A stretch of 64,000 nucleotides of DNA from Kluyvera intermedia (GTDB taxonomy: Bacteria; Pseudomonadota; Gammaproteobacteria; Enterobacterales; Enterobacteriaceae), in assembly GCF_021440345.1 (NCBI RefSeq), contig NZ_JAKCNS010000011.1, positions 124,001-188,000 of the forward strand, in the 5' to 3' direction. The notes beneath the pieces are model-generated. The model was not told the DNA's origin. It did not search any database and saw nothing but the letters and a program-made list of their open reading frames with translations. The position numbers and the translations under genes are program-made. Shown one piece after another: positions 1 to 64,000 of this stretch. The number at the start of each line of letters is the position of its first letter. The stretch's first letter is position 1.

Positions 1-268
1 GAATCCCTGTGCAGGCAATGTCCATTTGCCCAGAAATGGTGACTATCTGTCAGTATGATGTGGCAGATCAATAAATTTCAGCTTAAATGAAATTACGTTT
101 CATGCATCTACTGACGGTGGCGTAAGGATGTGCAAACCGTTTCAGCAAAGCAGCACGATAATTTACATTATCTTCTTATTTTCTCCACGATTGCTGGCAG
201 CCTTACGGCTACAGTGTTTGACGCAATTCAGTACGTATAAAAATGAATAATATGAGGTCCGGATCCTG
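1..268. other. Leader upstream of acrD
   Basis: No gene is recognised here. Short open stretches enter from the left edge but none resembles the C-terminus of a known neighbour such as NarQ. The segment carries an imperfect palindrome with arms ATGAAA/TTTCAT near 87-103 and, closer to acrD, a BaeR-like box (listed separately), so it is best read as the acrD control region. Confidence 0.5.
178..195 (+). promoter_or_regulatory. BaeR-like box of acrD
   Basis: ATTTTCTCCACGATTGCT agrees at about 14 of 18 positions with the BaeR consensus TTTTTCTCCATDATTGGC, as I recall it for the E. coli BaeSR envelope-stress regulon. It lies 73 bp before the acrD start. acrD is an established BaeR target, so location and match support each other. 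Binding is inferred. Confidence 0.6.
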
Positions 269-3200
269 ATGGCGAATTTCTTTATCGATCGCCCCATTTT
301 TGCCTGGGTGCTGGCAATCCTGTTGTGCCTGACCGGTACGCTAGCAATATTTTCACTCCCCGTTGAGCAATACCCTGACCTCGCGCCGCCAAACGTACGC
401 ATCTCCGCCAACTACCCTGGAGCATCAGCGCAGACGCTGGAAAATACCGTCACTCAGGTTATCGAACAGAACATGACCGGCATCGATAACCTGATGTATA
501 TGTCATCGCAAAGTAGCGCCACCGGCCAGGCCAGTATTACCCTGAGCTTTGTGGCGGGCACCGACCCGGACGAAGCCGTACAGCAGGTGCAAAATCAGCT
601 ACAAACCGCCATGAACAAGCTGCCGCAGGCAGTGCAAACCCAGGGCGTCACGGTGCGTAAAACCGGCGATACTAACATTCTGACTATCGCCTTCGTCTCC
701 ACCGATGGCAGCATGGATAAGCAAGATATCTCCGACTATGTAGCCAGTAACATTCAGGACCCACTCAGCCGTGTGGACGGCGTGGGCGACATCGATGCCT
801 ACGGCTCGCAATACTCCATGCGTATCTGGCTCGACCCGGCCAAACTCAATAGCTTCCAGCTCACCGCTGGCGATGTCACCAGCGCCATTAAATCCCAGAA
901 CGCGCAGATTGCGGTCGGTCAGCTAGGGGGAACGCCATCGGTCGATAACCAGGCGCTGAACGCTACCATCAACGCCCAGTCTTTACTGCAAACACCGGAG
1001 CAATTTCGCGATATTACCCTGCGCGTCAATCAGGACGGTTCGCAGGTCACGTTAGGTGACGTCGCCACCATCGAAATGGGCGCGGAAAAATACGACTACC
1101 TCAGCCGCTATAACCGCAATCCGGCCTCCGGTTTGGGTATCAAGCTCGCTTCCGGCGCCAATGAAATGGCCACCGCCGAGCGCGTCATCCAACGGCTGGA
1201 TGAACTCAAGCAGTACTTCCCACACGGGCTGGAATATAAAGTGGCCTACGAGACCACCTCGTTCGTCAAAGCATCCATTAAGGATGTCGTAAAAACGCTG
1301 CTTGAAGCGGTATTGCTGGTATTCCTGGTAATGTACCTGTTCTTGCAAAACTTCCGCGCTACGCTGATTCCAACCATCGCCGTTCCGGTGGTGCTGATGG
1401 GGACATTCTCAGTCCTCTACGCCTTTGGATACAGCATTAACACCCTGACGATGTTCGCCATGGTGCTCGCCATCGGGCTGCTGGTGGATGACGCCATCGT
1501 GGTGGTTGAAAACGTCGAGCGAATAATGAGTAGCGAAGGGCTCACGCCGAGGCAGGCCACGCGAAAATCGATGGGGCAAATTCAAGGTGCGCTGGTGGGT
1601 ATCGCCATGGTGCTGTCGGCGGTGTTTATCCCGATGGCCTTCTTTGGCGGCACTACCGGGGCGATTTACCGCCAGTTCTCGATAACCATCGTATCGGCAA
1701 TGGTGCTCTCGGTGCTGGTGGCGATGATCCTCACACCCGCGCTATGCGCCACTCTCCTGAAGCCTATCCACAAAGGCGAAACCCACGGGACAAAGGGCTT
1801 CTTCGGTTGGTTTAACCGCAAGTTTGATGCCAGCTCCCGCCGCTATGAGTCCGGCGTGGCGAAGATTCTCCAGCGCAGCGTCCGCTGGATGCTGATTTAT
1901 GTGCTGCTGCTTGGTGGCATGGTATTCCTGTTCCTGCGCCTGCCCTCTTCTTTCCTGCCGCTGGAAGACCGCGGCATGTTCACCACTTCCGTTCAGTTGC
2001 CAAGCGGTTCAACTCAGCAACAGACGCTGAAGGTGGTGGAGAAAGTTGAGGACTATTTCTTTAAAAATGAGAAAGACAATATCACCTCAATCTTCGCCAC
2101 TATCGGCTCCGGCCCCGGCGGTAATGGTCAGAACGTAGCGCGGATGTTTGTGCGCCTGAAGGACTGGGACGAGCGCGACAGTACCACCGGAACGTCATTC
2201 GCCATTATTGAACGTGCTACCAAAGCGCTGAACAAGATTAAAGAAGCCCGCGTCTTTGCCAGCAGCCCGCCGTCCATTAGCGGTTTGGGGAGCTCTGCCG
2301 GGTTTGATATGGAATTGCAGGATCACGCAGGAGCCGGGCACGATGCGCTAATGGCGGCACGTGACCAGCTGTTAGAGCTAGCAGGTAAAGACCCGCAGCT
2401 GACCCGCGTGCGTCACAACGGTCTCGACGATAGCCCACAGCTGCAGGTGGATATCGACCAGCGAAAAGCCCAGGCGCTGGGGGTTTCCATCGACGATATT
2501 AACGACACGCTACAAACCGCGTGGGGTTCAAGCTACGTTAACGACTTTATGGATCGCGGCCGCGTGAAGAAAGTATACGTCCAGTCCGCCGCCAAATACC
2601 GCATGCTGCCAGATGATATTAATTTGTGGTATGTGCGGAATAACACCGGTCAGATGGTGCCATTCTCAGCCTTTGCCACCTCACGCTGGGAAACCGGATC
2701 GCCGCGCCTGGAACGCTATAACGGCTACTCTGCGGTAGAGATTATCGGGGAAGCCGCGCCGGGCGTGAGTACCGGTACCGCGATGGACGTCATGCAAAAT
2801 CTGGTGAAACAGCTTCCTACCGGTTTCGGCCTGGAATGGACGGCAATGTCCTATCAGGAACGACTCTCTGGGGCGCAGGCTCCGGCGCTGTATGCGATTT
2901 CGCTGCTGGTCGTCTTCCTGTGTCTGGCTGCGCTGTATGAAAGCTGGTCGGTGCCATTCTCCGTGATGTTGGTGGTACCGCTCGGGGTTATCGGTGCGCT
3001 ACTGGCAACCTGGATGCGCGGGCTGGAGAACGATGTTTACTTCCAGGTCGGGCTGCTCACGGTAATCGGGCTATCGGCGAAAAACGCCATTCTGATTGTC
3101 GAATTTGCCAACGAGAGAAACGAGCAAGGCGAGGATTTAATGTCGGCCACGCTGGAAGCCTGCCGCCAACGTCTGCGTCCGATTCTGATGACCTCACTGG

Positions 3201-3382
3201 CGTTTATTTTCGGCGTGCTGCCGATGGCACTCACCACCGGCGCGGGCTCCGGCGGGCAACACGCGGTGGGCACCGGCGTGGTTGGCGGGATGCTCTCGGC
3301 CACTATCCTGGCGATTTTCTTCGTACCGTTGTTCTTCGTGCTGGTACGCAGACGCTTCCCGCTCAAAGAGAAGCCAGAGTAA
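269..3382 (+). CDS. acrD: RND multidrug efflux pump AcrD
   Basis: Inner-membrane proton-driven RND transporter. AcrD works with the periplasmic adaptor AcrA and outer-membrane TolC to expel aminoglycosides and other hydrophilic drugs. The 1037-residue length is right for the family. The start [20 protein letters not shown] is the typical first RND segment. The proton-relay motif [16 protein letters not shown] (the Asp-Asp pair near 407-408) and the late [16 protein letters not shown] segment with its conserved Lys are present. Two large periplasmic loops separate two six-helix halves. It is monocistronic here, preceded by a BaeR-like box and closed by a strong terminator. No adaptor gene is adjacent, as in E. 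coli. AcrB is the main alternative but the chromosomal context (yffB-dapE downstream) fits acrD. Confidence 0.96.
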
Positions 3383-3387
3383 GAAAC

Positions 3388-3420
3388 AAAAAGGCGACAT
3401 TTATAAATGTCGCCTTTTTG
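3388..3420 (+). terminator. acrD intrinsic terminator
   Basis: A near-perfect palindrome (AAAAAGGCGACATT paired with AATGTCGCCTTTTT) directly follows the acrD stop and ends in a T tract. Confidence 0.9.
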
Positions 3421-3505
3421 TATTGGAATGTGACCCAACTACTCTGTACCACAACACCATCATGGTTATTGAAAGAACACAGCGCTTAATTCACATTGCT
3501 GAAAA

Positions 3506-3573
3506 CTATTTACGAAGCATTACTTCGATAAAGTCTTTCCAGTTCCCCAGTTCCCCAGTTCACGTTCAATCAT
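3506..3573 (-). pseudogene. ypfM: ypfM small protein gene, frameshifted by 8-bp duplication
   Basis: On the minus strand an AGAGG ribosome site precedes ATG at 3573 and the frame starts MIERELGNW, identical to the E. coli 19-residue small protein YpfM as I recall it. After Trp9 the frame departs: the plus strand carries AGTTCCCC twice in tandem (3541-3548 and 3549-3556) where one copy would keep the E. coli frame. The intact reading would continue KDFIEVMLRK and stop at 3506-3508. As written, translation runs into GTGKTLSK and stops at 3520-3522 (17 residues). The downstream codons are fully preserved, so the event looks recent. It could be an inactivated gene, a phase-variable switch or a sequence error. 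Confidence 0.8.
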
Positions 3574-3930
3574 AACAACCTCTCTTATTATTGTGTGTAT
3601 TTTACGTACTAATGTGTGACCTGTGAATACGGTTTACCCGATTGCTTTAAGTGTCACTGCCAACATATGTTTACTGCGTGCCGCCACTATGAGCCGGAAC
3701 GTTGACATTTAATGTGACGAGCAGCAACATTCCGAAATAGTTATAATTATGTGAATAACATGATAATAATTTTGGGTAAGCCCACGCTAAATCACTACGA
3801 CTTAAGTTGTAGTCAGCATGATAAACCGGACGCTTTTCAACCGTTTTATGCAGCCGAAATTAAAACGGGCGATGCGCCAAATAACGTGTATATTCGAATC
3901 CCCTAAAACCTGCTGATATAAAGGTGGAAC
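3574..3930. other. Intergenic region ypfM-yffB
   Basis: No protein gene is supported. The segment is AT-rich and must carry the ypfM promoter (leftward) and the yffB promoter (rightward). A 20-bp palindrome with one mismatch, centred on CTTAAG, lies at 3794-3813. The antisense reading frame across 3802-4020 is a shadow of yffB. Confidence 0.5.
3794..3813. repeat. 20-bp near-perfect palindrome upstream of yffB
   Basis: The arms ACTACGA and TTGTAGT flank CTTAAG with a single mismatch. The site lies about 120 bp before yffB and has the size and symmetry of a dimeric repressor operator. No matching regulator is recognised. Confidence 0.45.
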
Positions 3931-4290
3931 ATGACCGTCCTCTATGGAATAAAGAACTGCGACACAATTAAAAAAGCCCGTCGTTGGCTGGATGACCATC
4001 AGGTTGAATATCGCTTTCATGACTATCGCGTCGATGGGTTGCCATCTGAACTGCTGGCGACCTTTATTGCTGAGCTTGGCTGGGAAGCGCTGCTGAATAC
4101 CCGCGGCACCACCTGGCGTAAACTCGATGAAAGCGTACGTGCGACGGTAAACAATGCCGAAGCCGCCGCCGCGCTGATGCTGGAAATGCCGGCTATCATC
4201 AAACGCCCATTGCTCTGCGCGCCGGCACAGCCTATGCTGCTTGGTTTTAGCGACGCCAGTTACACCCAGTGGCTCGCACAGGCGCGCTAA
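3931..4290 (+). CDS. yffB: ArsC/Spx-family protein YffB
   Basis: Small thioredoxin-fold protein of the ArsC/Spx family, 119 residues (E. coli YffB about 118). The N-terminus [20 protein letters not shown] carries the single active-site Cys of the family (NCDT), and [12 protein letters not shown] and KRPLL match the conserved parts of the fold. Members bind glutathione in vitro, but the cellular role is not settled; genuine arsenate reduction is not implied. It sits upstream of dapE, from which it is separated by 56 bp, as in E. coli. Confidence 0.92.
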
Positions 4291-4346
4291 CGCCGTCGCC
4301 CTGTTTTACTTTTTTGTCGATAACGAAAAATAACGAGGTCTAGTTT

Positions 4347-5474
4347 ATGTCTTGCCCAGTCATTGAGCTGGCTCAGCAGCTTATTCGCCGCCCTTCTCTT
4401 AGCCCCGATGACGCGGGCTGTCAGGCGCTAATGATCGAGCGCCTGCGTGCGGCGGGGTTCACCGTTGAACCCATGGATTTTGGTGATACCCAGAATTTCT
4501 GGGCATGGCGTGGCAAAGGGGAAACGCTGGCGTTTGCAGGCCACACCGATGTGGTGCCCGCAGGTGATGCCGACCGCTGGATAAATCCACCGTTTGAACC
4601 GACTATTCGTGACGGCATGCTGTTTGGCCGCGGCGCGGCCGATATGAAAGGCTCGCTGGCAGCCATGGTTATCGCCGCCGAGCGTTTTGTTGCCCAGCAT
4701 CCAAACCACAAAGGCCGCCTGGCATTCCTGATAACCTCCGATGAAGAGGCCAGCGCAACGCACGGTACGGTCAAAGTGGTTGAAGCGCTGATGGCCCGCA
4801 ATGAGCGTCTGGACTACTGCCTGGTGGGCGAACCTTCCAGTACCGAAGTGGTGGGCGACGTGGTTAAAAATGGCCGTCGCGGCTCAATGACCTGCAACCT
4901 GACCATTCATGGCGTGCAAGGGCATGTGGCCTATCCGCATCTGGCCGACAACCCGGTTCACCGCGCTGCGCCGTGGATGAATGAACTGGTATCAATCGAG
5001 TGGGATAAAGGTAACGAATTCTTCCCGCCAACCAGTATGCAGATTGCCAACATTAAGGCCGGCACCGGCAGCAATAACGTGATCCCAGGCGATCTGTTTG
5101 TACAGTTCAACTTCCGTTTCAGCACCGAGCTGACGGATGAGATGATCAAAGCGCGCGTTATCGCGCTACTGGAAAAATATCAACTGCGCTACACCCTCGA
5201 CTGGTGGATCTCCGGACAACCATTCCTGACCGCGCGCGGTAAGCTGGTGGATGCAGTCGTTAACGCCATCGCGCACTATAATGAAATTGAACCGCAGCTG
5301 CTGACTACCGGCGGGACCTCGGACGGGCGCTTTATTGCCCAGATGGGTGCGCAGGTCGTGGAATTAGGGCCGGTGAACGCCACCATTCATAAAATAAATG
5401 AGTGCGTTAACGCCGCCGACTTGCAGATGCTGGCACGGATGTATCAACGGATAATGGAACAACTGGTCGCCTGA
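4347..5474 (+). CDS. dapE: Succinyl-diaminopimelate desuccinylase
   Basis: Cytoplasmic dinuclear zinc hydrolase of the M20 family. It converts N-succinyl-LL-diaminopimelate to LL-diaminopimelate and succinate in the lysine/peptidoglycan precursor pathway. Its 375 residues equal the E. coli length. Metal-binding motifs are visible in order: FAGHTDVVP (His), GRGAADMKG (bridging Asp) and TSDEEA (catalytic Glu pair), with the C-terminal His in [10 protein letters not shown]. The start ATG follows an AACGAGGT ribosome site. It is followed after 30 bp by ypfN, probably on the same transcript. It serves the same pathway as dapA at 11.5 kb but is encoded on the opposite strand. Confidence 0.97.
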
Positions 5475-5504
5475 GGGCGCAACGGTAAGTAAGAGGTAAC
5501 ACGC

Positions 5505-5705
5505 ATGGACTGGCTGACAAAATACTGGTGGATTTTGGTACTGGTGTTTCTGGTTGGGGTCATCATCAACGTCATCAAAGATCTGAGCCGCGTTGATCAT
5601 AAAAAATTTCTCGCCAACAAACCCGACCTGCCGCCGCATCGTGACTGCAACGACAAGTGGGATGATGACGACGACTGGCCGAAGAAGGATCAGCCGAAGA
5701 AATAG
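5505..5705 (+). CDS. ypfN: UPF0370 membrane protein YpfN
   Basis: 66-residue protein, the usual length. One N-terminal membrane span ([17 protein letters not shown]) is followed by a charged tail rich in Asp and Lys ([17 protein letters not shown]), so most of the chain likely faces the cytoplasm. Function is unknown in the family. It lies 30 bp after dapE behind an AAGAGGTAA ribosome site and is probably co-transcribed. Confidence 0.92.
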
Positions 5706-5732
5706 TTTACGGTCACTACCTACTCCCCGTTA

Positions 5733-5767
5733 TTTGAACGGGCTACCGCAACGGTAGCCTGTTCAAA
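5733..5767. terminator. Shared terminator hairpin between ypfN and ypfH
   Basis: A long inverted repeat (TTTGAAC-GGCTACCG paired with CGGTAGCC-GTTCAAA) lies between two convergent genes. T tracts are short, but the symmetric stem can serve both directions. Confidence 0.7.
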
Positions 5768-5786
5768 CGCGGTCACGTTTTAATCC

Positions 5787-6485
5787 TTACATCATTTCAA
5801 TCACGTCATCATCTTTCGGCGTTCCGCCGCTCAATGCTTCATCGAAATAGTGCTTAGGCACGGTATAACGCAGGTGATCGAGCGCAAACTGCATGCTGCG
5901 GTCGTCAATGGCGTGACCTAAATCTTCGACGATATCCAGCGTCACATCGCCGCCAGCAGCGAGAATGGCCTCCTGCCCTTTCACCGCCCACGCCAAATCA
6001 ATCACCCGGTCTTCACCGCCGTGAATAAGGTGCACGGTGGTTGCCGTGCTGGCGGTTTCCGGCAACGTCGCGTAGCGGCCGTTAAAGGCAATCACCCGCG
6101 ATGCCAGGTTCGGCTCGGCCTTGACCCCTTCGAGCGACATAATCGCCCCCTGCGAGAAACCGATAAGCGCGGTAGCCTGCGGGCCAACGCCACTCTGTTT
6201 CTGCCAGTAGCGCACCGTCTCAATAAAGGTCGGCATAATCGCATCAATGCGCGCCTGACGGTTTTCTTCCGTCACGCCCTGCACAGAGAACCACTGACGT
6301 CCCGGAGCCGGTCCGCACGGTTCGACGCCGCCTACGCTGACGATTAACGCATCCGGGAACAGCGGTGCAAACCAGCTACCGATTTGTCCCATTGCCACCG
6401 GATTATCACCCACGCCATGAAACAACAGCAGCAGCTGTTGAGCGGGCTTCGCGGGGCTTTGAACAACAAAATGATCGTGTGTCAT
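5787..6485 (-). CDS. ypfH: Esterase YpfH
   Basis: Alpha/beta-hydrolase of the phospholipase/carboxylesterase family, 232 residues from the chosen start. The oxyanion region LLLFHGVGDN, the nucleophile elbow GFSQGA (Ser) and the C-terminal GHAID (His) are visible; the Asp of the triad lies in the HGGEDRVID segment. The reading frame is open 18 codons further upstream, but ATG at 6485 follows AAGGAGACAGCC and matches the E. coli start MKHDHFVV. Esterase activity on model substrates is known for the E. coli protein; the natural substrate is not. It lies downstream of tmcA. Confidence 0.93.
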   Translation of the reverse strand: MTHDHFVVQSPAKPAQQLLLLFHGVGDNPVAMGQIGSWFAPLFPDALIVSVGGVEPCGPAPGRQWFSVQGVTEENRQARIDAIMPTFIETVRYWQKQSGVGPQATALIGFSQGAIMSLEGVKAEPNLASRVIAFNGRYATLPETASTATTVHLIHGGEDRVIDLAWAVKGQEAILAAGGDVTLDIVEDLGHAIDDRSMQFALDHLRYTVPKHYFDEALSGGTPKDDDVIEMM

Positions 6486-6561
6486 GGCTGTCTCCTTGGT
6501 TTTGTCGGTCAGTTTACGCCGCACCAGAATAATGACCATGCCATTTAACTGAATGAGTCAG

Positions 6562-8574
6562 TTAAAAAAATTGCAGTTGCTGAATCTGTTCCATGAGCAT
6601 ATTTGTACGTTCGCTGTCCACTGCACGCATCGCTTGTCCCGCTTCGTCGCGAAGCCGAATCAGCAGCGATTTACGCCCGTTAATGCCCAGGCGCGAGCAG
6701 AGCGCTGTTTCGCCCTCACCGTTCAAGCGCCCCCGCAGTGCAGGAAGCGGTAGCTCTAGCTGCCCGACAAGCAGATTCAGGTTCGCCAGCACCGCCAGCA
6801 GCGGGCGATGGGCGAAGGCAAAACCTGCCAGATCCCACCAGTCATCATCAGTAAGAGTAGCGGCCGGGGGATCGGGCAGCGGGACTTTTTCATCAACCCA
6901 GCGCTGAAGCCATTGCCATTCGCGGCACAGGCGGGCGTGTTCACGCTGCATCAGCGCTTCTCCCGACGCCGTCAGTGGCCGTAACGCCATGGCAGCATAG
7001 CAGCCGCTACTCGCTTCGCGCTGGGTCCCTATCCGCACCAGCGTGAAGCCACAGCGCTGCCAGAAGCGCCAGAGTTCATCGGTATAGCCAAAGCTAACCG
7101 ACAGATAGTCGCAATCGACGGCGCTTTCCCACGCCTGCGCCACCAGCCGCTGGCCGATACCTTCGCGCTGGCGAAGCGGGTGCACGGCGATACGGCTGAT
7201 ACGTCGCCCGATAAGCGTGGCCGCAAGCCTGCTTCCCCCGTGTGCTGCCAGTGACTGCGCCACCAGATTGCCTCTGGGGCGACGAAAACCGGCCCAGACG
7301 GCCTGGCTCAACGCAGGCGTTAAGCCGCCCTCATCCACCATCCACAGTGCGCCCGCAGGGCCGCTGGCGCTGAGGGCGGCCAGGAAATGTTGTCCAGGCG
7401 CATCCATCATGCGGCGGAGATCGAGCGGTGAAGTGCGGTAGTGCGCTCCGGAGAGCAACTGATAGAGTGCGGAAGGTCGTTCAGGCTGACTCTGCCAGGC
7501 CGATTGTTCTACGGGGAGCAGCGTCACTTCGCCATCAGGCCGCTCAGCGAAGGAATCATCGTGAAAAATAAGCGCATCATTAACCACCGCCTCGAGCGGA
7601 CACCCTGCGGCCCAGCGAATAGGCTGCGCCAGGGTAAAGGCTTCGCGCTGCGGGAACTCGGCGCAGAACTTCAGTAAGAAACCTCGACCGGTACCCTCAT
7701 AGCCCTGCACCGTGGTAGTCAGCAGCGTATGGGGAAAGCGGGCAATGAGCTTTTTCAGCATCGGGGCTGGAATGGCTGCGGCTTCATCGACCACCAGCCA
7801 GTCAGCGACGGCATCGGAGGCCAGCAGCGCGTCGGGGGCCATAAAATGAAAGCGCTCACCGGCAAATTCGGCAATCACGTCAGCGGAAGCACGCGAAGGT
7901 GCGGTGACGACAGCGTCACCCGCTAAACGCTGAATATGCATACCCGCCAACGCCGATTTTCCTCGCCCTCGCTCGGCCGTCACCACGCACACTTTGGCTG
8001 AGGTATTCGATAGCGCCTGTAAAATAGCCTGCTGCTCACGCTCCGGCTGGCCGCTAGCCCGCTGCCAGTCTGGCCTCGTTATCTCGGGTTGTTTTGGTAC
8101 AGGCTGCCCCTGCAGCCAGACAAGCGTCTGCGGGCTCGCGGCAACCGTCCGGCAAAAATGGTCAACAAAGTTAGGGGTAGTAATCGGTTCCGGCGCATCG
8201 CTCCAGCGCAGCGAGTCGGCATCGGTTTGTTGACGCCAGTTCTGCCACTCCGGCACCAGCAGCAGCATCCAGCTTCCGGCGCGCAGCGTACCGGCCAGCG
8301 CGGCAAAAGCCGAAACGTCAAAACCGTTGCGGGCATCAAAAATAGCATGCTGAAACTCACGCCCCAGCAGGGTCGTGAGTTTAGAAGGAAGGCAAAAAGG
8401 TGCATCCGTCGGTGTTGGGCCAACCCACAGTACATCCGCGCTGGCGGCATGGCGGAACGCGACCGCCTGCTGTTCGCTCCACGTGGCCTCACCGCTCACC
8501 ACCAGCAGGCGTCGAATCCCCGCCTGTGCCATTCGCGCGGCCTGCGCGAACAGCTCATCCATGATGCTCGACAT
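6562..8574 (-). CDS. tmcA: tRNA(Met) cytidine acetyltransferase TmcA
   Basis: Acetylates N4 of the wobble cytidine of elongator tRNA-Met using acetyl-CoA and ATP/GTP, preventing misreading of AUA. 670 residues (E. coli 671). The N-terminal region is followed by an RNA-helicase-like module with Walker A (ERGRGKSALAG near residue 205) and VVDEAAAIP as Walker B, and then a GNAT acetyltransferase module (RISRIAVHPLRQREGIGQRLV). The C-terminal tail binds tRNA in the E. coli structure. ATG at 8574 starts 4 bp after the ypfJ stop, so the two are likely translationally linked. Met5 is a possible alternative start. Confidence 0.94.
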   Translation of the reverse strand: MSSIMDELFAQAARMAQAGIRRLLVVSGEATWSEQQAVAFRHAASADVLWVGPTPTDAPFCLPSKLTTLLGREFQHAIFDARNGFDVSAFAALAGTLRAGSWMLLLVPEWQNWRQQTDADSLRWSDAPEPITTPNFVDHFCRTVAASPQTLVWLQGQPVPKQPEITRPDWQRASGQPEREQQAILQALSNTSAKVCVVTAERGRGKSALAGMHIQRLAGDAVVTAPSRASADVIAEFAGERFHFMAPDALLASDAVADWLVVDEAAAIPAPMLKKLIARFPHTLLTTTVQGYEGTGRGFLLKFCAEFPQREAFTLAQPIRWAAGCPLEAVVNDALIFHDDSFAERPDGEVTLLPVEQSAWQSQPERPSALYQLLSGAHYRTSPLDLRRMMDAPGQHFLAALSASGPAGALWMVDEGGLTPALSQAVWAGFRRPRGNLVAQSLAAHGGSRLAATLIGRRISRIAVHPLRQREGIGQRLVAQAWESAVDCDYLSVSFGYTDELWRFWQRCGFTLVRIGTQREASSGCYAAMALRPLTASGEALMQREHARLCREWQWLQRWVDEKVPLPDPPAATLTDDDWWDLAGFAFAHRPLLAVLANLNLLVGQLELPLPALRGRLNGEGETALCSRLGINGRKSLLIRLRDEAGQAMRAVDSERTNMLMEQIQQLQFF

Positions 8575-8578
8575 CTGG

Positions 8579-9448
8579 CTAGAGTGATTTACTGAAGGTA
8601 TTGCACTGGCCCGGATCGCCGCTGTCGAAGCCGCGTTTCAGCCAGGTGTAACGCTGCTGAGAGGTACCGTGAGTAAAGCTGTCCGGTGCCACGCGTCCCT
8701 GGCTTTGCTGTTGAAGGCGGTCATCGCCAATCGCTTCGGCAGCGTTCAGCGCCTCTTCCAGGTCTCCTGCTTCAAGGATGCCCTGTTTTTGCATATTGTG
8801 GCCCCAGACGCCAGCAAAGCAGTCGGCCTGCAGTTCCATACGCACCGATAGACGATTCACTTCTGCTTCGGAAGCGTTCTGCTGCATCTGGCGCACTTTC
8901 GGCTCAATGCCCAACAGCTTCTGCACGTGGTGGCCCACTTCATGGGCAATCACGTAGCCCTGCGCAAAATCACCGCCCGCGCCGAGTTTGCTTTTCATGT
9001 CGTCGTAGAAGGAGAGGTCGATATAGACCGTGGTGTCGGCTGGGCAGTAGAACGGCCCCATAACGGATTGCCCGGTACCGCATCCGGTACGCGTAGCGCC
9101 ACGGTACATCACTAAGCGCGGCGGCTGATAGGTTTTGCCCATCTCTTTGAATTGCTGCGCCCAGGTATCTTCGGTCGTTGCGAGGATCACCGAGGTAAAT
9201 TTGGCGGCTTCGTCATCTTTTGGCTGACTCACGCGCTGGGAGGACTGCTGCTGACCGATTGGCTCGCCGGTCATCAAACCGGTTAAATCCACACCGTAAT
9301 AGCCCGCAACCACCACGACAATCAGCAGAATAATGCCGCCTTTGCCGCTAGGAATACGAAAACCGGGGCCGCGCCCCATTCCCTGAGAGTCGGAACTGTT
9401 CCGCCGGTCTTCCACATTGTCGCTTTCGCGACGACCTTGCCAACGCAT
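8579..9448 (-). CDS. ypfJ: Putative zinc metalloprotease YpfJ
   Basis: 289-residue membrane-anchored protein of the YpfJ/neutral zinc metallopeptidase family. A charged N-terminus ([16 protein letters not shown]) and one transmembrane helix ([17 protein letters not shown]) are followed by a domain containing the zinc-binding motif [11 protein letters not shown] and the downstream [12 protein letters not shown] segment typical of these proteases. Substrate is unknown. The frame and start match E. coli YpfJ. It is the first gene of the ypfJ-tmcA(-ypfH) unit. Confidence 0.92.
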
Positions 9449-9530
9449 AACTACCTCGATCTTATCTTATCAATATACTGGTAGATCGTAGGCGGTTACG
9501 GACGGGATTACCACTGGAAATGTAGGATGC

Positions 9531-9580
9531 GTCATGCCGGCATCGCATCGCCTGTGGAGGCCGCACGATGCCGGAGAGAG
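9531..9580. repeat. REP-like hairpin after purC
   Basis: CCGGCATCG (9537-9545) pairs with CGATGCCGG (9566-9574) between the purC stop and the ypfJ start. The composition and the outer GGATGC/GCCGG words resemble a degenerate enterobacterial REP unit, and the hairpin can also end purC transcription. Confidence 0.55.
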
Positions 9581-9590
9581 GGAGTAAAAC

Positions 9591-10304
9591 TTAGTCCAGC
9601 TTAACGCCTAAACGATGCGCCACTTCTTCGTAGGCTTCAATCAGGCCGCCCAGGCTCTGGCGGAAACGGTCTTTGTCCATTTTATCCATGGTCTTTTTGT
9701 CCCACAGACGGCTGCCGTCTGGGGAAAACTCGTCGCCCAGCACCACTTCGCCTTTGAACAGGCCGAATTCCAGCTTGAAGTCGACCAGGATAAGCCCTGC
9801 GTCATCAAACAGCTTTTTCAGCACGTCGTTAGCCTTAAAGGTCAGCTCCTGCATACGCGCCAGATTCTCTTTGCTCACCCAGCCAAAGGTTTCGCAGTAG
9901 GATTCGTTAACCATCGGGTCGTGCATCGCATCGTTTTTCAAGAACAGATCGAACAGCGGCGGATTCAGTTCAATACCTTCTTCAATCCCTAAACGTTTCA
10001 CCAGCGACCCGGCTGCGCGGTTACGCACCACGCACTCTACCGGCACCATATCCAGTTTTTTAACCAGACATTCGGTATCGGACAACAGTGCTTCCATTTG
10101 AGTCGGGATGCCGGCTTGCGCCAGTTTGCTCATAATGAAATGGTTGAACTTGTTGTTCACCATGCCTTTACGGTCGAACTGTTCAATACGGGCACCATCT
10201 CCTGCTGACGTATCGTTACGGAATTCGAGTACCAACAGATCCGGGTTTTCGGTGCTGTATACGGTTTTCGCTTTACCACGATACAACTCAGCTAGCTTTT
10301 GCAT
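9591..10304 (-). CDS. purC: SAICAR synthase PurC
   Basis: ATP-dependent phosphoribosylaminoimidazole-succinocarboxamide synthase; joins CAIR and aspartate in purine synthesis. 237 residues from ATG at 10304, as in E. coli. Family signatures [38 protein letters not shown] and LVDFKLEFG are intact. GTG at 10313 is in frame, but the internal ATG gives the E. coli N-terminus ([12 protein letters not shown]) and has GGAG at suitable distance. A PurR-type box lies about 120 bp upstream. Downstream of dapA-bamC on the same strand, but separated from bamC by a terminator. Confidence 0.97.
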
Positions 10305-10422
10305 CTTTGTCACTCCAGTGATGTTTAACGATACGCTCGTCGTCTTTCAAGCGTCAGGTACGTTGCGTACGTTCCTGCAACTTAAAATCCAAAGAGTCTA
10401 AATATTTGTGCTTTTTCTACTG

Positions 10423-10438
10423 ACGCACACGTTTGCGT
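10423..10438 (-). promoter_or_regulatory. PurR operator of purC
   Basis: Read on the minus strand the site is ACGCAAACGTGTGCGT, one mismatch from the ideal PurR palindrome ACGCAAACGTTTGCGT. It lies in the purC leader between the bamC terminator and the gene. purC repression by PurR is established in E. coli. Confidence 0.88.
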
Positions 10439-10445
10439 CACTATA

Positions 10446-10475
10446 CAGAAAAAAGGGCTGGATTGCTCCAGCCCT
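10446..10475 (-). terminator. bamC terminator
   Basis: AGGGCTGG/CCAGCCCT stem (10454-10461 with 10468-10475) followed on the minus strand by TTTTTT, just after the bamC stop. Confidence 0.9.
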
Positions 10476-10481
10476 GATTAA

Positions 10482-11516
10482 TTACTTCGTAAATGCGGCC
10501 TGGAATGCGGCTACCAGGGCGTCATTTTGAGACTGCGTCAGCGGATGACCTTTCGGATCGATGAACTGCAGACTACTACGGTTGTCCAGGTCGCCGACCT
10601 GAAGTTTGTAGTCGCCGGAAGCCATACCCGGGTCGCTCGCGCCAAGATCGCGCCAACGGCTTTCAGACAGCGGCTTGTAGGTTACTGCCACGCTGCCCTG
10701 AGAGCGGGTGCTGTCGGTCACTTTCATGCCCACTTTTTCCAGCGTAGCTGGCAAACGCTGCCATACCTGGTTGAACGGCGCACGAACGACCAGCATTGGC
10801 AGGCCGGTATCGTCGGCTGCGCTCTGGACGTCGAAGGTTGCACCTGCGGTACCTTTGGAAGCGTTCGCCGCATCGGTGGCGTTCTTATCAAGGCCAGCGG
10901 AAATCACGTTCAGCATTTCAGCGCTATAGCGCTGCAGCGAAGCACGATCGGCAACGGCTTTACCTGCTTGTTCGAGGTTAACCAGTTTTACCATCACCGC
11001 CTGCTGATAGCCCTGCGGCTGCACGGAGATTTGATAACGACCGCGGTACTGCTGGTCTTCATCAAGACGGTTCCAGTCAACCCAGTCCGTGGTCAGCGTT
11101 TGGCTTGCATCATCACGTTTGGTAATGGTGTAGTTTTTCGCCTGAACGATGCTGACAACCTGTGGCCACAGAGAACCGCTACGGCTATTTTCAACCAGTA
11201 GCGTAGCTGTGTCGCCGGTAAACTGGGTACGCGCACCGGATACCAGCGCCAGCGCCTGAGCCGGTGGACGGATATCCAGCGCCTTACCTACGGCACCGCT
11301 GCCGTTAGCGACCGGGATGTTGTAGTCGCCATTTTCAATCGGCAGGATCATCCCCGCAGGGGCGTGAAGTTCACTTAACGGTGCTGCATCCAGGTAGGAT
11401 TCATCACCGCTCACCTGGCGCTTATAGCGCGAGTCGGAACTACAAGCTGCAAGCAGTAGAACCAACGAAACACCCGCAACCTTCGCCAGGCGCGACTTCT
11501 GTACTGAGTAAGCCAT
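10482..11516 (-). CDS. bamC: Outer membrane assembly lipoprotein BamC
   Basis: Lipoprotein subunit of the BAM complex that inserts beta-barrel proteins into the outer membrane. 344 residues from ATG at 11516, the E. coli length; the in-frame TTG one codon earlier is disfavoured because GGGAG sits well for the ATG. A signal peptide ends in the lipobox LLAAC (Cys25), followed by the unstructured BamD-binding segment ([19 protein letters not shown]) and two helix-grip domains. It lies 16 bp downstream of dapA and is co-transcribed with it, a conserved arrangement. Confidence 0.96.
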
Positions 11517-11532
11517 CAAATCTCCCTAAACT

Positions 11533-12411
11533 TTACAGCAAACCGGCATGCTTCAATGCGGATGCCACAACATCACGACCGTGGTCGGTGATAGGTGTCA
11601 TCGGCAAGCGCATGATATCGGTCGCCACAAGTCCCAATTCCTTACATGCCCATTTCACTGGGATAGGATTGGGTTCGACAAATAATTTATTGTGAAGCGG
11701 CATCAAACGTTGGTTGATGATACGCGCCTGCTCAAACTGGCCTTCTGCCGCCAGCTTGCACATTTCTGCCATATCACGTGCTGCAACGTTCGCCGTCACC
11801 GAAATGACGCCGTGACCGCCCAACTGCATGAAATCCAACCCGGAAGCATCATCACCGCTGAGCAGGATGAAATCGTCTGAAACCAGCTCTTTGATCTGGT
11901 GAACACGACTTAAGTTCCCCGTGGCTTCCTTAATCGCGATAATATTTTTAATTTTCGCAAGGCGACCTACGGTTTCCGGCAGCATATCGCAGCCGGTACG
12001 CGACGGCACATTATACAGGATTTGCGGCAGGTCAGTATGCTCGGCAATCGCTTTGAAGTGCTGGAACAGACCTTCCTGGGTCGGACGGTTGTAGTACGGG
12101 GTCACCGTCAGGCAGCCGACAACGCCGGTATTGTTAAAACGCTGGGTCAGGCTAATCGCCTCTGCGGTTGCATTTGCCCCCGTTCCTGCGATAACTGGAA
12201 TGCGGCCATCGGCCAGTTCCAGCGTGGTCATCACCACGTCGCCATGCTCTTCGTGGCTGAGCGTTGCGGACTCGCCGGTAGTCCCTACCGACACGATCGC
12301 CGAGGTTCCGTTGGCGACATGGTAATCAATCAGTTTTTTCAGGCTTGAACGGTCGACATTACCTTTTTCATCCATCGGCGTGACAAGCGCTACAATACTT
12401 CCCGTGAACAT
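11533..12411 (-). CDS. dapA: 4-hydroxy-tetrahydrodipicolinate synthase DapA
   Basis: Condenses pyruvate with aspartate-semialdehyde, the first committed step to diaminopimelate and lysine. 292 residues with [17 protein letters not shown] as N-terminus, as in E. coli; the frame is open 13 codons further upstream, but those have no family similarity. Motifs [14 protein letters not shown] (Tyr of the catalytic triad, Arg of the substrate site) and the Schiff-base Lys in [10 protein letters not shown] are present. First gene of dapA-bamC, divergent from gcvR. Confidence 0.97.
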
Positions 12412-12565
12412 GGGCCATCCTCTGTGCTGACGTGCGGACATGAGTCTCAATGGTACGTTTGGTCTTGTAATAAAAGCAAGAGACTGAAGCCCTTCAGAAT
12501 GTTGTATGCCGGTTTTTTTTATGCTTTCCTAGGGTATACCGCACCTTTTTAAAGGAAGAACAGGT

Positions 12566-13138
12566 TTGACAGCCTCATTACAACACTATCTGGTCATCAC
12601 AGCCCTGGGCGCGGATCGCCCTGGCATCGTCAATACGATCACTCGTCACGTCAGTAGTTGTGGCTGCAACATCGAAGACAGTCGTTTGGCTATGCTGGGA
12701 GATGAGTTCACTTTTATTATGCTGCTTTCCGGCACCTGGAACGCCATTACCCTCATTGAATCGACCCTGCCGCTAAAAGGGGCAGAACTGGACCTGCTGA
12801 TTGTGATGAAGCGCACCACTGCTCGCCCTCGTCCGGCGATGCCCGCCACCGTGTGGGTTCAGGTGGAAGTTCCCGACTCCCCGCACATCATTGAGCGTTT
12901 TACCGCTCTCTTCGATAGCTGGGAGATGAACATCGCCGAGCTGGTTTCACGCACCCAACCGGGAGCCGACGCAGCCGCCGCCCAGCTATTCATCCAGATT
13001 ACTGCCCATAGTCCGGCTACGCAAAATGCATCAAATATTGAGCAAGCGTTCAAAGCCCTATGTACAGAATTGAAAGCGCAAGGCAGTATAAACGTGATCA
13101 ATTATTCACAGCATGATGAACAGGATGGAGATGAGTAA
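12566..13138 (+). CDS. gcvR: Glycine cleavage transcriptional repressor GcvR
   Basis: Accessory regulator with two ACT domains (about residues 5-80 and 95-170) that binds the activator GcvA and blocks gcvTHP activation when glycine is low. 190 residues, as in E. coli. The start is a TTG codon behind AAAGGAAGAACAGG; no ATG or GTG gives the family N-terminus (QHYLVITALGADRPGI). The stop TAA shares one base with the bcp ATG (13138), so the genes are translationally coupled. Confidence 0.94.
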   Translation: MTASLQHYLVITALGADRPGIVNTITRHVSSCGCNIEDSRLAMLGDEFTFIMLLSGTWNAITLIESTLPLKGAELDLLIVMKRTTARPRPAMPATVWVQVEVPDSPHIIERFTALFDSWEMNIAELVSRTQPGADAAAAQLFIQITAHSPATQNASNIEQAFKALCTELKAQGSINVINYSQHDEQDGDE

Positions 13139-13608
13139 TGAACCCACTGAAAGCCGGTGATATCGCACCGAAATTTAGTTTGCCCGATCAAGACGGCGAG
13201 CAGGTAAATTTGACCGACTTCCAGGGACAACGTGTTCTGGTCTATTTCTACCCGAAAGCGATGACCCCTGGCTGCACCGTGCAGGCTTGCGGCCTTCGCG
13301 ACAATATGGACGAACTGAAAAAAGCGGGCGTAGAGGTTCTGGGTATCAGCACCGATAAACCAGAAAAACTGTCCCGTTTCGCCGAAAAAGAGCTGCTTAA
13401 CTTCACGCTGCTCTCCGATGAAGATCATCAGGTCTGCGAACAGTTTGGTATCTGGGGCGAAAAATCCTTCATGGGTAAAACCTATGATGGTATTCACCGC
13501 ATCAGCTTCCTGGTGGACGCTGACGGCAAAGTTGAACATGTGTTTGATGACTTCAAAACCAGCAACCACCACGATATCGTGCTGGGCTGGCTGCAAGCGA
13601 ACGCGTGA
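13138..13608 (+). CDS. bcp: Thiol peroxidase Bcp (peroxiredoxin Q)
   Basis: Peroxiredoxin that reduces hydrogen peroxide and organic peroxides at the expense of thioredoxin. 156 residues, the usual size. The peroxidatic Cys is in YPKAMTPGCTVQACG, with the resolving Cys five residues later, as in the atypical two-Cys BCP class. Its start overlaps the gcvR stop by one base. In E. coli K-12 the hyf hydrogenase-4 cluster lies downstream; here only a terminator separates bcp from perM. Confidence 0.96.
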   Translation: MNPLKAGDIAPKFSLPDQDGEQVNLTDFQGQRVLVYFYPKAMTPGCTVQACGLRDNMDELKKAGVEVLGISTDKPEKLSRFAEKELLNFTLLSDEDHQVCEQFGIWGEKSFMGKTYDGIHRISFLVDADGKVEHVFDDFKTSNHHDIVLGWLQANA

Positions 13609-13621
13609 TATCCCAATGAAT

Positions 13622-13651
13622 TAAAAAAGCCGACGTGATGTCGGCTTTTTA
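13622..13651. terminator. Bidirectional terminator between bcp and perM
   Basis: AAAAGCCGAC-GTGAT-GTCGGCTTTT: a strong stem with A and T runs on both sides between two convergent genes. Confidence 0.92.
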
Positions 13652-13654
13652 TTA

Positions 13655-14716
13655 TCAGGACTCTTCTACCGCCAGCCCGTCCGGCCAGGCATGGACCACC
13701 GCCTTAATCAGCGTCGCGAGCGGAATCGCAAAGAAGACGCCCCAGAACCCCCACAGCCCACCGAAAATTACCACCGACAGAATAATCACCAGCGGATGCA
13801 GGTTTACCGCTTCAGAGAACAGCACCGGCACCAGCAGGTTGCCGTCCAGCCCCTGAATAATCAGATACACTGCGAACAGGCTCCAGAATTCGGTGCCAAG
13901 ACCGAACTGGAACAGCGCTACGCAGACCACCGGAATAGTCACCACAAACGCCCCGATGTAAGGAATCAGTACCGATAGCCCCACCAGCACCGCCAGCAGC
14001 AGCGAGTAGTTGAGGCCAAACATCAGGAAACCAAGCCAGGTGGCAATACCCACCACCACCATTTCCAGCACTTTGCCACGAATATAGTTGGTGATTTGCT
14101 GGTTCATCTCTTTCCATACCTGCCCTGCCAGCCCACGGTTACGCGGCAGCACCCGGCGAACGGCATTAAGCATTTGCTCTTTGTCCTTAACCAGGAAAAA
14201 GACCATCAGCGGCACCAGCACCAGATAGACCGCCAGCGTCAACAGCCCGACCAGCGATGCGACCGAATACTTCACCACCGAGTCGCCCATGGTCAGCATG
14301 CGGCTACGCATATTTTCGGCCATCGCGTCGATAATGCCCGCATCCATTAGCGCCGGATAGCGGCGCGGCAGCGTGGCGGCAAAGTCAGACAATTTATTGA
14401 GCATGCCCGGCATATCATGGATGAGATTAATCCCTTGCTGCCACGCAATTGGCATCACCACGAATGACATCAGCAGCAGGATGCCGACGAATAGCACCAG
14501 CACGACGCTGGTCGCCCAGCGTCTCGACCAGCCCAGACGCTCCAGACGCACGGTCGGCCACTCCAGCAAATACGCCAGAACCAACGCCACCAGCAGCGGC
14601 GCCAGCAGGCCGCTGAAGAAAAACAGAATGCAAAAACCGGCCAGCAGAATCACCAGCAGCGCTATCGCTTCGGGGTCGCTAAATCGGCGACGGTACCACT
14701 GCATCAACATCTCGAG
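13655..14716 (-). CDS. perM: AI-2E-family membrane protein PerM
   Basis: Polytopic inner-membrane protein of the AI-2 exporter/PerM family, 353 residues from ATG at 14716, which matches the E. coli start MLEMLMQWYRRRFSDPEA; an 11-codon upstream extension in frame lacks support. About seven to eight hydrophobic spans are visible, including a pair near residues 15-50 and a block from 200 to the C-terminus (LNYSLLLAVLVGLSVLIPYIGAFVVTIP). Called a putative permease; the transported substrate in enterobacteria is unproven. Divergent from bepA, which matches E. coli order. Confidence 0.92.
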   Translation of the reverse strand, partial: LEMLMQWYRRRFSDPEAIALLVILLAGFCILFFFSGLLAPLLVALVLAYLLEWPTVRLERLGWSRRWATSVVLVLFVGILLLMSFVVMPIAWQQGINLIHDMPGMLNKLSDFAATLPRRYPALMDAGIIDAMAENMRSRMLTMGDSVVKYSVASLVGLLTLAVYLVLVPLMVFFLVKDKEQMLNAVRRVLPRNRGLAGQVWKEMNQQITNYIRGKVLEMVVVGIATWLGFLMFGLNYSLLLAVLVGLSVLIPYIGAFVVTIPVVCVALFQFGLGTEFWSLFAVYLIIQGLDGNLLVPVLFSEAVNLHPLVIILSVVIFGGLWGFWGVFFAIPLATLIKAVVHAWPDGLAVEES

Positions 14717-14933
14717 CATAAATCTATTCCCTGAGGCCTGTGCTTTCATACAGAACGTGAATTGTATCTAAGTGTCACAAAAAAGACTCCGCTTTTTATA
14801 ATTATCCCACAATCGCGCAATTATCATTTTCAATGATGAAGCAGATAGATACACTCGCAGAGCGGCTTTTTACGGAACGTAACGGTACGCTATTGGTCAA
14901 AACAGGCACATCCCACATTACAGGACAGAGGTT

Positions 14934-16397
14934 ATGTTCAGGCAGTTGAAAAAAACGCTGTTGGCATCCCTTATTGCGACGCTTGCACTCGGTCAGATAG
15001 CCCCTGCATTTGCGGACTCTGCGGACAATCTGCCGGATATGGGCACGTCCGCAGGAAGTACGCTCTCCATCGGTCAGGAGATGCAAATGGGGGATTACTA
15101 TGTTCGACAACTGCGCGGAAGCGCGCCGCTAATTAACGACCCGCTGCTGGTTCAATACATTAATTCGCTAGGCATGCGGCTGGTATCGCACGCCTTTTCA
15201 GTCCGTACGCCATTTCATTTCTATCTGATCAATAACGACGACATTAACGCCTTCGCCTTCTTTGGCGGTAACGTGGTGCTTCACTCCGCCCTATTCCGCT
15301 ACTCGGATACGGAAAGCCAGCTGGCGTCGGTAATGGCGCACGAAATCTCGCACGTGACCCAGCGTCATCTGGCACGCGCGATGGAAGACCAGAAACGTAA
15401 CGCCCCGCTTACGTGGGTCGGCGCGCTAGGCTCTATTCTATTAGCAATGGCCAGCCCGCAGGCCGGTATGGCGGCGCTGAGCGGTACGCTTGCAGGTACC
15501 CAACAGGGCATCATCAGTTTTACCCGTCAGAACGAAGAAGAAGCCGACCGCATTGGTATTCAGGTATTGCAGCGTTCGGGCTTTGATCCGCAGGCCATGC
15601 CGGCCTTTATGGAAAAACTGCTCGATCAGTCTCGCTACTCTTCGCGCCCGCCGGAAATGCTGTTAACCCACCCCCTGCCGGAGAGTCGTCTGTCGGATGC
15701 GCGTAACCGCGCCAACCAGATGCGTCCGGTGGTGGTGCAGTCCTCTGCCGATTTCTACTTCGCCAAAGCGCGTACGCTCGGCATGTATAATTCCGGCAAA
15801 AATCAGCTCGGCACCGACCTTCTCGACAGCTGGTCGAAAGGTAATATCCGCGAGCAGCATGCCACCCAGTACGGACGGGCACTGCTGGCGATGGAAGCCA
15901 AAAACTACGCGGACGCCAGCAAACAGCTACAGCCGCTGCTCAGCGCCGAGCCGCAAAACGCCTGGTATCTGGATCTCGCCACCGATATCGACCTCGGCCA
16001 GAACAAAGCGACGGAAGCCGTCAATCGCTTGAAGAATGCCCGCGAGCTACGTACCAACCCGGTATTGCAATTGAACCTCGCCAATGCCCTGCTCGAAGCC
16101 GGTCAGCCAGGGGAAGCTGCGACCATACTGAACCGCTACACCTTTAACTATAAAGAAGATACTAACGGCTGGGACCTGCTAGCCCAGGTGGAAAACAAGC
16201 TGGGTAATCGCGACCAGGAGTTAGCCGCTCGCGCCGAAAATATGGCGCTGGTAGGAAGGCTCGATCAGGCCATTTCGCTACTCAGCGCTGCCAGCGCGCA
16301 GGTTAAGCTACGCAGCCTGGAGCAGGCGCGCTACGATGCCCGCATTGACCAGTTGCGCCAGTTGCAAGAGCGCTTCCGCCCTTATCAGAAAATGTAA
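14934..16397 (+). CDS. bepA: Periplasmic metalloprotease/chaperone BepA
   Basis: Periplasmic M48-family zinc protease with TPR repeats that promotes assembly or clears stalled LptD and other outer-membrane proteins at the BAM complex. 487 residues, identical to the E. coli length. Signal peptide residues 1-27 (…[15 protein letters not shown]). HEISH places zinc ligands at His136 and His140 with catalytic Glu137; the third ligand region is [10 protein letters not shown]. The C-terminal half is TPR-like. yfgD starts 11 bp later. Confidence 0.96.
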
Positions 16398-16408
16398 CAG
16401 GAGAGACT

Positions 16409-16768
16409 ATGACGGATTCGGTCACCATCTACCATAACCCGCGCTGCTCAAAAAGCCGTGAGACCTTAAGCCTGTTGAAGGACAACGGCATCGAGCCAAG
16501 CGTGGTGCTCTATCTGGAGACACCGCCGGATGCCGCCGCGCTGCGCAAGCTGCTAAAAATGCTGGGCATGACCAGCGCTCGCGAACTGATGCGCCAGAAA
16601 GAAGATCTTTATAAAGCGCTTAATCTTAGTGACAGCCAGCTTACTGAAGAGGCATTAATCCAGGCGATGATAGACAATCCAAAGCTGATTGAGCGCCCGA
16701 TTGTCGTGAGCAACGGTCAGGCGCGAATTGGTCGTCCACCGGAACAAGTACTGGAAATTGTTCGCTAG
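16409..16768 (+). CDS. yfgD: ArsC-family protein YfgD
   Basis: 119-residue thioredoxin-fold protein of the arsenate-reductase family. YHNPRCSKSRETL contains the family active-site Cys, and RPIVVSNGQARIGRPPE is the conserved C-terminal Arg segment, so unlike YffB it keeps the residues associated with glutaredoxin-linked arsenate reductases. Activity for this member is not established. Operon with bepA (11 bp gap). It converges, with 6 bp to spare, on the accessory regulator gene that begins the inserted island. Confidence 0.9.
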   Translation: MTDSVTIYHNPRCSKSRETLSLLKDNGIEPSVVLYLETPPDAAALRKLLKMLGMTSARELMRQKEDLYKALNLSDSQLTEEALIQAMIDNPKLIERPIVVSNGQARIGRPPEQVLEIVR

Positions 16769-16774
16769 TTTCCA

Positions 16775-17632
16775 TTAAGGCCGCAGCGCTTCCAAAAAAG
16801 CCTGCGGCGTCATATTCCCCAGTTTTTTCTGTTCCTTTCCGCGATTAAAAATTGAACACAGCCTGGTGACCAGCTCATCCGGCGTGCAAATCCGAGCGGC
16901 GGGAATAATCTCTGCCAGCGGCAGCATCACCTGAACCGCTAATCGCTTATTTACCGCCTGCGTCGTGCGCCCGGAAATCCCCCTCTCGCGCAACCGATGA
17001 CTGAGCGCATTCACCAGCCCCTCGTTCAACCACTCGTCTGTTTGTATCTCAACAGATTGGATATCACCCGGGAACTGCGCCAATATCTCATCCAGCCAAT
17101 TCACCACCAGGGAAGAAGACATACCGGAATAGACGCGCGCATAGCACCAACCGCTAATCGGCTCCTGCGCCCACAGTAAATGGTGGTCGCCATCGTCATC
17201 CATGTGCAGCGATAAAAAACGGTAGTGCAGCGTCAACGACTGCGCTTTGGCTCCCGCCTTTAGCGCTTTTTTGCCGCACAGCACCTCACCGGCACCCCGC
17301 TGATACGAAGGCTTCAGATAGCGATTTAACGTTGCGCGGGACAGCGGGATCTCAAGCCCCTCCACCACCATAAACAGCAGATCGTCCAGCGGAGCCCGGA
17401 GTATTTCCCGTAAAGCGTTAATCAATACAACCTGCTCTTGTCTCATCGCTTTGTGTACAACAACGGGAGTGGTACTCCGATCCGCCGTCTGCTCCCGATT
17501 TCGCCAGCGGCGTACCGTCGTTACCGAAATTCCCAGCTCACGCGCCAGTTCACGGTCGCTCTTATCCGACTCCTGCAGATATTTCCTGACTCTAGGCGTC
17601 GTCGTGGCGTTGGCGTGCAGCTTAATTTCCAT
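16775..17632 (-). CDS. Transposase-derived putative regulator of the EIIC-aminopeptidase operon
   Basis: 285-residue protein of unassigned function. Residues 5-46 (LHANATTTPRVRKYLQES…ELARELGISVTTVRRWRNRE) form a helix-turn-helix of the kind that opens IS481/IS3-type transposases, and LSRATLNRYLKPSYQRG (97-113) looks like the second HTH. Residues 138-220 resemble the RNase-H-like DDE core, with Asp145 in LHMDDDG and Asp199 in VEIQTDE at the expected spots. The C-terminal motif carrying the last catalytic Glu (NGKxER in active enzymes) is not present. No terminal inverted repeats were seen. It is divergent from the PTS operon across 166 bp, the typical place for a local regulator. Start ATG follows AAGGATATCT. 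DNA binding and regulation are inference. Confidence 0.7.
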   Translation of the reverse strand: MEIKLHANATTTPRVRKYLQESDKSDRELARELGISVTTVRRWRNREQTADRSTTPVVVHKAMRQEQVVLINALREILRAPLDDLLFMVVEGLEIPLSRATLNRYLKPSYQRGAGEVLCGKKALKAGAKAQSLTLHYRFLSLHMDDDGDHHLLWAQEPISGWCYARVYSGMSSSLVVNWLDEILAQFPGDIQSVEIQTDEWLNEGLVNALSHRLRERGISGRTTQAVNKRLAVQVMLPLAEIIPAARICTPDELVTRLCSIFNRGKEQKKLGNMTPQAFLEALRP

Positions 17633-17693
17633 AGATATCCTTTCGTTTTTCGTGACTAATCATATGAGATTTACATATATTAAGTCGATACGA

Positions 17694-17709
17694 TGTGACC
17701 CGTTTCACC
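17694..17709 (+). promoter_or_regulatory. CRP site, class II position
   Basis: TGTGACCCGTTTCACC has a perfect TGTGA half and a 4/5 TCACA half with the required six-base spacer. Its centre (17701.5) falls exactly 41.5 bp before the start point predicted from the -10 at 17731-17736, the class II activator position. Confidence 0.78.
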
Positions 17710-17730
17710 TTTCCGCTTTCGGTTTTCTTC

Positions 17731-17736
17731 AATAAT
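17731..17736 (+). promoter_or_regulatory. Predicted -10 of the PTS EIIC operon
   Basis: AATAAT matches TATAAT at 5 of 6 positions, giving a predicted start near 17743 and a leader of about 56 nt. No good -35 hexamer is present, as expected if CRP replaces it. Confidence 0.6.
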
Positions 17737-17798
17737 CCCTTCGTCGTTTTCTATTACATAACACACACAATGTCCGTTAATCTTATACGGAGTTCACA

Positions 17799-19115
17799 AT
17801 GAACAATGTTCTGGGATTTTTAGAAGAGAAATTGATGCCGATTGCCGCGAAAACCGCACAGCAGCGTCATCTCGGTGCCATTCGCGGCGCATATGTCTCC
17901 TTCATGCCTTTCATTATCGTGGGTTCCATTCTGCTGGTCATTTCGTCGTTCCCGAATCAGACCTATCAGCAGTTTATGTCTCACTACTTTGGTGCCAACT
18001 GGAGTGCCATCATCGAGATCCCGTTTAACGCGGTGTTCTCCACCATGTCACTGTTTATCAGCTTCCTCGTTGCCTACCGCCTGGCCGAACACTACGAGAG
18101 CGATCGCCTCTCATGCGGCATCCTGGCACTGGTCAGCTTCTTAATACTGACGCCGTTTATCAAAGTCGCCGAAAACGGCGGCATCACCGTGATGCCGGTC
18201 GAATGGATTGGCACCAAAGGTCTATTTGTTGCCATGATTGGTTCGCTGCTGTGGACCGAGCTGTTCTGCTGGCTGAAGCGCAAAAAGCTGGTTATCAAGA
18301 TGCCAGAAGGCGTGCCGCCTGCGGTGCAGGAGTCTTTCGCCGCGCTGCTCCCGGCGTTAGTGGTAATGATTCTGGTGCTGGCTATCCGCATCGGTTTTGA
18401 AAACACTCACTATCAGACCATCCACCAGTTTATTTATGACGTGGTTGCAACGCCGGTTCGCCACTTCGGCACCTCCTATTTCGGCGCGCTGATGACGGTC
18501 TTCAGCATCACCATTCTGTGGTCGGTGGGCATTAACTCCGGCTCAATGGTCAACGGCATCATTCGCCCACTGTGGATGGAAAACCAGACCGACAACATCG
18601 CTGCCATTCAGGCCGGTGTTACCCCGCCACATATCATTACCGAGCAGTTCTTCGACATGATCTGGATGGGCGGTGCCGGTGCAACGCTGTCGCTGGTTAT
18701 CGCGATGCTGATTTTTGCCCGTAGTAAAAGTATGCGTGAAGTGGCGCGGCTTGGGGCTGGGGCATCGGTCTTTAACATCAACGAACCGGTGCTTTTCGGC
18801 CTGCCGGTTATTATGAACCCTATTATGCTGATCCCGTTCAACCTGGTGCCGCTGGTCCTGGTGACGATTCAGTATGTGGCAATGAAAATTGGCATGGTCG
18901 CGGTGACTACCGGGGTGTTTATTCCATGGACGCTGCCGCCGGTCATCAGCGGCTTCATCGTCACCGGGCATATTTCCGGGAGCGTGATGCAAATACTGAA
19001 CCTGCTGATTGGCGCGATGCTCTATCTGCCGTTTATGCGCATCCTCGACAAGCAGTACCGCAGTGCAGAAATAAGTGAAACTCAGGGATCTAATACGCTA
19101 GCAAAACAGGAGTAA
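17799..19115 (+). CDS. PTS EIIC, cellobiose/chitobiose (Lac) family, orphan
   Basis: 438-residue membrane component of a phosphotransferase transporter of the lactose/cellobiose family (CelB/ChbC-like), usual length. About ten hydrophobic spans are visible. The signature FNINEPVLFGLPVIMNP holds the conserved substrate-site Glu (Glu329). No EIIB or EIIA domain is fused and none is encoded nearby, so it must borrow EIIA/EIIB (for example chitobiose or cellobiose components from elsewhere) or act differently. First gene of a three-gene operon: 3 bp separate it from the glycosylasparaginase. ATG follows TACGGAG. The sugar is unknown; the operon context points to a glycosylated amino acid or peptide, while family membership alone points to a beta-linked disaccharide. 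Confidence 0.9.
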   Translation: MNNVLGFLEEKLMPIAAKTAQQRHLGAIRGAYVSFMPFIIVGSILLVISSFPNQTYQQFMSHYFGANWSAIIEIPFNAVFSTMSLFISFLVAYRLAEHYESDRLSCGILALVSFLILTPFIKVAENGGITVMPVEWIGTKGLFVAMIGSLLWTELFCWLKRKKLVIKMPEGVPPAVQESFAALLPALVVMILVLAIRIGFENTHYQTIHQFIYDVVATPVRHFGTSYFGALMTVFSITILWSVGINSGSMVNGIIRPLWMENQTDNIAAIQAGVTPPHIITEQFFDMIWMGGAGATLSLVIAMLIFARSKSMREVARLGAGASVFNINEPVLFGLPVIMNPIMLIPFNLVPLVLVTIQYVAMKIGMVAVTTGVFIPWTLPPVISGFIVTGHISGSVMQILNLLIGAMLYLPFMRILDKQYRSAEISETQGSNTLAKQE

Positions 19116-19118
19116 GTG

Positions 19119-20072
19119 ATGTGGGGAATAATTGCAACCTGGCGTATGGCGCTGGAAGGGGTTAGCGAATCAGCCACGGCGCTGGCTAGCGGGAATAAAG
19201 CGACGACCTCGGTAGTGGATGCCGTAGTCGCCGTAGAAGATTTTCCATTCTACAAATCGGTGGGCTACGGCGGCCTGCCCACCGAGAACGGCGAAGTCGA
19301 ACTGGATGCCGCCTGGATGGACGGCGATACGCTGGCCTTCGGCGCGGTGGGCAATCTGGTGGATATCGCCAACCCGGTAAAAGTGGCCCACGCGCTGGGC
19401 CGCCAGCGCTACAACTCGCTGCTGGTCGGCCAGGGCGCACGCGAATGGGCGCTAAGCCAGGGGTTTAGCGATAAAAAAATGCTCACCGAGCGCGCGATGC
19501 AGCACTACCGCAAACGCTGCCGCGAAACGCTGGATAAAGGGCTCAGTCCGTACGACGGTCATGACACCGTTGGCGTCATCGCGCTGGATAAGCAAGGTTC
19601 GATGAGCGTGGCAACCTCCACCAGCGGCCTGTTTATGAAAAAGCGCGGGCGCATTGGCGACTCACCCATCATCGGTTCCGGCTTCTACTGCGACAGCGAA
19701 ATTGGCGCGGCAACGGCGACCGGCGTCGGTGAAGACCTGATGAAAGGCTGCACCAGCTATGAAATCGTCCGCCGTATGGAGCAGGGAATGACCCCGCAGC
19801 AGGCGGCCGATTCGGTGGTGTACGAGCTGGAAGATAAGCTGATGTCGCGCTTTGGTCGCGCAGGCGACCTGTCCGTCGTCTGTATGAACCGCAAAGGCGA
19901 GTTTGGCGCAGCCACCAATATCAAAACCTTCTCTTTTGTGGTGGCGACCGCGACCCAGCCGCTGACGGTGTTCCGCGCCGAACGCATCAAAGAGAAAACC
20001 CACTACCAGCCGGTGGACGATGCCTGGATGCAGGCCTATGCCGACCGCATCCGCGCGCCCATCGAGGAGTAA
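19119..20072 (+). CDS. Glycosylasparaginase-family Ntn hydrolase
   Basis: 317-residue enzyme of the N4-(beta-N-acetylglucosaminyl)-L-asparaginase family, which hydrolyses the sugar-Asn amide bond to aspartate and a 1-amino sugar. Motifs known from bacterial glycosylasparaginase appear in order: ATWRMALEG (substrate-side Trp near the N-terminus), SVGYGGLP, HDTVGVIALD with the autoproteolysis site before Thr150, GRIGDSPIIGSGFY and GAATATGVGE. Cleavage would give chains of about 149 and 168 residues. There is no signal peptide, so it acts in the cytoplasm on imported substrate. ATG at 19119 lies 6 bp after AGGAG; an in-frame GTG one codon earlier is less well placed. The GDSP and Trp motifs favour the glycosylasparaginase branch over plant-type isoaspartyl peptidases. 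Confidence 0.88.
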   Translation: MWGIIATWRMALEGVSESATALASGNKATTSVVDAVVAVEDFPFYKSVGYGGLPTENGEVELDAAWMDGDTLAFGAVGNLVDIANPVKVAHALGRQRYNSLLVGQGAREWALSQGFSDKKMLTERAMQHYRKRCRETLDKGLSPYDGHDTVGVIALDKQGSMSVATSTSGLFMKKRGRIGDSPIIGSGFYCDSEIGAATATGVGEDLMKGCTSYEIVRRMEQGMTPQQAADSVVYELEDKLMSRFGRAGDLSVVCMNRKGEFGAATNIKTFSFVVATATQPLTVFRAERIKEKTHYQPVDDAWMQAYADRIRAPIEE

Positions 20073-20075
20073 ATG

Positions 20076-21533
20076 ATGATTAACTACCGTCTATTCACGA
20101 CGCTTTCCAGCGAACTGGCGCAGGGCCACCTCATTACTTTTCCCGGCAGCCCTCTGCTAAAGGAAAACCTGTTGCAGGATAATCCGCTCATTGCGGAAAT
20201 GACTACGCTAGCCGAACACGGCAAACTCGCAGATACCCGCTTCGGCTGCGGGCCATTCGCTCGCATCACCCTCATTCCGCTCAGCGCCTGGCAGGACAGT
20301 CTGACCGACTCACTGCTGACGTATCTGCGTCCCCTGTTTTCTGCCCCGGTCTGCAATGAGGTGCTGCTGGACTGTAGCGATATTGATGACACTGTGCTGG
20401 CAAAAAACCTGCGTTTTCTCTTCAATCAGGCGCACAAATTAACTGATTTGGGGCTGAAAACCGTGAGTGACCGCGGTGTAATTCTGCGTTGCGTCAACGC
20501 TTACTGCGCGGGCAGCGATGCTTCGCGGCTGGAGGTATTGTTCGCTCAGCAGCAGGCCATCGCCAACGGGATGGTTGCCGCGCGTCGGCTGGCGGATATC
20601 CCATCGGAACAGTGCACGCCGCAGTTTGTGGTAGAAGAAGCCCAGCGCCTGTGCGCCGCCTTCCCAAATCTGCGCTGCGAAGTGCTGGATGAACGGGCCA
20701 TCGTTGAGCAGGGTCTTGGCCTGCTGCATGCGGTGGGTAAAGGTGCCAGCCGCCCTCCTCGCCTGCTGGCGATTCACTATGACGGCGCCAGCAGCGGCCC
20801 GGTACGCAGCTATGTCGGTAAAGGTATTACCTTCGATACCGGCGGGCTGTGGCTGAAAGAAGGTGCTGGCATGTACACCATGAAATACGACATGTGCGGC
20901 GCGGCCAACGTGCTTGGGCTGATGCTGAGCATCGCCGAGCTGAAGCTGTCGGTGCGCGTCATGGGCGTGCTGGCACTGGCGGAAAATGCCATCGGGCCTG
21001 ACGCCATGCAGCCGGGCAGCGTGGCCCGCGCTTGTAACGGTATGACGGTAGAGATCAACAACACCGATGCCGAAGGCCGGCTGGTTCTGTCAGATGCCAT
21101 CGCCTGGGCCAGTCAGCGCCATGAGCACACACGCTATATTATCGATTTGGCTACCCTGACCGGTGCCGTCGTCAAGGCGCTGGGCTACGAGTTGAGTGGG
21201 TTGATGACTCAGGACAACGCGCTGCGTAGCGCTCTGACCGTCGCCGGTGAGCAGAGCGGAGATGAAGTCTGGTCCCTGCCGCTGGATGCGCGCATGAAAA
21301 AGCAAACCGAAAGCGCGATTGCTGATTTGTGCAACACGCCGACCAACAACGCCGCTATCAGCGCTTCTGCGGCTTGGTTACTGCATCACTTCTGCCCGGC
21401 CCATATTCCGTGGGCGCATCTTGATGTCAGCGGCACGGCGCTGTGGCGCGAAGGTGGGAAAAGCGTGGCGTCAGGCAGGCCGATTCCGCTGTTAATGCAA
21501 CATCTGCTGAATGATTTGGCGATTGAAGAATAA
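20076..21533 (+). CDS. M17-family leucyl aminopeptidase
   Basis: About 485-residue dinuclear-metal aminopeptidase of the leucyl aminopeptidase (M17) family that removes N-terminal residues from peptides. The C-terminal catalytic domain has VGKGITFDTGGLWLK (catalytic Lys and metal Asp), MKYDMCGAANVLG, and the family signature NTDAEGRLVLSDA (metal Asp/Glu and catalytic Arg). The N-terminal 160 residues diverge from PepA, so this is a paralogue rather than housekeeping pepA. Two ATGs follow the previous stop directly; the second (20076) lies 6 bp after GGAG, the first only 3 bp. The operon position after a glycosylasparaginase suggests trimming of glycopeptides, since glycosylasparaginases usually need a free alpha-amino group on the Asn. 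That role is inferred. Confidence 0.9.
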   Translation: MINYRLFTTLSSELAQGHLITFPGSPLLKENLLQDNPLIAEMTTLAEHGKLADTRFGCGPFARITLIPLSAWQDSLTDSLLTYLRPLFSAPVCNEVLLDCSDIDDTVLAKNLRFLFNQAHKLTDLGLKTVSDRGVILRCVNAYCAGSDASRLEVLFAQQQAIANGMVAARRLADIPSEQCTPQFVVEEAQRLCAAFPNLRCEVLDERAIVEQGLGLLHAVGKGASRPPRLLAIHYDGASSGPVRSYVGKGITFDTGGLWLKEGAGMYTMKYDMCGAANVLGLMLSIAELKLSVRVMGVLALAENAIGPDAMQPGSVARACNGMTVEINNTDAEGRLVLSDAIAWASQRHEHTRYIIDLATLTGAVVKALGYELSGLMTQDNALRSALTVAGEQSGDEVWSLPLDARMKKQTESAIADLCNTPTNNAAISASAAWLLHHFCPAHIPWAHLDVSGTALWREGGKSVASGRPIPLLMQHLLNDLAIEE

Positions 21534-21548
21534 CGTTTCGCGTTACGA

Positions 21549-21586
21549 CAAAAGGCCTGATGACACTACGTCTATCAGGCCTTTTT
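21549..21586. terminator. Terminator/REP hairpin between the aminopeptidase gene and hda
   Basis: AAAGGCCTGAT and ATCAGGCCTTTTT form a strong stem. The inner sequence (GCCTGATGACACTACGTCTATCAGGCC) follows the REP consensus closely, so a REP unit probably acts as terminator for both converging genes. Confidence 0.85.
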
Positions 21587-21591
21587 GTTGG

Positions 21592-22293
21592 TTAGAGCTT
21601 AAGGATCTCTTTCACAAACGGGATCGTTAGCTTGCGCTGAGCGGTTATCGAGGCGTGATCGAGCTGATCGAGCGTTAAGAACAGCGTACGCATTTCACGA
21701 TCGAGGCGTTTAAGCAGGAAGCGGCAAACGTCTTCCGGCATCTCAAAACCCCGCAGACGCGCGCGGAGCTGCAACGCCTGTAGTTTATCTTCATCTGAGA
21801 GCGGCTGAAGTTTGTAGATCTGCCCCCAGTCCAGACGTGAAGCCAGATCCGGCAGGCCCAGATTAAGCTGCCGAGGTGGGCGATCGCCGGTTATCAATAA
21901 CCGCGTATTGCCCGACTCGAGAATTCGGTTATACAGATTGAAGATCGCCATCTCCCACAGTTCATCCCCGGCAACACATTCGATGTTGTCGATACAAACC
22001 AGTGAAAGCTGTTCCATCCCATCGAGAACTTCCGGTACAAACCAGGTGCGCTTATCCAGCGGCACGTAGCCTACCGCATCACCGCGCTGAGACAGTTCGG
22101 CGCAGGCGGCATGCAGCAAATGGCTGCGGCCAGCACCTTCGCGCGACCAGATATAGATGTATCCGCTATGTTCCTGCCGCAGCACGTTTTGCACGGCAGC
22201 AAGTAAAGAGGGGTTATCGCCCGGCCAGAAACTTGCGAAAGTTTCATCATCGGGAAGATAAAGTGGCAAAGAGAGCTGTGCCGGTGCGTTCAG
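21592..22293 (-). CDS. hda: DnaA inactivator Hda, CTG start
   Basis: AAA+ protein that, bound to the DNA-loaded beta clamp, triggers hydrolysis of DnaA-bound ATP and so limits re-initiation. 233 residues from a CTG codon at 22293, giving [16 protein letters not shown]; the clamp-binding motif QLSLPL is included only with this start. CTG is preceded by GAGG at 5 bp, and E. coli hda is known to start at CTG. The first internal non-CTG start (TTG at 22269) would delete the clamp motif. Walker-type segment [13 protein letters not shown] and sensor regions match the DnaA-like fold. Downstream of uraA on the same strand. Confidence 0.93.
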
Positions 22294-22357
22294 AGAGACC
22301 TCAACATGGGCTTACGAAAAAACCCGCTGAGTTTACCACAGAAATAAGCGGGGAGAG

Positions 22358-22382
22358 AACCGGGCGGCGATCCCGCCCGGCT
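22358..22382 (-). terminator. Hairpin after uraA
   Basis: CCGGGCG pairs with CGCCCGG across a short loop just downstream of the uraA stop. The following T run is weak, so readthrough into hda is possible. Confidence 0.5.
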
Positions 22383-22388
22383 TTAGGA

Positions 22389-23678
22389 TCAATGGGTAGT
22401 TTGATCGCTATCTTCAGCGTCCAGCACCACCTCTTCCGGGCGCAGTACGCTAATCAGTTTGAACACCAGGCTCAGGCAGATCCCGACAATAGTTGCCAGC
22501 GCCATCCCTTTGAGTTCAGCGGCACCAATGTGTACCTTCGCGCCGCTCACGCCGATAATCAGGATAACGGAGGTCAGGATCAGGTTCTGCGCTTTGCTGT
22601 AATCCACTTTGGACTCGATCAGTACGCGAATACCGGATGCACCGATTACCCCGTACAGCAGCAGAGAAACACCGCCCATCACCGGCAGAGGGATTATCTG
22701 AATGGCTGCCGCCAGCTTGCCAACGCAGGAGAGCAGAATCGCGATAATCGCCGCACCACCGATAACCCAGGTACTGTACACGCGGGTAATCGCCATCACG
22801 CCGATGTTCTCACCGTAGGTGGTGTTCGGCGTAGAGCCGAAGAAGCCGGAAATCACGGTCGACAGGCCGTTCGCAAACATCGAGCGATGCAGGCCCGGGT
22901 CACGAATCAGATCTTTCTTCACGATATTCGCCGTCACCACCAGGTGGCCGACGTGTTCGGCAATCACCACCAGCGCCGCAGGCAGAATGGTGAAGATAGC
23001 AAACCATTCAAAGCGCGGAGTGTAGAAGGTTGGCAGCGCGAACCAGTGTGCTTCGGCAATCGGCGTGGTATCAACAACACCCATCACAAATGAGAGCGCA
23101 TAACCAACCAGAACCCCGATAAGAATCGGGATAATCGCCAGGAAGCCACGGAACAAGACGGAGCCAAACACGGTAACGCCCAACGTCACCAGTGAAATGA
23201 TGATGGTTTTGGAGTCCGCAGATTGACCGTCCGGTGGCAGCAGGCCTGCCATATTTGCCGCGACGCCCGCCAGTTCCAGACCGATAACGGCAACGATTGC
23301 GCCCATTGCCGCCGGAGGGAACATTACGTCAAGCCAGCTGGTACCGGCTTTCTTGACAATAAAGGAGACGATGCAAAACAGCACGCCGCACATGATAAAA
23401 CCGCCCAGCGCCACTTCGTAGCCCAGCGGTAACAGCAGCAGCACCGGAGAAATAAAGGCAAAGCTGGAGCCCAGATAAGCCGGAATTTTACCTTTGCAGA
23501 TGAAGAGATACAGCAGCGTCCCGAGGCCGTTGAACAGCAGCACGGTGGCCGGGTTAATGTGGAACAGAACCGGCACCAGCACGGTTGCGCCAAACATGGC
23601 AAATAAATGCTGCAAGCTAAGCGGGATAGTTTGTAAAAGCGGCGGTCTTTCACTTACCCCAATGGCACGGCGCGTCAT
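22389..23678 (-). CDS. uraA: Uracil:proton symporter UraA
   Basis: Inner-membrane uracil permease of the NCS2/nucleobase-ascorbate family, 429 residues as in E. coli, with 14 expected spans. The substrate-binding segments ELAGVA, AEHVGHLVV (Glu and His contacting uracil and proton) and GSTPNTTYGENIG are intact. It follows upp on the minus strand, separated by 88 bp with an attenuating hairpin, so that uptake is linked with conversion of uracil to UMP by Upp. Confidence 0.97.
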   Translation of the reverse strand: MTRRAIGVSERPPLLQTIPLSLQHLFAMFGATVLVPVLFHINPATVLLFNGLGTLLYLFICKGKIPAYLGSSFAFISPVLLLLPLGYEVALGGFIMCGVLFCIVSFIVKKAGTSWLDVMFPPAAMGAIVAVIGLELAGVAANMAGLLPPDGQSADSKTIIISLVTLGVTVFGSVLFRGFLAIIPILIGVLVGYALSFVMGVVDTTPIAEAHWFALPTFYTPRFEWFAIFTILPAALVVIAEHVGHLVVTANIVKKDLIRDPGLHRSMFANGLSTVISGFFGSTPNTTYGENIGVMAITRVYSTWVIGGAAIIAILLSCVGKLAAAIQIIPLPVMGGVSLLLYGVIGASGIRVLIESKVDYSKAQNLILTSVILIIGVSGAKVHIGAAELKGMALATIVGICLSLVFKLISVLRPEEVVLDAEDSDQTTH

Positions 23679-23721
23679 GGTGTTTTTCCTCTGTTGTGTT
23701 GTTAGCCCAGTTGTTTTTATT

Positions 23722-23757
23722 CAAAAAAAAGCCGACTTTCAAAGTCGGCTCTTTTTT
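23722..23757 (-). terminator. Hairpin between upp and uraA
   Basis: AGCCGACTTT pairs with AAAGTCGGCT around one base, with eight T on the minus strand. It can terminate much of upp transcription and lower uraA expression relative to upp. Confidence 0.85.
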
Positions 23758-23766
23758 ATTTTTCGT

Positions 23767-24393
23767 TTACTTGGTACCAAAAATCTTATCGCCGGCATCG
23801 CCGAGTCCCGGAATAATGTATCCGTGCTCGTTGAGGCCCTGGTCAATTGACGCAGTGTACAGCTCGATGTCCGGGTGCGCTTTTTCCAGCGCCGCAATAC
23901 CTTCCGGTGCAGCAACCAGGACCAGCACTTTAATGCTGGAGCAGCCCGCTTTTTTCAGCAGGTCGATGGTGGCGATAACGGAACCGCCGGTAGCCAGCAT
24001 TGGGTCGACGATCAGCGCCATGCGCTCATCAATGTTGGAAACCAGCTTCTGGAAGTAAGGTACTGGCTCCAGCGTCTCTTCGTCACGATACATGCCGACA
24101 ACGCTAATACGCGCGCTCGGTACGTTTTCCAGCACGCCGTCCATCATGCCCAGGCCTGCACGCAGGATTGGCACAACGGTAATTTTCTTGCCTTTAATCT
24201 GGTCAATTTCTACCGGGCCGTTCCAGCCTTCGATAGTTACTTTTTCCGTTTCCAGACCGGCGGTGGCTTCATAAGTCAGCAGGCTGCCGACTTCGGAGGC
24301 GAGTTCACGGAAGCGTTTGGTGCTGATGTCGTTCTCGCGCATCAGGCCCAGCTTGTGTTTGACGAGTGGGTGTTTAACTTCCACAATCTTCAT
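23767..24393 (-). CDS. upp: Uracil phosphoribosyltransferase Upp
   Basis: Salvage enzyme making UMP from uracil and PRPP. 208 residues, E. coli length. The PRPP-binding loop [13 protein letters not shown] and the C-terminal [11 protein letters not shown] uracil-site segment are present. The promoter carries the UTP-sensitive T-tract start listed separately. First gene of upp-uraA. Confidence 0.97.
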
Positions 24394-24420
24394 TCTCTTT
24401 CTCCTTTGAATGGGTCAGCC

Positions 24421-24443
24421 ACAAAAAAAATCGCCGGATTATA
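24421..24443 (-). promoter_or_regulatory. upp promoter with UTP-sensing start region
   Basis: On the minus strand a perfect TATAAT (24438-24443) is followed after 5 bp by GATTTTTTTTG. This exact start sequence is known at E. coli upp, where high UTP favours slippage on the T tract from the A start and low UTP favours productive starts. Eight T residues are kept. Confidence 0.88.
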
Positions 24444-24528
24444 CCGCTTTTTTTTGATTGCGCCATACCCATGTTGATTGACCAGGATCAAGCAAAGCGG
24501 TGAATGGAACTGCTGACAGTATAAGTCA

Positions 24529-24568
24529 GGATAAAAATAAACCCCGACAAGCGGGGTTTTATTTTTTA
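24529..24568. terminator. Terminator after the phospho-beta-glucosidase gene
   Basis: AACCCCG-ACAAG-CGGGGTT stem with A-rich and T-rich flanks on both sides, just downstream of the GH1 stop. Confidence 0.85.
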
Positions 24569-24579
24569 TATTCAGCTAG

Positions 24580-26022
<1,443 letters not shown>

Positions 26023-26034
26023 TTAATCAGTAAA

Positions 26035-26913
26035 TTATCGCTGCGAGTATTGCTGATTGAAATGGTAAACCGCGCCAATCAGCCCGGCGTCATTACCGTG
26101 GCTGACCGTATCGATGTAGTCGGCGATGCCGAACCAGGCCAGATGCTCACGCATCAGCGCCAGAAAACCGGGGCGTTCAACGATGCCGCCGCCGATGAGA
26201 ATGGTTTGTGGGTCGAACAGATTGACCAGGTTATAGAGCCCGGTGCCAAGTCCGTTGAAGAACTCTGCAACCAGCCGCTGGCAAACGGCATCTCCTGCGT
26301 CAAAGCCATCGAAGATCTCTTCACCGGTGACCGCATCCAGCGGTTTGCCCAGGTGCTGCGCGTAGCGATAGCGCAGAACGCGCAGCGTGCAGTTTTCATT
26401 CATGGTGTAGCGGCGCACATCGCGACCGCCGGGGCGTGAAGTTTGCATATAGCCAAATTCACCGGCGCGAAAACGCGCACCGTGCACCAGTTGGTTATTA
26501 CAGAAAATCGCGCCGCCGATGCCGGTACCGATAGTCAGCACCAGGAAATTCGCCATCTCTGTCGCTTTCCCCTGCCAACGCTCGGCCAGCAGTACGCAGT
26601 TCGCATCATTCTCGATGGCGACGGGTAAACCACAGCGCTCCTCAAGCCAGTCCTTAATCGCGAAGTTGTCGAACCGACGAATAGCACCGCCCATCTCGAT
26701 ATAGCCGGTGTGCGGGTTAACGTAGCCCGGTGCGCTTATCGCTATACCGGTACACTGAGGATGTGCAGCAATCCAGGCTTCAATGGCTGAAAGAATTTGC
26801 TCACCGTCGCTATTGCTGATGGGCTGTTTTCCTTTTTCCAGCAGTTCACCGTTGCTATCCACCACGCCCATTTTTAATGCCGTACCACCAATATCAAAAG
26901 CAGCGATTTTCAT
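26035..26913 (-). CDS. bglK: Beta-glucoside kinase BglK (ROK family)
   Basis: ATP-dependent kinase that phosphorylates cellobiose and other beta-glucosides at C6 of the non-reducing glucose; a close match to the K. pneumoniae BglK sequence as I recall it. 292 residues from ATG at 26913 (MKIAAFDIGGTALKMG); an ATG three codons earlier lies directly against the ribosome site AAGGG and is less likely. Features: N-terminal phosphate-binding DIGGTALK, catalytic Asp in ENDANCVLLAE, and LTIGTGIGGAIF. The ROK zinc motif CxCGxxGCxE is absent, as in characterised BglK. First gene of the bglK-GH1 unit, behind a LacI/GalR-type operator. Confidence 0.93.
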   Translation of the reverse strand: MKIAAFDIGGTALKMGVVDSNGELLEKGKQPISNSDGEQILSAIEAWIAAHPQCTGIAISAPGYVNPHTGYIEMGGAIRRFDNFAIKDWLEERCGLPVAIENDANCVLLAERWQGKATEMANFLVLTIGTGIGGAIFCNNQLVHGARFRAGEFGYMQTSRPGGRDVRRYTMNENCTLRVLRYRYAQHLGKPLDAVTGEEIFDGFDAGDAVCQRLVAEFFNGLGTGLYNLVNLFDPQTILIGGGIVERPGFLALMREHLAWFGIADYIDTVSHGNDAGLIGAVYHFNQQYSQR

Positions 26914-26973
26914 TCCATTCATCCCTTCTGGCTGCGTTTAAATCTCTTGTTCGGTTATCTGTAACAAAAAACA

Positions 26974-26985
26974 GAAACCGGTTTC
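26974..26985. promoter_or_regulatory. LacI/GalR-type operator upstream of bglK
   Basis: GAAACCGGTTTC is a perfect 12-bp palindrome with the central CG typical of LacI/GalR regulators. A related half site (CCCGGTTTC) lies 57 bp further upstream at 27034-27042. No LacI-family gene is in the window, so the repressor would be encoded elsewhere. Confidence 0.65.
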
Positions 26986-27126
26986 AGTCATATGATGTGG
27001 ATTATGCACAATGGATGCAAGGACAAGGATGTACCCGGTTTCATTTTCGTGAGCAGTATCATATTCAACCAATTTAATTGCTGAATAGGTGGAAAAATCA
27101 GGTGTTAAAAAATGGGTGCAGAATAG

Positions 27127-28239
<1,113 letters not shown>

Positions 28240-28881
28240 ATGAAAAACATCGTGGTGCTGATTTCCGGCAACGGCAGCAACTTGCAGGCAATTATCGACG
28301 CCTGCGAGCAAAAAAGGATTAATGGCACCATTCGGGCGGTTTTCAGCAATAAGGCCGATGCGTTCGGCCTTGAGCGCGCGCGCGATGCGGGTATCCCGCA
28401 GCACGCGCTGGCCGCCAGCCAGTTTGCCAGCCGGGAAGCGTTTGACCATGAGCTGATGCATGAAATCGACGCCTATGCCCCCGATGTTGTGGTGCTGGCG
28501 GGTTATATGCGTATTCTCAGCGCCGATTTCGTTCAGCACTATCAGGGGAAATTGCTCAATATTCACCCGTCCCTGCTGCCAAAATATCCGGGTCTGAACA
28601 CCCATCGTCAGGCGCTGGAAAATGGCGACGCCGAGCACGGGACTTCCGTTCATTTCGTGACCGAAGAGCTGGATGGCGGGCCGGTAATTTTACAGGCCAA
28701 GGTGCCGGTTTTCGACGGCGACGACGAAGACGAAATTACCTCACGAGTGCAGGTTCAGGAACATGCTATCTACCCGCTAGTGGTGGGCTGGTTCCTCGAT
28801 GGACGTTTGAAAATGCAGGACAATCATGCCTGGATTGATGGCGTCAGGCTGCCTCCGGCAGGCTACGCGGCGGACGAGTAA
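28240..28881 (+). CDS. purN: GAR transformylase PurN
   Basis: Transfers a formyl group from 10-formyl-tetrahydrofolate to glycinamide ribonucleotide. 213 residues (E. coli 212). ISGNGSNLQAIID binds phosphate, and the catalytic Asn-His-Asp set is seen in LLNIHPSLLPKYPG and the HFVTEELDGGPVI segment. Immediately follows purM in the same operon and ends at a clear terminator. Confidence 0.97.
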   Translation: MKNIVVLISGNGSNLQAIIDACEQKRINGTIRAVFSNKADAFGLERARDAGIPQHALAASQFASREAFDHELMHEIDAYAPDVVVLAGYMRILSADFVQHYQGKLLNIHPSLLPKYPGLNTHRQALENGDAEHGTSVHFVTEELDGGPVILQAKVPVFDGDDEDEITSRVQVQEHAIYPLVVGWFLDGRLKMQDNHAWIDGVRLPPAGYAADE

Positions 28882-28902
28882 TATCGCATCAGCGCACAAT
28901 TT

Positions 28903-28930
28903 AAAGAGGGCCACTGCGGCCCTCTTTTTT
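28903..28930 (+). terminator. purMN terminator
   Basis: GAGGGCC-ACTGC-GGCCCTC stem followed by TTTTTT. Confidence 0.93.
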
Positions 28931-29133
28931 ATGCCTGTAATCTACCTGGTTAGGGTCAGCGCAAACGGTAAAAAAGACTTAGATATCAAAAAGAATAATG
29001 AATATTTTCTTATGGGAAATAGGATTACTGTCATACTTAGCTGACACAGTTGGACATCGTCTGGCAAAGCTAGCAATATAAACAGTGAGACGACTTTGCC
29101 GCGTCCCGTGGACAAACCGGAGTGTGAGTAGTA

Positions 29134-31194
29134 ATGGGTCAGGAAAAACTGTACATCGAAAAAGAACTAAGCTGGTTGTCATTCAACGAGCGTGTCCTCC
29201 AGGAAGCGGCAGACAAAAGCAATCCGCTGATTGAGCGTATGCGTTTTCTGGGGATTTACTCCAACAACCTCGACGAGTTCTATAAAGTCCGCTTCGCCGA
29301 ACTGAAGCGACGGATTATCATCAGCGAAGAACAGGGCGTGACCACGCATTCTCGCCATCTTCTGACCCGGATTCAGGCGCGAGTGCTGAAAGCCGATCAG
29401 GAGTTTGATGGTCTGTACAATGAGCTGCTGCTGGAGATGGCACGCAACCAAATCTTCCTGATTAACGAACGCCAGCTTTCCGCCAACCAGCAAGGCTGGC
29501 TGCGCCACTATTTCAAACAGCATTTGCGCCAGCATATCACCCCGATTCTGCTGAACCGGGAAACCGATCTGGTGCAGTTCCTGAAGGATGATTACACCTA
29601 TTTAGCGGTGGAAATCATTCGCGGCGATGAAATTAACTATGCACTGCTGGAAATTCCATCCGATAAAGTACCGCGTTTCGTCAATCTGCCGCCAGAAACA
29701 CCGCGTCGTCGTAAACCGATGATCTTACTGGATAACATTCTGCGTTACTGCCTGGACGATATCTTCAAAGGCTTCTTCGACTATGACGCGCTGAACGCCT
29801 ATTCGATGAAAATGACCCGTGACGCCGAGTACGATCTGGTGCACGAAATGGAATCAAGCCTGATGGAGCTGATGTCCTCCAGCCTCAAGCAGCGCCTGAC
29901 CGCCGAACCGGTGCGCTTCGTCTATCAGCGCGATATGCCTGATGCCATGGTCGAAATGCTGCGTAAGAAGCTGACTATCTCACGCTATGACTCCATCGTT
30001 CCGGGCGGCCGCTATCACAACTTTAAAGACTTTATTGGCTTCCCGAACGTCGGCAAAGCCAATCTGGTCAACAAACCGATGCCGAGATTGCGCCACGTTT
30101 GGTTCGATAAATTCCGCAACGGGTTTGATGCAATTCGCGAACGCGATGTGCTGCTCTACTATCCGTATCACACCTTTGAACACGTGCTGGAGCTGCTGCG
30201 CCAGGCCTCGTTCGATCCCAACGTGTTGGCCATCAAAATCAATATTTACCGCGTCGCCAAAGACTCGAGAATTATTGATGCCATGATTCACGCCGCCCAT
30301 AACGGTAAGAAAGTCACCGTGGTGGTCGAACTGCAGGCGCGTTTTGACGAAGCGGCAAACATCCATTGGGCAAAGCGCCTCACCGAGGCGGGCGTGCACG
30401 TTATCTTCTCGGCCCCTGGCCTGAAAATTCACGCCAAACTGTTCCTGATTTCGCGTAAAGAAGGTGAGGAAGTGGTGCGCTATGCCCACATCGGTACCGG
30501 TAACTTCAACGAAAAAACCGCGCGTATTTACACCGACTATTCGCTGATTACCGCCGACGCACGTATCACCAATGAAGTACGTCGGGTATTTAACTTTATC
30601 GAAAACCCTTACCGCCCGGTGAGCTTCGACTACCTGCTGGTGTCGCCGCAAAACTCCCGTCGTCTGCTGTACAAGATGATCGACCAGGAAATTGCCAACG
30701 CCCAGAACGGATTACCGTCTGGCATTACGCTTAAACTCAACAATCTGGTGGATAAAGGGCTGGTCGATCGTTTGTATGCGGCATCCAGCTCCGGCGTGCA
30801 GGTGAATCTCCTGATCCGCGGAATGTGCTCCCTGATTCCAGAATTAGAAGGAATCAGCGATAATATTCGAGTGATCAGCATCGTCGACCGTTTCCTTGAG
30901 CACGATAGGATCTATATTTTTGATAACGGCGGCGATAAACGCGTCTACCTTTCCTCAGCGGACTGGATGACCCGTAATATCGATTACCGTATTGAAGTCG
31001 CGACGCCACTGCTCGACCCGCGTCTCAAACAGCGGATCCTCGATATTATCGATATCCTGTTTAGCGACACGGTGAAAGCCCGTTATGTCGATAAAGAACT
31101 GAGTAATCGCTATGTTCCACGCGGAAACCGACGCAAAGTCCGCGCGCAGCAGGCGATCTACGATTATCTCAAATCACTTGAACAGCCTGACTAA
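29134..31194 (+). CDS. ppk: Polyphosphate kinase Ppk1
   Basis: Membrane-associated enzyme that polymerises the gamma phosphate of ATP into inorganic polyphosphate. 686 residues; E. coli has 688, and two residues are missing in the [15 protein letters not shown] segment. Autophosphorylated His lies in [11 protein letters not shown], with the second phospholipase-D-like His region in [10 protein letters not shown]. The ppx start lies 3 bp after the stop, so synthesis and degradation of polyphosphate are encoded together. A partial Pho-box-like element lies about 90-105 bp upstream. Confidence 0.97.
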
Positions 31195-31197
31195 CCT

Positions 31198-32745
31198 ATG
31201 CCAATAAAAAGCAAAGCACCCCGGCCGCAGGAGTTTGCGGCGGTTGATCTTGGTTCAAACAGTTTTCATATGGTCATCGCGCGCGTTGTTGATGGCGCAA
31301 TGCAGATTATTGGCCGTCTGAAGCAGCGTGTGCATCTGGCCGACGGCCTGGATGAAAACAACATGCTAAGCGAAGATGCCATGGAACGCGGGCTAAGCTG
31401 CCTGTCGCTGTTCGCAGAGCGACTGCAGGGCTTTTCCCCTTCCAGCGTCTGTATCGTCGGTACGCACTCGTTACGTCAGGCGGTGAACGCCACCGATTTT
31501 TTGAAGCGTGCGGAAAAGGTTATCCCCTACCCGATTGAAATTATCTCCGGCAACGAAGAAGCGCGTCTGATTTTTATGGGCGTAGAGCACACGCAGCCGG
31601 AGAAAGGCCGCAAGCTGGTGATTGATATCGGCGGCGGTTCCACCGAGCTGGTGATTGGTGAAGATTTTGAACCGATGCTGGTCGAAAGTCGCCGCATGGG
31701 CTGCGTGAGCTTCGGCCAGCAGTTCTTCCTTGCGGGCACTATCAACCGGGAAAACTTCCAGCGCGCCCGCCTTGCGGCCGTGCAGAAGCTGGAAACGCTG
31801 GCGTGGCAGTACCGTATTCAGGGCTGGAACGTGGCAATGGGGGCGTCTGGTACAATTAAAGCTGCGCATGAAGTGCTGCTGGAAATGGGCGAGAAAGACG
31901 GTTTTATCACTCCTGAGCGCCTCGAAATGCTGGTTGAAGAGGTCCTGAAGAGCAAAAACTTCAACTCGTTGAGCCTGCCTGGGCTTTCTGAAGAGCGTAA
32001 ATACGTGTTCGTTCCGGGGCTGGCAATTCTCTGCGGCGTGTTTGACGCGCTGGGGATCAAAGAGCTTCGCCTTTCCGACGGTGCGCTGCGCGAAGGCGTA
32101 CTGTATGAAATGGAAGGCCGTTTCCGCCATCAGGACGTCCGTAGCCGCACCGCGCAAAGTCTGGCAAACCAGTACAACATCGATCGCGAACAGGCGCAGC
32201 GCGTCCTGGAAACGACAATGCAAATGTACGACCAGTGGCTGGAGCAGAATCCGAAGCTTGGAAATCCACAGCTGACCGCGCTATTGAAGTGGGCGTCTAT
32301 GCTGCATGAAGTGGGGCTGAACATTAACCACAGCGGAATGCATCGCCATTCGGCCTACATCCTGCAAAACAGCGACCTGCCGGGCTTTAACCAGGAACAG
32401 CAGTATCTGATGGCAACCTTGGTACGCTTCCACCGTAAAGCCATTAAGCTGGATGAACTACCGCGCTTCACGCTGTTTAAGAAGAAGCAGTTCCTGCCGA
32501 TGATTCAGTTGCTGCGTCTTGGCGTACTATTGAATAACCAGCGTCAGGCAACCACAACGCCGCCAACGCTGAAGCTGACGACTGAGGCCAACCACTGGAC
32601 GCTCTGTTTCCCATACGACTGGTTTTCCCAGAACGCGCTGGCGTTGCTCGATCTGGAGAAAGAGCAGCAGTATTGGGAGAGCGTCACCGGCTGGTTACTA
32701 AAAATCACCGAGGAGAGTGCGCCCGACGAGGTCGCCGCCGCCTGA
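31198..32745 (+). CDS. ppx: Exopolyphosphatase Ppx
   Basis: Processively removes terminal phosphate from polyphosphate; actin/Hsp70-fold Ppx/GppA family. 515 residues (E. coli 513). Phosphate-binding loops [17 protein letters not shown] and [14 protein letters not shown] and the catalytic Glu region [10 protein letters not shown] are visible; a C-terminal HD-like domain carries [20 protein letters not shown]. Operon with ppk. Its last 48 bp overlap the 3' end of pdeF on the other strand. Confidence 0.96.
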
Positions 32746-34980
32746 TGCTTTAGCCTTAGTTTTAGGTACTGCCAGCTCCTCAAGTGGGGCTGGCTTACCA
32801 ATCGCATATCCCTGCAGATAATCAATACCTAGCGCAATCGCCGCCGTGCGAATTTCTTCATTTTCAACGTATTCCGCCACCACACGCATTTTCTTCATCC
32901 GCGCCAGATGACAGATAGATGAGACAATCTGGTAGTCGAGACTGCTGGTCGCAATATTACGGATAAAGCTGCCATCAATTTTGAGGATGTCCGCGCTGAT
33001 GTGCTTTAAGCGCGCATAGCTGGCATAGCCGGTGCCAAAATCATCAATCGCCACCCGACACCCGAGCTCCTGCAGTTCACGCAGCGTTTGTCGCGCCTGC
33101 TCCACGTTAACCAACGAATGGCTTTCTGTAATCTCAAACACCAGTTGCCACGCCTCAATACCGTGTTCACTGAGCAGCGATTCGACCTTGCGCGCAAAAC
33201 CGAGCCCGCTGGCAGTCGACGGTGATAAATTCACTGCCAGACGCATTCCAGGGTGGCTTTCTCGCCGGCTGGCCATAAAGCGCAATGTATGTTCAAGCAC
33301 CCAAAGGTCGATACGTGATGCCATGCCAAATTCGTGGGCGACCGGTAAAAATAGCGCCGGTGAGATCAGTTCACCCTCATCATCGAGCATTCTCAGCAGG
33401 ACTTCATGGTAGTCATCGCCGCGAATACCGACGATTGGCTGCGCCATCAGACAGAAGCGATCGTTTTCCAGCGCCTGTTGGACGCGAACCATCATCGCAA
33501 TCTTACCCTTCAACTCCTGCTGCAGGTGCTGTGCGCCGCGCCGCTGCATGTTTTCCGGGCGATCGGTCACTAACGACAGTTCGGCCACCGTATTCAGTTC
33601 TCCCAACAACAACGGAAGGTGCGCGATAGGTGATTGGATGTAGCAATAGCTTAAGCCGATTTGCGGCTGGAGCGGCATTCCATTCCAGCTGTAGCGGAAC
33701 ATCTTCAGACGCGTATAAAGTTCATCAATGCGCTCCTTGTAGGACTCTGTATACAGCTGTACGGCTAAATCACTACCGGTCAACTGATACACATCCTCCC
33801 CCGGGCGCAAAACCTCCCGCAGGTATTCCGCCAGATTTTGCTTATAGTTGATGCGCAGCATAATGCCGTAATGGCGTGCCAGGATCTCAAGATCCGGCAT
33901 GCGCAGGAAACACAGTACCGACCACGGCGCTTTGCTAATCGCCCGGTTCAAAGCACGCATATTCGGCAAATTCACCACCGGGTCGATAAAGGCCATACGT
34001 CGTACCCGCTCGTGGATAGCGCGCTGACGGCTGGAGAGCATCGCCAGATAGGCAATGATAAACGAGAACACCAGGAAGCTAGATGAGGTAATTGCCAGCT
34101 GAACGCTATACCCTGCCGTATGTGGCACGTAGCGAAAATGGTAATGAATGGCCACAATCAGCATCAGCGTCCAGATGACGGAAATAAACCGATAGCCAAA
34201 GCGCATTGAGCCCCACAGCATCACCGGCAACAGCAAGGAAATGGTGTAGTTGGTATTGAAAATGGTGCTGGCTTTATCCAGCGGCATCATCAGCATGGAG
34301 AATATCCCCAGCACTACGGCTCCCCACACCACCATCTCCGGCCATTTGACCTTAGGGTCGAAATCGCGACGAATCTGGGAGATAAAGCTGCGAATATAAT
34401 AGGGATTGCGGATAGTGCGGATCAACAAATAGCACAGCGGTACGCCGGTGAGATACCCCATCAGCAGCGCCTGGTAGTTAATCAAATTACGCTGCGTCAA
34501 CGGTGAGGCTAGTTGAGCCTCACTGAGGCTGGGATAGATGCCGATATACAGCGTTATCTGTATCAGGAACATAAACAACGAGGCGGGGACAAACATCTGC
34601 CAGAACAGTCGGTGCGCCATCAGGCGGGTGTCACCGTACGACACCATTTTTCGTCCGCCGGTGAAATACTGATACCCGCCCCATGCCACCAGCGTTGGAA
34701 TAAGAAACTGTAGCGTGAGGCCGACTTCTTCAGCAGCAAGCAGGTCGCGCGTCAGATAGCAGGCAATACCCGCAATGATCCCCGGCAGCGCTTTCCAGCC
34801 AAAAAATAACATGATGCTCAGCAAGAAAGGCAATGGTAGATAATAAAGGTAAGCCTTACCGTCACCAACATAGGTGTAAGTATTAGCAAATTTAATTATT
34901 GGCAATACCAGAAGCGGCAGTATCAGGGGCAGTCCCCACCAACAATCGCGATATTGCTTATACCATTTACAGAAGATCAT
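32698..34980 (-). CDS. pdeF: Anaerobic c-di-GMP phosphodiesterase PdeF (YfgF)
   Basis: 760-residue inner-membrane protein: N-terminal MASE1-like sensor with about eight to ten spans (residues 15-320), degenerate GGDEF domain (GGDEF replaced by TGSDL) and a C-terminal EAL domain. The EAL motif itself reads MAQPIVG, as in E. coli PdeF, while downstream catalytic motifs ([32 protein letters not shown]) are intact, so phosphodiesterase activity is expected. E. coli YfgF is an anaerobic c-di-GMP phosphodiesterase; the FNR palindrome 130 bp upstream fits. The C-terminus is about 13 residues longer than in E. coli as I recall it and runs into ppx on the opposite strand. Divergent from yfgG. Confidence 0.93.
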
Positions 34981-35330
34981 AGATGCTCAACGGATACCCC
35001 AAATCCTGCTGGGTATTTTTAGACAGGCATCCAACCTGGCTTAAAATTCCGCGAAATGAGTAATCCGCGGGTCAGGCGCAGTATTTTAGTGAGCAGTTCC
35101 GAATGAAACTTGATATACATCAAAAAAGCATGCACATCTAATTAATAAATTACTTTTCAATGGACAAATTCAAGTATATTTTCAGGTTTGTGAATACGTA
35201 TAATATCTTATATAACATTAATTAATGTTTACTCTGACGGTTTTTTACATTCAATGCAATTGACCCTCACGCCACTCTGTGCCTTAATGTAGCAATCGCC
35301 CGTGTATGGGTATTGCTAAAGGACCCCTTT
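34981..35330. other. Divergent control region pdeF-yfgG
   Basis: An AT-rich stretch of 350 bp without a supported gene. It holds a perfect FNR palindrome at 35110-35123 and a small hairpin with a T tail (ATACCC/GGGTAT near 34997-35020) in the pdeF leader. Several TATAAT-like words occur near 35198-35220. Confidence 0.6.
35110..35123. promoter_or_regulatory. FNR box between pdeF and yfgG
   Basis: TTGATATACATCAA matches the FNR consensus TTGAT-N4-ATCAA at all ten defined positions. It lies 130 bp before pdeF and 208 bp before yfgG. FNR control suits the anaerobic role known for YfgF. Confidence 0.82.
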
Positions 35331-35534
35331 GTGAGCCAGGTTACCAGCCTACGAAAACGACACCGATTTAACAGTCGCATGATCCGAATCGTACTGCTTA
35401 TCAGTTTGATCTTCTTCTTCGGACGTTTCGTCTACTCCTCCATCGGTGCGTGGCATCACCACCAGGACAAAAAAGAATCCCAGCAAAGCAGCCTTTCGCA
35501 GCAGACTCCCGCAGTACAGACCAACGATCGCTAA
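35331..35534 (+). CDS. yfgG: Small membrane protein YfgG
   Basis: 67-residue protein from GTG at 35331 (SQVTSLRKRHRFNSRM), matching E. coli YfgG (about 63 residues). A basic N-terminus precedes one transmembrane helix (IVLLISLIFFFGRFVYSSIG) and a polar, Gln/Ser-rich tail. AAAGGA lies 8 bp before the GTG. In E. coli YfgG has been linked to nickel and cobalt tolerance; mechanism unknown. In E. coli yfgH and yfgI follow, but here an MscS paralogue does. Confidence 0.88.
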   Translation: MSQVTSLRKRHRFNSRMIRIVLLISLIFFFGRFVYSSIGAWHHHQDKKESQQSSLSQQTPAVQTNDR

Positions 35535-35896
35535 TCGTCTTTACGCTCCTGCAATATCTTCTGTTTCAAGATTCCTTACCGGATGGCTAATCGACCGACA
35601 TTTAACCATCCGGTAAGGGATTTAAGTTTCCTTGTTCACTTTTCCAATACGCATTCGGACATATCGCTCAATTACCCCGCCGCCCGCACAATTACACAAT
35701 CTTTCATTTTCACTTCGCCGCACCATTTGGCGAATTTTTTATGCGGCTTTCATTACGCATGAAAAATATGGCTATAAAAGCCGTTAACCCATCACAATTA
35801 AAAATATAAACGGCATGTGTATTATTATTTTGCATATGGCGATTAATTTTTACTTGAATGTTTATATAGTATTTTTAAATCCAGCAAGGTAATACC
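35535..35896. other. Intergenic region yfgG-mscS paralogue
   Basis: No gene is seen in 362 bp. It begins with a perfect 13-bp inverted repeat (35574-35618) and turns strongly AT-rich from about 35760, which suggests imported DNA ahead of the channel gene. The channel promoter should lie in the last 150 bp. Confidence 0.5.
35574..35618. repeat. Perfect 13-bp inverted repeat after yfgG
   Basis: CCTTACCGGATGG and CCATCCGGTAAGG are separated by 19 bp. There is no T tract. It may end yfgG transcription by processing or be a REP-like unit. Confidence 0.6.
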
Positions 35897-36775
35897 ATGA
35901 GCGGCTTTGCATTATTCCCTAAAATAAGAAGCAGTATTGAGTGGCTTTTTGAGCACGGTGACACAGTCGTCCAGTTTGGCTGGAGTATCGTGGCCGCTAT
36001 CATTTTGTTGTTCGCCGGTAAATTTGTTTCTCGCCTGCTCGCACATACACTGGAGAAACTGCTTTTAAGGCGAAGCGTCGATATCACCATCGTGCAATTT
36101 TTTACCGCGCTGGTCCGCTATATCACGCTCGCATTTTTTACCGTCGCCGCGTTGGGCCGCATCGGCATTGAAACATCATCAATTATTGCCGTGATTGGTG
36201 CCGCAGGCCTGGCTATTGGCCTGGCATTGCAAAGCTCGTTGTCTAACTTTGCCGCAGGTGTCATGCTGGTTTCCTTGCGCCCATTCCGCGCAGGTGAAAT
36301 CATACAAATTGGGCTCATAATAGGGACGGTTGAAAAAGTGCATATCTTTTCAACCACCTTACTCACTGGCGACAGTAAATCGGTGGTGATCCCTAACGGT
36401 AAGATTATCGCCGACAATATCATCAACTACTCTCGCCACCCAATGCGCCGTATCGATCTGGTCATCGGCGTCGGCTACCACAGTCGGATTGCCGATGTAA
36501 AAAGAGTGATTACCAGTATTATTGAGCAGGACAGTCGTATCGACCAAAAGCGCGGTTTTGTTGTTCGTTTGGGGGAGCTTGCCCCTTCATCGCTGAACTT
36601 CTATGTTCGCGTGTGGGTACCCAATGCTGAATACTGGAACACCTACTACGACATGCTGGAAAAAATCAAAGAGGCGCTGGACGCCAACCATATCTCCTTA
36701 CCGTATCCGCAAATGGACGTTCGCGTCGAAAACATTACCGCCAAAGTACCCACCCAACTTCAGTTAGTCGATTAG
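35897..36775 (+). CDS. MscS-family mechanosensitive channel (paralogue)
   Basis: 292-residue small-conductance mechanosensitive channel homologue, close in length to E. coli MscS (286). Three hydrophobic spans precede the beta and alpha/beta cytoplasmic domains. The pore helix AAGLAIGLALQSSLSNFAAG keeps the Leu105 and Leu109 seal positions, but Gly113 of MscS, the kink point used in inactivation, is Ser here. VIPNGKI and RPFRAGE family motifs are intact. It is not at the normal mscS locus and replaces yfgHI at this site. AT-rich upstream DNA suggests acquisition. Start ATG follows AAGGTAATACC. Ends at a shared terminator with guaA. Confidence 0.92.
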   Translation: MSGFALFPKIRSSIEWLFEHGDTVVQFGWSIVAAIILLFAGKFVSRLLAHTLEKLLLRRSVDITIVQFFTALVRYITLAFFTVAALGRIGIETSSIIAVIGAAGLAIGLALQSSLSNFAAGVMLVSLRPFRAGEIIQIGLIIGTVEKVHIFSTTLLTGDSKSVVIPNGKIIADNIINYSRHPMRRIDLVIGVGYHSRIADVKRVITSIIEQDSRIDQKRGFVVRLGELAPSSLNFYVRVWVPNAEYWNTYYDMLEKIKEALDANHISLPYPQMDVRVENITAKVPTQLQLVD

Positions 36776-36796
36776 CCATCGGGACAAAAGATTGCC

Positions 36797-36831
36797 ATAA
36801 AAAAACCCTCTGCTCAGCAGAGGGTTTTTAG
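36797..36831. terminator. Bidirectional terminator between the mscS paralogue and guaA
   Basis: AAAAACCCTCTGCT/CAGCAGAGGGTTTTT is an almost perfect palindrome flanked by A and T runs between convergent genes. Confidence 0.95.
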
Positions 36832-36850
36832 CGCTAACATAAAGGGGAAA

Positions 36851-38428
36851 TTATTCCCACTCAATGGTAGCCGGTGGCTTACCGCTGATGTCATAAACGA
36901 CACGCGAGATACCGTTCACTTCATTGATGATGCGGTTGGATACGCGTCCCAGGAAGTCGTACGGCAGGTGCGCCCAGTGTGCGGTCATAAAGTCGATGGT
37001 TTCGACAGCACGCAGGGAAACAACCCAGTCATACTTACGGCCATCGCCCATCACACCCACGGAACGAACCGGCAGGAATACGGTGAACGCCTGGCTCACT
37101 TTGTTGTACAGGTCGGCTTTGTGCAGTTCTTCGATGAAGATAGCGTCCGCACGACGCAGCAGGTCGCAGTACTCTTTCTTCACTTCGCCCAGCACGCGTA
37201 CGCCCAGACCTGGACCCGGGAACGGGTGACGGTACAGCATGTCGTACGGCAGGCCCAGTTCCAGACCAATTTTACGCACTTCATCTTTGAACAGCTCACG
37301 CAGCGGTTCAACCAGGCCCATCTTCATCTCTTTCGGCAGGCCGCCCACGTTGTGGTGAGATTTGATGACGTGTGCTTTACCGGTGGCGGAAGCGGCAGAC
37401 TCGATAACGTCAGGATAGATAGTGCCCTGCGCCAGCCATTTCACGTCTTGCAGCTTCAGTGCTTCTTCGTCGAATACTTCAACGAATACGCGACCGATGA
37501 TTTTACGTTTAGCTTCCGGATCGTTTTCACCCGCCAGCGCGTCGAGGAAACGTTTTTCGCCTTCCACGTGAACGATGTTGAGGCCGAAGTGGTCGCCGAA
37601 CATGTCCATAACCTGCTGAGCTTCATTCAGACGCAGCAGACCGTTATCAACGAAGACGCAGGTCAGGTTTTTGCCGATGGCGCGGTGCAGCAGCATCGCG
37701 GTCACGGAGGAGTCAACGCCACCGGACAGGCCGAGGATCACTTTGTCATCACCCACCTGCTCGCGGATGCGCACAATCGCATCTTCGATAATTTTGTCCG
37801 CGGTCCACAGCGCTTCGCACTGGCAGATATCGCGAACAAAACGCTCAAGCATGCGCAGGCCCTGGCGAGTGTGGGTCACTTCCGGGTGGAACTGCACGCC
37901 GTAGAAGCGTTTTTCTTCGTTAGCCATAATGGCGAACGGGCAGCTCTCTGTGCTGGCAACGGTGACGAAGTCAGCAGGAATAGCGGTGACTTTATCGCCG
38001 TGGCTCATCCATACGTCCAGCAGCGGTTTGCCGTCTGCGGTCAGTGCATCTTCGATACCACGAACCAGCGCGCTGTCGGTTTTCACTTCAACCTGGGCGT
38101 AGCCAAACTCGCGTTCGTTAGAACTTTCTACGTGGCCGCCCAGCTGCATTGCCATGGTCTGCATGCCGTAGCATACGCCGAAGACCGGTACACCGGCTTC
38201 GAAGACGTATTCTGGTGCGCGCGGGCTATTGTCTTCGGTGGTGCTTTCCGGGCCGCCGGAGAGAATGATACCGCTCGGATTGAACTCACGGATTTGTGCT
38301 TCAGTAACATCCCATGCCCACAGTTCACAGTAGACGCCCAGTTCACGTACGCGACGTGCCACTAGCTGCGTGTACTGCGATCCGAAATCAAGGATAAGAA
38401 TGCGATGTTTATGAATATTATCAGTCAT
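36851..38428 (-). CDS. guaA: GMP synthase GuaA
   Basis: Glutamine-hydrolysing GMP synthetase converting XMP to GMP. 525 residues, the E. coli length. N-terminal class I glutamine amidotransferase with [10 protein letters not shown] (nucleophile Cys) and the His-Glu pair in [12 protein letters not shown]-pyrophosphatase P-loop [10 protein letters not shown]-terminal dimer domain ending [21 protein letters not shown]. Second gene of guaBA. Confidence 0.98.
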
Positions 38429-38464
38429 TTGACGTTAATTCCGAGGCAAGTGAAACAATAACAA

Positions 38465-38488
38465 AACGCCCGGTTAAAACCGGGCGCG
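38465..38488 (-). terminator. Hairpin between guaB and guaA
   Basis: CGCCCGGTTAAAACCGGGCG palindrome in the 68-bp gap, followed on the minus strand by GTTTTGTTATTG. It is weak as a terminator and may only adjust guaA expression or mRNA stability. Confidence 0.55.
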
Positions 38489-38496
38489 GAAACTTA

Positions 38497-39963
38497 TCAG
38501 GAGCCCATGCGGTAGTTCGGGGACTCTTTGGTGATGGTCACATCGTGAACGTGGCTTTCCTGGATACCCGCACCGCTGATGCGAACGAATTCAGCTTTCG
38601 TACGCAGCTCGTCAATGGTACCACAGCCGGTCAGACCCATACAGGAGCGCAGGCCGCCCATCTGCTGGTGAATGATCTCTTTCAGGCGACCTTTGTACGC
38701 AACGCGACCTTCGATACCTTCTGGTACCAGTTTGTCTGCGGCGTTATCGCTCTGGAAGTAACGGTCGGAAGAACCTTTAGACATCGCGCCCAGAGAACCC
38801 ATCCCACGGTAAGATTTGTAAGAACGGCCCTGGTAAAGTTCGATTTCACCCGGGGATTCTTCGGTACCGGCCAGCATAGAACCAACCATCACGACAGCAG
38901 CGCCAGCAGCGATGGCTTTCGCGATATCACCAGAGAAACGAATACCGCCATCGGCGATAACTGGAATGCCGGTACCTTCCAGCGCTTCAACCGCGTCGGA
39001 AACGGCAGTGATCTGTGGAACACCCACGCCGGTAACGATACGGGTCGTACAGATGGAGCCAGGACCGATACCCACTTTCACCGCGCTGCAGCCAGCTTCA
39101 GCCAGAGCACGAGCACCAGCGCCAGTTGCCACGTTACCGCCGATGATTTGCAGATCAGGGTATTTAGCACGAGTTTCACGGATACGCTGCAGAACGCCTT
39201 CAGAGTGGCCGTGAGAAGAGTCAATCAGCAGCACGTCAACGCCTGCGGCAACCAGCGCATCAACGCGCTCTTCGTTGCCAGCGCCAGCACCTACTGCCGC
39301 GCCAACGCGCAGACGGCCCTGCTCATCTTTACATGCGTTAGGTTTACGCTCGGCTTTTTTGAAGTCTTTAACGGTGATCATGCCCAGCAGGTGGAAGCTG
39401 GAATCAACAACCAGCGCTTTTTCTACGCGGCGTTCGTGCATTTTTGCAAACACCACGTCACGTGCTTCACCTTCGCGAACGGTCACCAGGCGATCTTTCG
39501 GCGTCATGTATACGCTCACCGGCTGGTTCAGATCGGTCACGAAGCGAACGTCACGACCGGTAATGATACCGACCAGTTCGTTTTCTTCGGTCACAACCGG
39601 ATAGCCTGCGAAGCCGTTACGCTCGGTCAGCGCTTTAACTTCGTGCAGGGTGGTGGTTGGCAGAACGGTCTGCGGGTCGGTTACGACGCCGGATTCGTGT
39701 TTCTTCACGCGGCGAACTTCTTCTGCCTGGCGCTCAATGGACATGTTTTTGTGGATAAAACCGATGCCGCCTTCCTGTGCCAGTGCAATTGCAAGGCGCG
39801 CTTCAGTCACGGTATCCATTGCCGCAGAGAGCATAGGAATGTTCAGACGAATAGTTTTAGTCAGCTGGGTGCCAAGATCAGCCGTGTTCGGCAGAACGGT
39901 AGAATGAGCGGGAACGAGGAGGACGTCGTCAAACGTCAGGGCTTCTTTTGCGATACGTAGCAT
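38497..39963 (-). CDS. guaB: IMP dehydrogenase GuaB
   Basis: Oxidises IMP to XMP with NAD, the first step to guanine nucleotides. 488 residues from ATG at 39963 ([16 protein letters not shown]); a start two codons earlier is possible but unlike the family. Two CBS domains lie at about 95-200 ([30 protein letters not shown]). The active-site Cys loop [24 protein letters not shown] and the flap region follow. First gene of guaBA, divergent from xseA, with PurR and CRP sites in E. coli-like positions. Confidence 0.98.
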
Positions 39964-40005
39964 GGGCAATATCTCACCTGGGAGGTTAATAAATATTGCC
40001 GCGGC

Positions 40006-40011
40006 ATTATA
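40006..40011 (-). promoter_or_regulatory. guaB -10 hexamer
   Basis: A perfect TATAAT on the minus strand predicts the guaB start at about 39999, giving a 36-nt leader. Confidence 0.85.
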
Positions 40012-40015
40012 CAGA

Positions 40016-40031
40016 GCGTAAGCGATTGCAT
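40016..40031 (-). promoter_or_regulatory. PurR box of guaBA
   Basis: On the minus strand ATGCAATCGCTTACGC matches ANGCAANCGNTTNCNT at every defined position but the last. It is centred at -24.5 between -10 and -35. PurR repression of guaBA is known in E. coli. Confidence 0.82.
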
Positions 40032-40108
40032 CTACACTTTTCTGAAAAAAATACTTGCGATCGTCGATGGGCAGGTTACTATCGACTGAATAACCTGCTG
40101 ATTTAGAA

Positions 40109-40124
40109 TTTGATCTCGCTCACA
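40109..40124 (-). promoter_or_regulatory. CRP site of guaB overlapping the xseA start
   Basis: Read on plus, TTTGATCTCGCTCACA has a 4/5 left half and a perfect TCACA right half. Its centre is 117.5 bp upstream of the predicted guaB start, the spacing described for CRP at E. coli guaB. The last base is the A of the xseA ATG. Confidence 0.75.
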
Positions 40125-41500
40125 TGTTACCTTCTCAATCCCCCTCAATTTTTACCGTTAGCCGCCTGAATCAGTCGGTTCGTCTGCTGCTCGAGCAAGA
40201 AATGGGGCAAGTGTGGATTAGCGGCGAGATTTCAAATTTCTCCCAGCCCTCTTCCGGTCACTGGTACTTCACCTTAAAAGACGATAACGCCCAAGTGCGC
40301 TGCGCGATGTTCCGCAACAGCAACCGCCGCGTGACGTTCCGCCCGCAGCATGGGCAACAGGTGCTGGTGCGCGCCAATATCACGCTGTATGAGCCGCGCG
40401 GCGACTACCAGATTATTGTCGAAAGCATGCAGCCGGCGGGTGAAGGCCTGTTGCAGCAAAAATATGAGCAGCTGAAAGCCAAACTGCAGGCTGAAGGATT
40501 GTTCGACCAGCAGTTCAAGCAGCCGCTTCCTGCCCCAGCCCACTGCATTGGCGTGATTACGTCTAAAACCGGGGCTGCGCTGCACGATATTCTCCACGTC
40601 CTCAAACGCCGCGATCCCTCTTTGCCGGTGGTGATTTACCCAACGGCTGTTCAGGGTGACGATGCGCCGATGCAAATCGTCCGCGCCATTGAGCTGGCTA
40701 ACGCCCGTAACGAGTGTGATGTCTTAATCGTCGGGCGCGGCGGCGGTTCGCTGGAAGATTTATGGAGCTTTAACGACGAGCGCGTGGCGCGGGCTATTTT
40801 TGCCAGCCGCATTCCGGTAGTGAGCGCCGTCGGCCATGAAACCGACGTGACCATTTCCGATTTTGTCGGCGACCTGCGTGCGCCAACGCCATCTGCCGCG
40901 GCAGAAATTGTCAGCCGCAATCAGCAGGAATTATTACGCCAGATCCAATCCGTTCAGCAGCGTCTGGGCATGGCGATGGATTACTACCTCGCCAACCGCA
41001 GCCGCCGCTTTACGCAGACGTTTCACCGTCTACAGCAGCAGCATCCTCAGCTACGCCTGGCGCGCCAGCAAACGGCACTGGAGCGGCTGCGCCAGCGCAT
41101 GAGCTTTGCGCTGGAAAACCAAATCAAGCAGGCCAATCAGCGCCAGCAGCGCGTGCTGCAACGACTGAATCAGCAAAATCCCCAGCCGCGCATTCACCGT
41201 GCACAGTCACACATCCAGCAGTTGGAATATCGTCTGGCGGAGAATATTCGCGCTCGCCTCAGCGAGCAGCGTGAGCGTTTTGGCAACGCGGTAACGCATC
41301 TGGAAGCCGTCAGCCCGCTGGCGACGCTGGCACGTGGCTACAGCGTCACCACCGCCAGCGATGGCAAAGTGCTGAAACAGACGAAACAGGCGAAAGCAGG
41401 CGAGCTGTTGACCACCAGACTGGCGGATGGCTGGGTTGAGAGTGAAATCAAAACGGTGACGGCAGAAAAGAAAACCCGCGCACGTAAAAAAGCGGTCTAA
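40124..41500 (+). CDS. xseA: Exodeoxyribonuclease VII large subunit XseA
   Basis: Catalytic subunit of exonuclease VII, which degrades single-stranded DNA with XseB. 458 residues (E. coli 456). N-terminal OB fold ([26 protein letters not shown]), then the catalytic core with [15 protein letters not shown] and [16 protein letters not shown], and a long Gln/Arg-rich coiled coil (about 285-400) ending in a Lys/Arg tail. Divergent from guaB. Confidence 0.97.
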
Positions 41501-41544
41501 TTTTCGGGTAAAACCGGGCTTCAACGCCCGGTCAGGTATCGTGC

Positions 41545-41766
41545 TTATTCGCCGACGAGTACCCATTCGACCCGTTTTTTCGAAACCAGCCCGTGTCCGT
41601 TCTGGCAGAGAAAATCTACCGCCCCACAGGCTTTTAACACTTCCAGCGGTTTATGACATTCAGGGCAACGCGCCTCGAGGGTGTACTCTTTTTCGCAGCT
41701 CTGGCAATGCGCGTGATTCCCCTGCACTTCCAGCGACGCCTGACAGATTGGGCAGATGAATTCCAT
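41545..41766 (-). CDS. yfgJ: Zinc-ribbon protein YfgJ
   Basis: 73-residue protein with paired CxxC motifs (CPIC, CQSC, CPEC, CQNGHG region) forming two zinc ribbons, matching E. coli YfgJ (71). Function unknown. ATG follows AAGGAGTCGCA. Converges on xseA across 44 bp that hold a hairpin (ACCGGGC/GCCCGGT at 41513-41532). Confidence 0.9.
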   Translation of the reverse strand: MEFICPICQASLEVQGNHAHCQSCEKEYTLEARCPECHKPLEVLKACGAVDFLCQNGHGLVSKKRVEWVLVGE

Positions 41767-41818
41767 TGCGACTCCTTAACTTCTGTTTTTGTGCCGCTAT
41801 TTTACCACGCCTCGCGCT

Positions 41819-42910
41819 TTAGTGTGCGCCGCGCAGCTCCTGCTGAAGCTGTAGTAACGCCTCTACTTCGGCGATGCGCCGCTGGGTCAATCTGGCCACC
41901 TCTTGTGGCGCGCGCGCAAAAAGGCTATTAGCACCAAAAATGTGTTCGCCCAAACAATGGGCGTAAACCGCCCCTTCCCGCGTCCAGCTCATCACGCTGT
42001 CACCCGCTATCAGCTCGGCTCGTTCACCGCCTGGGCTACGGTTCTGGCTAATGATCCTTCCATCGCGAAGAGTAATGCGAATCCCCTTACGCTCAACGCC
42101 CGGTCCAGCATATTTATTGAGCCACAGGTTGACCGGCAGCCCGGAAAGCATCCCCTGTAAGTGCGCCTCACCCTCCGCCGTTTCCGTATCGCCGATGGAG
42201 ATAGGCCTTCCCAGTCGGTCTTTTGCCTGGAGGACTTTCAGCTGTAGCTCATCGCTACCGCCCAGGTAGCGTACCGTTTCACGCATCATCGCTAGCACGT
42301 GAGTGCCCACATCCACAATGACCCCGTCTGGATGACGGAACTGCCGGGTATCCGGTTCGCCGGTAGCAAAATTGAGCGCGATAGGTTCGCCGGCCGCGTT
42401 AAAACCACTTGGCTCAAGCAGAAAACCGTCGATACCGACAATATCATCAAGCGAGAACACCGGCGGTTCAGATAACGCGGCCACGCCTTCCGCCAACCAG
42501 GGTTTATCCATTTTGCCCTGAGCGACACGTAACGCCCCGTCCCGCGCCATCCAGTGATCCAGTGCAAGCACGCGCGGTGCGTTTTCCGGCATCGATAGCA
42601 GTGAACGCAGGCGGCTAATTTGGCCAAGCGTGGCGACAACCGGCTTCTCTACCACAATTCGCGGTATTGGCGTGGATAGCGCCGCTTCTAATACCGATAA
42701 ATGCTGTAGCGACGCGGTGGTGATGCACAGCGTATCGATAGGTTTTGCCAGTAGTGCGGCGAGGGAATCACATCGGGTCACGCCGGGTAGCGTACGCTGT
42801 GCGTTAACGTCGTACCCCCATAGGGTTGAAACCGGTAGAGACAGCCGCTGTAGCGCAGGAAGCCAGGCCGTTTCAACAACGGCCCCCAGGCCGACAAAAC
42901 CAATATTCAT
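41819..42910 (-). CDS. Gfo/Idh/MocA-family oxidoreductase
   Basis: 363-residue NAD(P)-dependent dehydrogenase of the Gfo/Idh/MocA family, usual length. The Rossmann start MNIGFVGLGAV and the family motif VVEKPV are clear. A central VIVDVGTHVLAMM segment has the Asp-xx-xHis arrangement used as catalytic pair. Substrate is unknown; family members act on sugars, inositols or cyclic adducts. It follows the MetC-like gene by 89 bp on the same strand and is probably co-transcribed. Neither gene lies between yfgJ and der in E. coli. Confidence 0.85.
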   Translation of the reverse strand: MNIGFVGLGAVVETAWLPALQRLSLPVSTLWGYDVNAQRTLPGVTRCDSLAALLAKPIDTLCITTASLQHLSVLEAALSTPIPRIVVEKPVVATLGQISRLRSLLSMPENAPRVLALDHWMARDGALRVAQGKMDKPWLAEGVAALSEPPVFSLDDIVGIDGFLLEPSGFNAAGEPIALNFATGEPDTRQFRHPDGVIVDVGTHVLAMMRETVRYLGGSDELQLKVLQAKDRLGRPISIGDTETAEGEAHLQGMLSGLPVNLWLNKYAGPGVERKGIRITLRDGRIISQNRSPGGERAELIAGDSVMSWTREGAVYAHCLGEHIFGANSLFARAPQEVARLTQRRIAEVEALLQLQQELRGAH

Positions 42911-42999
42911 AATCTCTGACTCATAAACAGGAAAGTGATATCACGAATTATTATGCGTGAACGGCCACCGCGAAATATTGCGCACGATGGCCCATTGCC

Positions 43000-44181
43000 T
43001 CACAACGTCGAACGTAATCGGTCAAACCCTTCCGCCAGATCGGTTTTCAGGTCATCCATATCTTCGAGACCAATTTGTAGTCGCAGCGTTAAACCGCCCG
43101 GCTGCCAGTCCGTTGCAGTACGGTAGTCAGCGCAGTTAAACGGGATAATCAAACTTTCAAAACCACCCCACGAGTAACCCATTCCAAAAATGCTCATATT
43201 ATCGAGCATCTTCGCCACTCCCGCTTTGGAGAACTCCGGCTTCAGCACCAGGGAAAACAGCCCGGAGGAACCGGTGAAATCTCTTTTCCAAATCTCGTGC
43301 CCCGGGCACTCCGGCAGCGCAGGATGGAGGACCTTTAAAACCTCTGGACGCGATTTGAGCCAGTGCGCCATTTCGAGGCCGCGTTTTTCCGCCTCTTTGA
43401 GCCGAATATGCATGGTGCGCAGGCCACGCAGTGCCAGGAAGCAGTCTTCGGCCCCCGGCAGCATCGCCATTAAATCGTAGGTCTTACGAAGCTTAGGCCA
43501 CCACGCTTCGTTCGCAGACACCAGCCCCATAAGCAGATCGGAGTGACCGCCGAGGTATTTCGTACCGGCTTCCAGCGACAGATCGCAACCATGTTCATGG
43601 GCGCGAAAGAAAATCGGTGTCGCCCAGGTATTATCAATTATGGTGGTCACGCCATGCGCTTTCGCCGCCCGGGTCATTGCCGGGACATCCTGAATCTCAA
43701 AACTTTGTGAGCCCGGTGATTCCAGGAATAGCGTAGTCGTGTTGGGGCGGAACAGGGTCTCAATCGCCGCGCCAATGCAGGGATCGTAATAGGTGGTTTC
43801 AATACCCATTTTTGCGAGCATCCCAGCGCAAAAGTTACGCGTTGGTCGATATACGCTATCCGGCATCAACAGATGATCGCCAGACTTGAGCGTCGTCAGC
43901 AGAGAGAGCGCGATCGCCCCAAGCCCTGAGGGGGATAAAACCGTTCCGGCGGCACCCGCCAGCGAGCTCCAGGCATTTTCCAGGCTGGCAATCGTTGGCG
44001 TGCCCATGGTGCCGTAATTGAACTCGGCGCGGTTATGCTCGAGATCGTCAACCGTGGGGAAAATGACCGTCGAACCCCGGTACACCGGAGCGTTCACAAA
44101 GCCTGATTGCTTCGAAACATCCCGGCCTAGCTGGGTGATTTGCGTGCTGATGTTAAAATCGGAGGTGGAACGGTGACCCAT
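43000..44181 (-). CDS. MetC-like PLP-dependent C-S lyase
   Basis: 393-residue Cys/Met-metabolism PLP enzyme closest to cystathionine beta-lyase (MetC). The PLP lysine is Lys208 in EAGTKYLGGHSDLLMG, and the C-terminal segment HEIWKRDFTGSSGLFSLVLK…YSWGGFESL is nearly that of MetC. It is not at the metC locus and its N-terminal half differs, so it is a paralogue. Likely activity is beta-elimination of cystathionine or a related thioether. Paired with the Gfo/Idh/MocA gene downstream; this coupling suggests a dedicated substrate rather than methionine synthesis. A transsulfuration enzyme is the alternative. Confidence 0.87.
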   Translation of the reverse strand: MGHRSTSDFNISTQITQLGRDVSKQSGFVNAPVYRGSTVIFPTVDDLEHNRAEFNYGTMGTPTIASLENAWSSLAGAAGTVLSPSGLGAIALSLLTTLKSGDHLLMPDSVYRPTRNFCAGMLAKMGIETTYYDPCIGAAIETLFRPNTTTLFLESPGSQSFEIQDVPAMTRAAKAHGVTTIIDNTWATPIFFRAHEHGCDLSLEAGTKYLGGHSDLLMGLVSANEAWWPKLRKTYDLMAMLPGAEDCFLALRGLRTMHIRLKEAEKRGLEMAHWLKSRPEVLKVLHPALPECPGHEIWKRDFTGSSGLFSLVLKPEFSKAGVAKMLDNMSIFGMGYSWGGFESLIIPFNCADYRTATDWQPGGLTLRLQIGLEDMDDLKTDLAEGFDRLRSTL

Positions 44182-44473
44182 AAATTACCCCATAAATTTC
44201 AGCGAGATTTCATTAGTCATATCCATCATCTGGGATGAATAGCGGCAAAACGATAACTATCCTGCGTTAGGCGCAGCGAAGTCAACGCGCGTTTCACATT
44301 GAGAGGATTATCGTTTGGATAGCGTGAAGAGGTAGTACGGAAGCGAGATTTTGATGTGTTGTCAGGCGACGACATCAGCACGAGCGGAAAAGTGATGGAA
44401 AACCGCGGGGAGAGCAGCGGCATGATTAACACGCCGCTTTTATCTTATTCGCAGTGGGTTGTGAGAGTGGGTG

Positions 44474-44719
44474 CTATTCGTTGCCCCATTCATTGAGGAA
44501 ATTGGCAATTTCATCAATGCGCTGCTCTTCAATACCGGCTTCACGCGCCATCTCTTGCTGCGCTTCTTCACTGATTTCTTCATTGTTCATCAGACGGGTC
44601 AGCAGCAGTTGGAAATAGTGTGCTAATGCATCACGTTCAGAGTCGCTCACCGGTTTCGCGCATTCCGTCGCGTACTCGTCGGCGATGTCATAATACTTGA
44701 TATCTACTTCATGGCTCAT
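44474..44719 (-). CDS. ymjA: DUF2543 protein, YmjA-like
   Basis: 81-residue acidic, helical protein. The sequence ([17 protein letters not shown]…[25 protein letters not shown]…FLNEWGNE) matches E. coli YmjA in length and nearly throughout, as I recall it. Function is unknown. No membrane segment. ATG at 44719 follows CGGGGAG. In E. coli ymjA lies elsewhere, so either the gene moved or this is a paralogue. Confidence 0.85.
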
Positions 44720-44819
44720 AAATTACTCCCCGGATTAACGTCTATGTCAATTGTCGCCCGCTGCGCCAGTACCCGGCTTAGGGTCATGAAAAATATGGCG
44801 CAGGGTGAGTCTGAATGGT

Positions 44820-45302
44820 TCAGACCTTCAGCATTTTTACCGTTGCTTCGATATCGATTTCATCTTCCGTGAAAATTAACGTTGTTCCCTGGAAGGTCGT
44901 GATCGCCAGTTTTTTCAGCGAGCGCATTTCACCCGGCTTAGTCGCCGACTTTGGCTTGATACTGTTCATCAAAGCCCCGACAGACAGCACCGCGTTCTCT
45001 TTATCGATGCGGGTGTCCGCTGGTACTTCTTCGCTGTAAACCAGATAAGATTTGATTGCCGTGAGTTTAAGGCGCTCACCCGCGATATAGATGTATTTGC
45101 TTTCCGGGATGACTTTCACCGCAAAAGCCGACAACCCTTTGTTGTTGGTCGTCGGTTCAAATGTCACCGCCGCATCTTTCTTAATCAGTTCAGGGTTGGC
45201 AACCTTAATCACATGAAAATAACGGTTATCCCCGTTTCCATCTTTGATAAATCCAAAACCTTTATCTTCAAACCAGGTTGTGATTGTTCCGTTCATCGCC
45301 AT
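44820..45302 (-). CDS. Cold-shock-domain protein with unknown C-terminal domain
   Basis: 160-residue protein. Residues 1-65 are a cold-shock domain (GTITTWFEDKGFGFIKD with RNP1-like KGFGFI, then NRYFHV as RNP2), a single-strand RNA/DNA binder. Residues 70-160 (YIYIAGERLKLTAIKSYLVYSEE…TTFQGTTLIFTEDEIDIEATVKML) form a separate beta-rich domain that I do not recognise. It differs from the 70-residue CspA family. A 184-bp gap upstream, with the VOC gene beyond it, could supply a long leader, as in cspA. Start ATG at 45302; ATG at 45296 is possible. Confidence 0.85.
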   Translation of the reverse strand: MAMNGTITTWFEDKGFGFIKDGNGDNRYFHVIKVANPELIKKDAAVTFEPTTNNKGLSAFAVKVIPESKYIYIAGERLKLTAIKSYLVYSEEVPADTRIDKENAVLSVGALMNSIKPKSATKPGEMRSLKKLAITTFQGTTLIFTEDEIDIEATVKMLKV

Positions 45303-45486
45303 TACCGCCTACTTAATCGTTTATCTGCTCAATTTTTGCAGCGCGCAGTGTAAAACACAATCCCCGCGCAGACTACGTCTTTGGTGTAAGTCTGGCTGAT
45401 TAATTTCAGCTATGCGAGGGGCTCCACCCGTAAGGGTCCTGAATCGCTCACCAATGACAATGCAATACCAAACGCAACGTGGGTTT

Positions 45487-45891
45487 TCATCGCGTTTGCG
45501 CGTTCTGATAGAGGTCCCAACGGTTGCCATACAGATCTTCAAATACAACGACCGTTCCGTACTCTTCGTCACGCGGCTCTTCGCAAAAATGGACACCTTT
45601 GGCCTTCATCGCGTGGTAGTCGCGCCAGAAATCATCGGTCTGCAGGAACAAAAACACCCTGCCGCCGCACTGATTACCAATAAAATCCTTTTGTTGGTCG
45701 TTCGATGCGCGAGCCAGTAAAATATGGCAGTCGCTTTCCGGTCCCGGCGACACCACGACCCATCGTTTTCCTGGCTGCGGTGTATCTTCAACAAGGATAA
45801 AGCCCAGTTTATCGGTGTAGTACTCAATCGCACGGTCATAGTCGTCGACGACGACTGCTACATGCCCGAGGCACCGTTTTTGCGTTCTCAT
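45487..45891 (-). CDS. VOC-superfamily (glyoxalase/dioxygenase-like) protein
   Basis: 134-residue single-module vicinal-oxygen-chelate protein. Paired beta-alpha-beta-beta-beta units are visible: LGHVAVVVDDYDRAIEYYTDKLGF and VFLFLQTDDFWRDYHAMKAKGV…VVFEDLYGNRWDLYQ. Possible metal ligands are His10 and His56; the usual C-terminal Glu is replaced by WDLY. Substrate unknown; fosfomycin or glyoxalase activity cannot be claimed. ATG at 45891 follows GGAG by 7 bp; the frame extends 10 codons upstream without family similarity. Confidence 0.8.
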   Translation of the reverse strand: MRTQKRCLGHVAVVVDDYDRAIEYYTDKLGFILVEDTPQPGKRWVVVSPGPESDCHILLARASNDQQKDFIGNQCGGRVFLFLQTDDFWRDYHAMKAKGVHFCEEPRDEEYGTVVVFEDLYGNRWDLYQNAQTR

Positions 45892-45975
45892 TTTTTTGCT
45901 CCGTTGCGCTTTCACTATCACCGCTCAGGCACACCTTTTACCACAAAAGTGTTTTGGCCTATCCTGTATCACAAA

Positions 45976-46001
45976 AAGAAAAGCCCGCATCATGCGGGCT
46001 C
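45976..46001 (-). terminator. der terminator
   Basis: AGCCCGCATCATGCGGGCT palindrome followed on the minus strand by TTTTCTTTTT. Confidence 0.88.
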
Positions 46002-46037
46002 CTCATTTTACTCAGCGGTGATAAACCCTGCGGTCTA

Positions 46038-47516
46038 TTACTTGCTCTTTTTGATGTGCTTCATCAAACGCTGGCGTTTACGCATCTGAGTTGGGGTCAG
46101 CGTGTTGCGTTTGTTCGCATACGGGTTTTCCCCTTCCTTGAACTGGATGCGGATTGGTGTCCCCATGACGTCCAGTGACTTACGGAAGTAGTTCATCAGA
46201 TAGCGTTTGTAGGAATCTGGCAGGTCTTTTACCTGATTACCGTGAATAACAACAATTGGCGGGTTGTAACCACCGGCGTGGGCATATTTCAGCTTCACGC
46301 GACGACCACGAACCAACGGCGGCTGGTGATCTTCTGTTGCCATGCTCATGATGCGGGTCAGCATCGCCGTGCCGACACGACGGGTAGAGCTGTCATACGC
46401 TTCACGGATGGATTCGAACAGATTACCTACGCCGCTGCCGTGCAGCGCGGAGATAAAGTGCACGCGAGCAAAGTCGATAAAGCCCAGACGATAGTCCAGG
46501 GTCTCTTTCACCTGCTCTTTAACTTCCATGCTCAGGCCGTCCCACTTGTTGACGACAATAACAAGTGAGCGCCCACTATTGAGGATAAAGCCCAGCAGTG
46601 ACAGGTCCTGGTCAGAGATACCTTCACGAGCATCGATAACCAGCAGACAGACGTTGGCATCTTCGATCGCCTGCAGAGTTTTGATAACGGAGAATTTTTC
46701 TACCGTATCGGTCACTTTGCCGCGCTTACGTACACCGGCGGTGTCGATGAGCACGTATTCACGTTCATCGCGTTCCATCGGGATGTAGATACTGTCACGG
46801 GTGGTACCCGGCATATCGTAAACCACCACGCGGTCTTCGCCGAGGATACGGTTAGTCAGCGTTGACTTACCGACGTTAGGGCGACCCACGATAGCGATTT
46901 TAATCGGCAGATCCTGCGGGTTGAAGTCATCTTCTGGCTCTTCAACTTCACCGCCGTTCTGCTCGGCTTCAAACTTAGCCCAGTACTCCGCGTCTTCGTC
47001 CACTTCTTCCGGCGGGTTGACATCATCAACGAACGGCAGCAGAACGGTTTCCAGCAGCGTAGTCACGCCGCGGCCATGAGAGGCGGCAATCGCGTGAATC
47101 TCACCAAGGCCTAGCGACCAGAAGTCAGCTACTGCCTGGTCCGGGTCAATCCCGTCCGTTTTGTTCGCCACCAGGAAGGTTGGCTTTTCACGGGAACGCA
47201 GATGCTTAGCAATGCCTTCGTCCGCAGGCATCAGCCCCGCACGTGCATCAACCATAAACAGCACCACGTCAGCTTCTTCAATCGCCAGCAGCGACTGTTC
47301 AGCCATGCGCGTTTCCACGCCTTCTTCCGTACCATCGATACCGCCGGTATCGATACAGATAAACTCACGCCCTTCAACTTCAGCACGACCGTACTTACGG
47401 TCACGAGTCAGACCCGGGAAATCCGCGACCAGCGCATCACGAGTGCGCGTCAAGCGGTTAAAGAGCGTGGATTTTCCGACATTAGGGCGCCCGACAAGCG
47501 CGACCACAGGAACCAT
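46038..47516 (-). CDS. der: Ribosome assembly GTPase Der (EngA)
   Basis: Essential double GTPase for 50S maturation. 492 residues (E. coli 490). Two G domains each with [10 protein letters not shown] (residues 9 and 211), DTGG/DTAG switch motifs and NKTD/NKWD, an acidic linker (about 160-205), and a C-terminal KH-like domain with a basic tail ([15 protein letters not shown]). In the bamB-der order typical of enterobacteria, separated from bamB by a REP cluster. Confidence 0.97.
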
Positions 47517-47556
47517 GATAAAGCCTCATATACTCAAAATTTGTGACAATTTGCTT

Positions 47557-47627
47557 TGCCGGGCGGCATTTCGCTTATCCGGTCTGCGCTTGTGCGGCAG
47601 GCTCGATAAGTGAAGCGCCATCGGGCA
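47557..47627. repeat. Inverted pair of REP units (BIME) between bamB and der
   Basis: GCCGGGCGGC…CGCTTATCCGG (47558-47582) and, in inverse orientation, a unit reading GCCCGATGGCGC…CTTATCGAGC (47601-47626). Both fit the enterobacterial REP pattern. Confidence 0.78.
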
Positions 47628-47653
47628 TAAAAATCAGTAACATTACAAATAGC

Positions 47654-47683
47654 AAACGGCCCCTGACTAAACAGGAGCCGTCC
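47654..47683 (-). terminator. Hairpin after bamB
   Basis: ACGGC-CCTG/CAGG-GCCGT stem with one internal mismatch, followed on the minus strand by TTTGCTATTTG. Confidence 0.65.
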
Positions 47684-47704
47684 ATCGCTGAAAAACTACA
47701 GACG

Positions 47705-48883
47705 TTAACGCGTAATCGCGTAAACCGTACCGTCTTTCGCCTGAATCAGCAATTTACCGTCAGCAACAACCGGTTCCGTCAGGAAGCCGGAGCTGTCGAG
47801 CTTCTGCTGGGCCATGAAACGGCCATCTTCTGGATTAATCCAGTGCAGATAACCTTCGCTATCACCCACCACCAGGCTGCCATTATACAGCGCCGGAGCG
47901 GTCAGCAGTCGGTGCAGCAGATCGCTTTGCGTCCACAGCGTTACGCCACCGTCGGTGGTTAGCGCCAGAACGCGGTCATTCTGGTCGGCAATGTAGATAC
48001 GGTTGCCGTCAACGATGAAATCATTCACCGAACCCAGCTCACGTTTCCACAGGATCTGGCCGCTGCGCAGATCCAGCGCCGTCAGATTACCATTGTAGGC
48101 TAATGCATAAACAACGCCATTCACGATAACCGGCGTGGTATCCACATCGCTCAGACGATCGATTTCGGTAGAACCGGTGGCCTGAGAGATACGCTGCTGC
48201 CAGATAAGCTGGCCCTGCTGCATCAGTACCGCACTCACGCGACCGTTGTCGCCGCCCACAATGGCTGCGCCGAATGCGACGGCCGGTGCAGATTCACCGC
48301 GCAGAGAAAGCGCAGGCATATCCAGGTTCACCGTCCATTTCACCACGCCGCTGTTCTCATCCAGCGCCTGCAGCTGACCGTTGCTGGTGTGAACCAGAAC
48401 CAGGCCATCGCTCGCAGTTGGACGAGACAAAACTTCACCCGCTGCGGTGGTCTGCCAGACGATAGCACCGGTGCCGGCATCCAGCGCGTAAACCTGCGCT
48501 TTTTCGCTGCCGACGTACACGTGGCCACCGGCAATGGTCAAGCCACCGGACAGCAGAGCCGGTTTACGGCTAAACCAGCCGTCTTTTTCCGCCAGATTCA
48601 CGGACCAGACTTCTTTACCATCGTCAGCGTTAACCGCTTTCACGGTGCCTTTACGATCGGCCGCATAGACTACGCTGTCGGCATAAGCCGGATGCAGGTT
48701 CGAGTAGAAGTCACCAATACCGCTACCGACGGAAACATCCCATGCGGTAGATGGCGTAAACTGGTTTTCTACGGTTGGCAGAGGAGACATTTTAACAACA
48801 TCTTCTTCGCCGCTAAATAACGAACAACCACTCAACAGAGTGACAGAAAGCAGTCCTGGCAAAAGTACTTTACGCAATTGCAT
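47705..48883 (-). CDS. bamB: Outer membrane assembly lipoprotein BamB
   Basis: Eight-bladed beta-propeller lipoprotein of the BAM complex that binds BamA POTRA domains. 392 residues as in E. coli. Signal peptide with lipobox LLSGCSLF (Cys20). PQQ-like repeat cores recur (AVNADDGKEVWSVN, ALDAGTGAIVWQTT, ALDLRSGQILWKRE). Lies 10 bp after yfgM in the order hisS-yfgM-bamB-der. Confidence 0.97.
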   Translation of the reverse strand: MQLRKVLLPGLLSVTLLSGCSLFSGEEDVVKMSPLPTVENQFTPSTAWDVSVGSGIGDFYSNLHPAYADSVVYAADRKGTVKAVNADDGKEVWSVNLAEKDGWFSRKPALLSGGLTIAGGHVYVGSEKAQVYALDAGTGAIVWQTTAAGEVLSRPTASDGLVLVHTSNGQLQALDENSGVVKWTVNLDMPALSLRGESAPAVAFGAAIVGGDNGRVSAVLMQQGQLIWQQRISQATGSTEIDRLSDVDTTPVIVNGVVYALAYNGNLTALDLRSGQILWKRELGSVNDFIVDGNRIYIADQNDRVLALTTDGGVTLWTQSDLLHRLLTAPALYNGSLVVGDSEGYLHWINPEDGRFMAQQKLDSSGFLTEPVVADGKLLIQAKDGTVYAITR

Positions 48884-48893
48884 CGGGTCCCTC

Positions 48894-49514
48894 TCAGACG
48901 GACAAATTATTAATTTTCATGCGCATCATTTCACTCAGCGCCGGTGATGCATCGCTCTTAGCGCCAGTTTCCCACGCTGCACGAGCACCTTGTTTGTCAC
49001 CTTTACTGAGCAGGATCTCCCCACGTAAATCAGCAACAATTGCCGTCCAACCTTCACCTTTCACGCCTTCCAGCGTTTTCAGCGCCGCATCAGCCTGCTT
49101 CATCTGCAGCTGAACGCGCGCCAGGCGCAGATTAATAACGGACTTCAGATTCTCATCAGACGCAGCGGCTAAGCCTTGCTGCAGCTGTTTTTCCGCCTGT
49201 GCCAGATCGTTTTTATCAACAAAGGCCTGCGCCAGTTCCAGAGAAGCAAACGCCCCGTAGGTGTTTTTGGTCTCCGCCGCAAACTTCTGGGCGGAGGCCA
49301 GCGCTTCCGGTTTCCCTGAGGACAGAGAAGAAACGGCATTTTCATAAGCCACGGAAGATTCCCGGGCCGAGTCTACCTGATGAGAATTCCAGTAACGCCA
49401 GCCAACCAGCGCACCGATCCCCAAAATCACCCCAACGGCCAGCGCTTTGCCATTTTCAGCAAAGAAGCGTTTGATCGCATCAACCTGGTCATTTTCGTTA
49501 TTGTAAATTTCCAC
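48894..49514 (-). CDS. yfgM: Ancillary SecYEG translocon subunit YfgM
   Basis: 206-residue single-span membrane protein: a cytoplasmic N-terminus, a transmembrane helix at about 24-42 (ALAVGVILGIGALVGWRYW), and a periplasmic TPR-like domain. E. coli YfgM associates with SecYEG and PpiD and helps hand over secreted proteins. Lies between hisS (33 bp) and bamB (10 bp). Confidence 0.95.
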   Translation of the reverse strand: MEIYNNENDQVDAIKRFFAENGKALAVGVILGIGALVGWRYWNSHQVDSARESSVAYENAVSSLSSGKPEALASAQKFAAETKNTYGAFASLELAQAFVDKNDLAQAEKQLQQGLAAASDENLKSVINLRLARVQLQMKQADAALKTLEGVKGEGWTAIVADLRGEILLSKGDKQGARAAWETGAKSDASPALSEMMRMKINNLSV

Positions 49515-49547
49515 GCAGCCCTTCTCCTGATAATAATGTTCTGGAGA

Positions 49548-50822
49548 TCAACCCAGAATAGTGCGCAAATGCGCGGCAACGCCTTCCTGCGTTACGGTTG
49601 ACTGCTCACCAGAGCGCAAATCCTTCACGACAACGGTGGCTTGTTCAACCTCAGATTCACCCAACACCAGGGCAATGCGAGCGCCCCATTTATCAGCACG
49701 TGCAAATTGCTTCTTAAAGTTGCCGCCGCCGTGGTTGGTCATCAGCTTCACGCCCGGTAACGCATCACGAACCTGCTCGGCCAGACGCATTGCTGCTGAC
49801 TGAGTATCAGTGCCTGAAGCGACCAGGTATATATCGACAACAGGATCGGCTTTAAATTCCGGATTAACTGCCTGAACCAACAAAACAAGTCGTTCAAGGC
49901 CCATGGCAAAGCCAACGGCCGGGGTCGCACGACCGCCCAACTGTTCGACCAAACCATCGTAACGGCCGCCCGCACAAACGGTACCCTGCGAGCCGAGGCT
50001 GTTGGTGACCCATTCGAAAACGGTACGGTTATAGTAATCCAGGCCGCGAACCAGGCGCTGGTTAACGGTATAAGCAATACCCGCAGCGTCCAGCTGTGCG
50101 CACAGGCCAGCAAAGTGCTCACGGGAATCGTCATCCAGATAGTCGCCCAGCGCCGGTGCGTCGTTCAGCAGCGCCTGAACATCTGGGTTTTTGGAATCCA
50201 GCACGCGCAGCGGGTTGCTGTACATGCGGCGCTTGCAGTCTTCATCCAGCACTTCAACGTGCTGCTCGAGGAAGGCCACCAGCGCATCGCGGTAGTTTGC
50301 GCGCGCTTCCAGAGAACCGATGGAGTTCAGCTCCAGATTCACGTGTTCAGAAATGCCCAGCGCACGCCACCAGCGCGCGGTCAGCATAATCAGCTCGGCG
50401 TCAATATCCGGCCCCTGCAGGCCAAACACTTCGCAACCCAACTGATGGAACTGGCGGTAGCGCCCTTTCTGCGGACGTTCGTGGCGGAACATCGGCCCGA
50501 TATACCACAAACGCTGCTCCTGATTGTACAGAAGACCATGCTCGATGCCGGCGCGTACGCAGCCCGCAGTACCTTCGGGACGCAGCGTCAGGCTATCGCC
50601 ATTGCGGTCTTCAAAGGTATACATCTCTTTTTCAACCACGTCGGTGACTTCACCGATAGCGCGTTTGAACAACGGGGTCTGCTCTACAATCGGCAAACGA
50701 ATTTCGCTATAACCGTAGCTGCCGAGCACCTGCTTAAGTGTGCCTTCAATGCGCTGCCAGATGGCGGTCTCGCCAGGCAGATAATCGTTCATGCCGCGAA
50801 TGGCTTGAATGTTTTTTGCCAC
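49548..50822 (-). CDS. hisS: Histidyl-tRNA synthetase
   Basis: Class II aminoacyl-tRNA synthetase charging tRNA-His. 424 residues, the E. coli length. Motif 2 ([21 protein letters not shown]) and the His-specific segments [15 protein letters not shown] and AGGRYDGL are present; the C-terminal anticodon domain begins near 330. Follows ispG and precedes yfgM. Confidence 0.98.
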
Positions 50823-50847
50823 GTTAATTCTCTTTATATATAAAAAT

Positions 50848-50908
50848 GAACCCTCAGCACCAGGGTGCCAGCGGGTTCAATCATACACGGGAAGCAAGAC
50901 GCTTCCCA
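50848..50908 (-). terminator. Paired hairpins between ispG and hisS
   Basis: Downstream of the ispG stop, GGGAAGC/GCTTCCC (50889-50907) is followed by a second, nested stem GAACCC…GGGTTC with GCACC/GGTGC inside (50850-50880) and ATTTTTA on the minus strand. This looks like a partial terminator within the operon. Confidence 0.6.
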
Positions 50909-50913
50909 TCTCG

Positions 50914-52032
50914 TTATTTTTCAACCTGCTGAACATCGATACGATTGGCTTCATCCAGAATTGTCGCTTTCGCGCGGATGCGTGCTTCAAGCTGGCTAAT
51001 CATATCGTTGTTGTCGAGGCGATCTTTACGTACGCCGTCTTCGTACAGGCCGCTTTTCTTATTACCGCCGGTAACGCCCAAGGTCGACACCAGCGCTTCG
51101 CCAGGGCCGTTCACCACGCAACCGATAATGGAAACATCCATTGGGGTAATAATATCTTCCAGCCGCTGTTCTAACGCGTTGACCGTACCGATAACGTCAA
51201 ATTCCTGACGTGAACAGGTTGGGCAAGCGATGAAGTTGATCCCGCGCGCACGAATACGCAGCGATTTCAGAATATCAAAACCAACTTTGATCTCTTCAAC
51301 CGGATCCGCCGCCAGCGAAACGCGCAGCGTATCGCCGATCCCTTCGGATAACAGCAAACCAAGACCGATCGCCGATTTAACCGAGCCGCTACGAGCGCCG
51401 CCCGCTTCGGTGATCCCTAAATGCAGAGGCTGATCGATGCGCGATGCCAGCAGGCGATAGGATTCAACCGCCAGGAAAACATCAGACGCCTTCACGCTGA
51501 CTTTGAACTGATCGAAGTTCAGACGATCGAGGTGATCGACATGACGCATGGCCGATTCCAGCAGCGCCTGCGGCGTGGGCTCACCGTATTTTTCCTGCAG
51601 ATCTTTTTCCAGCGACCCGGCGTTAACGCCGATGCGGATAGGAATATTTTTGTCGCGCGCACAGTCAACGACCATGCGAATACGCTCTTCGCTGCCGATG
51701 TTGCCCGGGTTGATGCGCAGGCAATCAACGCCATACTCCGCCACTTTCAGCGCAATACGGTAGTCAAAATGGATATCGGCGACCAGCGGGACATTAACCT
51801 GCTGTTTGATGAGTTTGAAAGCTTCAGCAGCGTCCATGGTGGGAACGGATACGCGAACGATATCCGCACCAACGCGTTCTAACGCTTTGATCTGATTGAC
51901 CGTCGCTTCGACATCCGTCGTACGCGTATTGGTCATCGACTGGACGGCGATAGGAGCCCCATCGCCGATCGGCACGTTCCCAACGTAAATGCGTGTGGAT
52001 TTTCTACGTTGAATAGGAGCCTGATTGTGCAT
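50914..52032 (-). CDS. ispG: 4-hydroxy-3-methylbut-2-enyl diphosphate synthase IspG
   Basis: Iron-sulfur enzyme of the MEP isoprenoid pathway converting MEcPP to HMBPP. 372 residues as in E. coli. Cluster ligands appear as the two Cys of IACPTCSRQ and the Cys of [13 protein letters not shown]-terminal TIM barrel with [14 protein letters not shown]. Follows rodZ by 26 bp. Confidence 0.97.
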
Positions 52033-52058
52033 GAAAAATCTCCCGCATTACGCGTCTA

Positions 52059-53078
52059 TTATTGTGCCGGTGATTGTTCAGCATTCACCGTCAGGCGCGC
52101 AACCTGGTTAGTTCTGATAAAACGACTCAGGTCGACAGGTTTACCCTGGAATTCGATCTGTACTGCAGCCGGTGCACCAATTTTCAGTTTGTATGGCGCC
52201 TGGCCTGCAAGATTCAGGTTACCACCTTTGCGCTGCAGACCGCTGAACAGTTTTTTGCCCGTTGCATCGGTCACTTCCAGCCAGCAATCGGCGGAGAAGT
52301 TCATCACCAACGCATTAGCGTCAGCAACCGGGGCAGCGGTCTGCGCGGGGTCAGTTGGCAGCGCGCCCGGAGCGGCGGTTTGCGCGGCTGGAGCGGTGGT
52401 TTGTGCAGCTGTTGCGTCAACGTTCGCCTGCGACGGTGCCACAACGGCGTTATTCTGGACAGTATCCGCTGGCGCAGTGGTAGCCGCCGGGGCGGTTTCA
52501 ACCGGCGTCGCTGCGCTGTTGTCAGCGGCAGCCGTCGTATCGGTTGCTGCCGGGGTAGAAGTAGCGTCTGTGCCCGTATTCAGCGGAATATTCTGTGATT
52601 CGCTGCCGCTAGCCTTCAGCTCAACGGAGGATTGATCGGCCATGGTGGTGATCTCTTCCTGCTGCGCTTTATGGTTCTGCCACCACCAGGCTACGGTTAA
52701 ACCGATAACCACGAACAGCACGAGCCAGGTAAAGCTCATCAGCCAGCCATCACGTTTTTTACGACGTTTGCCCAAAGAGAAAGTCTGCATCGGCGCGACT
52801 TTTGCCGCTCTTATCGGTGCCTGCTTTTCCATCATCGGCAGCAGTTCTTCTTCAGGAATATGCACGAGGCGAGCATAGGAACGGATATAACCACGCAAGA
52901 ATGTTGAAGCAAGTTCAGCCGGCGCCTTATCTTCTTCAATATCACGAACGGTGGAAACCTTCAGGCACAAGCGTTCTGCAACGGCTTGCTGACTGAGTCC
53001 GAGTTGTTCACGGGCATTACGCAAACGGACACCCGTAGTTTGTGCTTCTGGTTGGTCGTGGTTGGTTTCAGTATTCAT
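52059..53078 (-). CDS. rodZ: Cytoskeletal protein RodZ
   Basis: Bitopic inner-membrane protein that links MreB to the elongation machinery and keeps rod shape. 339 residues (E. coli 337). N-terminal HTH domain ([32 protein letters not shown]) that binds MreB, a basic juxtamembrane segment ([11 protein letters not shown]), one span near 112-132 ([19 protein letters not shown]), an Ala/Thr/Pro-rich low-complexity linker (about 160-250) and a C-terminal beta domain. First gene before ispG. Confidence 0.95.
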
Positions 53079-53355
53079 TCGCTACAGCTGCTGATTCGTG
53101 AAATTTAAGATTCTGGTGCAAACCGCGTTCACACCGCGAAATATCCGTTCGTGTACAGATAAGGCAGACAGGCTGTCCACGTTTATCCGATGGCAAAGCA
53201 GCGTCAAAAGCCCTATTGGCGCTGTGATGACAACGCTACATACTGCCTCAATACGTGAGGAAACGCACCGTAATTATTAACCAGATCAGTACGTTTCGCC
53301 TAATCCTTAAGCACTTAACTCTGTGTGCGCCATTTCTGACGCACACGACACAGCA

Positions 53356-54522
53356 TTACAGCTCTTTGACCGAGATAGATTCACCCTGCATACGCTTACG
53401 CATTGTACGCTTGGTACGGTCAATAACATCCCCGGCTAACTGACCGCAGGCAGCATCGATATCATCACCACGGGTTTTACGCACGATGGTGGTAAAGCCG
53501 TAGCCCATCAATACTTTACTGAAGCGATCGATGCGGCTGTTAGAGCTACGCCCGTAAGGTGCACCCGGGAACGGGTTCCATGGAATCAGGTTAATCTTGC
53601 ACGGCGTATCTTTCAGCAACTCAGCCAACTCATGCGCATGCTCGGTACCGTCGTTGACGTGATCCAGCATAACGTATTCGATGGTCACGCGGCCCTGGTT
53701 GGCATTGGACTTCGAAATGTAGCCACGTACGGATTCCAGGAAGGTCGCGATATTGTATTTCTTGTTGATCGGCACGATTTCATCACGAATCGCATCGTTC
53801 GGCGCGTGCAGAGAAATAGCCAGCGCAACGTCAATCATATCGCCCAGTTTATCCAGCGCTGGCACAACGCCTGAAGTCGACAGGGTTACGCGGCGTTTGG
53901 AGAGACCGAAACCGAAGTCATCCAGCATGATTTCCATCGCGGGAACCACGTTCGTCATGTTCAGCAGCGGCTCCCCCATGCCCATCATGACCACGTTGGT
54001 GATAGGACGTACACCGGTGGCTTTGACCGCGCCAACGATTTTCGCCGCGCGCCACACCTGGCCGATGATTTCGGAAACGCGCAGGTTACGGTTAAAGCCC
54101 TGCTGCGCCGTAGAGCAGAATTTACACTCTAATGCACAACCAACCTGTGAAGATACGCACAGGGTCGCGCGATCGTCTTCCGGGATATACACGGTTTCAA
54201 CGCGCTGATCGCCTACGGCAATCGCCCATTTGATGGTGCCATCGGAGGAACGCTGTTCTTCCACCACTTCAGGTGCGCGAATCTCTGCAACTTGCTTCAG
54301 CTTGTTACGCAGAACCTTGTTGATATCGGTCATATCATCAAAGTCATCGCTGCAATAGTGATACATCCACTTCATCACCTGATCGGCACGGAAGGGTTTT
54401 TCGCCTAAGTCTTTAAAAAACTCGCGCATCTGCTGACGGTTAAGATCCAGCAGGTTAATTTTTCCATCTTTATTGGGAACCGCCGGGATGGCGCTCTCAG
54501 GCGTGACAATTTGTTCAGACAT
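53356..54522 (-). CDS. rlmN: 23S rRNA A2503/tRNA A37 methyltransferase RlmN
   Basis: Radical-SAM enzyme that methylates C2 of A2503 in 23S rRNA and A37 in some tRNAs. 388 residues (E. coli 384; the difference is a short N-terminal insertion). The cluster motif CALECKFC (CxxxCxxC) is present, with the methyl-carrying Cys near the C-terminus in [13 protein letters not shown]. The gap to rodZ (277 bp) has no gene; a GTGTGCG/CGCACAC hairpin lies at 53323-53346 after the stop. Confidence 0.97.
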
Positions 54523-54576
54523 TTTCTATTCCGGCCTCGTTGTTACACGTTATGGCCCCTGGAGGGTGAATGATAA

Positions 54577-54622
54577 AAAGAAGCGCCCCAGGAAAGCGGT
54601 CTGCTCGTCCGGGGGCGCTGCA
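54577..54622 (-). terminator. ndk terminator
   Basis: AGCGCCCC pairs with GGGGCGCT around a 22-nt arm, followed on the minus strand by TTCTTTTTATC. Confidence 0.82.
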
Positions 54623-54692
54623 TTGTACAAATTCTGGCGCATGGATGCCACGTCTGCACGCGGCAATCGCTAAATAAAGTGTAAACGTGCCC

Positions 54693-55124
54693 TTAGCGGG
54701 TACGTGGGCACACTTCACCTTCTGCGAAGAAGAACGCGATTTCGCGAGCGGCGGATTCAACGGAGTCAGAGCCGTGGGTGCCGTTCTCGGTGAAGCTGTC
54801 CGCGTAGTCAGCACGCAGGGTGCCTGCCAGCGCGTTGTCTGGGTTGGTCGCACCCAGCAGATCGCGGTGGCGCTGAACGGCGTTTTCGCCTTCCAGTACG
54901 GAAACCACGATTGGGCCGGAAGTCATGAACTCAACCAGACCGTCGAAGAATGGACGACCGTCGTGCTCAGCGTAGAAACCGCGAGCCTGTTCAACGGTCA
55001 GGTGCAGCATTTTGGTGCCGACGATTTTGAACCCTGCTGCTTCAAAGCGAGCAAAGATGCTACCAATAACGTTTTTTGCCACCGCGTTTGGCTTGATGAT
55101 GGAAAAAGTACGTTCAATTGCCAT
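54693..55124 (-). CDS. ndk: Nucleoside diphosphate kinase
   Basis: Transfers gamma phosphate between nucleoside triphosphates and diphosphates. 143 residues as in E. coli. The NDK signature with the phospho-His is [13 protein letters not shown]-terminus [15 protein letters not shown] is typical. A promoter with perfect TATAAT (minus strand 55190-55195) lies about 60 bp upstream. Monocistronic with its own terminator. Confidence 0.98.
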
Positions 55125-55189
55125 GATTACCTCTAATAATAAAATTTGTTCTGTTGTCGTGCATACAGCGGCTGTATGACCTGGCGCGG

Positions 55190-55195
55190 ATTATA
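55190..55195 (-). promoter_or_regulatory. ndk -10 hexamer
   Basis: TATAAT on the minus strand in the gap between pbpC and ndk, predicted start near 55183. Confidence 0.65.
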
Positions 55196-55371
55196 ATGAC
55201 CCGTTGCCCCCTTGCCTATGGATGAAGGTAACATTTTTTTAAAATAAAACACTTTTAAGCAACACATTGTGTAACAAATTCCCGTTCATCCTCGTACGTA
55301 TCACAATGTCCGTTGGCATGATGTTTGCCCCGTACCCCGTCGCTATCTCTGACGCTACCCGTCAATGTGGC

Positions 55372-57690
55372 TTACTGCAAAGTGAAATTCACCACCGCCA
55401 TCTGCCCAACATCATCCATCACGACCAGTTGATAGCGACCCGCGTTATTCAGTGACAGCGCCAGATTATTCCCCGCGCTATTCTGCGGCTCACCGTTCAT
55501 AAACCACCAGCGTCGCCCTTCCCCTCCGCTTGCCTGCAGCAGCACGGTTGCGCTGGCTTCGCCCGGCAAACGGCGGATCACCGCGTCTTCGCGGATCCCG
55601 GTAAGCATCAGCGGTGCGGCATTCTGCAGCTGCCGGGGCGGGCACACTGCCGAAGCGGCAGGCAGGCGCATAGCCCGACGCTCTCCGACGGGTACCCAGG
55701 GTTCCAGCGGCAGCGGCCAGACATCCATACTGACTTCCCGCGCATCCGGGCAGTCTGCCGCCACCCGCAGGCCTGACTTATCCAGCCACAGCGGGAAATG
55801 AATGCCCTGCACGCCCTCTTGCCCCGGCAGCAGCAGCGTCGGCGGCAGGCCGTTGTCCAGCACCCAGGTCGACAAACGACGACGGCAGTTGCTATCGCCC
55901 GCTGGCAGCGGTTGGCCACCGGGCCAGCAAATCTCCGCCGCACTCACCGATGCGGGGCGCGGGTCGCGTTCTTCAGTCCGGCGTGTAGCGCCCGAAAGCA
56001 GCAGATTACTCACCTGGTTTAGCAGAGGTATCGCGCTGGCAAAACCAAACTGCCCGGCCACCGGCGTGCCGTCAGGCCTGCCGGTCCAGATACCGATACT
56101 GTAGCGGGCATTGACGCCAATCGCCCACGCATCGCGGTAGCCGTAGCTGGTGCCGGTTTTCCACGCCAGCGGCACCACCTGCGGTAGCGAGTCGTCCGGC
56201 AGCGGCTGCGCTTCCCCGGCCAGTATCCGGCGGATTATCCACGCGGAACCCGGTGAAAGCAGCGGGCGTTCCACCAGCGGATCGCGTGCCAGCATCCGCA
56301 ATTTGCCGACCTTCCCATGGCGGGCGAGCGCACTATAGGCGGCGGTAATATCCGCCAGTCGTGCACCGGCACCGCCGAGGATCAACGATAAATTAGGTTC
56401 AGCCCCCGCGGGTAATATCAGCGGCAAACCGGCATTACGCAAACGCGCAGCAAACTGTTTCGGGCCGTAGGCATCAAGAACCTGTACCGCGGGCAGGTTG
56501 AGCGAACGCACCAGTGCTTCGCTCATGCTCACCGGGCCGTGAAAGCCGCTATCAAAGTTACCGGGCCGATAGTCGCCGACCTTTCTCGGCACGTCCTGCA
56601 GCAGCGATGCCGGATGGATCAGCGCATTATCAAGCGCCATGCCGTATAAAAACGGCTTCAACACCGATCCCGGCGAACGGATTGCGGTAACCATATCCAC
56701 GTGACCAAACCGGCTGTCGTCCGCAATATCCGCCGACCCAACCCAGCCACGCACTTTCATATCACGGTTATCCACCACCACCATTGCCAGCGAGCTGCGC
56801 GGCGGCAGGCGTGATTTCCAGCTCATCGCCAGCTCTTCCAGCTGACGCTGAAGCCCGGCATCCAGGGTGGTCACCACTTTCTCGTCCCGGCTGCGCGCCA
56901 ACATCTGTCGCGAGAACAGCGGTGCCAGCTGCGGCATTTGCCGGGGGAATAACCAGACGGCCTCTTCTTTAGCCTCGTTCACTACCTTTGCCGGCCACAC
57001 CTGCTGGGTGAGCATGCGGTCGAGCACTTTATTGCGCGCCTTCTGCGCGCGCTGCGGCCAACGGTCCGGGCGTAAACGGCTGGGCGCCTGCGGCAATACC
57101 GCCAACAGCGCGGCATCAGCGTAGCTAAGCTGGGCCGGTGGTTTGCCAAGATAAGCCCAACTGGCAGCACCAATTCCCTGCAGCGTGCCGCCAAACGGTG
57201 CACGGTTGAGATAGAGAGTGAGAATATCGCGCTTGGAAAGATGCCATTCAAGCTGGAAGGCGCGCCATAGCTGGCGCACTTTGCCACCGAAGGTACGGGA
57301 ATGCGGATCGAGCAGACGCGCTACCTGCATAGTAATCGTACTGCCGCCGGAGACTACCCGGCCAGCGGTCAGATCCTGCCAGCCCGCGCGGACAATTGAG
57401 AACGGATTCACGCCGGGATGATCCCAGAACCAGCGATCCTCGTACTGGATCAGCGCCTCCAGGTAGCGGGGAGAGACCTCCTCAATGGTAACCGGATAAC
57501 GCCAGATTCCCTCGCTGTCCGCAAAGCGCCACAGCGGACTACCGTCCTCGGCGACCACCACGCGTGCGGGTGTCACTTCGTGCAGCGGCAGCGGCCACAG
57601 CCTGTCCGCCAGCACAATGCTGGCGACCAAAATCACCACCGCAGCGGCCAGCCAGCGCCAGCCGCGGTGTTTAAAGCAGCCAAGACGCAT
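55372..57690 (-). CDS. pbpC: Penicillin-binding protein 1C
   Basis: Bifunctional class A penicillin-binding protein, 772 residues (E. coli 770). Membrane anchor at 12-28; glycosyltransferase domain with catalytic Glu84 in QYEDRWFW and GGSTITMQVARLL; transpeptidase domain with the SxxK motif at Ser342-Lys345 (SPGSVLKPF) and the KTGT motif in AWKTGTSYGYRDAW; C-terminal BiPBP_C-type domain. One base separates its ATG from the yfhM stop, so the two form an operon. Confidence 0.96.
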   Translation of the reverse strand: MRLGCFKHRGWRWLAAAVVILVASIVLADRLWPLPLHEVTPARVVVAEDGSPLWRFADSEGIWRYPVTIEEVSPRYLEALIQYEDRWFWDHPGVNPFSIVRAGWQDLTAGRVVSGGSTITMQVARLLDPHSRTFGGKVRQLWRAFQLEWHLSKRDILTLYLNRAPFGGTLQGIGAASWAYLGKPPAQLSYADAALLAVLPQAPSRLRPDRWPQRAQKARNKVLDRMLTQQVWPAKVVNEAKEEAVWLFPRQMPQLAPLFSRQMLARSRDEKVVTTLDAGLQRQLEELAMSWKSRLPPRSSLAMVVVDNRDMKVRGWVGSADIADDSRFGHVDMVTAIRSPGSVLKPFLYGMALDNALIHPASLLQDVPRKVGDYRPGNFDSGFHGPVSMSEALVRSLNLPAVQVLDAYGPKQFAARLRNAGLPLILPAGAEPNLSLILGGAGARLADITAAYSALARHGKVGKLRMLARDPLVERPLLSPGSAWIIRRILAGEAQPLPDDSLPQVVPLAWKTGTSYGYRDAWAIGVNARYSIGIWTGRPDGTPVAGQFGFASAIPLLNQVSNLLLSGATRRTEERDPRPASVSAAEICWPGGQPLPAGDSNCRRRLSTWVLDNGLPPTLLLPGQEGVQGIHFPLWLDKSGLRVAADCPDAREVSMDVWPLPLEPWVPVGERRAMRLPAASAVCPPRQLQNAAPLMLTGIREDAVIRRLPGEASATVLLQASGGEGRRWWFMNGEPQNSAGNNLALSLNNAGRYQLVVMDDVGQMAVVNFTLQ

Positions 57691-57691
57691 C

Positions 57692-60600
57692 TTACGGAAC
57701 GACGATCAGCATATCGTCAGCCGCACCCGTTGCGCGCCAGCCAGGAACATACATCGATTCAACCAGCGACGGTGGGACGTGGTAAGTGCCCGGCATCACC
57801 GCGCGCGCCAGATACACCAGCGTGACCGGCTGATTGGCGTTAACCGCCACCGCCGCCACGAAGCGATCATCGCGGAACTCCATATGCTGGATATCCGCCT
57901 GCTGCATCTGATTGAGCCACTCCTGTACCGCCGTGCCATTGTCCTGCAAATTGGCGCTGCTGTTGGCCAGGTTTTGGTTTTCCAGCTCGAGGCCCGCCGG
58001 CAGCATGTCGACGACCAGCGCATCCGGCACGTTCTGGCCGGCTTTCACCTCCAGCTTCACTAGCACCAAATCACCGCTGCGCAGCGAGGAGAGCGATTTG
58101 CTCTGCCCATCGGTGCCGAAGAACTGACGCTCAATATGCAAAACGTTGCTCGCCGCCGCAGGGGCGCTGTTCGGATAACCGCTGCTGTCGAGGCGCAGCC
58201 ACAATGGCTGTTCACCTTTGTTGGTCACTTGCAGCACCGAAAGTTGATCCGCATCCAGATTACGCGTCAGGGATTTGTCGCCCTGCAGAGGCTGCGTTTC
58301 CAGCGACGTCTGCGCCTGCCAGTTACCCGGCAGACTTAGCAGCCCTTTGGCGGCCAGGAACAGCGCATTGTTTTCCTGCGTCGACAGCCAGCGTTCGCCA
58401 AACGCCTCTTCAGAGAGGGTTTGCAGCAGCGTGTTTTGTGCGTCCGGCAGCAGTTTATTCTCTTCCAGCAGGGAGAGCATCAGCGCATTGTCACGCAGTT
58501 GGCTGCCGTAGTCCGCCAGCCAGCGCGGCTGTTCGGAACGTTTGGTGGTCAACGCCAGCTGCACGGCCTGCTGGCTGCGTGGAGCATCGCCCATGGCTTT
58601 GAGGGCGATACCGAGCTGCATCAGCGGCAGGCCGGAACGCACCTGCTCGCGGCGTTCCCACAGCTCACGCAGTGCGCCAAGCGGCGCTTTTTGCTGCCGG
58701 GCCAGCACCAGTCCCGCGTATGCCTGAATGGCGAAACGGCTGGCCGCGGTGTCGTCGGTATAGCGAATGCTCATCAGCCCCGGCTCCTGAAGGTAACGCA
58801 GCATACGATTGTTGCCTTTGTTAATCGCTTCGGCCGGCACGCTGTAACCCTGCTCACCCGCGCGCACCAGGAAGTCCATGGCGTAGGCAGTCAGCCAATA
58901 CTCTTCCGGGCCGTCTTTATCCCACAGACCAAAACCGCCGTTATCCTTCTGCATTTGCAGCAGGCGCGAAATGCCGATATCTACCGCTGCGCGGCGCTTA
59001 TCGTCGCTGTCACCGACGATGCCCAAGGTTTTCAGCTGTTCGGCATTGGTATAAAGCTGCGGGAAGAGTCCGCTGGCGGTCTGTTCAAGACAACCGTAAG
59101 GATAGGCTTTCAATTCACGGATATAGCGCGCCAGGTTGAGCGGCGGTTTGCCGCTTAATAGAAGCTGCCCCTGTAACGTGGCCGGTGAAAATGCCGCATT
59201 CTGGTTAGCCGGGAGGTTCCAGCTCTGCCCCGGCTGCAGCACCGCGCCAAGGCTCACCGTCTGAGCTGGGAAGGCAGGCCGGACGCCAATTTTCCACTGT
59301 TTATGCAAATCCGCTAGCGTTTCGCCCGGCAGATTAACACCCGAAACGGTCACGCTGACATCCCCCTCGCCATAACCCTCACCCGCGCTAACCGGAACAA
59401 ACAGGGTACTGCGTACGCCTGGCTCCAGTTTCAGTGGCGACGGCTGAGCGCCGTTTAACTGCATCAGGCCGCTGGCGGCAACTTGCACCGTCAGGGTCTG
59501 CGGCTGGTCGGTCAGGTTGGTGACATCGAGCGTCAGGCGTGCGCTGTCACCGCTGGCCATAAAGCGAGGCGTATTCAGCTCGGCGACGACCGGCGCTGCT
59601 ACCACAACTTTGTCTTCGCTGCTGCCGAAATCTTCCGTCGTCCACGCCTGTGCCATCACCCGCAGCTCGCCGTTAAAATCACCAATCGGCATCGTAATCG
59701 TGCCTTCCCCGTTGTCGTCCAGCGTTACCGGCTGCGCCTGCTGGGCGATAATAGTGACGTGGTTGACCGGCGGTTTGCCACCGCGGTTAAGCTCATCGCC
59801 ATCACCGCCGAAGCGCAGGCTGGCAAGACGCCCCTCGCCTTCAATCACCTGGCCATAAATGTCATAGATATCTGCGCCGTAACGTTTCTGGCCAAAGAAG
59901 GCCTGCCACGGATCCGGGGTGGTGTAATCGGTAATATTGAGCACTCCGCTGTCAACCGCCGATAGCAGAACGTTCACTCGTTTCGGTGCCGCGCCGTCTT
60001 TGCGATTGACCTTCACTTTGACGGTCAGCGGCTGGTTCGGACGCATTTTCTGTGGCGCATCAAGAGCGACATTCAGCCGACGCTGTTCATCGCCCAGCGG
60101 CAGATGCAGTACCCCCACGGCCCGCTTCGGCGTCGCGGAACGGGATTTATCCCCCGGACGCACCACCAGCGTGCTCAGATAGAGGTCGTGACGGTTCCAG
60201 CTTTTATCCACCGGAATGGTCAGATCCAGCCCTTTTTCCGGGACGTCAATTTCCTGCCACCACAGCGGCCCGTCGCTGGACTCCACCATGGCATAACCTT
60301 TCCCTGCCGCCGGGGCGGCAACGTGCAGCTTGATGGTATCGCCCGGCTGGTAGTTCGGTTTATCCAGTTTCAGCGTCACGCTGTCGGGACGCGCGGCGCC
60401 GCTGCCGTCGCTGTTATCCTGCCAGCTGTAGCCCGCCCAGAAGCGCACGCTGCTGACCGCATCGTTCGGCGCTTTCACCTCCAGACGATAGGCGCCCCAC
60501 TCCACCGGGAAGCTGACCTTTCCGGTTTCATCGGTTTTCAGATCCAGCGTTTCTTCACCTTCCACCAGATCTTTTTGATCAAAGCGAGACTGCCAGCCAT

Positions 60601-62653
60601 CGCCTTCCGACCAGTTCCAGTAATAATCACGACGCTCGCGGATCAGGCGCACCTGCAGGCCGGACACCGCTTTTTTATCGCCCTGCGCATTGCTGTAGAC
60701 GATATCGAACGCCGCCTGCCCGTTTTCATCCACGATCGGCTGGTTAACGGTGGTGTCGGTACGGTAGTCATACACCGCTTTGCTGGCAAACTGAGGACGG
60801 ATCCCCGGCAGTTCGGCGGCAGGCCAGATTGCCTGAGTCGCCCGACGCGTCACCGGACGGCCTCCCGATTCCAGCAGGCTGGCCTGTAAAATCACCTGCA
60901 ACGGCGAGTGGGTTTCCTGCCACTGGCTGGCGGTGGTCACTTCGCCGTGCCCTTTATCATCCAGCGTCAGATTCATTTCATCGAGGCTACGGCTGATATT
61001 CTCCTGAGCGATATCACCAAACTGGAAGCCCGGTAGCGCCGCCACGGCATCGCGCAGCGGGCGTAAGAACAGTTTGCCCTGAAGGCTGTTGCCGTTGGCC
61101 GGTGCACCGTACAGGTAGTAACCTGCGACGCTGAATTTCACATCGTCATCCGGCGCCAGCGGTGTGGCCTGTGGCGTGATATTCAGCGCCATGCGCTCCG
61201 GCATAAAATCTTCAACGTGGAAATCCCACTCCTGCAGCTGGTTGTCGCCGGTATTGGCGCGAATGTGCCACATCCCGGTCGCCGCCCCGCTGTCCAGCGC
61301 CCAGTTAAGCTGGTACAGGCCATTGGTCGGCTGGCTCACCACGCTACGGACTATCGTGCCGTCGGGTTTCACCACATCGAGTTTCACCGGCTGGTCGGGT
61401 AGCGGTTTGCCGTCGCTGTCGCGCAGCAGGCCGTTTAAAATCACCGTTTCCCCTGGGCGATAGAGATCGCGCGGGCCAAACATAAAGAACTGCTTCCGGT
61501 AGCCCGGTGCCCCGGCAATATCGAACTCGGCCAAATCCAGCGCGGGTTGTTTGAGATCGAGAAGAGTGGTTTGCCCCTCTTTACGCGCCAGCAGCAGAGC
61601 CGCTTCTTTGTCTGTTTTCAGCGCGGCGTGGCCTTTATCGTCACTGGTCGCCTGCGCCAGCGTTTGCCCTTTGTCGTTTAGCAGCGTTAATTCCACGGCT
61701 GACTGCGCGGCACCATTTTCCAGGCTCTGGGTAAAGACATCCAGCAGGTCGTGGTAGCGATGCAGAGACACGCCGACATCGCTAAGGGTAAACAGCGTGG
61801 CGGCATTGCTATAGCTGTACTGCCCGGCCGGATTCATCACCGCAATATAGACGCCGGACTGTTGCAAAGGCGCAATGTCCTTCAGCGGCAGCAGCAGTTT
61901 TTCCCGGGTATTACGCGCCGGGTTGAGGTCAAAGCGGCCGGTATAGACCAGATCGGCCATTTTCAGCAGCTCATCCGATTCCCAGTTGCTCAGCGAACTA
62001 CGGTATTCCCACTGGCTGACAAACCCCGCCAACGCTTCAGGCTTGACGCGGAAGAAGTTAACGTCAACGTGCGGGACGTTAAGCACCATCACCGGCAGCC
62101 CTTCAATCACTTTGCCCGGCAGCAGCGAACCGCGGCTCGCAAAGCCGACGCTCGGCGCAATATCGCGGGTGGTCAGCGTTTTCTCAACGCTGGTGCCAAA
62201 GGTGGCTTTATTCAACGCCGCCAGCTGCGGGTCAACCGTCACAATCAGGTCACGTTTCGGTTCAAGATGGCGTAAGCGCAGCTCTTTAAGATTGGGTGAC
62301 AATTCCCAGGCACCGTCGACCTTGCCGCTCTTTTTATCCACCACGTGGACCGTTTTGCTGAAGTCCTGGTCGGGATTAAGCGCAATTGAGAAGGTGAGCA
62401 CCAGCGTCGCAGCGCCATCCAGCTGAACTTCAGATGCGTCAAGGAGCGAAAGGGATTTCCCCTGGCTCTGCTGAGCCAGTTTTTCCAGCGTGGCGGCATC
62501 TGCTTTCGGTGCGGCGTTATTGTTTTTCGCGCCGTCAGTATTGCTCGGTGTAGCGGAAACGGCGGGCTTGTCGTCGTTGTTATTGTCGCAACCCGCCAGC
62601 GTGAATGTCATTGCCAGCGCGAGGGCTAGCGTGGCCAAACGAAAGGGTTTCAT
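57692..62653 (-). CDS. yfhM: Bacterial alpha-2-macroglobulin YfhM
   Basis: Periplasmic lipoprotein that traps proteases and is thought to guard the wall with PBP1C. 1653 residues, the E. coli length. Signal peptide with lipobox LAGC (Cys22) followed by Asn/Asp. The thioester motif YGCLEQ is intact with Cys1188, so the protein should crosslink attacking proteases. The bait region lies between the macroglobulin domains. First gene of yfhM-pbpC. Confidence 0.97.
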   Translation of the reverse strand: MKPFRLATLALALAMTFTLAGCDNNNDDKPAVSATPSNTDGAKNNNAAPKADAATLEKLAQQSQGKSLSLLDASEVQLDGAATLVLTFSIALNPDQDFSKTVHVVDKKSGKVDGAWELSPNLKELRLRHLEPKRDLIVTVDPQLAALNKATFGTSVEKTLTTRDIAPSVGFASRGSLLPGKVIEGLPVMVLNVPHVDVNFFRVKPEALAGFVSQWEYRSSLSNWESDELLKMADLVYTGRFDLNPARNTREKLLLPLKDIAPLQQSGVYIAVMNPAGQYSYSNAATLFTLSDVGVSLHRYHDLLDVFTQSLENGAAQSAVELTLLNDKGQTLAQATSDDKGHAALKTDKEAALLLARKEGQTTLLDLKQPALDLAEFDIAGAPGYRKQFFMFGPRDLYRPGETVILNGLLRDSDGKPLPDQPVKLDVVKPDGTIVRSVVSQPTNGLYQLNWALDSGAATGMWHIRANTGDNQLQEWDFHVEDFMPERMALNITPQATPLAPDDDVKFSVAGYYLYGAPANGNSLQGKLFLRPLRDAVAALPGFQFGDIAQENISRSLDEMNLTLDDKGHGEVTTASQWQETHSPLQVILQASLLESGGRPVTRRATQAIWPAAELPGIRPQFASKAVYDYRTDTTVNQPIVDENGQAAFDIVYSNAQGDKKAVSGLQVRLIRERRDYYWNWSEGDGWQSRFDQKDLVEGEETLDLKTDETGKVSFPVEWGAYRLEVKAPNDAVSSVRFWAGYSWQDNSDGSGAARPDSVTLKLDKPNYQPGDTIKLHVAAPAAGKGYAMVESSDGPLWWQEIDVPEKGLDLTIPVDKSWNRHDLYLSTLVVRPGDKSRSATPKRAVGVLHLPLGDEQRRLNVALDAPQKMRPNQPLTVKVKVNRKDGAAPKRVNVLLSAVDSGVLNITDYTTPDPWQAFFGQKRYGADIYDIYGQVIEGEGRLASLRFGGDGDELNRGGKPPVNHVTIIAQQAQPVTLDDNGEGTITMPIGDFNGELRVMAQAWTTEDFGSSEDKVVVAAPVVAELNTPRFMASGDSARLTLDVTNLTDQPQTLTVQVAASGLMQLNGAQPSPLKLEPGVRSTLFVPVSAGEGYGEGDVSVTVSGVNLPGETLADLHKQWKIGVRPAFPAQTVSLGAVLQPGQSWNLPANQNAAFSPATLQGQLLLSGKPPLNLARYIRELKAYPYGCLEQTASGLFPQLYTNAEQLKTLGIVGDSDDKRRAAVDIGISRLLQMQKDNGGFGLWDKDGPEEYWLTAYAMDFLVRAGEQGYSVPAEAINKGNNRMLRYLQEPGLMSIRYTDDTAASRFAIQAYAGLVLARQQKAPLGALRELWERREQVRSGLPLMQLGIALKAMGDAPRSQQAVQLALTTKRSEQPRWLADYGSQLRDNALMLSLLEENKLLPDAQNTLLQTLSEEAFGERWLSTQENNALFLAAKGLLSLPGNWQAQTSLETQPLQGDKSLTRNLDADQLSVLQVTNKGEQPLWLRLDSSGYPNSAPAAASNVLHIERQFFGTDGQSKSLSSLRSGDLVLVKLEVKAGQNVPDALVVDMLPAGLELENQNLANSSANLQDNGTAVQEWLNQMQQADIQHMEFRDDRFVAAVAVNANQPVTLVYLARAVMPGTYHVPPSLVESMYVPGWRATGAADDMLIVVP

Positions 62654-62796
62654 CCTGTAACCTCTGACTGGTGATGTCTGATTGTGTGGTCAACACAGTA
62701 TTATGCCTGAGGCCGTAGCCCGCCAGTAGTCGTTAAACTCCCAAAAATCCCTTCCTACTCTCCATCTGCCTGCGATGTTACTGCGATCACAGGTCG

Positions 62797-62816
62797 TAAC
62801 GTAACATGTGACGTTA
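62797..62816. repeat. Inverted repeat upstream of the partial PTS gene
   Basis: TAACGT and ACGTTA are spaced by 8 bp about 110 bp before the PTS start, and a TGTGA word lies inside. It may be a regulator site; no regulator gene is visible in the window. Confidence 0.35.
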
Positions 62817-62927
62817 AGCGTACTTTGTTTTTAAAACAATAAGATAGCTAGATTAAGTTAGCGGAGTGCTGCTACCGTCAGCGGGTCTTATCCTCTTATC
62901 GATGCGGTTCAAAATTTGGAGAACAGA

Positions 62928-64000
62928 ATGAAAAGAGCCGTTAATGCCCTACAAAATTTTGGCAAGTCGCTTTACGGACCGGTGCTGATCCTGCCTATCG
63001 TCGGCCTGTTTATCGCTTTTGGTAATGTCCTGGGTAACGGCAGCCTGGCCGAATATATCCACGTGCTGGGCTATCCGGCGGTGCAAAACCTCGGGCAGCT
63101 GATTGCCAAATCGGCGGTGTCGCTGCTGGTCAACCTGGCGATGATCTTCGCCGTCGGTATCCCTATCGGCCTTGCCGCCCGCGACAAAGGCTATGCCGCC
63201 CTGCTGGGGCTGGTGACGTTTATCGTGTTTATCAACGCCATGAACGTCACGCTACAGTTGCAAGGCGAACTGGCTCCGGCTGACCAGATGCGTACCGCAG
63301 GACAAAGCATGGTGCTGGGCGTGCAGGTGCTGGAGATGGGCGTCTTTGCCGGGATCCTGACCGGCGCGCTCACCGGCTACCTCTATAACCGCTACTCCGG
63401 CGTGCAGTTCTCCGGCGCGATGGCGATTTACTCCGGCCACTGCTTTGTCACCATTATTATCCTGCCGGTGGCGATTGTGCTCGGCGTGGTGATGAGCGAA
63501 CTGTGGCCGTGGGCCCAGCATGGTATCAGCGCACTGGCGCTGGCGATTAAAGGCTCTGGCCCCTTCGGCGTCGCCATTTACGGTTTCCTGGAACGTATTC
63601 TGGTGCCCACCGGGCTCCACCATTTGGTTTATACCCCGTTCCTGTATACCGAGCTGGGCGGTACCCAAGAGGTGTGCGGCACGATGTATCAGGGCGCGCG
63701 TAATATCTATTTCGCCGAGATGGCCTGTCCCAGCGTGACGCAGTTAAGTAGCACGGTGGTATGGGACGCGCGCGGTATCAGTAAAATGTTCGGCCTGCCT
63801 GCGGCCGCGCTGGCGATGTACGTCACCGCCAAACCGGAACGCAAAGCGGCGGCAAAAGCGATTCTTATCCCGGCGGCGCTGACTTCAATGCTGGTCGGCG
63901 TCACCGAACCTATCGAGTTCTCCTTCCTGTTCGTCGCCCCACTGCTGTTTGTGGTGCACGCGGTGCTGACCGGCATCGGCATGATGTTGTTCTCGCTGTT
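62928..64000 (+). CDS. PTS EIIC, glucose/alpha-glucoside family, partial
   Basis: The first 357 codons of a PTS membrane component; the frame runs open to the window end. The start MKRAVNALQNFGKSLYGPVLILP follows GGAGAACAG. Hydrophobic spans, GFLERILVPTGLHHLVYTPF and VGVTEPIEFSFLFVAPLLFVVHAVLTG mark the glucose/GlcNAc/alpha-glucoside family, nearer to GlvC/AglA-type transporters than to PtsG. A fused EIIB domain would lie beyond the edge. It is divergent from yfhM, where E. coli has sseA instead, so it marks another accessory insertion. The sugar cannot be named. Confidence 0.88.
   Translation, partial: MKRAVNALQNFGKSLYGPVLILPIVGLFIAFGNVLGNGSLAEYIHVLGYPAVQNLGQLIAKSAVSLLVNLAMIFAVGIPIGLAARDKGYAALLGLVTFIVFINAMNVTLQLQGELAPADQMRTAGQSMVLGVQVLEMGVFAGILTGALTGYLYNRYSGVQFSGAMAIYSGHCFVTIIILPVAIVLGVVMSELWPWAQHGISALALAIKGSGPFGVAIYGFLERILVPTGLHHLVYTPFLYTELGGTQEVCGTMYQGARNIYFAEMACPSVTQLSSTVVWDARGISKMFGLPAAALAMYVTAKPERKAAAKAILIPAALTSMLVGVTEPIEFSFLFVAPLLFVVHAVLTGIGMMLFSL

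Follow-up and report, generated by a model that had tools for sequence, protein, structure and literature searches.

REG, a protein of 285 amino acids encoded at 16775-17632 on the minus strand of a 64,000-nucleotide stretch of Kluyvera intermedia DNA (the window), is probably a domesticated, catalytically dead transposase of the IS481 family that works as a local, sequence-specific regulator of the neighbouring EIIC-glycosylasparaginase-aminopeptidase operon, most likely as an activator together with CRP. Its identification combines the open reading frame, profile searches, a structure model, a tree and an alignment of the catalytic triad, and homology, predicted fold, lost triad, selection, co-occurrence and conserved upstream elements were all computed. 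The initial annotation of this DNA had suggested a transposase reused as a sequence-specific regulator, a proposal that is supported by the loss of the triad, purifying selection, co-occurrence with one operon and a predicted operator whose place does not depend on that of the regulator gene.

The best NCBIfam model for REG was IS481 transposase (E 4.8e-11, residues 20-193), at 42.7 bits versus a cut-off of 224 bits. Above the Pfam cut-off, an N-terminal HTH alone was detected (HTH_28/HTH_23), and Pfam and the AlphaFold model place it at residues 13-45 (17498-17596, minus strand). In a tblastn search against plasmids, the ISGlo3 transposase was found to match the whole of REG with 28% identity (E 2e-17), and 36 of the N-terminal 60 residues are identical between the two proteins. 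In the AlphaFold model (pLDDT 85.9), the HTH helices (residues 13-44) are followed by a second helical set at residues 65-105 and by an RNase H/integrase domain at residues 126-285. The top Foldseek match of this model was the IstA transposase (E 1.8e-10), and VIA-align superposed it on retroviral integrase with a Z of 13.6 and an rmsd of 2.2 over 133 residues. The transposase layout of an HTH and an RNase H-like domain, as first read from the sequence, is thus borne out by the Pfam HTH, the IS481 profile and the RNase H/integrase-like model, the fold being that of a prediction.

The catalytic residues of this domain appear to have been lost. The initial annotation had placed Asp145 and Asp199 near the catalytic positions; in the alignment with IS481 transposases, the DDE columns of REG are instead occupied by His136, Gln197 and Val233, and the two Asp residues lie beside them. 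D1, D2 and E are each intact in 19 of 19 aligned IS481 proteins. Among the 78 proteins of the divergent REG clade, a set that counts in the window REG, several proteins from one genus and some species twice, D1 is found in none, D2 in three and E in two, the E column being a gapped part of the alignment and the least certain of the three; the whole triad is found in none. Tail-to-tail relatives (n=5) retain D1 in four cases and neither D2 nor E. The triad count was made without L154 and L164, and the alignments, the tree and the residue counts without L047 and L054, whose frames are broken, and L055, a match of 25 residues; the structure alignment comprised 44 sequences from a subset of loci. 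Two further traits of an insertion sequence had been noted as missing, and both are: the transposase C-terminal segment NGMVERFNGR, which corresponds to the terminal NGKxER motif sought earlier, is absent from REG in the alignment with IS481 transposases, and no inverted repeat of at least 12 bases frames REG in 16400-18000. True IS481 elements carry terminal ends of the type TGTCAGGTCCCGGATGATT. REG is accordingly predicted to be catalytically dead and unable to cut DNA.

The neighbouring operon starts with a gene for an EIIC of the PTS lactose/cellobiose family (17799-19115, plus strand; profile searches), followed by a gene for an Asparaginase_2 protein (19119-20072, plus strand; Pfam and sequence comparison) and a third gene for an M17 leucyl-aminopeptidase-like protein (20073-21533, plus strand; profile searches). 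The nearer relative of the Asparaginase_2 protein is glycosylasparaginase (E 1e-57), with isoaspartyl peptidase/L-asparaginase more distant (E 1e-37). The earlier description of a gene divergent from a catabolic operon with a short shared control region holds, the facing gene being that of the PTS EIIC at a distance of 166 bp. Of the 83 loci with a match, 80 have the REG and EIIC genes divergent and three have REG tail-to-tail. EIIC, the Asparaginase_2 protein and the M17 protein occur together in 53 of 54 loci, a count that includes several genomes of one genus. The exception, L055, comes from a Hyphomonadaceae MAG, where REG is matched, at 76%, by the first 25 residues of a 112-aa ORF. The neighbours bepA, arsC and hda are missing in 10 of the 53 operon-bearing loci, indicating that the operon sits elsewhere in those genomes. 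Genes for EIIA and EIIB adjoin the operon in L048-L053 and in two loci of another family than that of the source genome, and had no match at E 1e-8 in the examined flanks of L001-L046. The operon at 17799-21533 appears to encode the import and degradation of a GlcNAc-asparagine-like compound; such compounds are the likely substrate because glycosylasparaginase is the nearest relative and because some versions of the operon include EIIA and EIIB.

The divergent control region (17633-17798, 166 bp) was delimited by alignment of such regions, and in 34 aligned of 81 divergent regions it contains three conserved blocks: AATCATATGAGATTTA, TGTGA-N6-TCACC and ATAATC. The first, at 17658-17673 on the plus strand, is the proposed REG operator, conserved in the clade. 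The second, at 17694-17709 on the plus strand, is a CRP-like site that agrees with 9 of 10 consensus positions. A predicted -10 hexamer of the EIIC promoter, AATAAT (17731-17736, plus strand), gives a predicted start at about 17743, and the centre of the CRP-like site in the window then lies at -41.5, the class II position, with respect to a start that is itself predicted from sequence. A -10-like hexamer is present at the expected place in 16 correctly assigned regions, ranging from AATAAT and GATAAT to a weak TAAGGT. The CRP-like site appears degenerate in Hafnia, Providencia and relatives in the alignment. The distance from operator to CRP-like site is 35 or 36 bp in 78 of 87 regions (36 bp in the window), and 16 bp in one, 24 bp in two and 27 bp in three regions; L051, L079 and L080, where the alignment puts the CRP-like site at its usual place, were left out of these spacing classes. 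Strict helical phasing of the two elements was considered and dropped, because both genomes of the other family show 24 bp. The source genome contains a single exact match of the operator pattern, at the REG locus. A wider regulon in this genome was not upheld, since four one-mismatch matches were obtained versus two for the reversed control.

Tail-to-tail loci provide a natural rearrangement in which the position of the regulator gene is separated from that of the operator. Five genomes from two genera of the family and the two genomes of the other family carry REG in this orientation at the distal end of the operon; four of the five and both of the latter were mapped, giving six loci. With the operator word taken from L091 and 500 mononucleotide shuffles as controls, all six were found to contain the word before EIIC (13-15 of 15 matches; 0-3 of 500 shuffles as good), and it was not found before the tail-to-tail REG (8-11 of 15; 132-500 of 500 shuffles as good). 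The CRP-like site is also present before EIIC in all six, with 8 or 9 of 10 positions. A conserved operator is thus found at the target promoter whatever the position of the regulator gene, and its persistence before EIIC indicates that the element belongs to the EIIC promoter, beyond mere autoregulation. Within the tail-to-tail group, L089-L092 also share, as judged by eye, a hairpin-like stretch CAAGAATTGTCTCTTG about 40 bp before EIIC, in the EIIC leader.

The preferred mechanism is as follows. The HTH of REG is predicted to bind the conserved element at 17658-17673, and CRP would most likely bind 36 bp downstream of it, at the class II position -41.5. REG would most likely be an upstream activator and, together with CRP, bring RNA polymerase to the EIIC promoter during a shortage of preferred sugars, provided that a specific signal is also received. 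This would couple the import and degradation of a GlcNAc-asparagine-like compound to carbon limitation and to that signal. The RNase H-like domain, which is under purifying selection and devoid of an active site, probably has a function in dimerisation, in sensing an effector or in both. Binding of DNA, activation over repression, binding of CRP, the substrate and the effector are all features that we infer from the computed results.

One alternative is that REG represses both the operon and itself until a substrate-derived inducer releases it. Divergent gene pairs are often under repressors, and the -10-like hexamer of a weak sigma-70-like match for REG (TCGACT-18-TATGAT, 17659-17688, minus strand) falls within the operator, consistent with autorepression, but this promoter match is at chance level for the region. 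In the window, the operator is positioned some 70-85 bp before the predicted EIIC start, beyond the usual footprint of RNA polymerase, and neighbours a CRP-like site at an activator position. The tail-to-tail loci, moreover, keep the operator at EIIC, an arrangement left unexplained by autoregulation of REG. Repression is considered unlikely on these grounds, and activation together with CRP remains the preferred reading.

The proposed operator resembles the inner part of an IS481 terminal repeat. The ends of elements from the nearest IS481 subgroup are of the TGTCAGGTCCCGGATGATT type, and the operator read in the direction of REG, ATCTCATATGATT, matches the inner IS481 end GTCCCGGATGATT. An IS-end matrix was built from 12 hand-aligned ends of six elements (L085, L086, L087, L154, L162 and L167), leaving out L088, L164 and L165, which have partial ends, and elements without clear ends. 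Of 65 distinct divergent regions, 41 had the best match of the 13-bp inner-end matrix precisely on the operator and in the IS orientation, whereas 300 matrices with permuted columns gave on average 0.01 such regions and never more than one; because permutation also destroys the GATT core, this control shows that letter order matters and not more. When regions were tested singly, the 13-bp matrix found the operator in 7 of 13, with 3-63 of 200 shuffles as good (47 of 200 for the window region), and it found it in only one of the six tail-to-tail loci. The full 19-bp matrix was rejected as a description of the operator: its best match was at the operator in one (L051) of 12 REG regions, and no score was significant (28-97 of 100 shuffles as good). 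The resemblance is carried by the inner 13 bp alone and rests largely on an ATGATT core. Considering the weak single-region, 19-bp and tail-to-tail results, a likeness between operator and inner IS481 end is supported, and descent of one from the other is not proven.

This likeness, and the conservation of the HTH with IS481 transposases, would also suit an architectural or silencing protein that covers IS481-type ends and for which the link to the operon is secondary. Such a role is very unlikely, as REG strictly co-occurs with one operon, and the operator is conserved at one promoter with its single exact pattern match in the source genome.

REG has one match in its own genome. In a search of 295 genomes of the family, all 33 genomes with a match had a single one; that of G158 (locus L093) proved to be a real IS481 transposase, apparently full-length and 56% identical to that of ISGlo3; relatives of the ancestor of REG are thus still present in the family. 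The many identical copies with inverted repeats that would mark an active element were not seen; REG is single-copy and free of framing repeats. REG, EIIC (at least 70% identity) and the asparaginase (at least 65%) share one set of 32 genomes among the 295 of the family, a figure that counts related genomes. The sole extra asparaginase match, in G264, has 47% identity, and EIIC matches at 40-43% were assigned to other PTS systems. Comparison of the window gene with five Kluyvera genes shows purifying selection on REG, with a dN/dS of 0.10-0.14 for the gene and of 0.02-0.10 over residues 1-60. In Kluyvera genomosp. 3 YDC799 (L047), REG is frameshifted, probably through a sequencing error because many genes there are in pieces; in Trabulsiella odontotermitis 01 (L054), REG is frameshifted and the M17 gene is also in two pieces. 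No match was obtained by a DNA search of E. coli genomes or by a protein search of phage records, and eight loci were matched in viral contigs, comprising three full-length transposases and five partial ones. The possibility that REG remains a transposase, or is an IS copy that decayed recently and has no cellular role, can be rejected as hardly credible despite the clear IS481 homology, given the lack of a whole triad, of the C-terminal segment and of framing inverted repeats, the single match per genome (that of G158 being the real transposase), purifying selection and the conserved place beside one operon.

A second group of related proteins was encountered in an order-wide search, in which 57 of 295 genomes matched REG and 25 new loci (L191-L215) were obtained. 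Of these loci, 22 adjoin one protein family and eight lie near a second kind of protein; the single member scanned of each was a beta-ketoacyl synthase and a phosphopantetheinyl transferase, respectively. The three loci beyond the 22 are the two loci of the other family described above and one IS481 transposase. The 22 loci are taken to be PfaR before PfaA of pfa (EPA/DHA) clusters, the name PfaR being applied because of the position before a PfaA-like synthase. None of the 17 aligned PfaR proteins retains a triad residue. In a tree of 56 proteins, REG and its tail-to-tail relatives, including those of the other family, fall on one side of a branch (support 100/99), and a single origin of the EIIC-operon regulator fits this best. 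The PfaR clade (100/100) is separate from that of REG (100/99), with transposases between them, and a joint REG and PfaR clade was not rejected (p-AU 0.39). REG neither branches inside the PfaR clade nor lies directly before pfaA; it precedes the PTS EIIC operon.

Upstream of pfaR, two groups of loci share a block of the type AGTnTCGGGTGATTGTAT, which in the first group runs, by eye, into a promoter-like pair TTGTAT-N17-TATATT. In 19 of 25 rows, or in 16 of 22 without L218, L219 and L220, which repeat other rows, the 13-bp matrix had a match in the IS orientation whose score was reached by no more than 1 of 200 shuffles. In two of these rows, L197 and L198, it matched a variant, GTTCCGGCAGATTG, that is conserved in their own group. 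Weaker or negative rows were L214, L196, L212, L209, L205 and L200 (4, 15, 47, 105, 147 and 162 of 200 shuffles as good, respectively), and the full 19-bp matrix was weaker than the 13-bp one here too. The IS481-end-like block, which is found before many of the PfaR-type genes of L194-L215, may be the PfaR operator.

How does REG compare with known systems? Like the IS481-family transposases of ISGlo3 and ISRme14, it combines an HTH with an RNase H-like domain, and its proposed operator resembles the end sequence of IS481 elements; unlike them, it has no triad, terminal repeats, C-terminal segment or multiple copies. PfaR, found beside the synthase gene of pfa (EPA/DHA) clusters in marine Gammaproteobacteria, shares with REG an IS481-like HTH (27 of 59 and 25 of 60 N-terminal residues identical in two examples), the lost triad, one match per genome and an IS-end-like upstream block, but it adjoins a different operon and forms a separate clade. 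In addition, the PfaR block continues, as judged by eye, into a -35-like hexamer ahead of pfaR, whereas the REG operator lies upstream of a CRP-like site. A 2020 J Bacteriol paper on pfa regulation reportedly describes PfaR as an activator. In the available text of a 2016 paper, PfaR was taken for a non-catalytic transposase-like regulator and was modelled on the Mu transpososome, without catalytic residues, a result given there as unpublished data (PMC4744452). Judging from that text, a protein of this kind is already in print (PMC4744452). Among the literature matches listed, which are open-licence papers, none on the REG clade was found; as far as these listings reach, the second clade, its target operon and its operator are new, as is the resemblance of the upstream elements of both clades to transposon ends.

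The operon itself has a parallel in the alf-2 cluster of Lactobacillus casei, a glycosylasparaginase pathway for fucosyl-GlcNAc-Asn according to the available part of its description (PMC6960285). As described there, both combine transport, a glycosylasparaginase and a peptidase with one local regulator, but alf-2 has an MFS permease and a GntR-type regulator, and that part of the text names neither a PTS EIIC nor a transposase-derived regulator (PMC6960285).

The REG clade thus stands beside PfaR as a second clade and is a clear example for which the target operon is defined and an operator is predicted. Transposase-derived transcription factors are well known in eukaryotes, and few cases have, to our knowledge, been described in bacteria. 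The similarity of operator and transposon end offers a cheap and direct route to testing how end recognition becomes gene regulation. A further parallel is found in Enterobacter, where TldR, a nuclease-dead TnpB, has, as far as the available text on it goes, likewise changed from a transposon protein into a regulator of transcription. TldR derives from TnpB and is guided by RNA; REG differs from it in being derived from a DDE transposase of the IS481 type and in having its own HTH. We tentatively suggest, as a possibility held at less than even confidence, that one IS481 subgroup gave rise to regulators at least twice, as REG and as PfaR, that both read the old transposon end as an operator, and that the dead RNase H domain binds an effector or contacts RNA polymerase or CRP, which would make these proteins a DDE counterpart of TldR.
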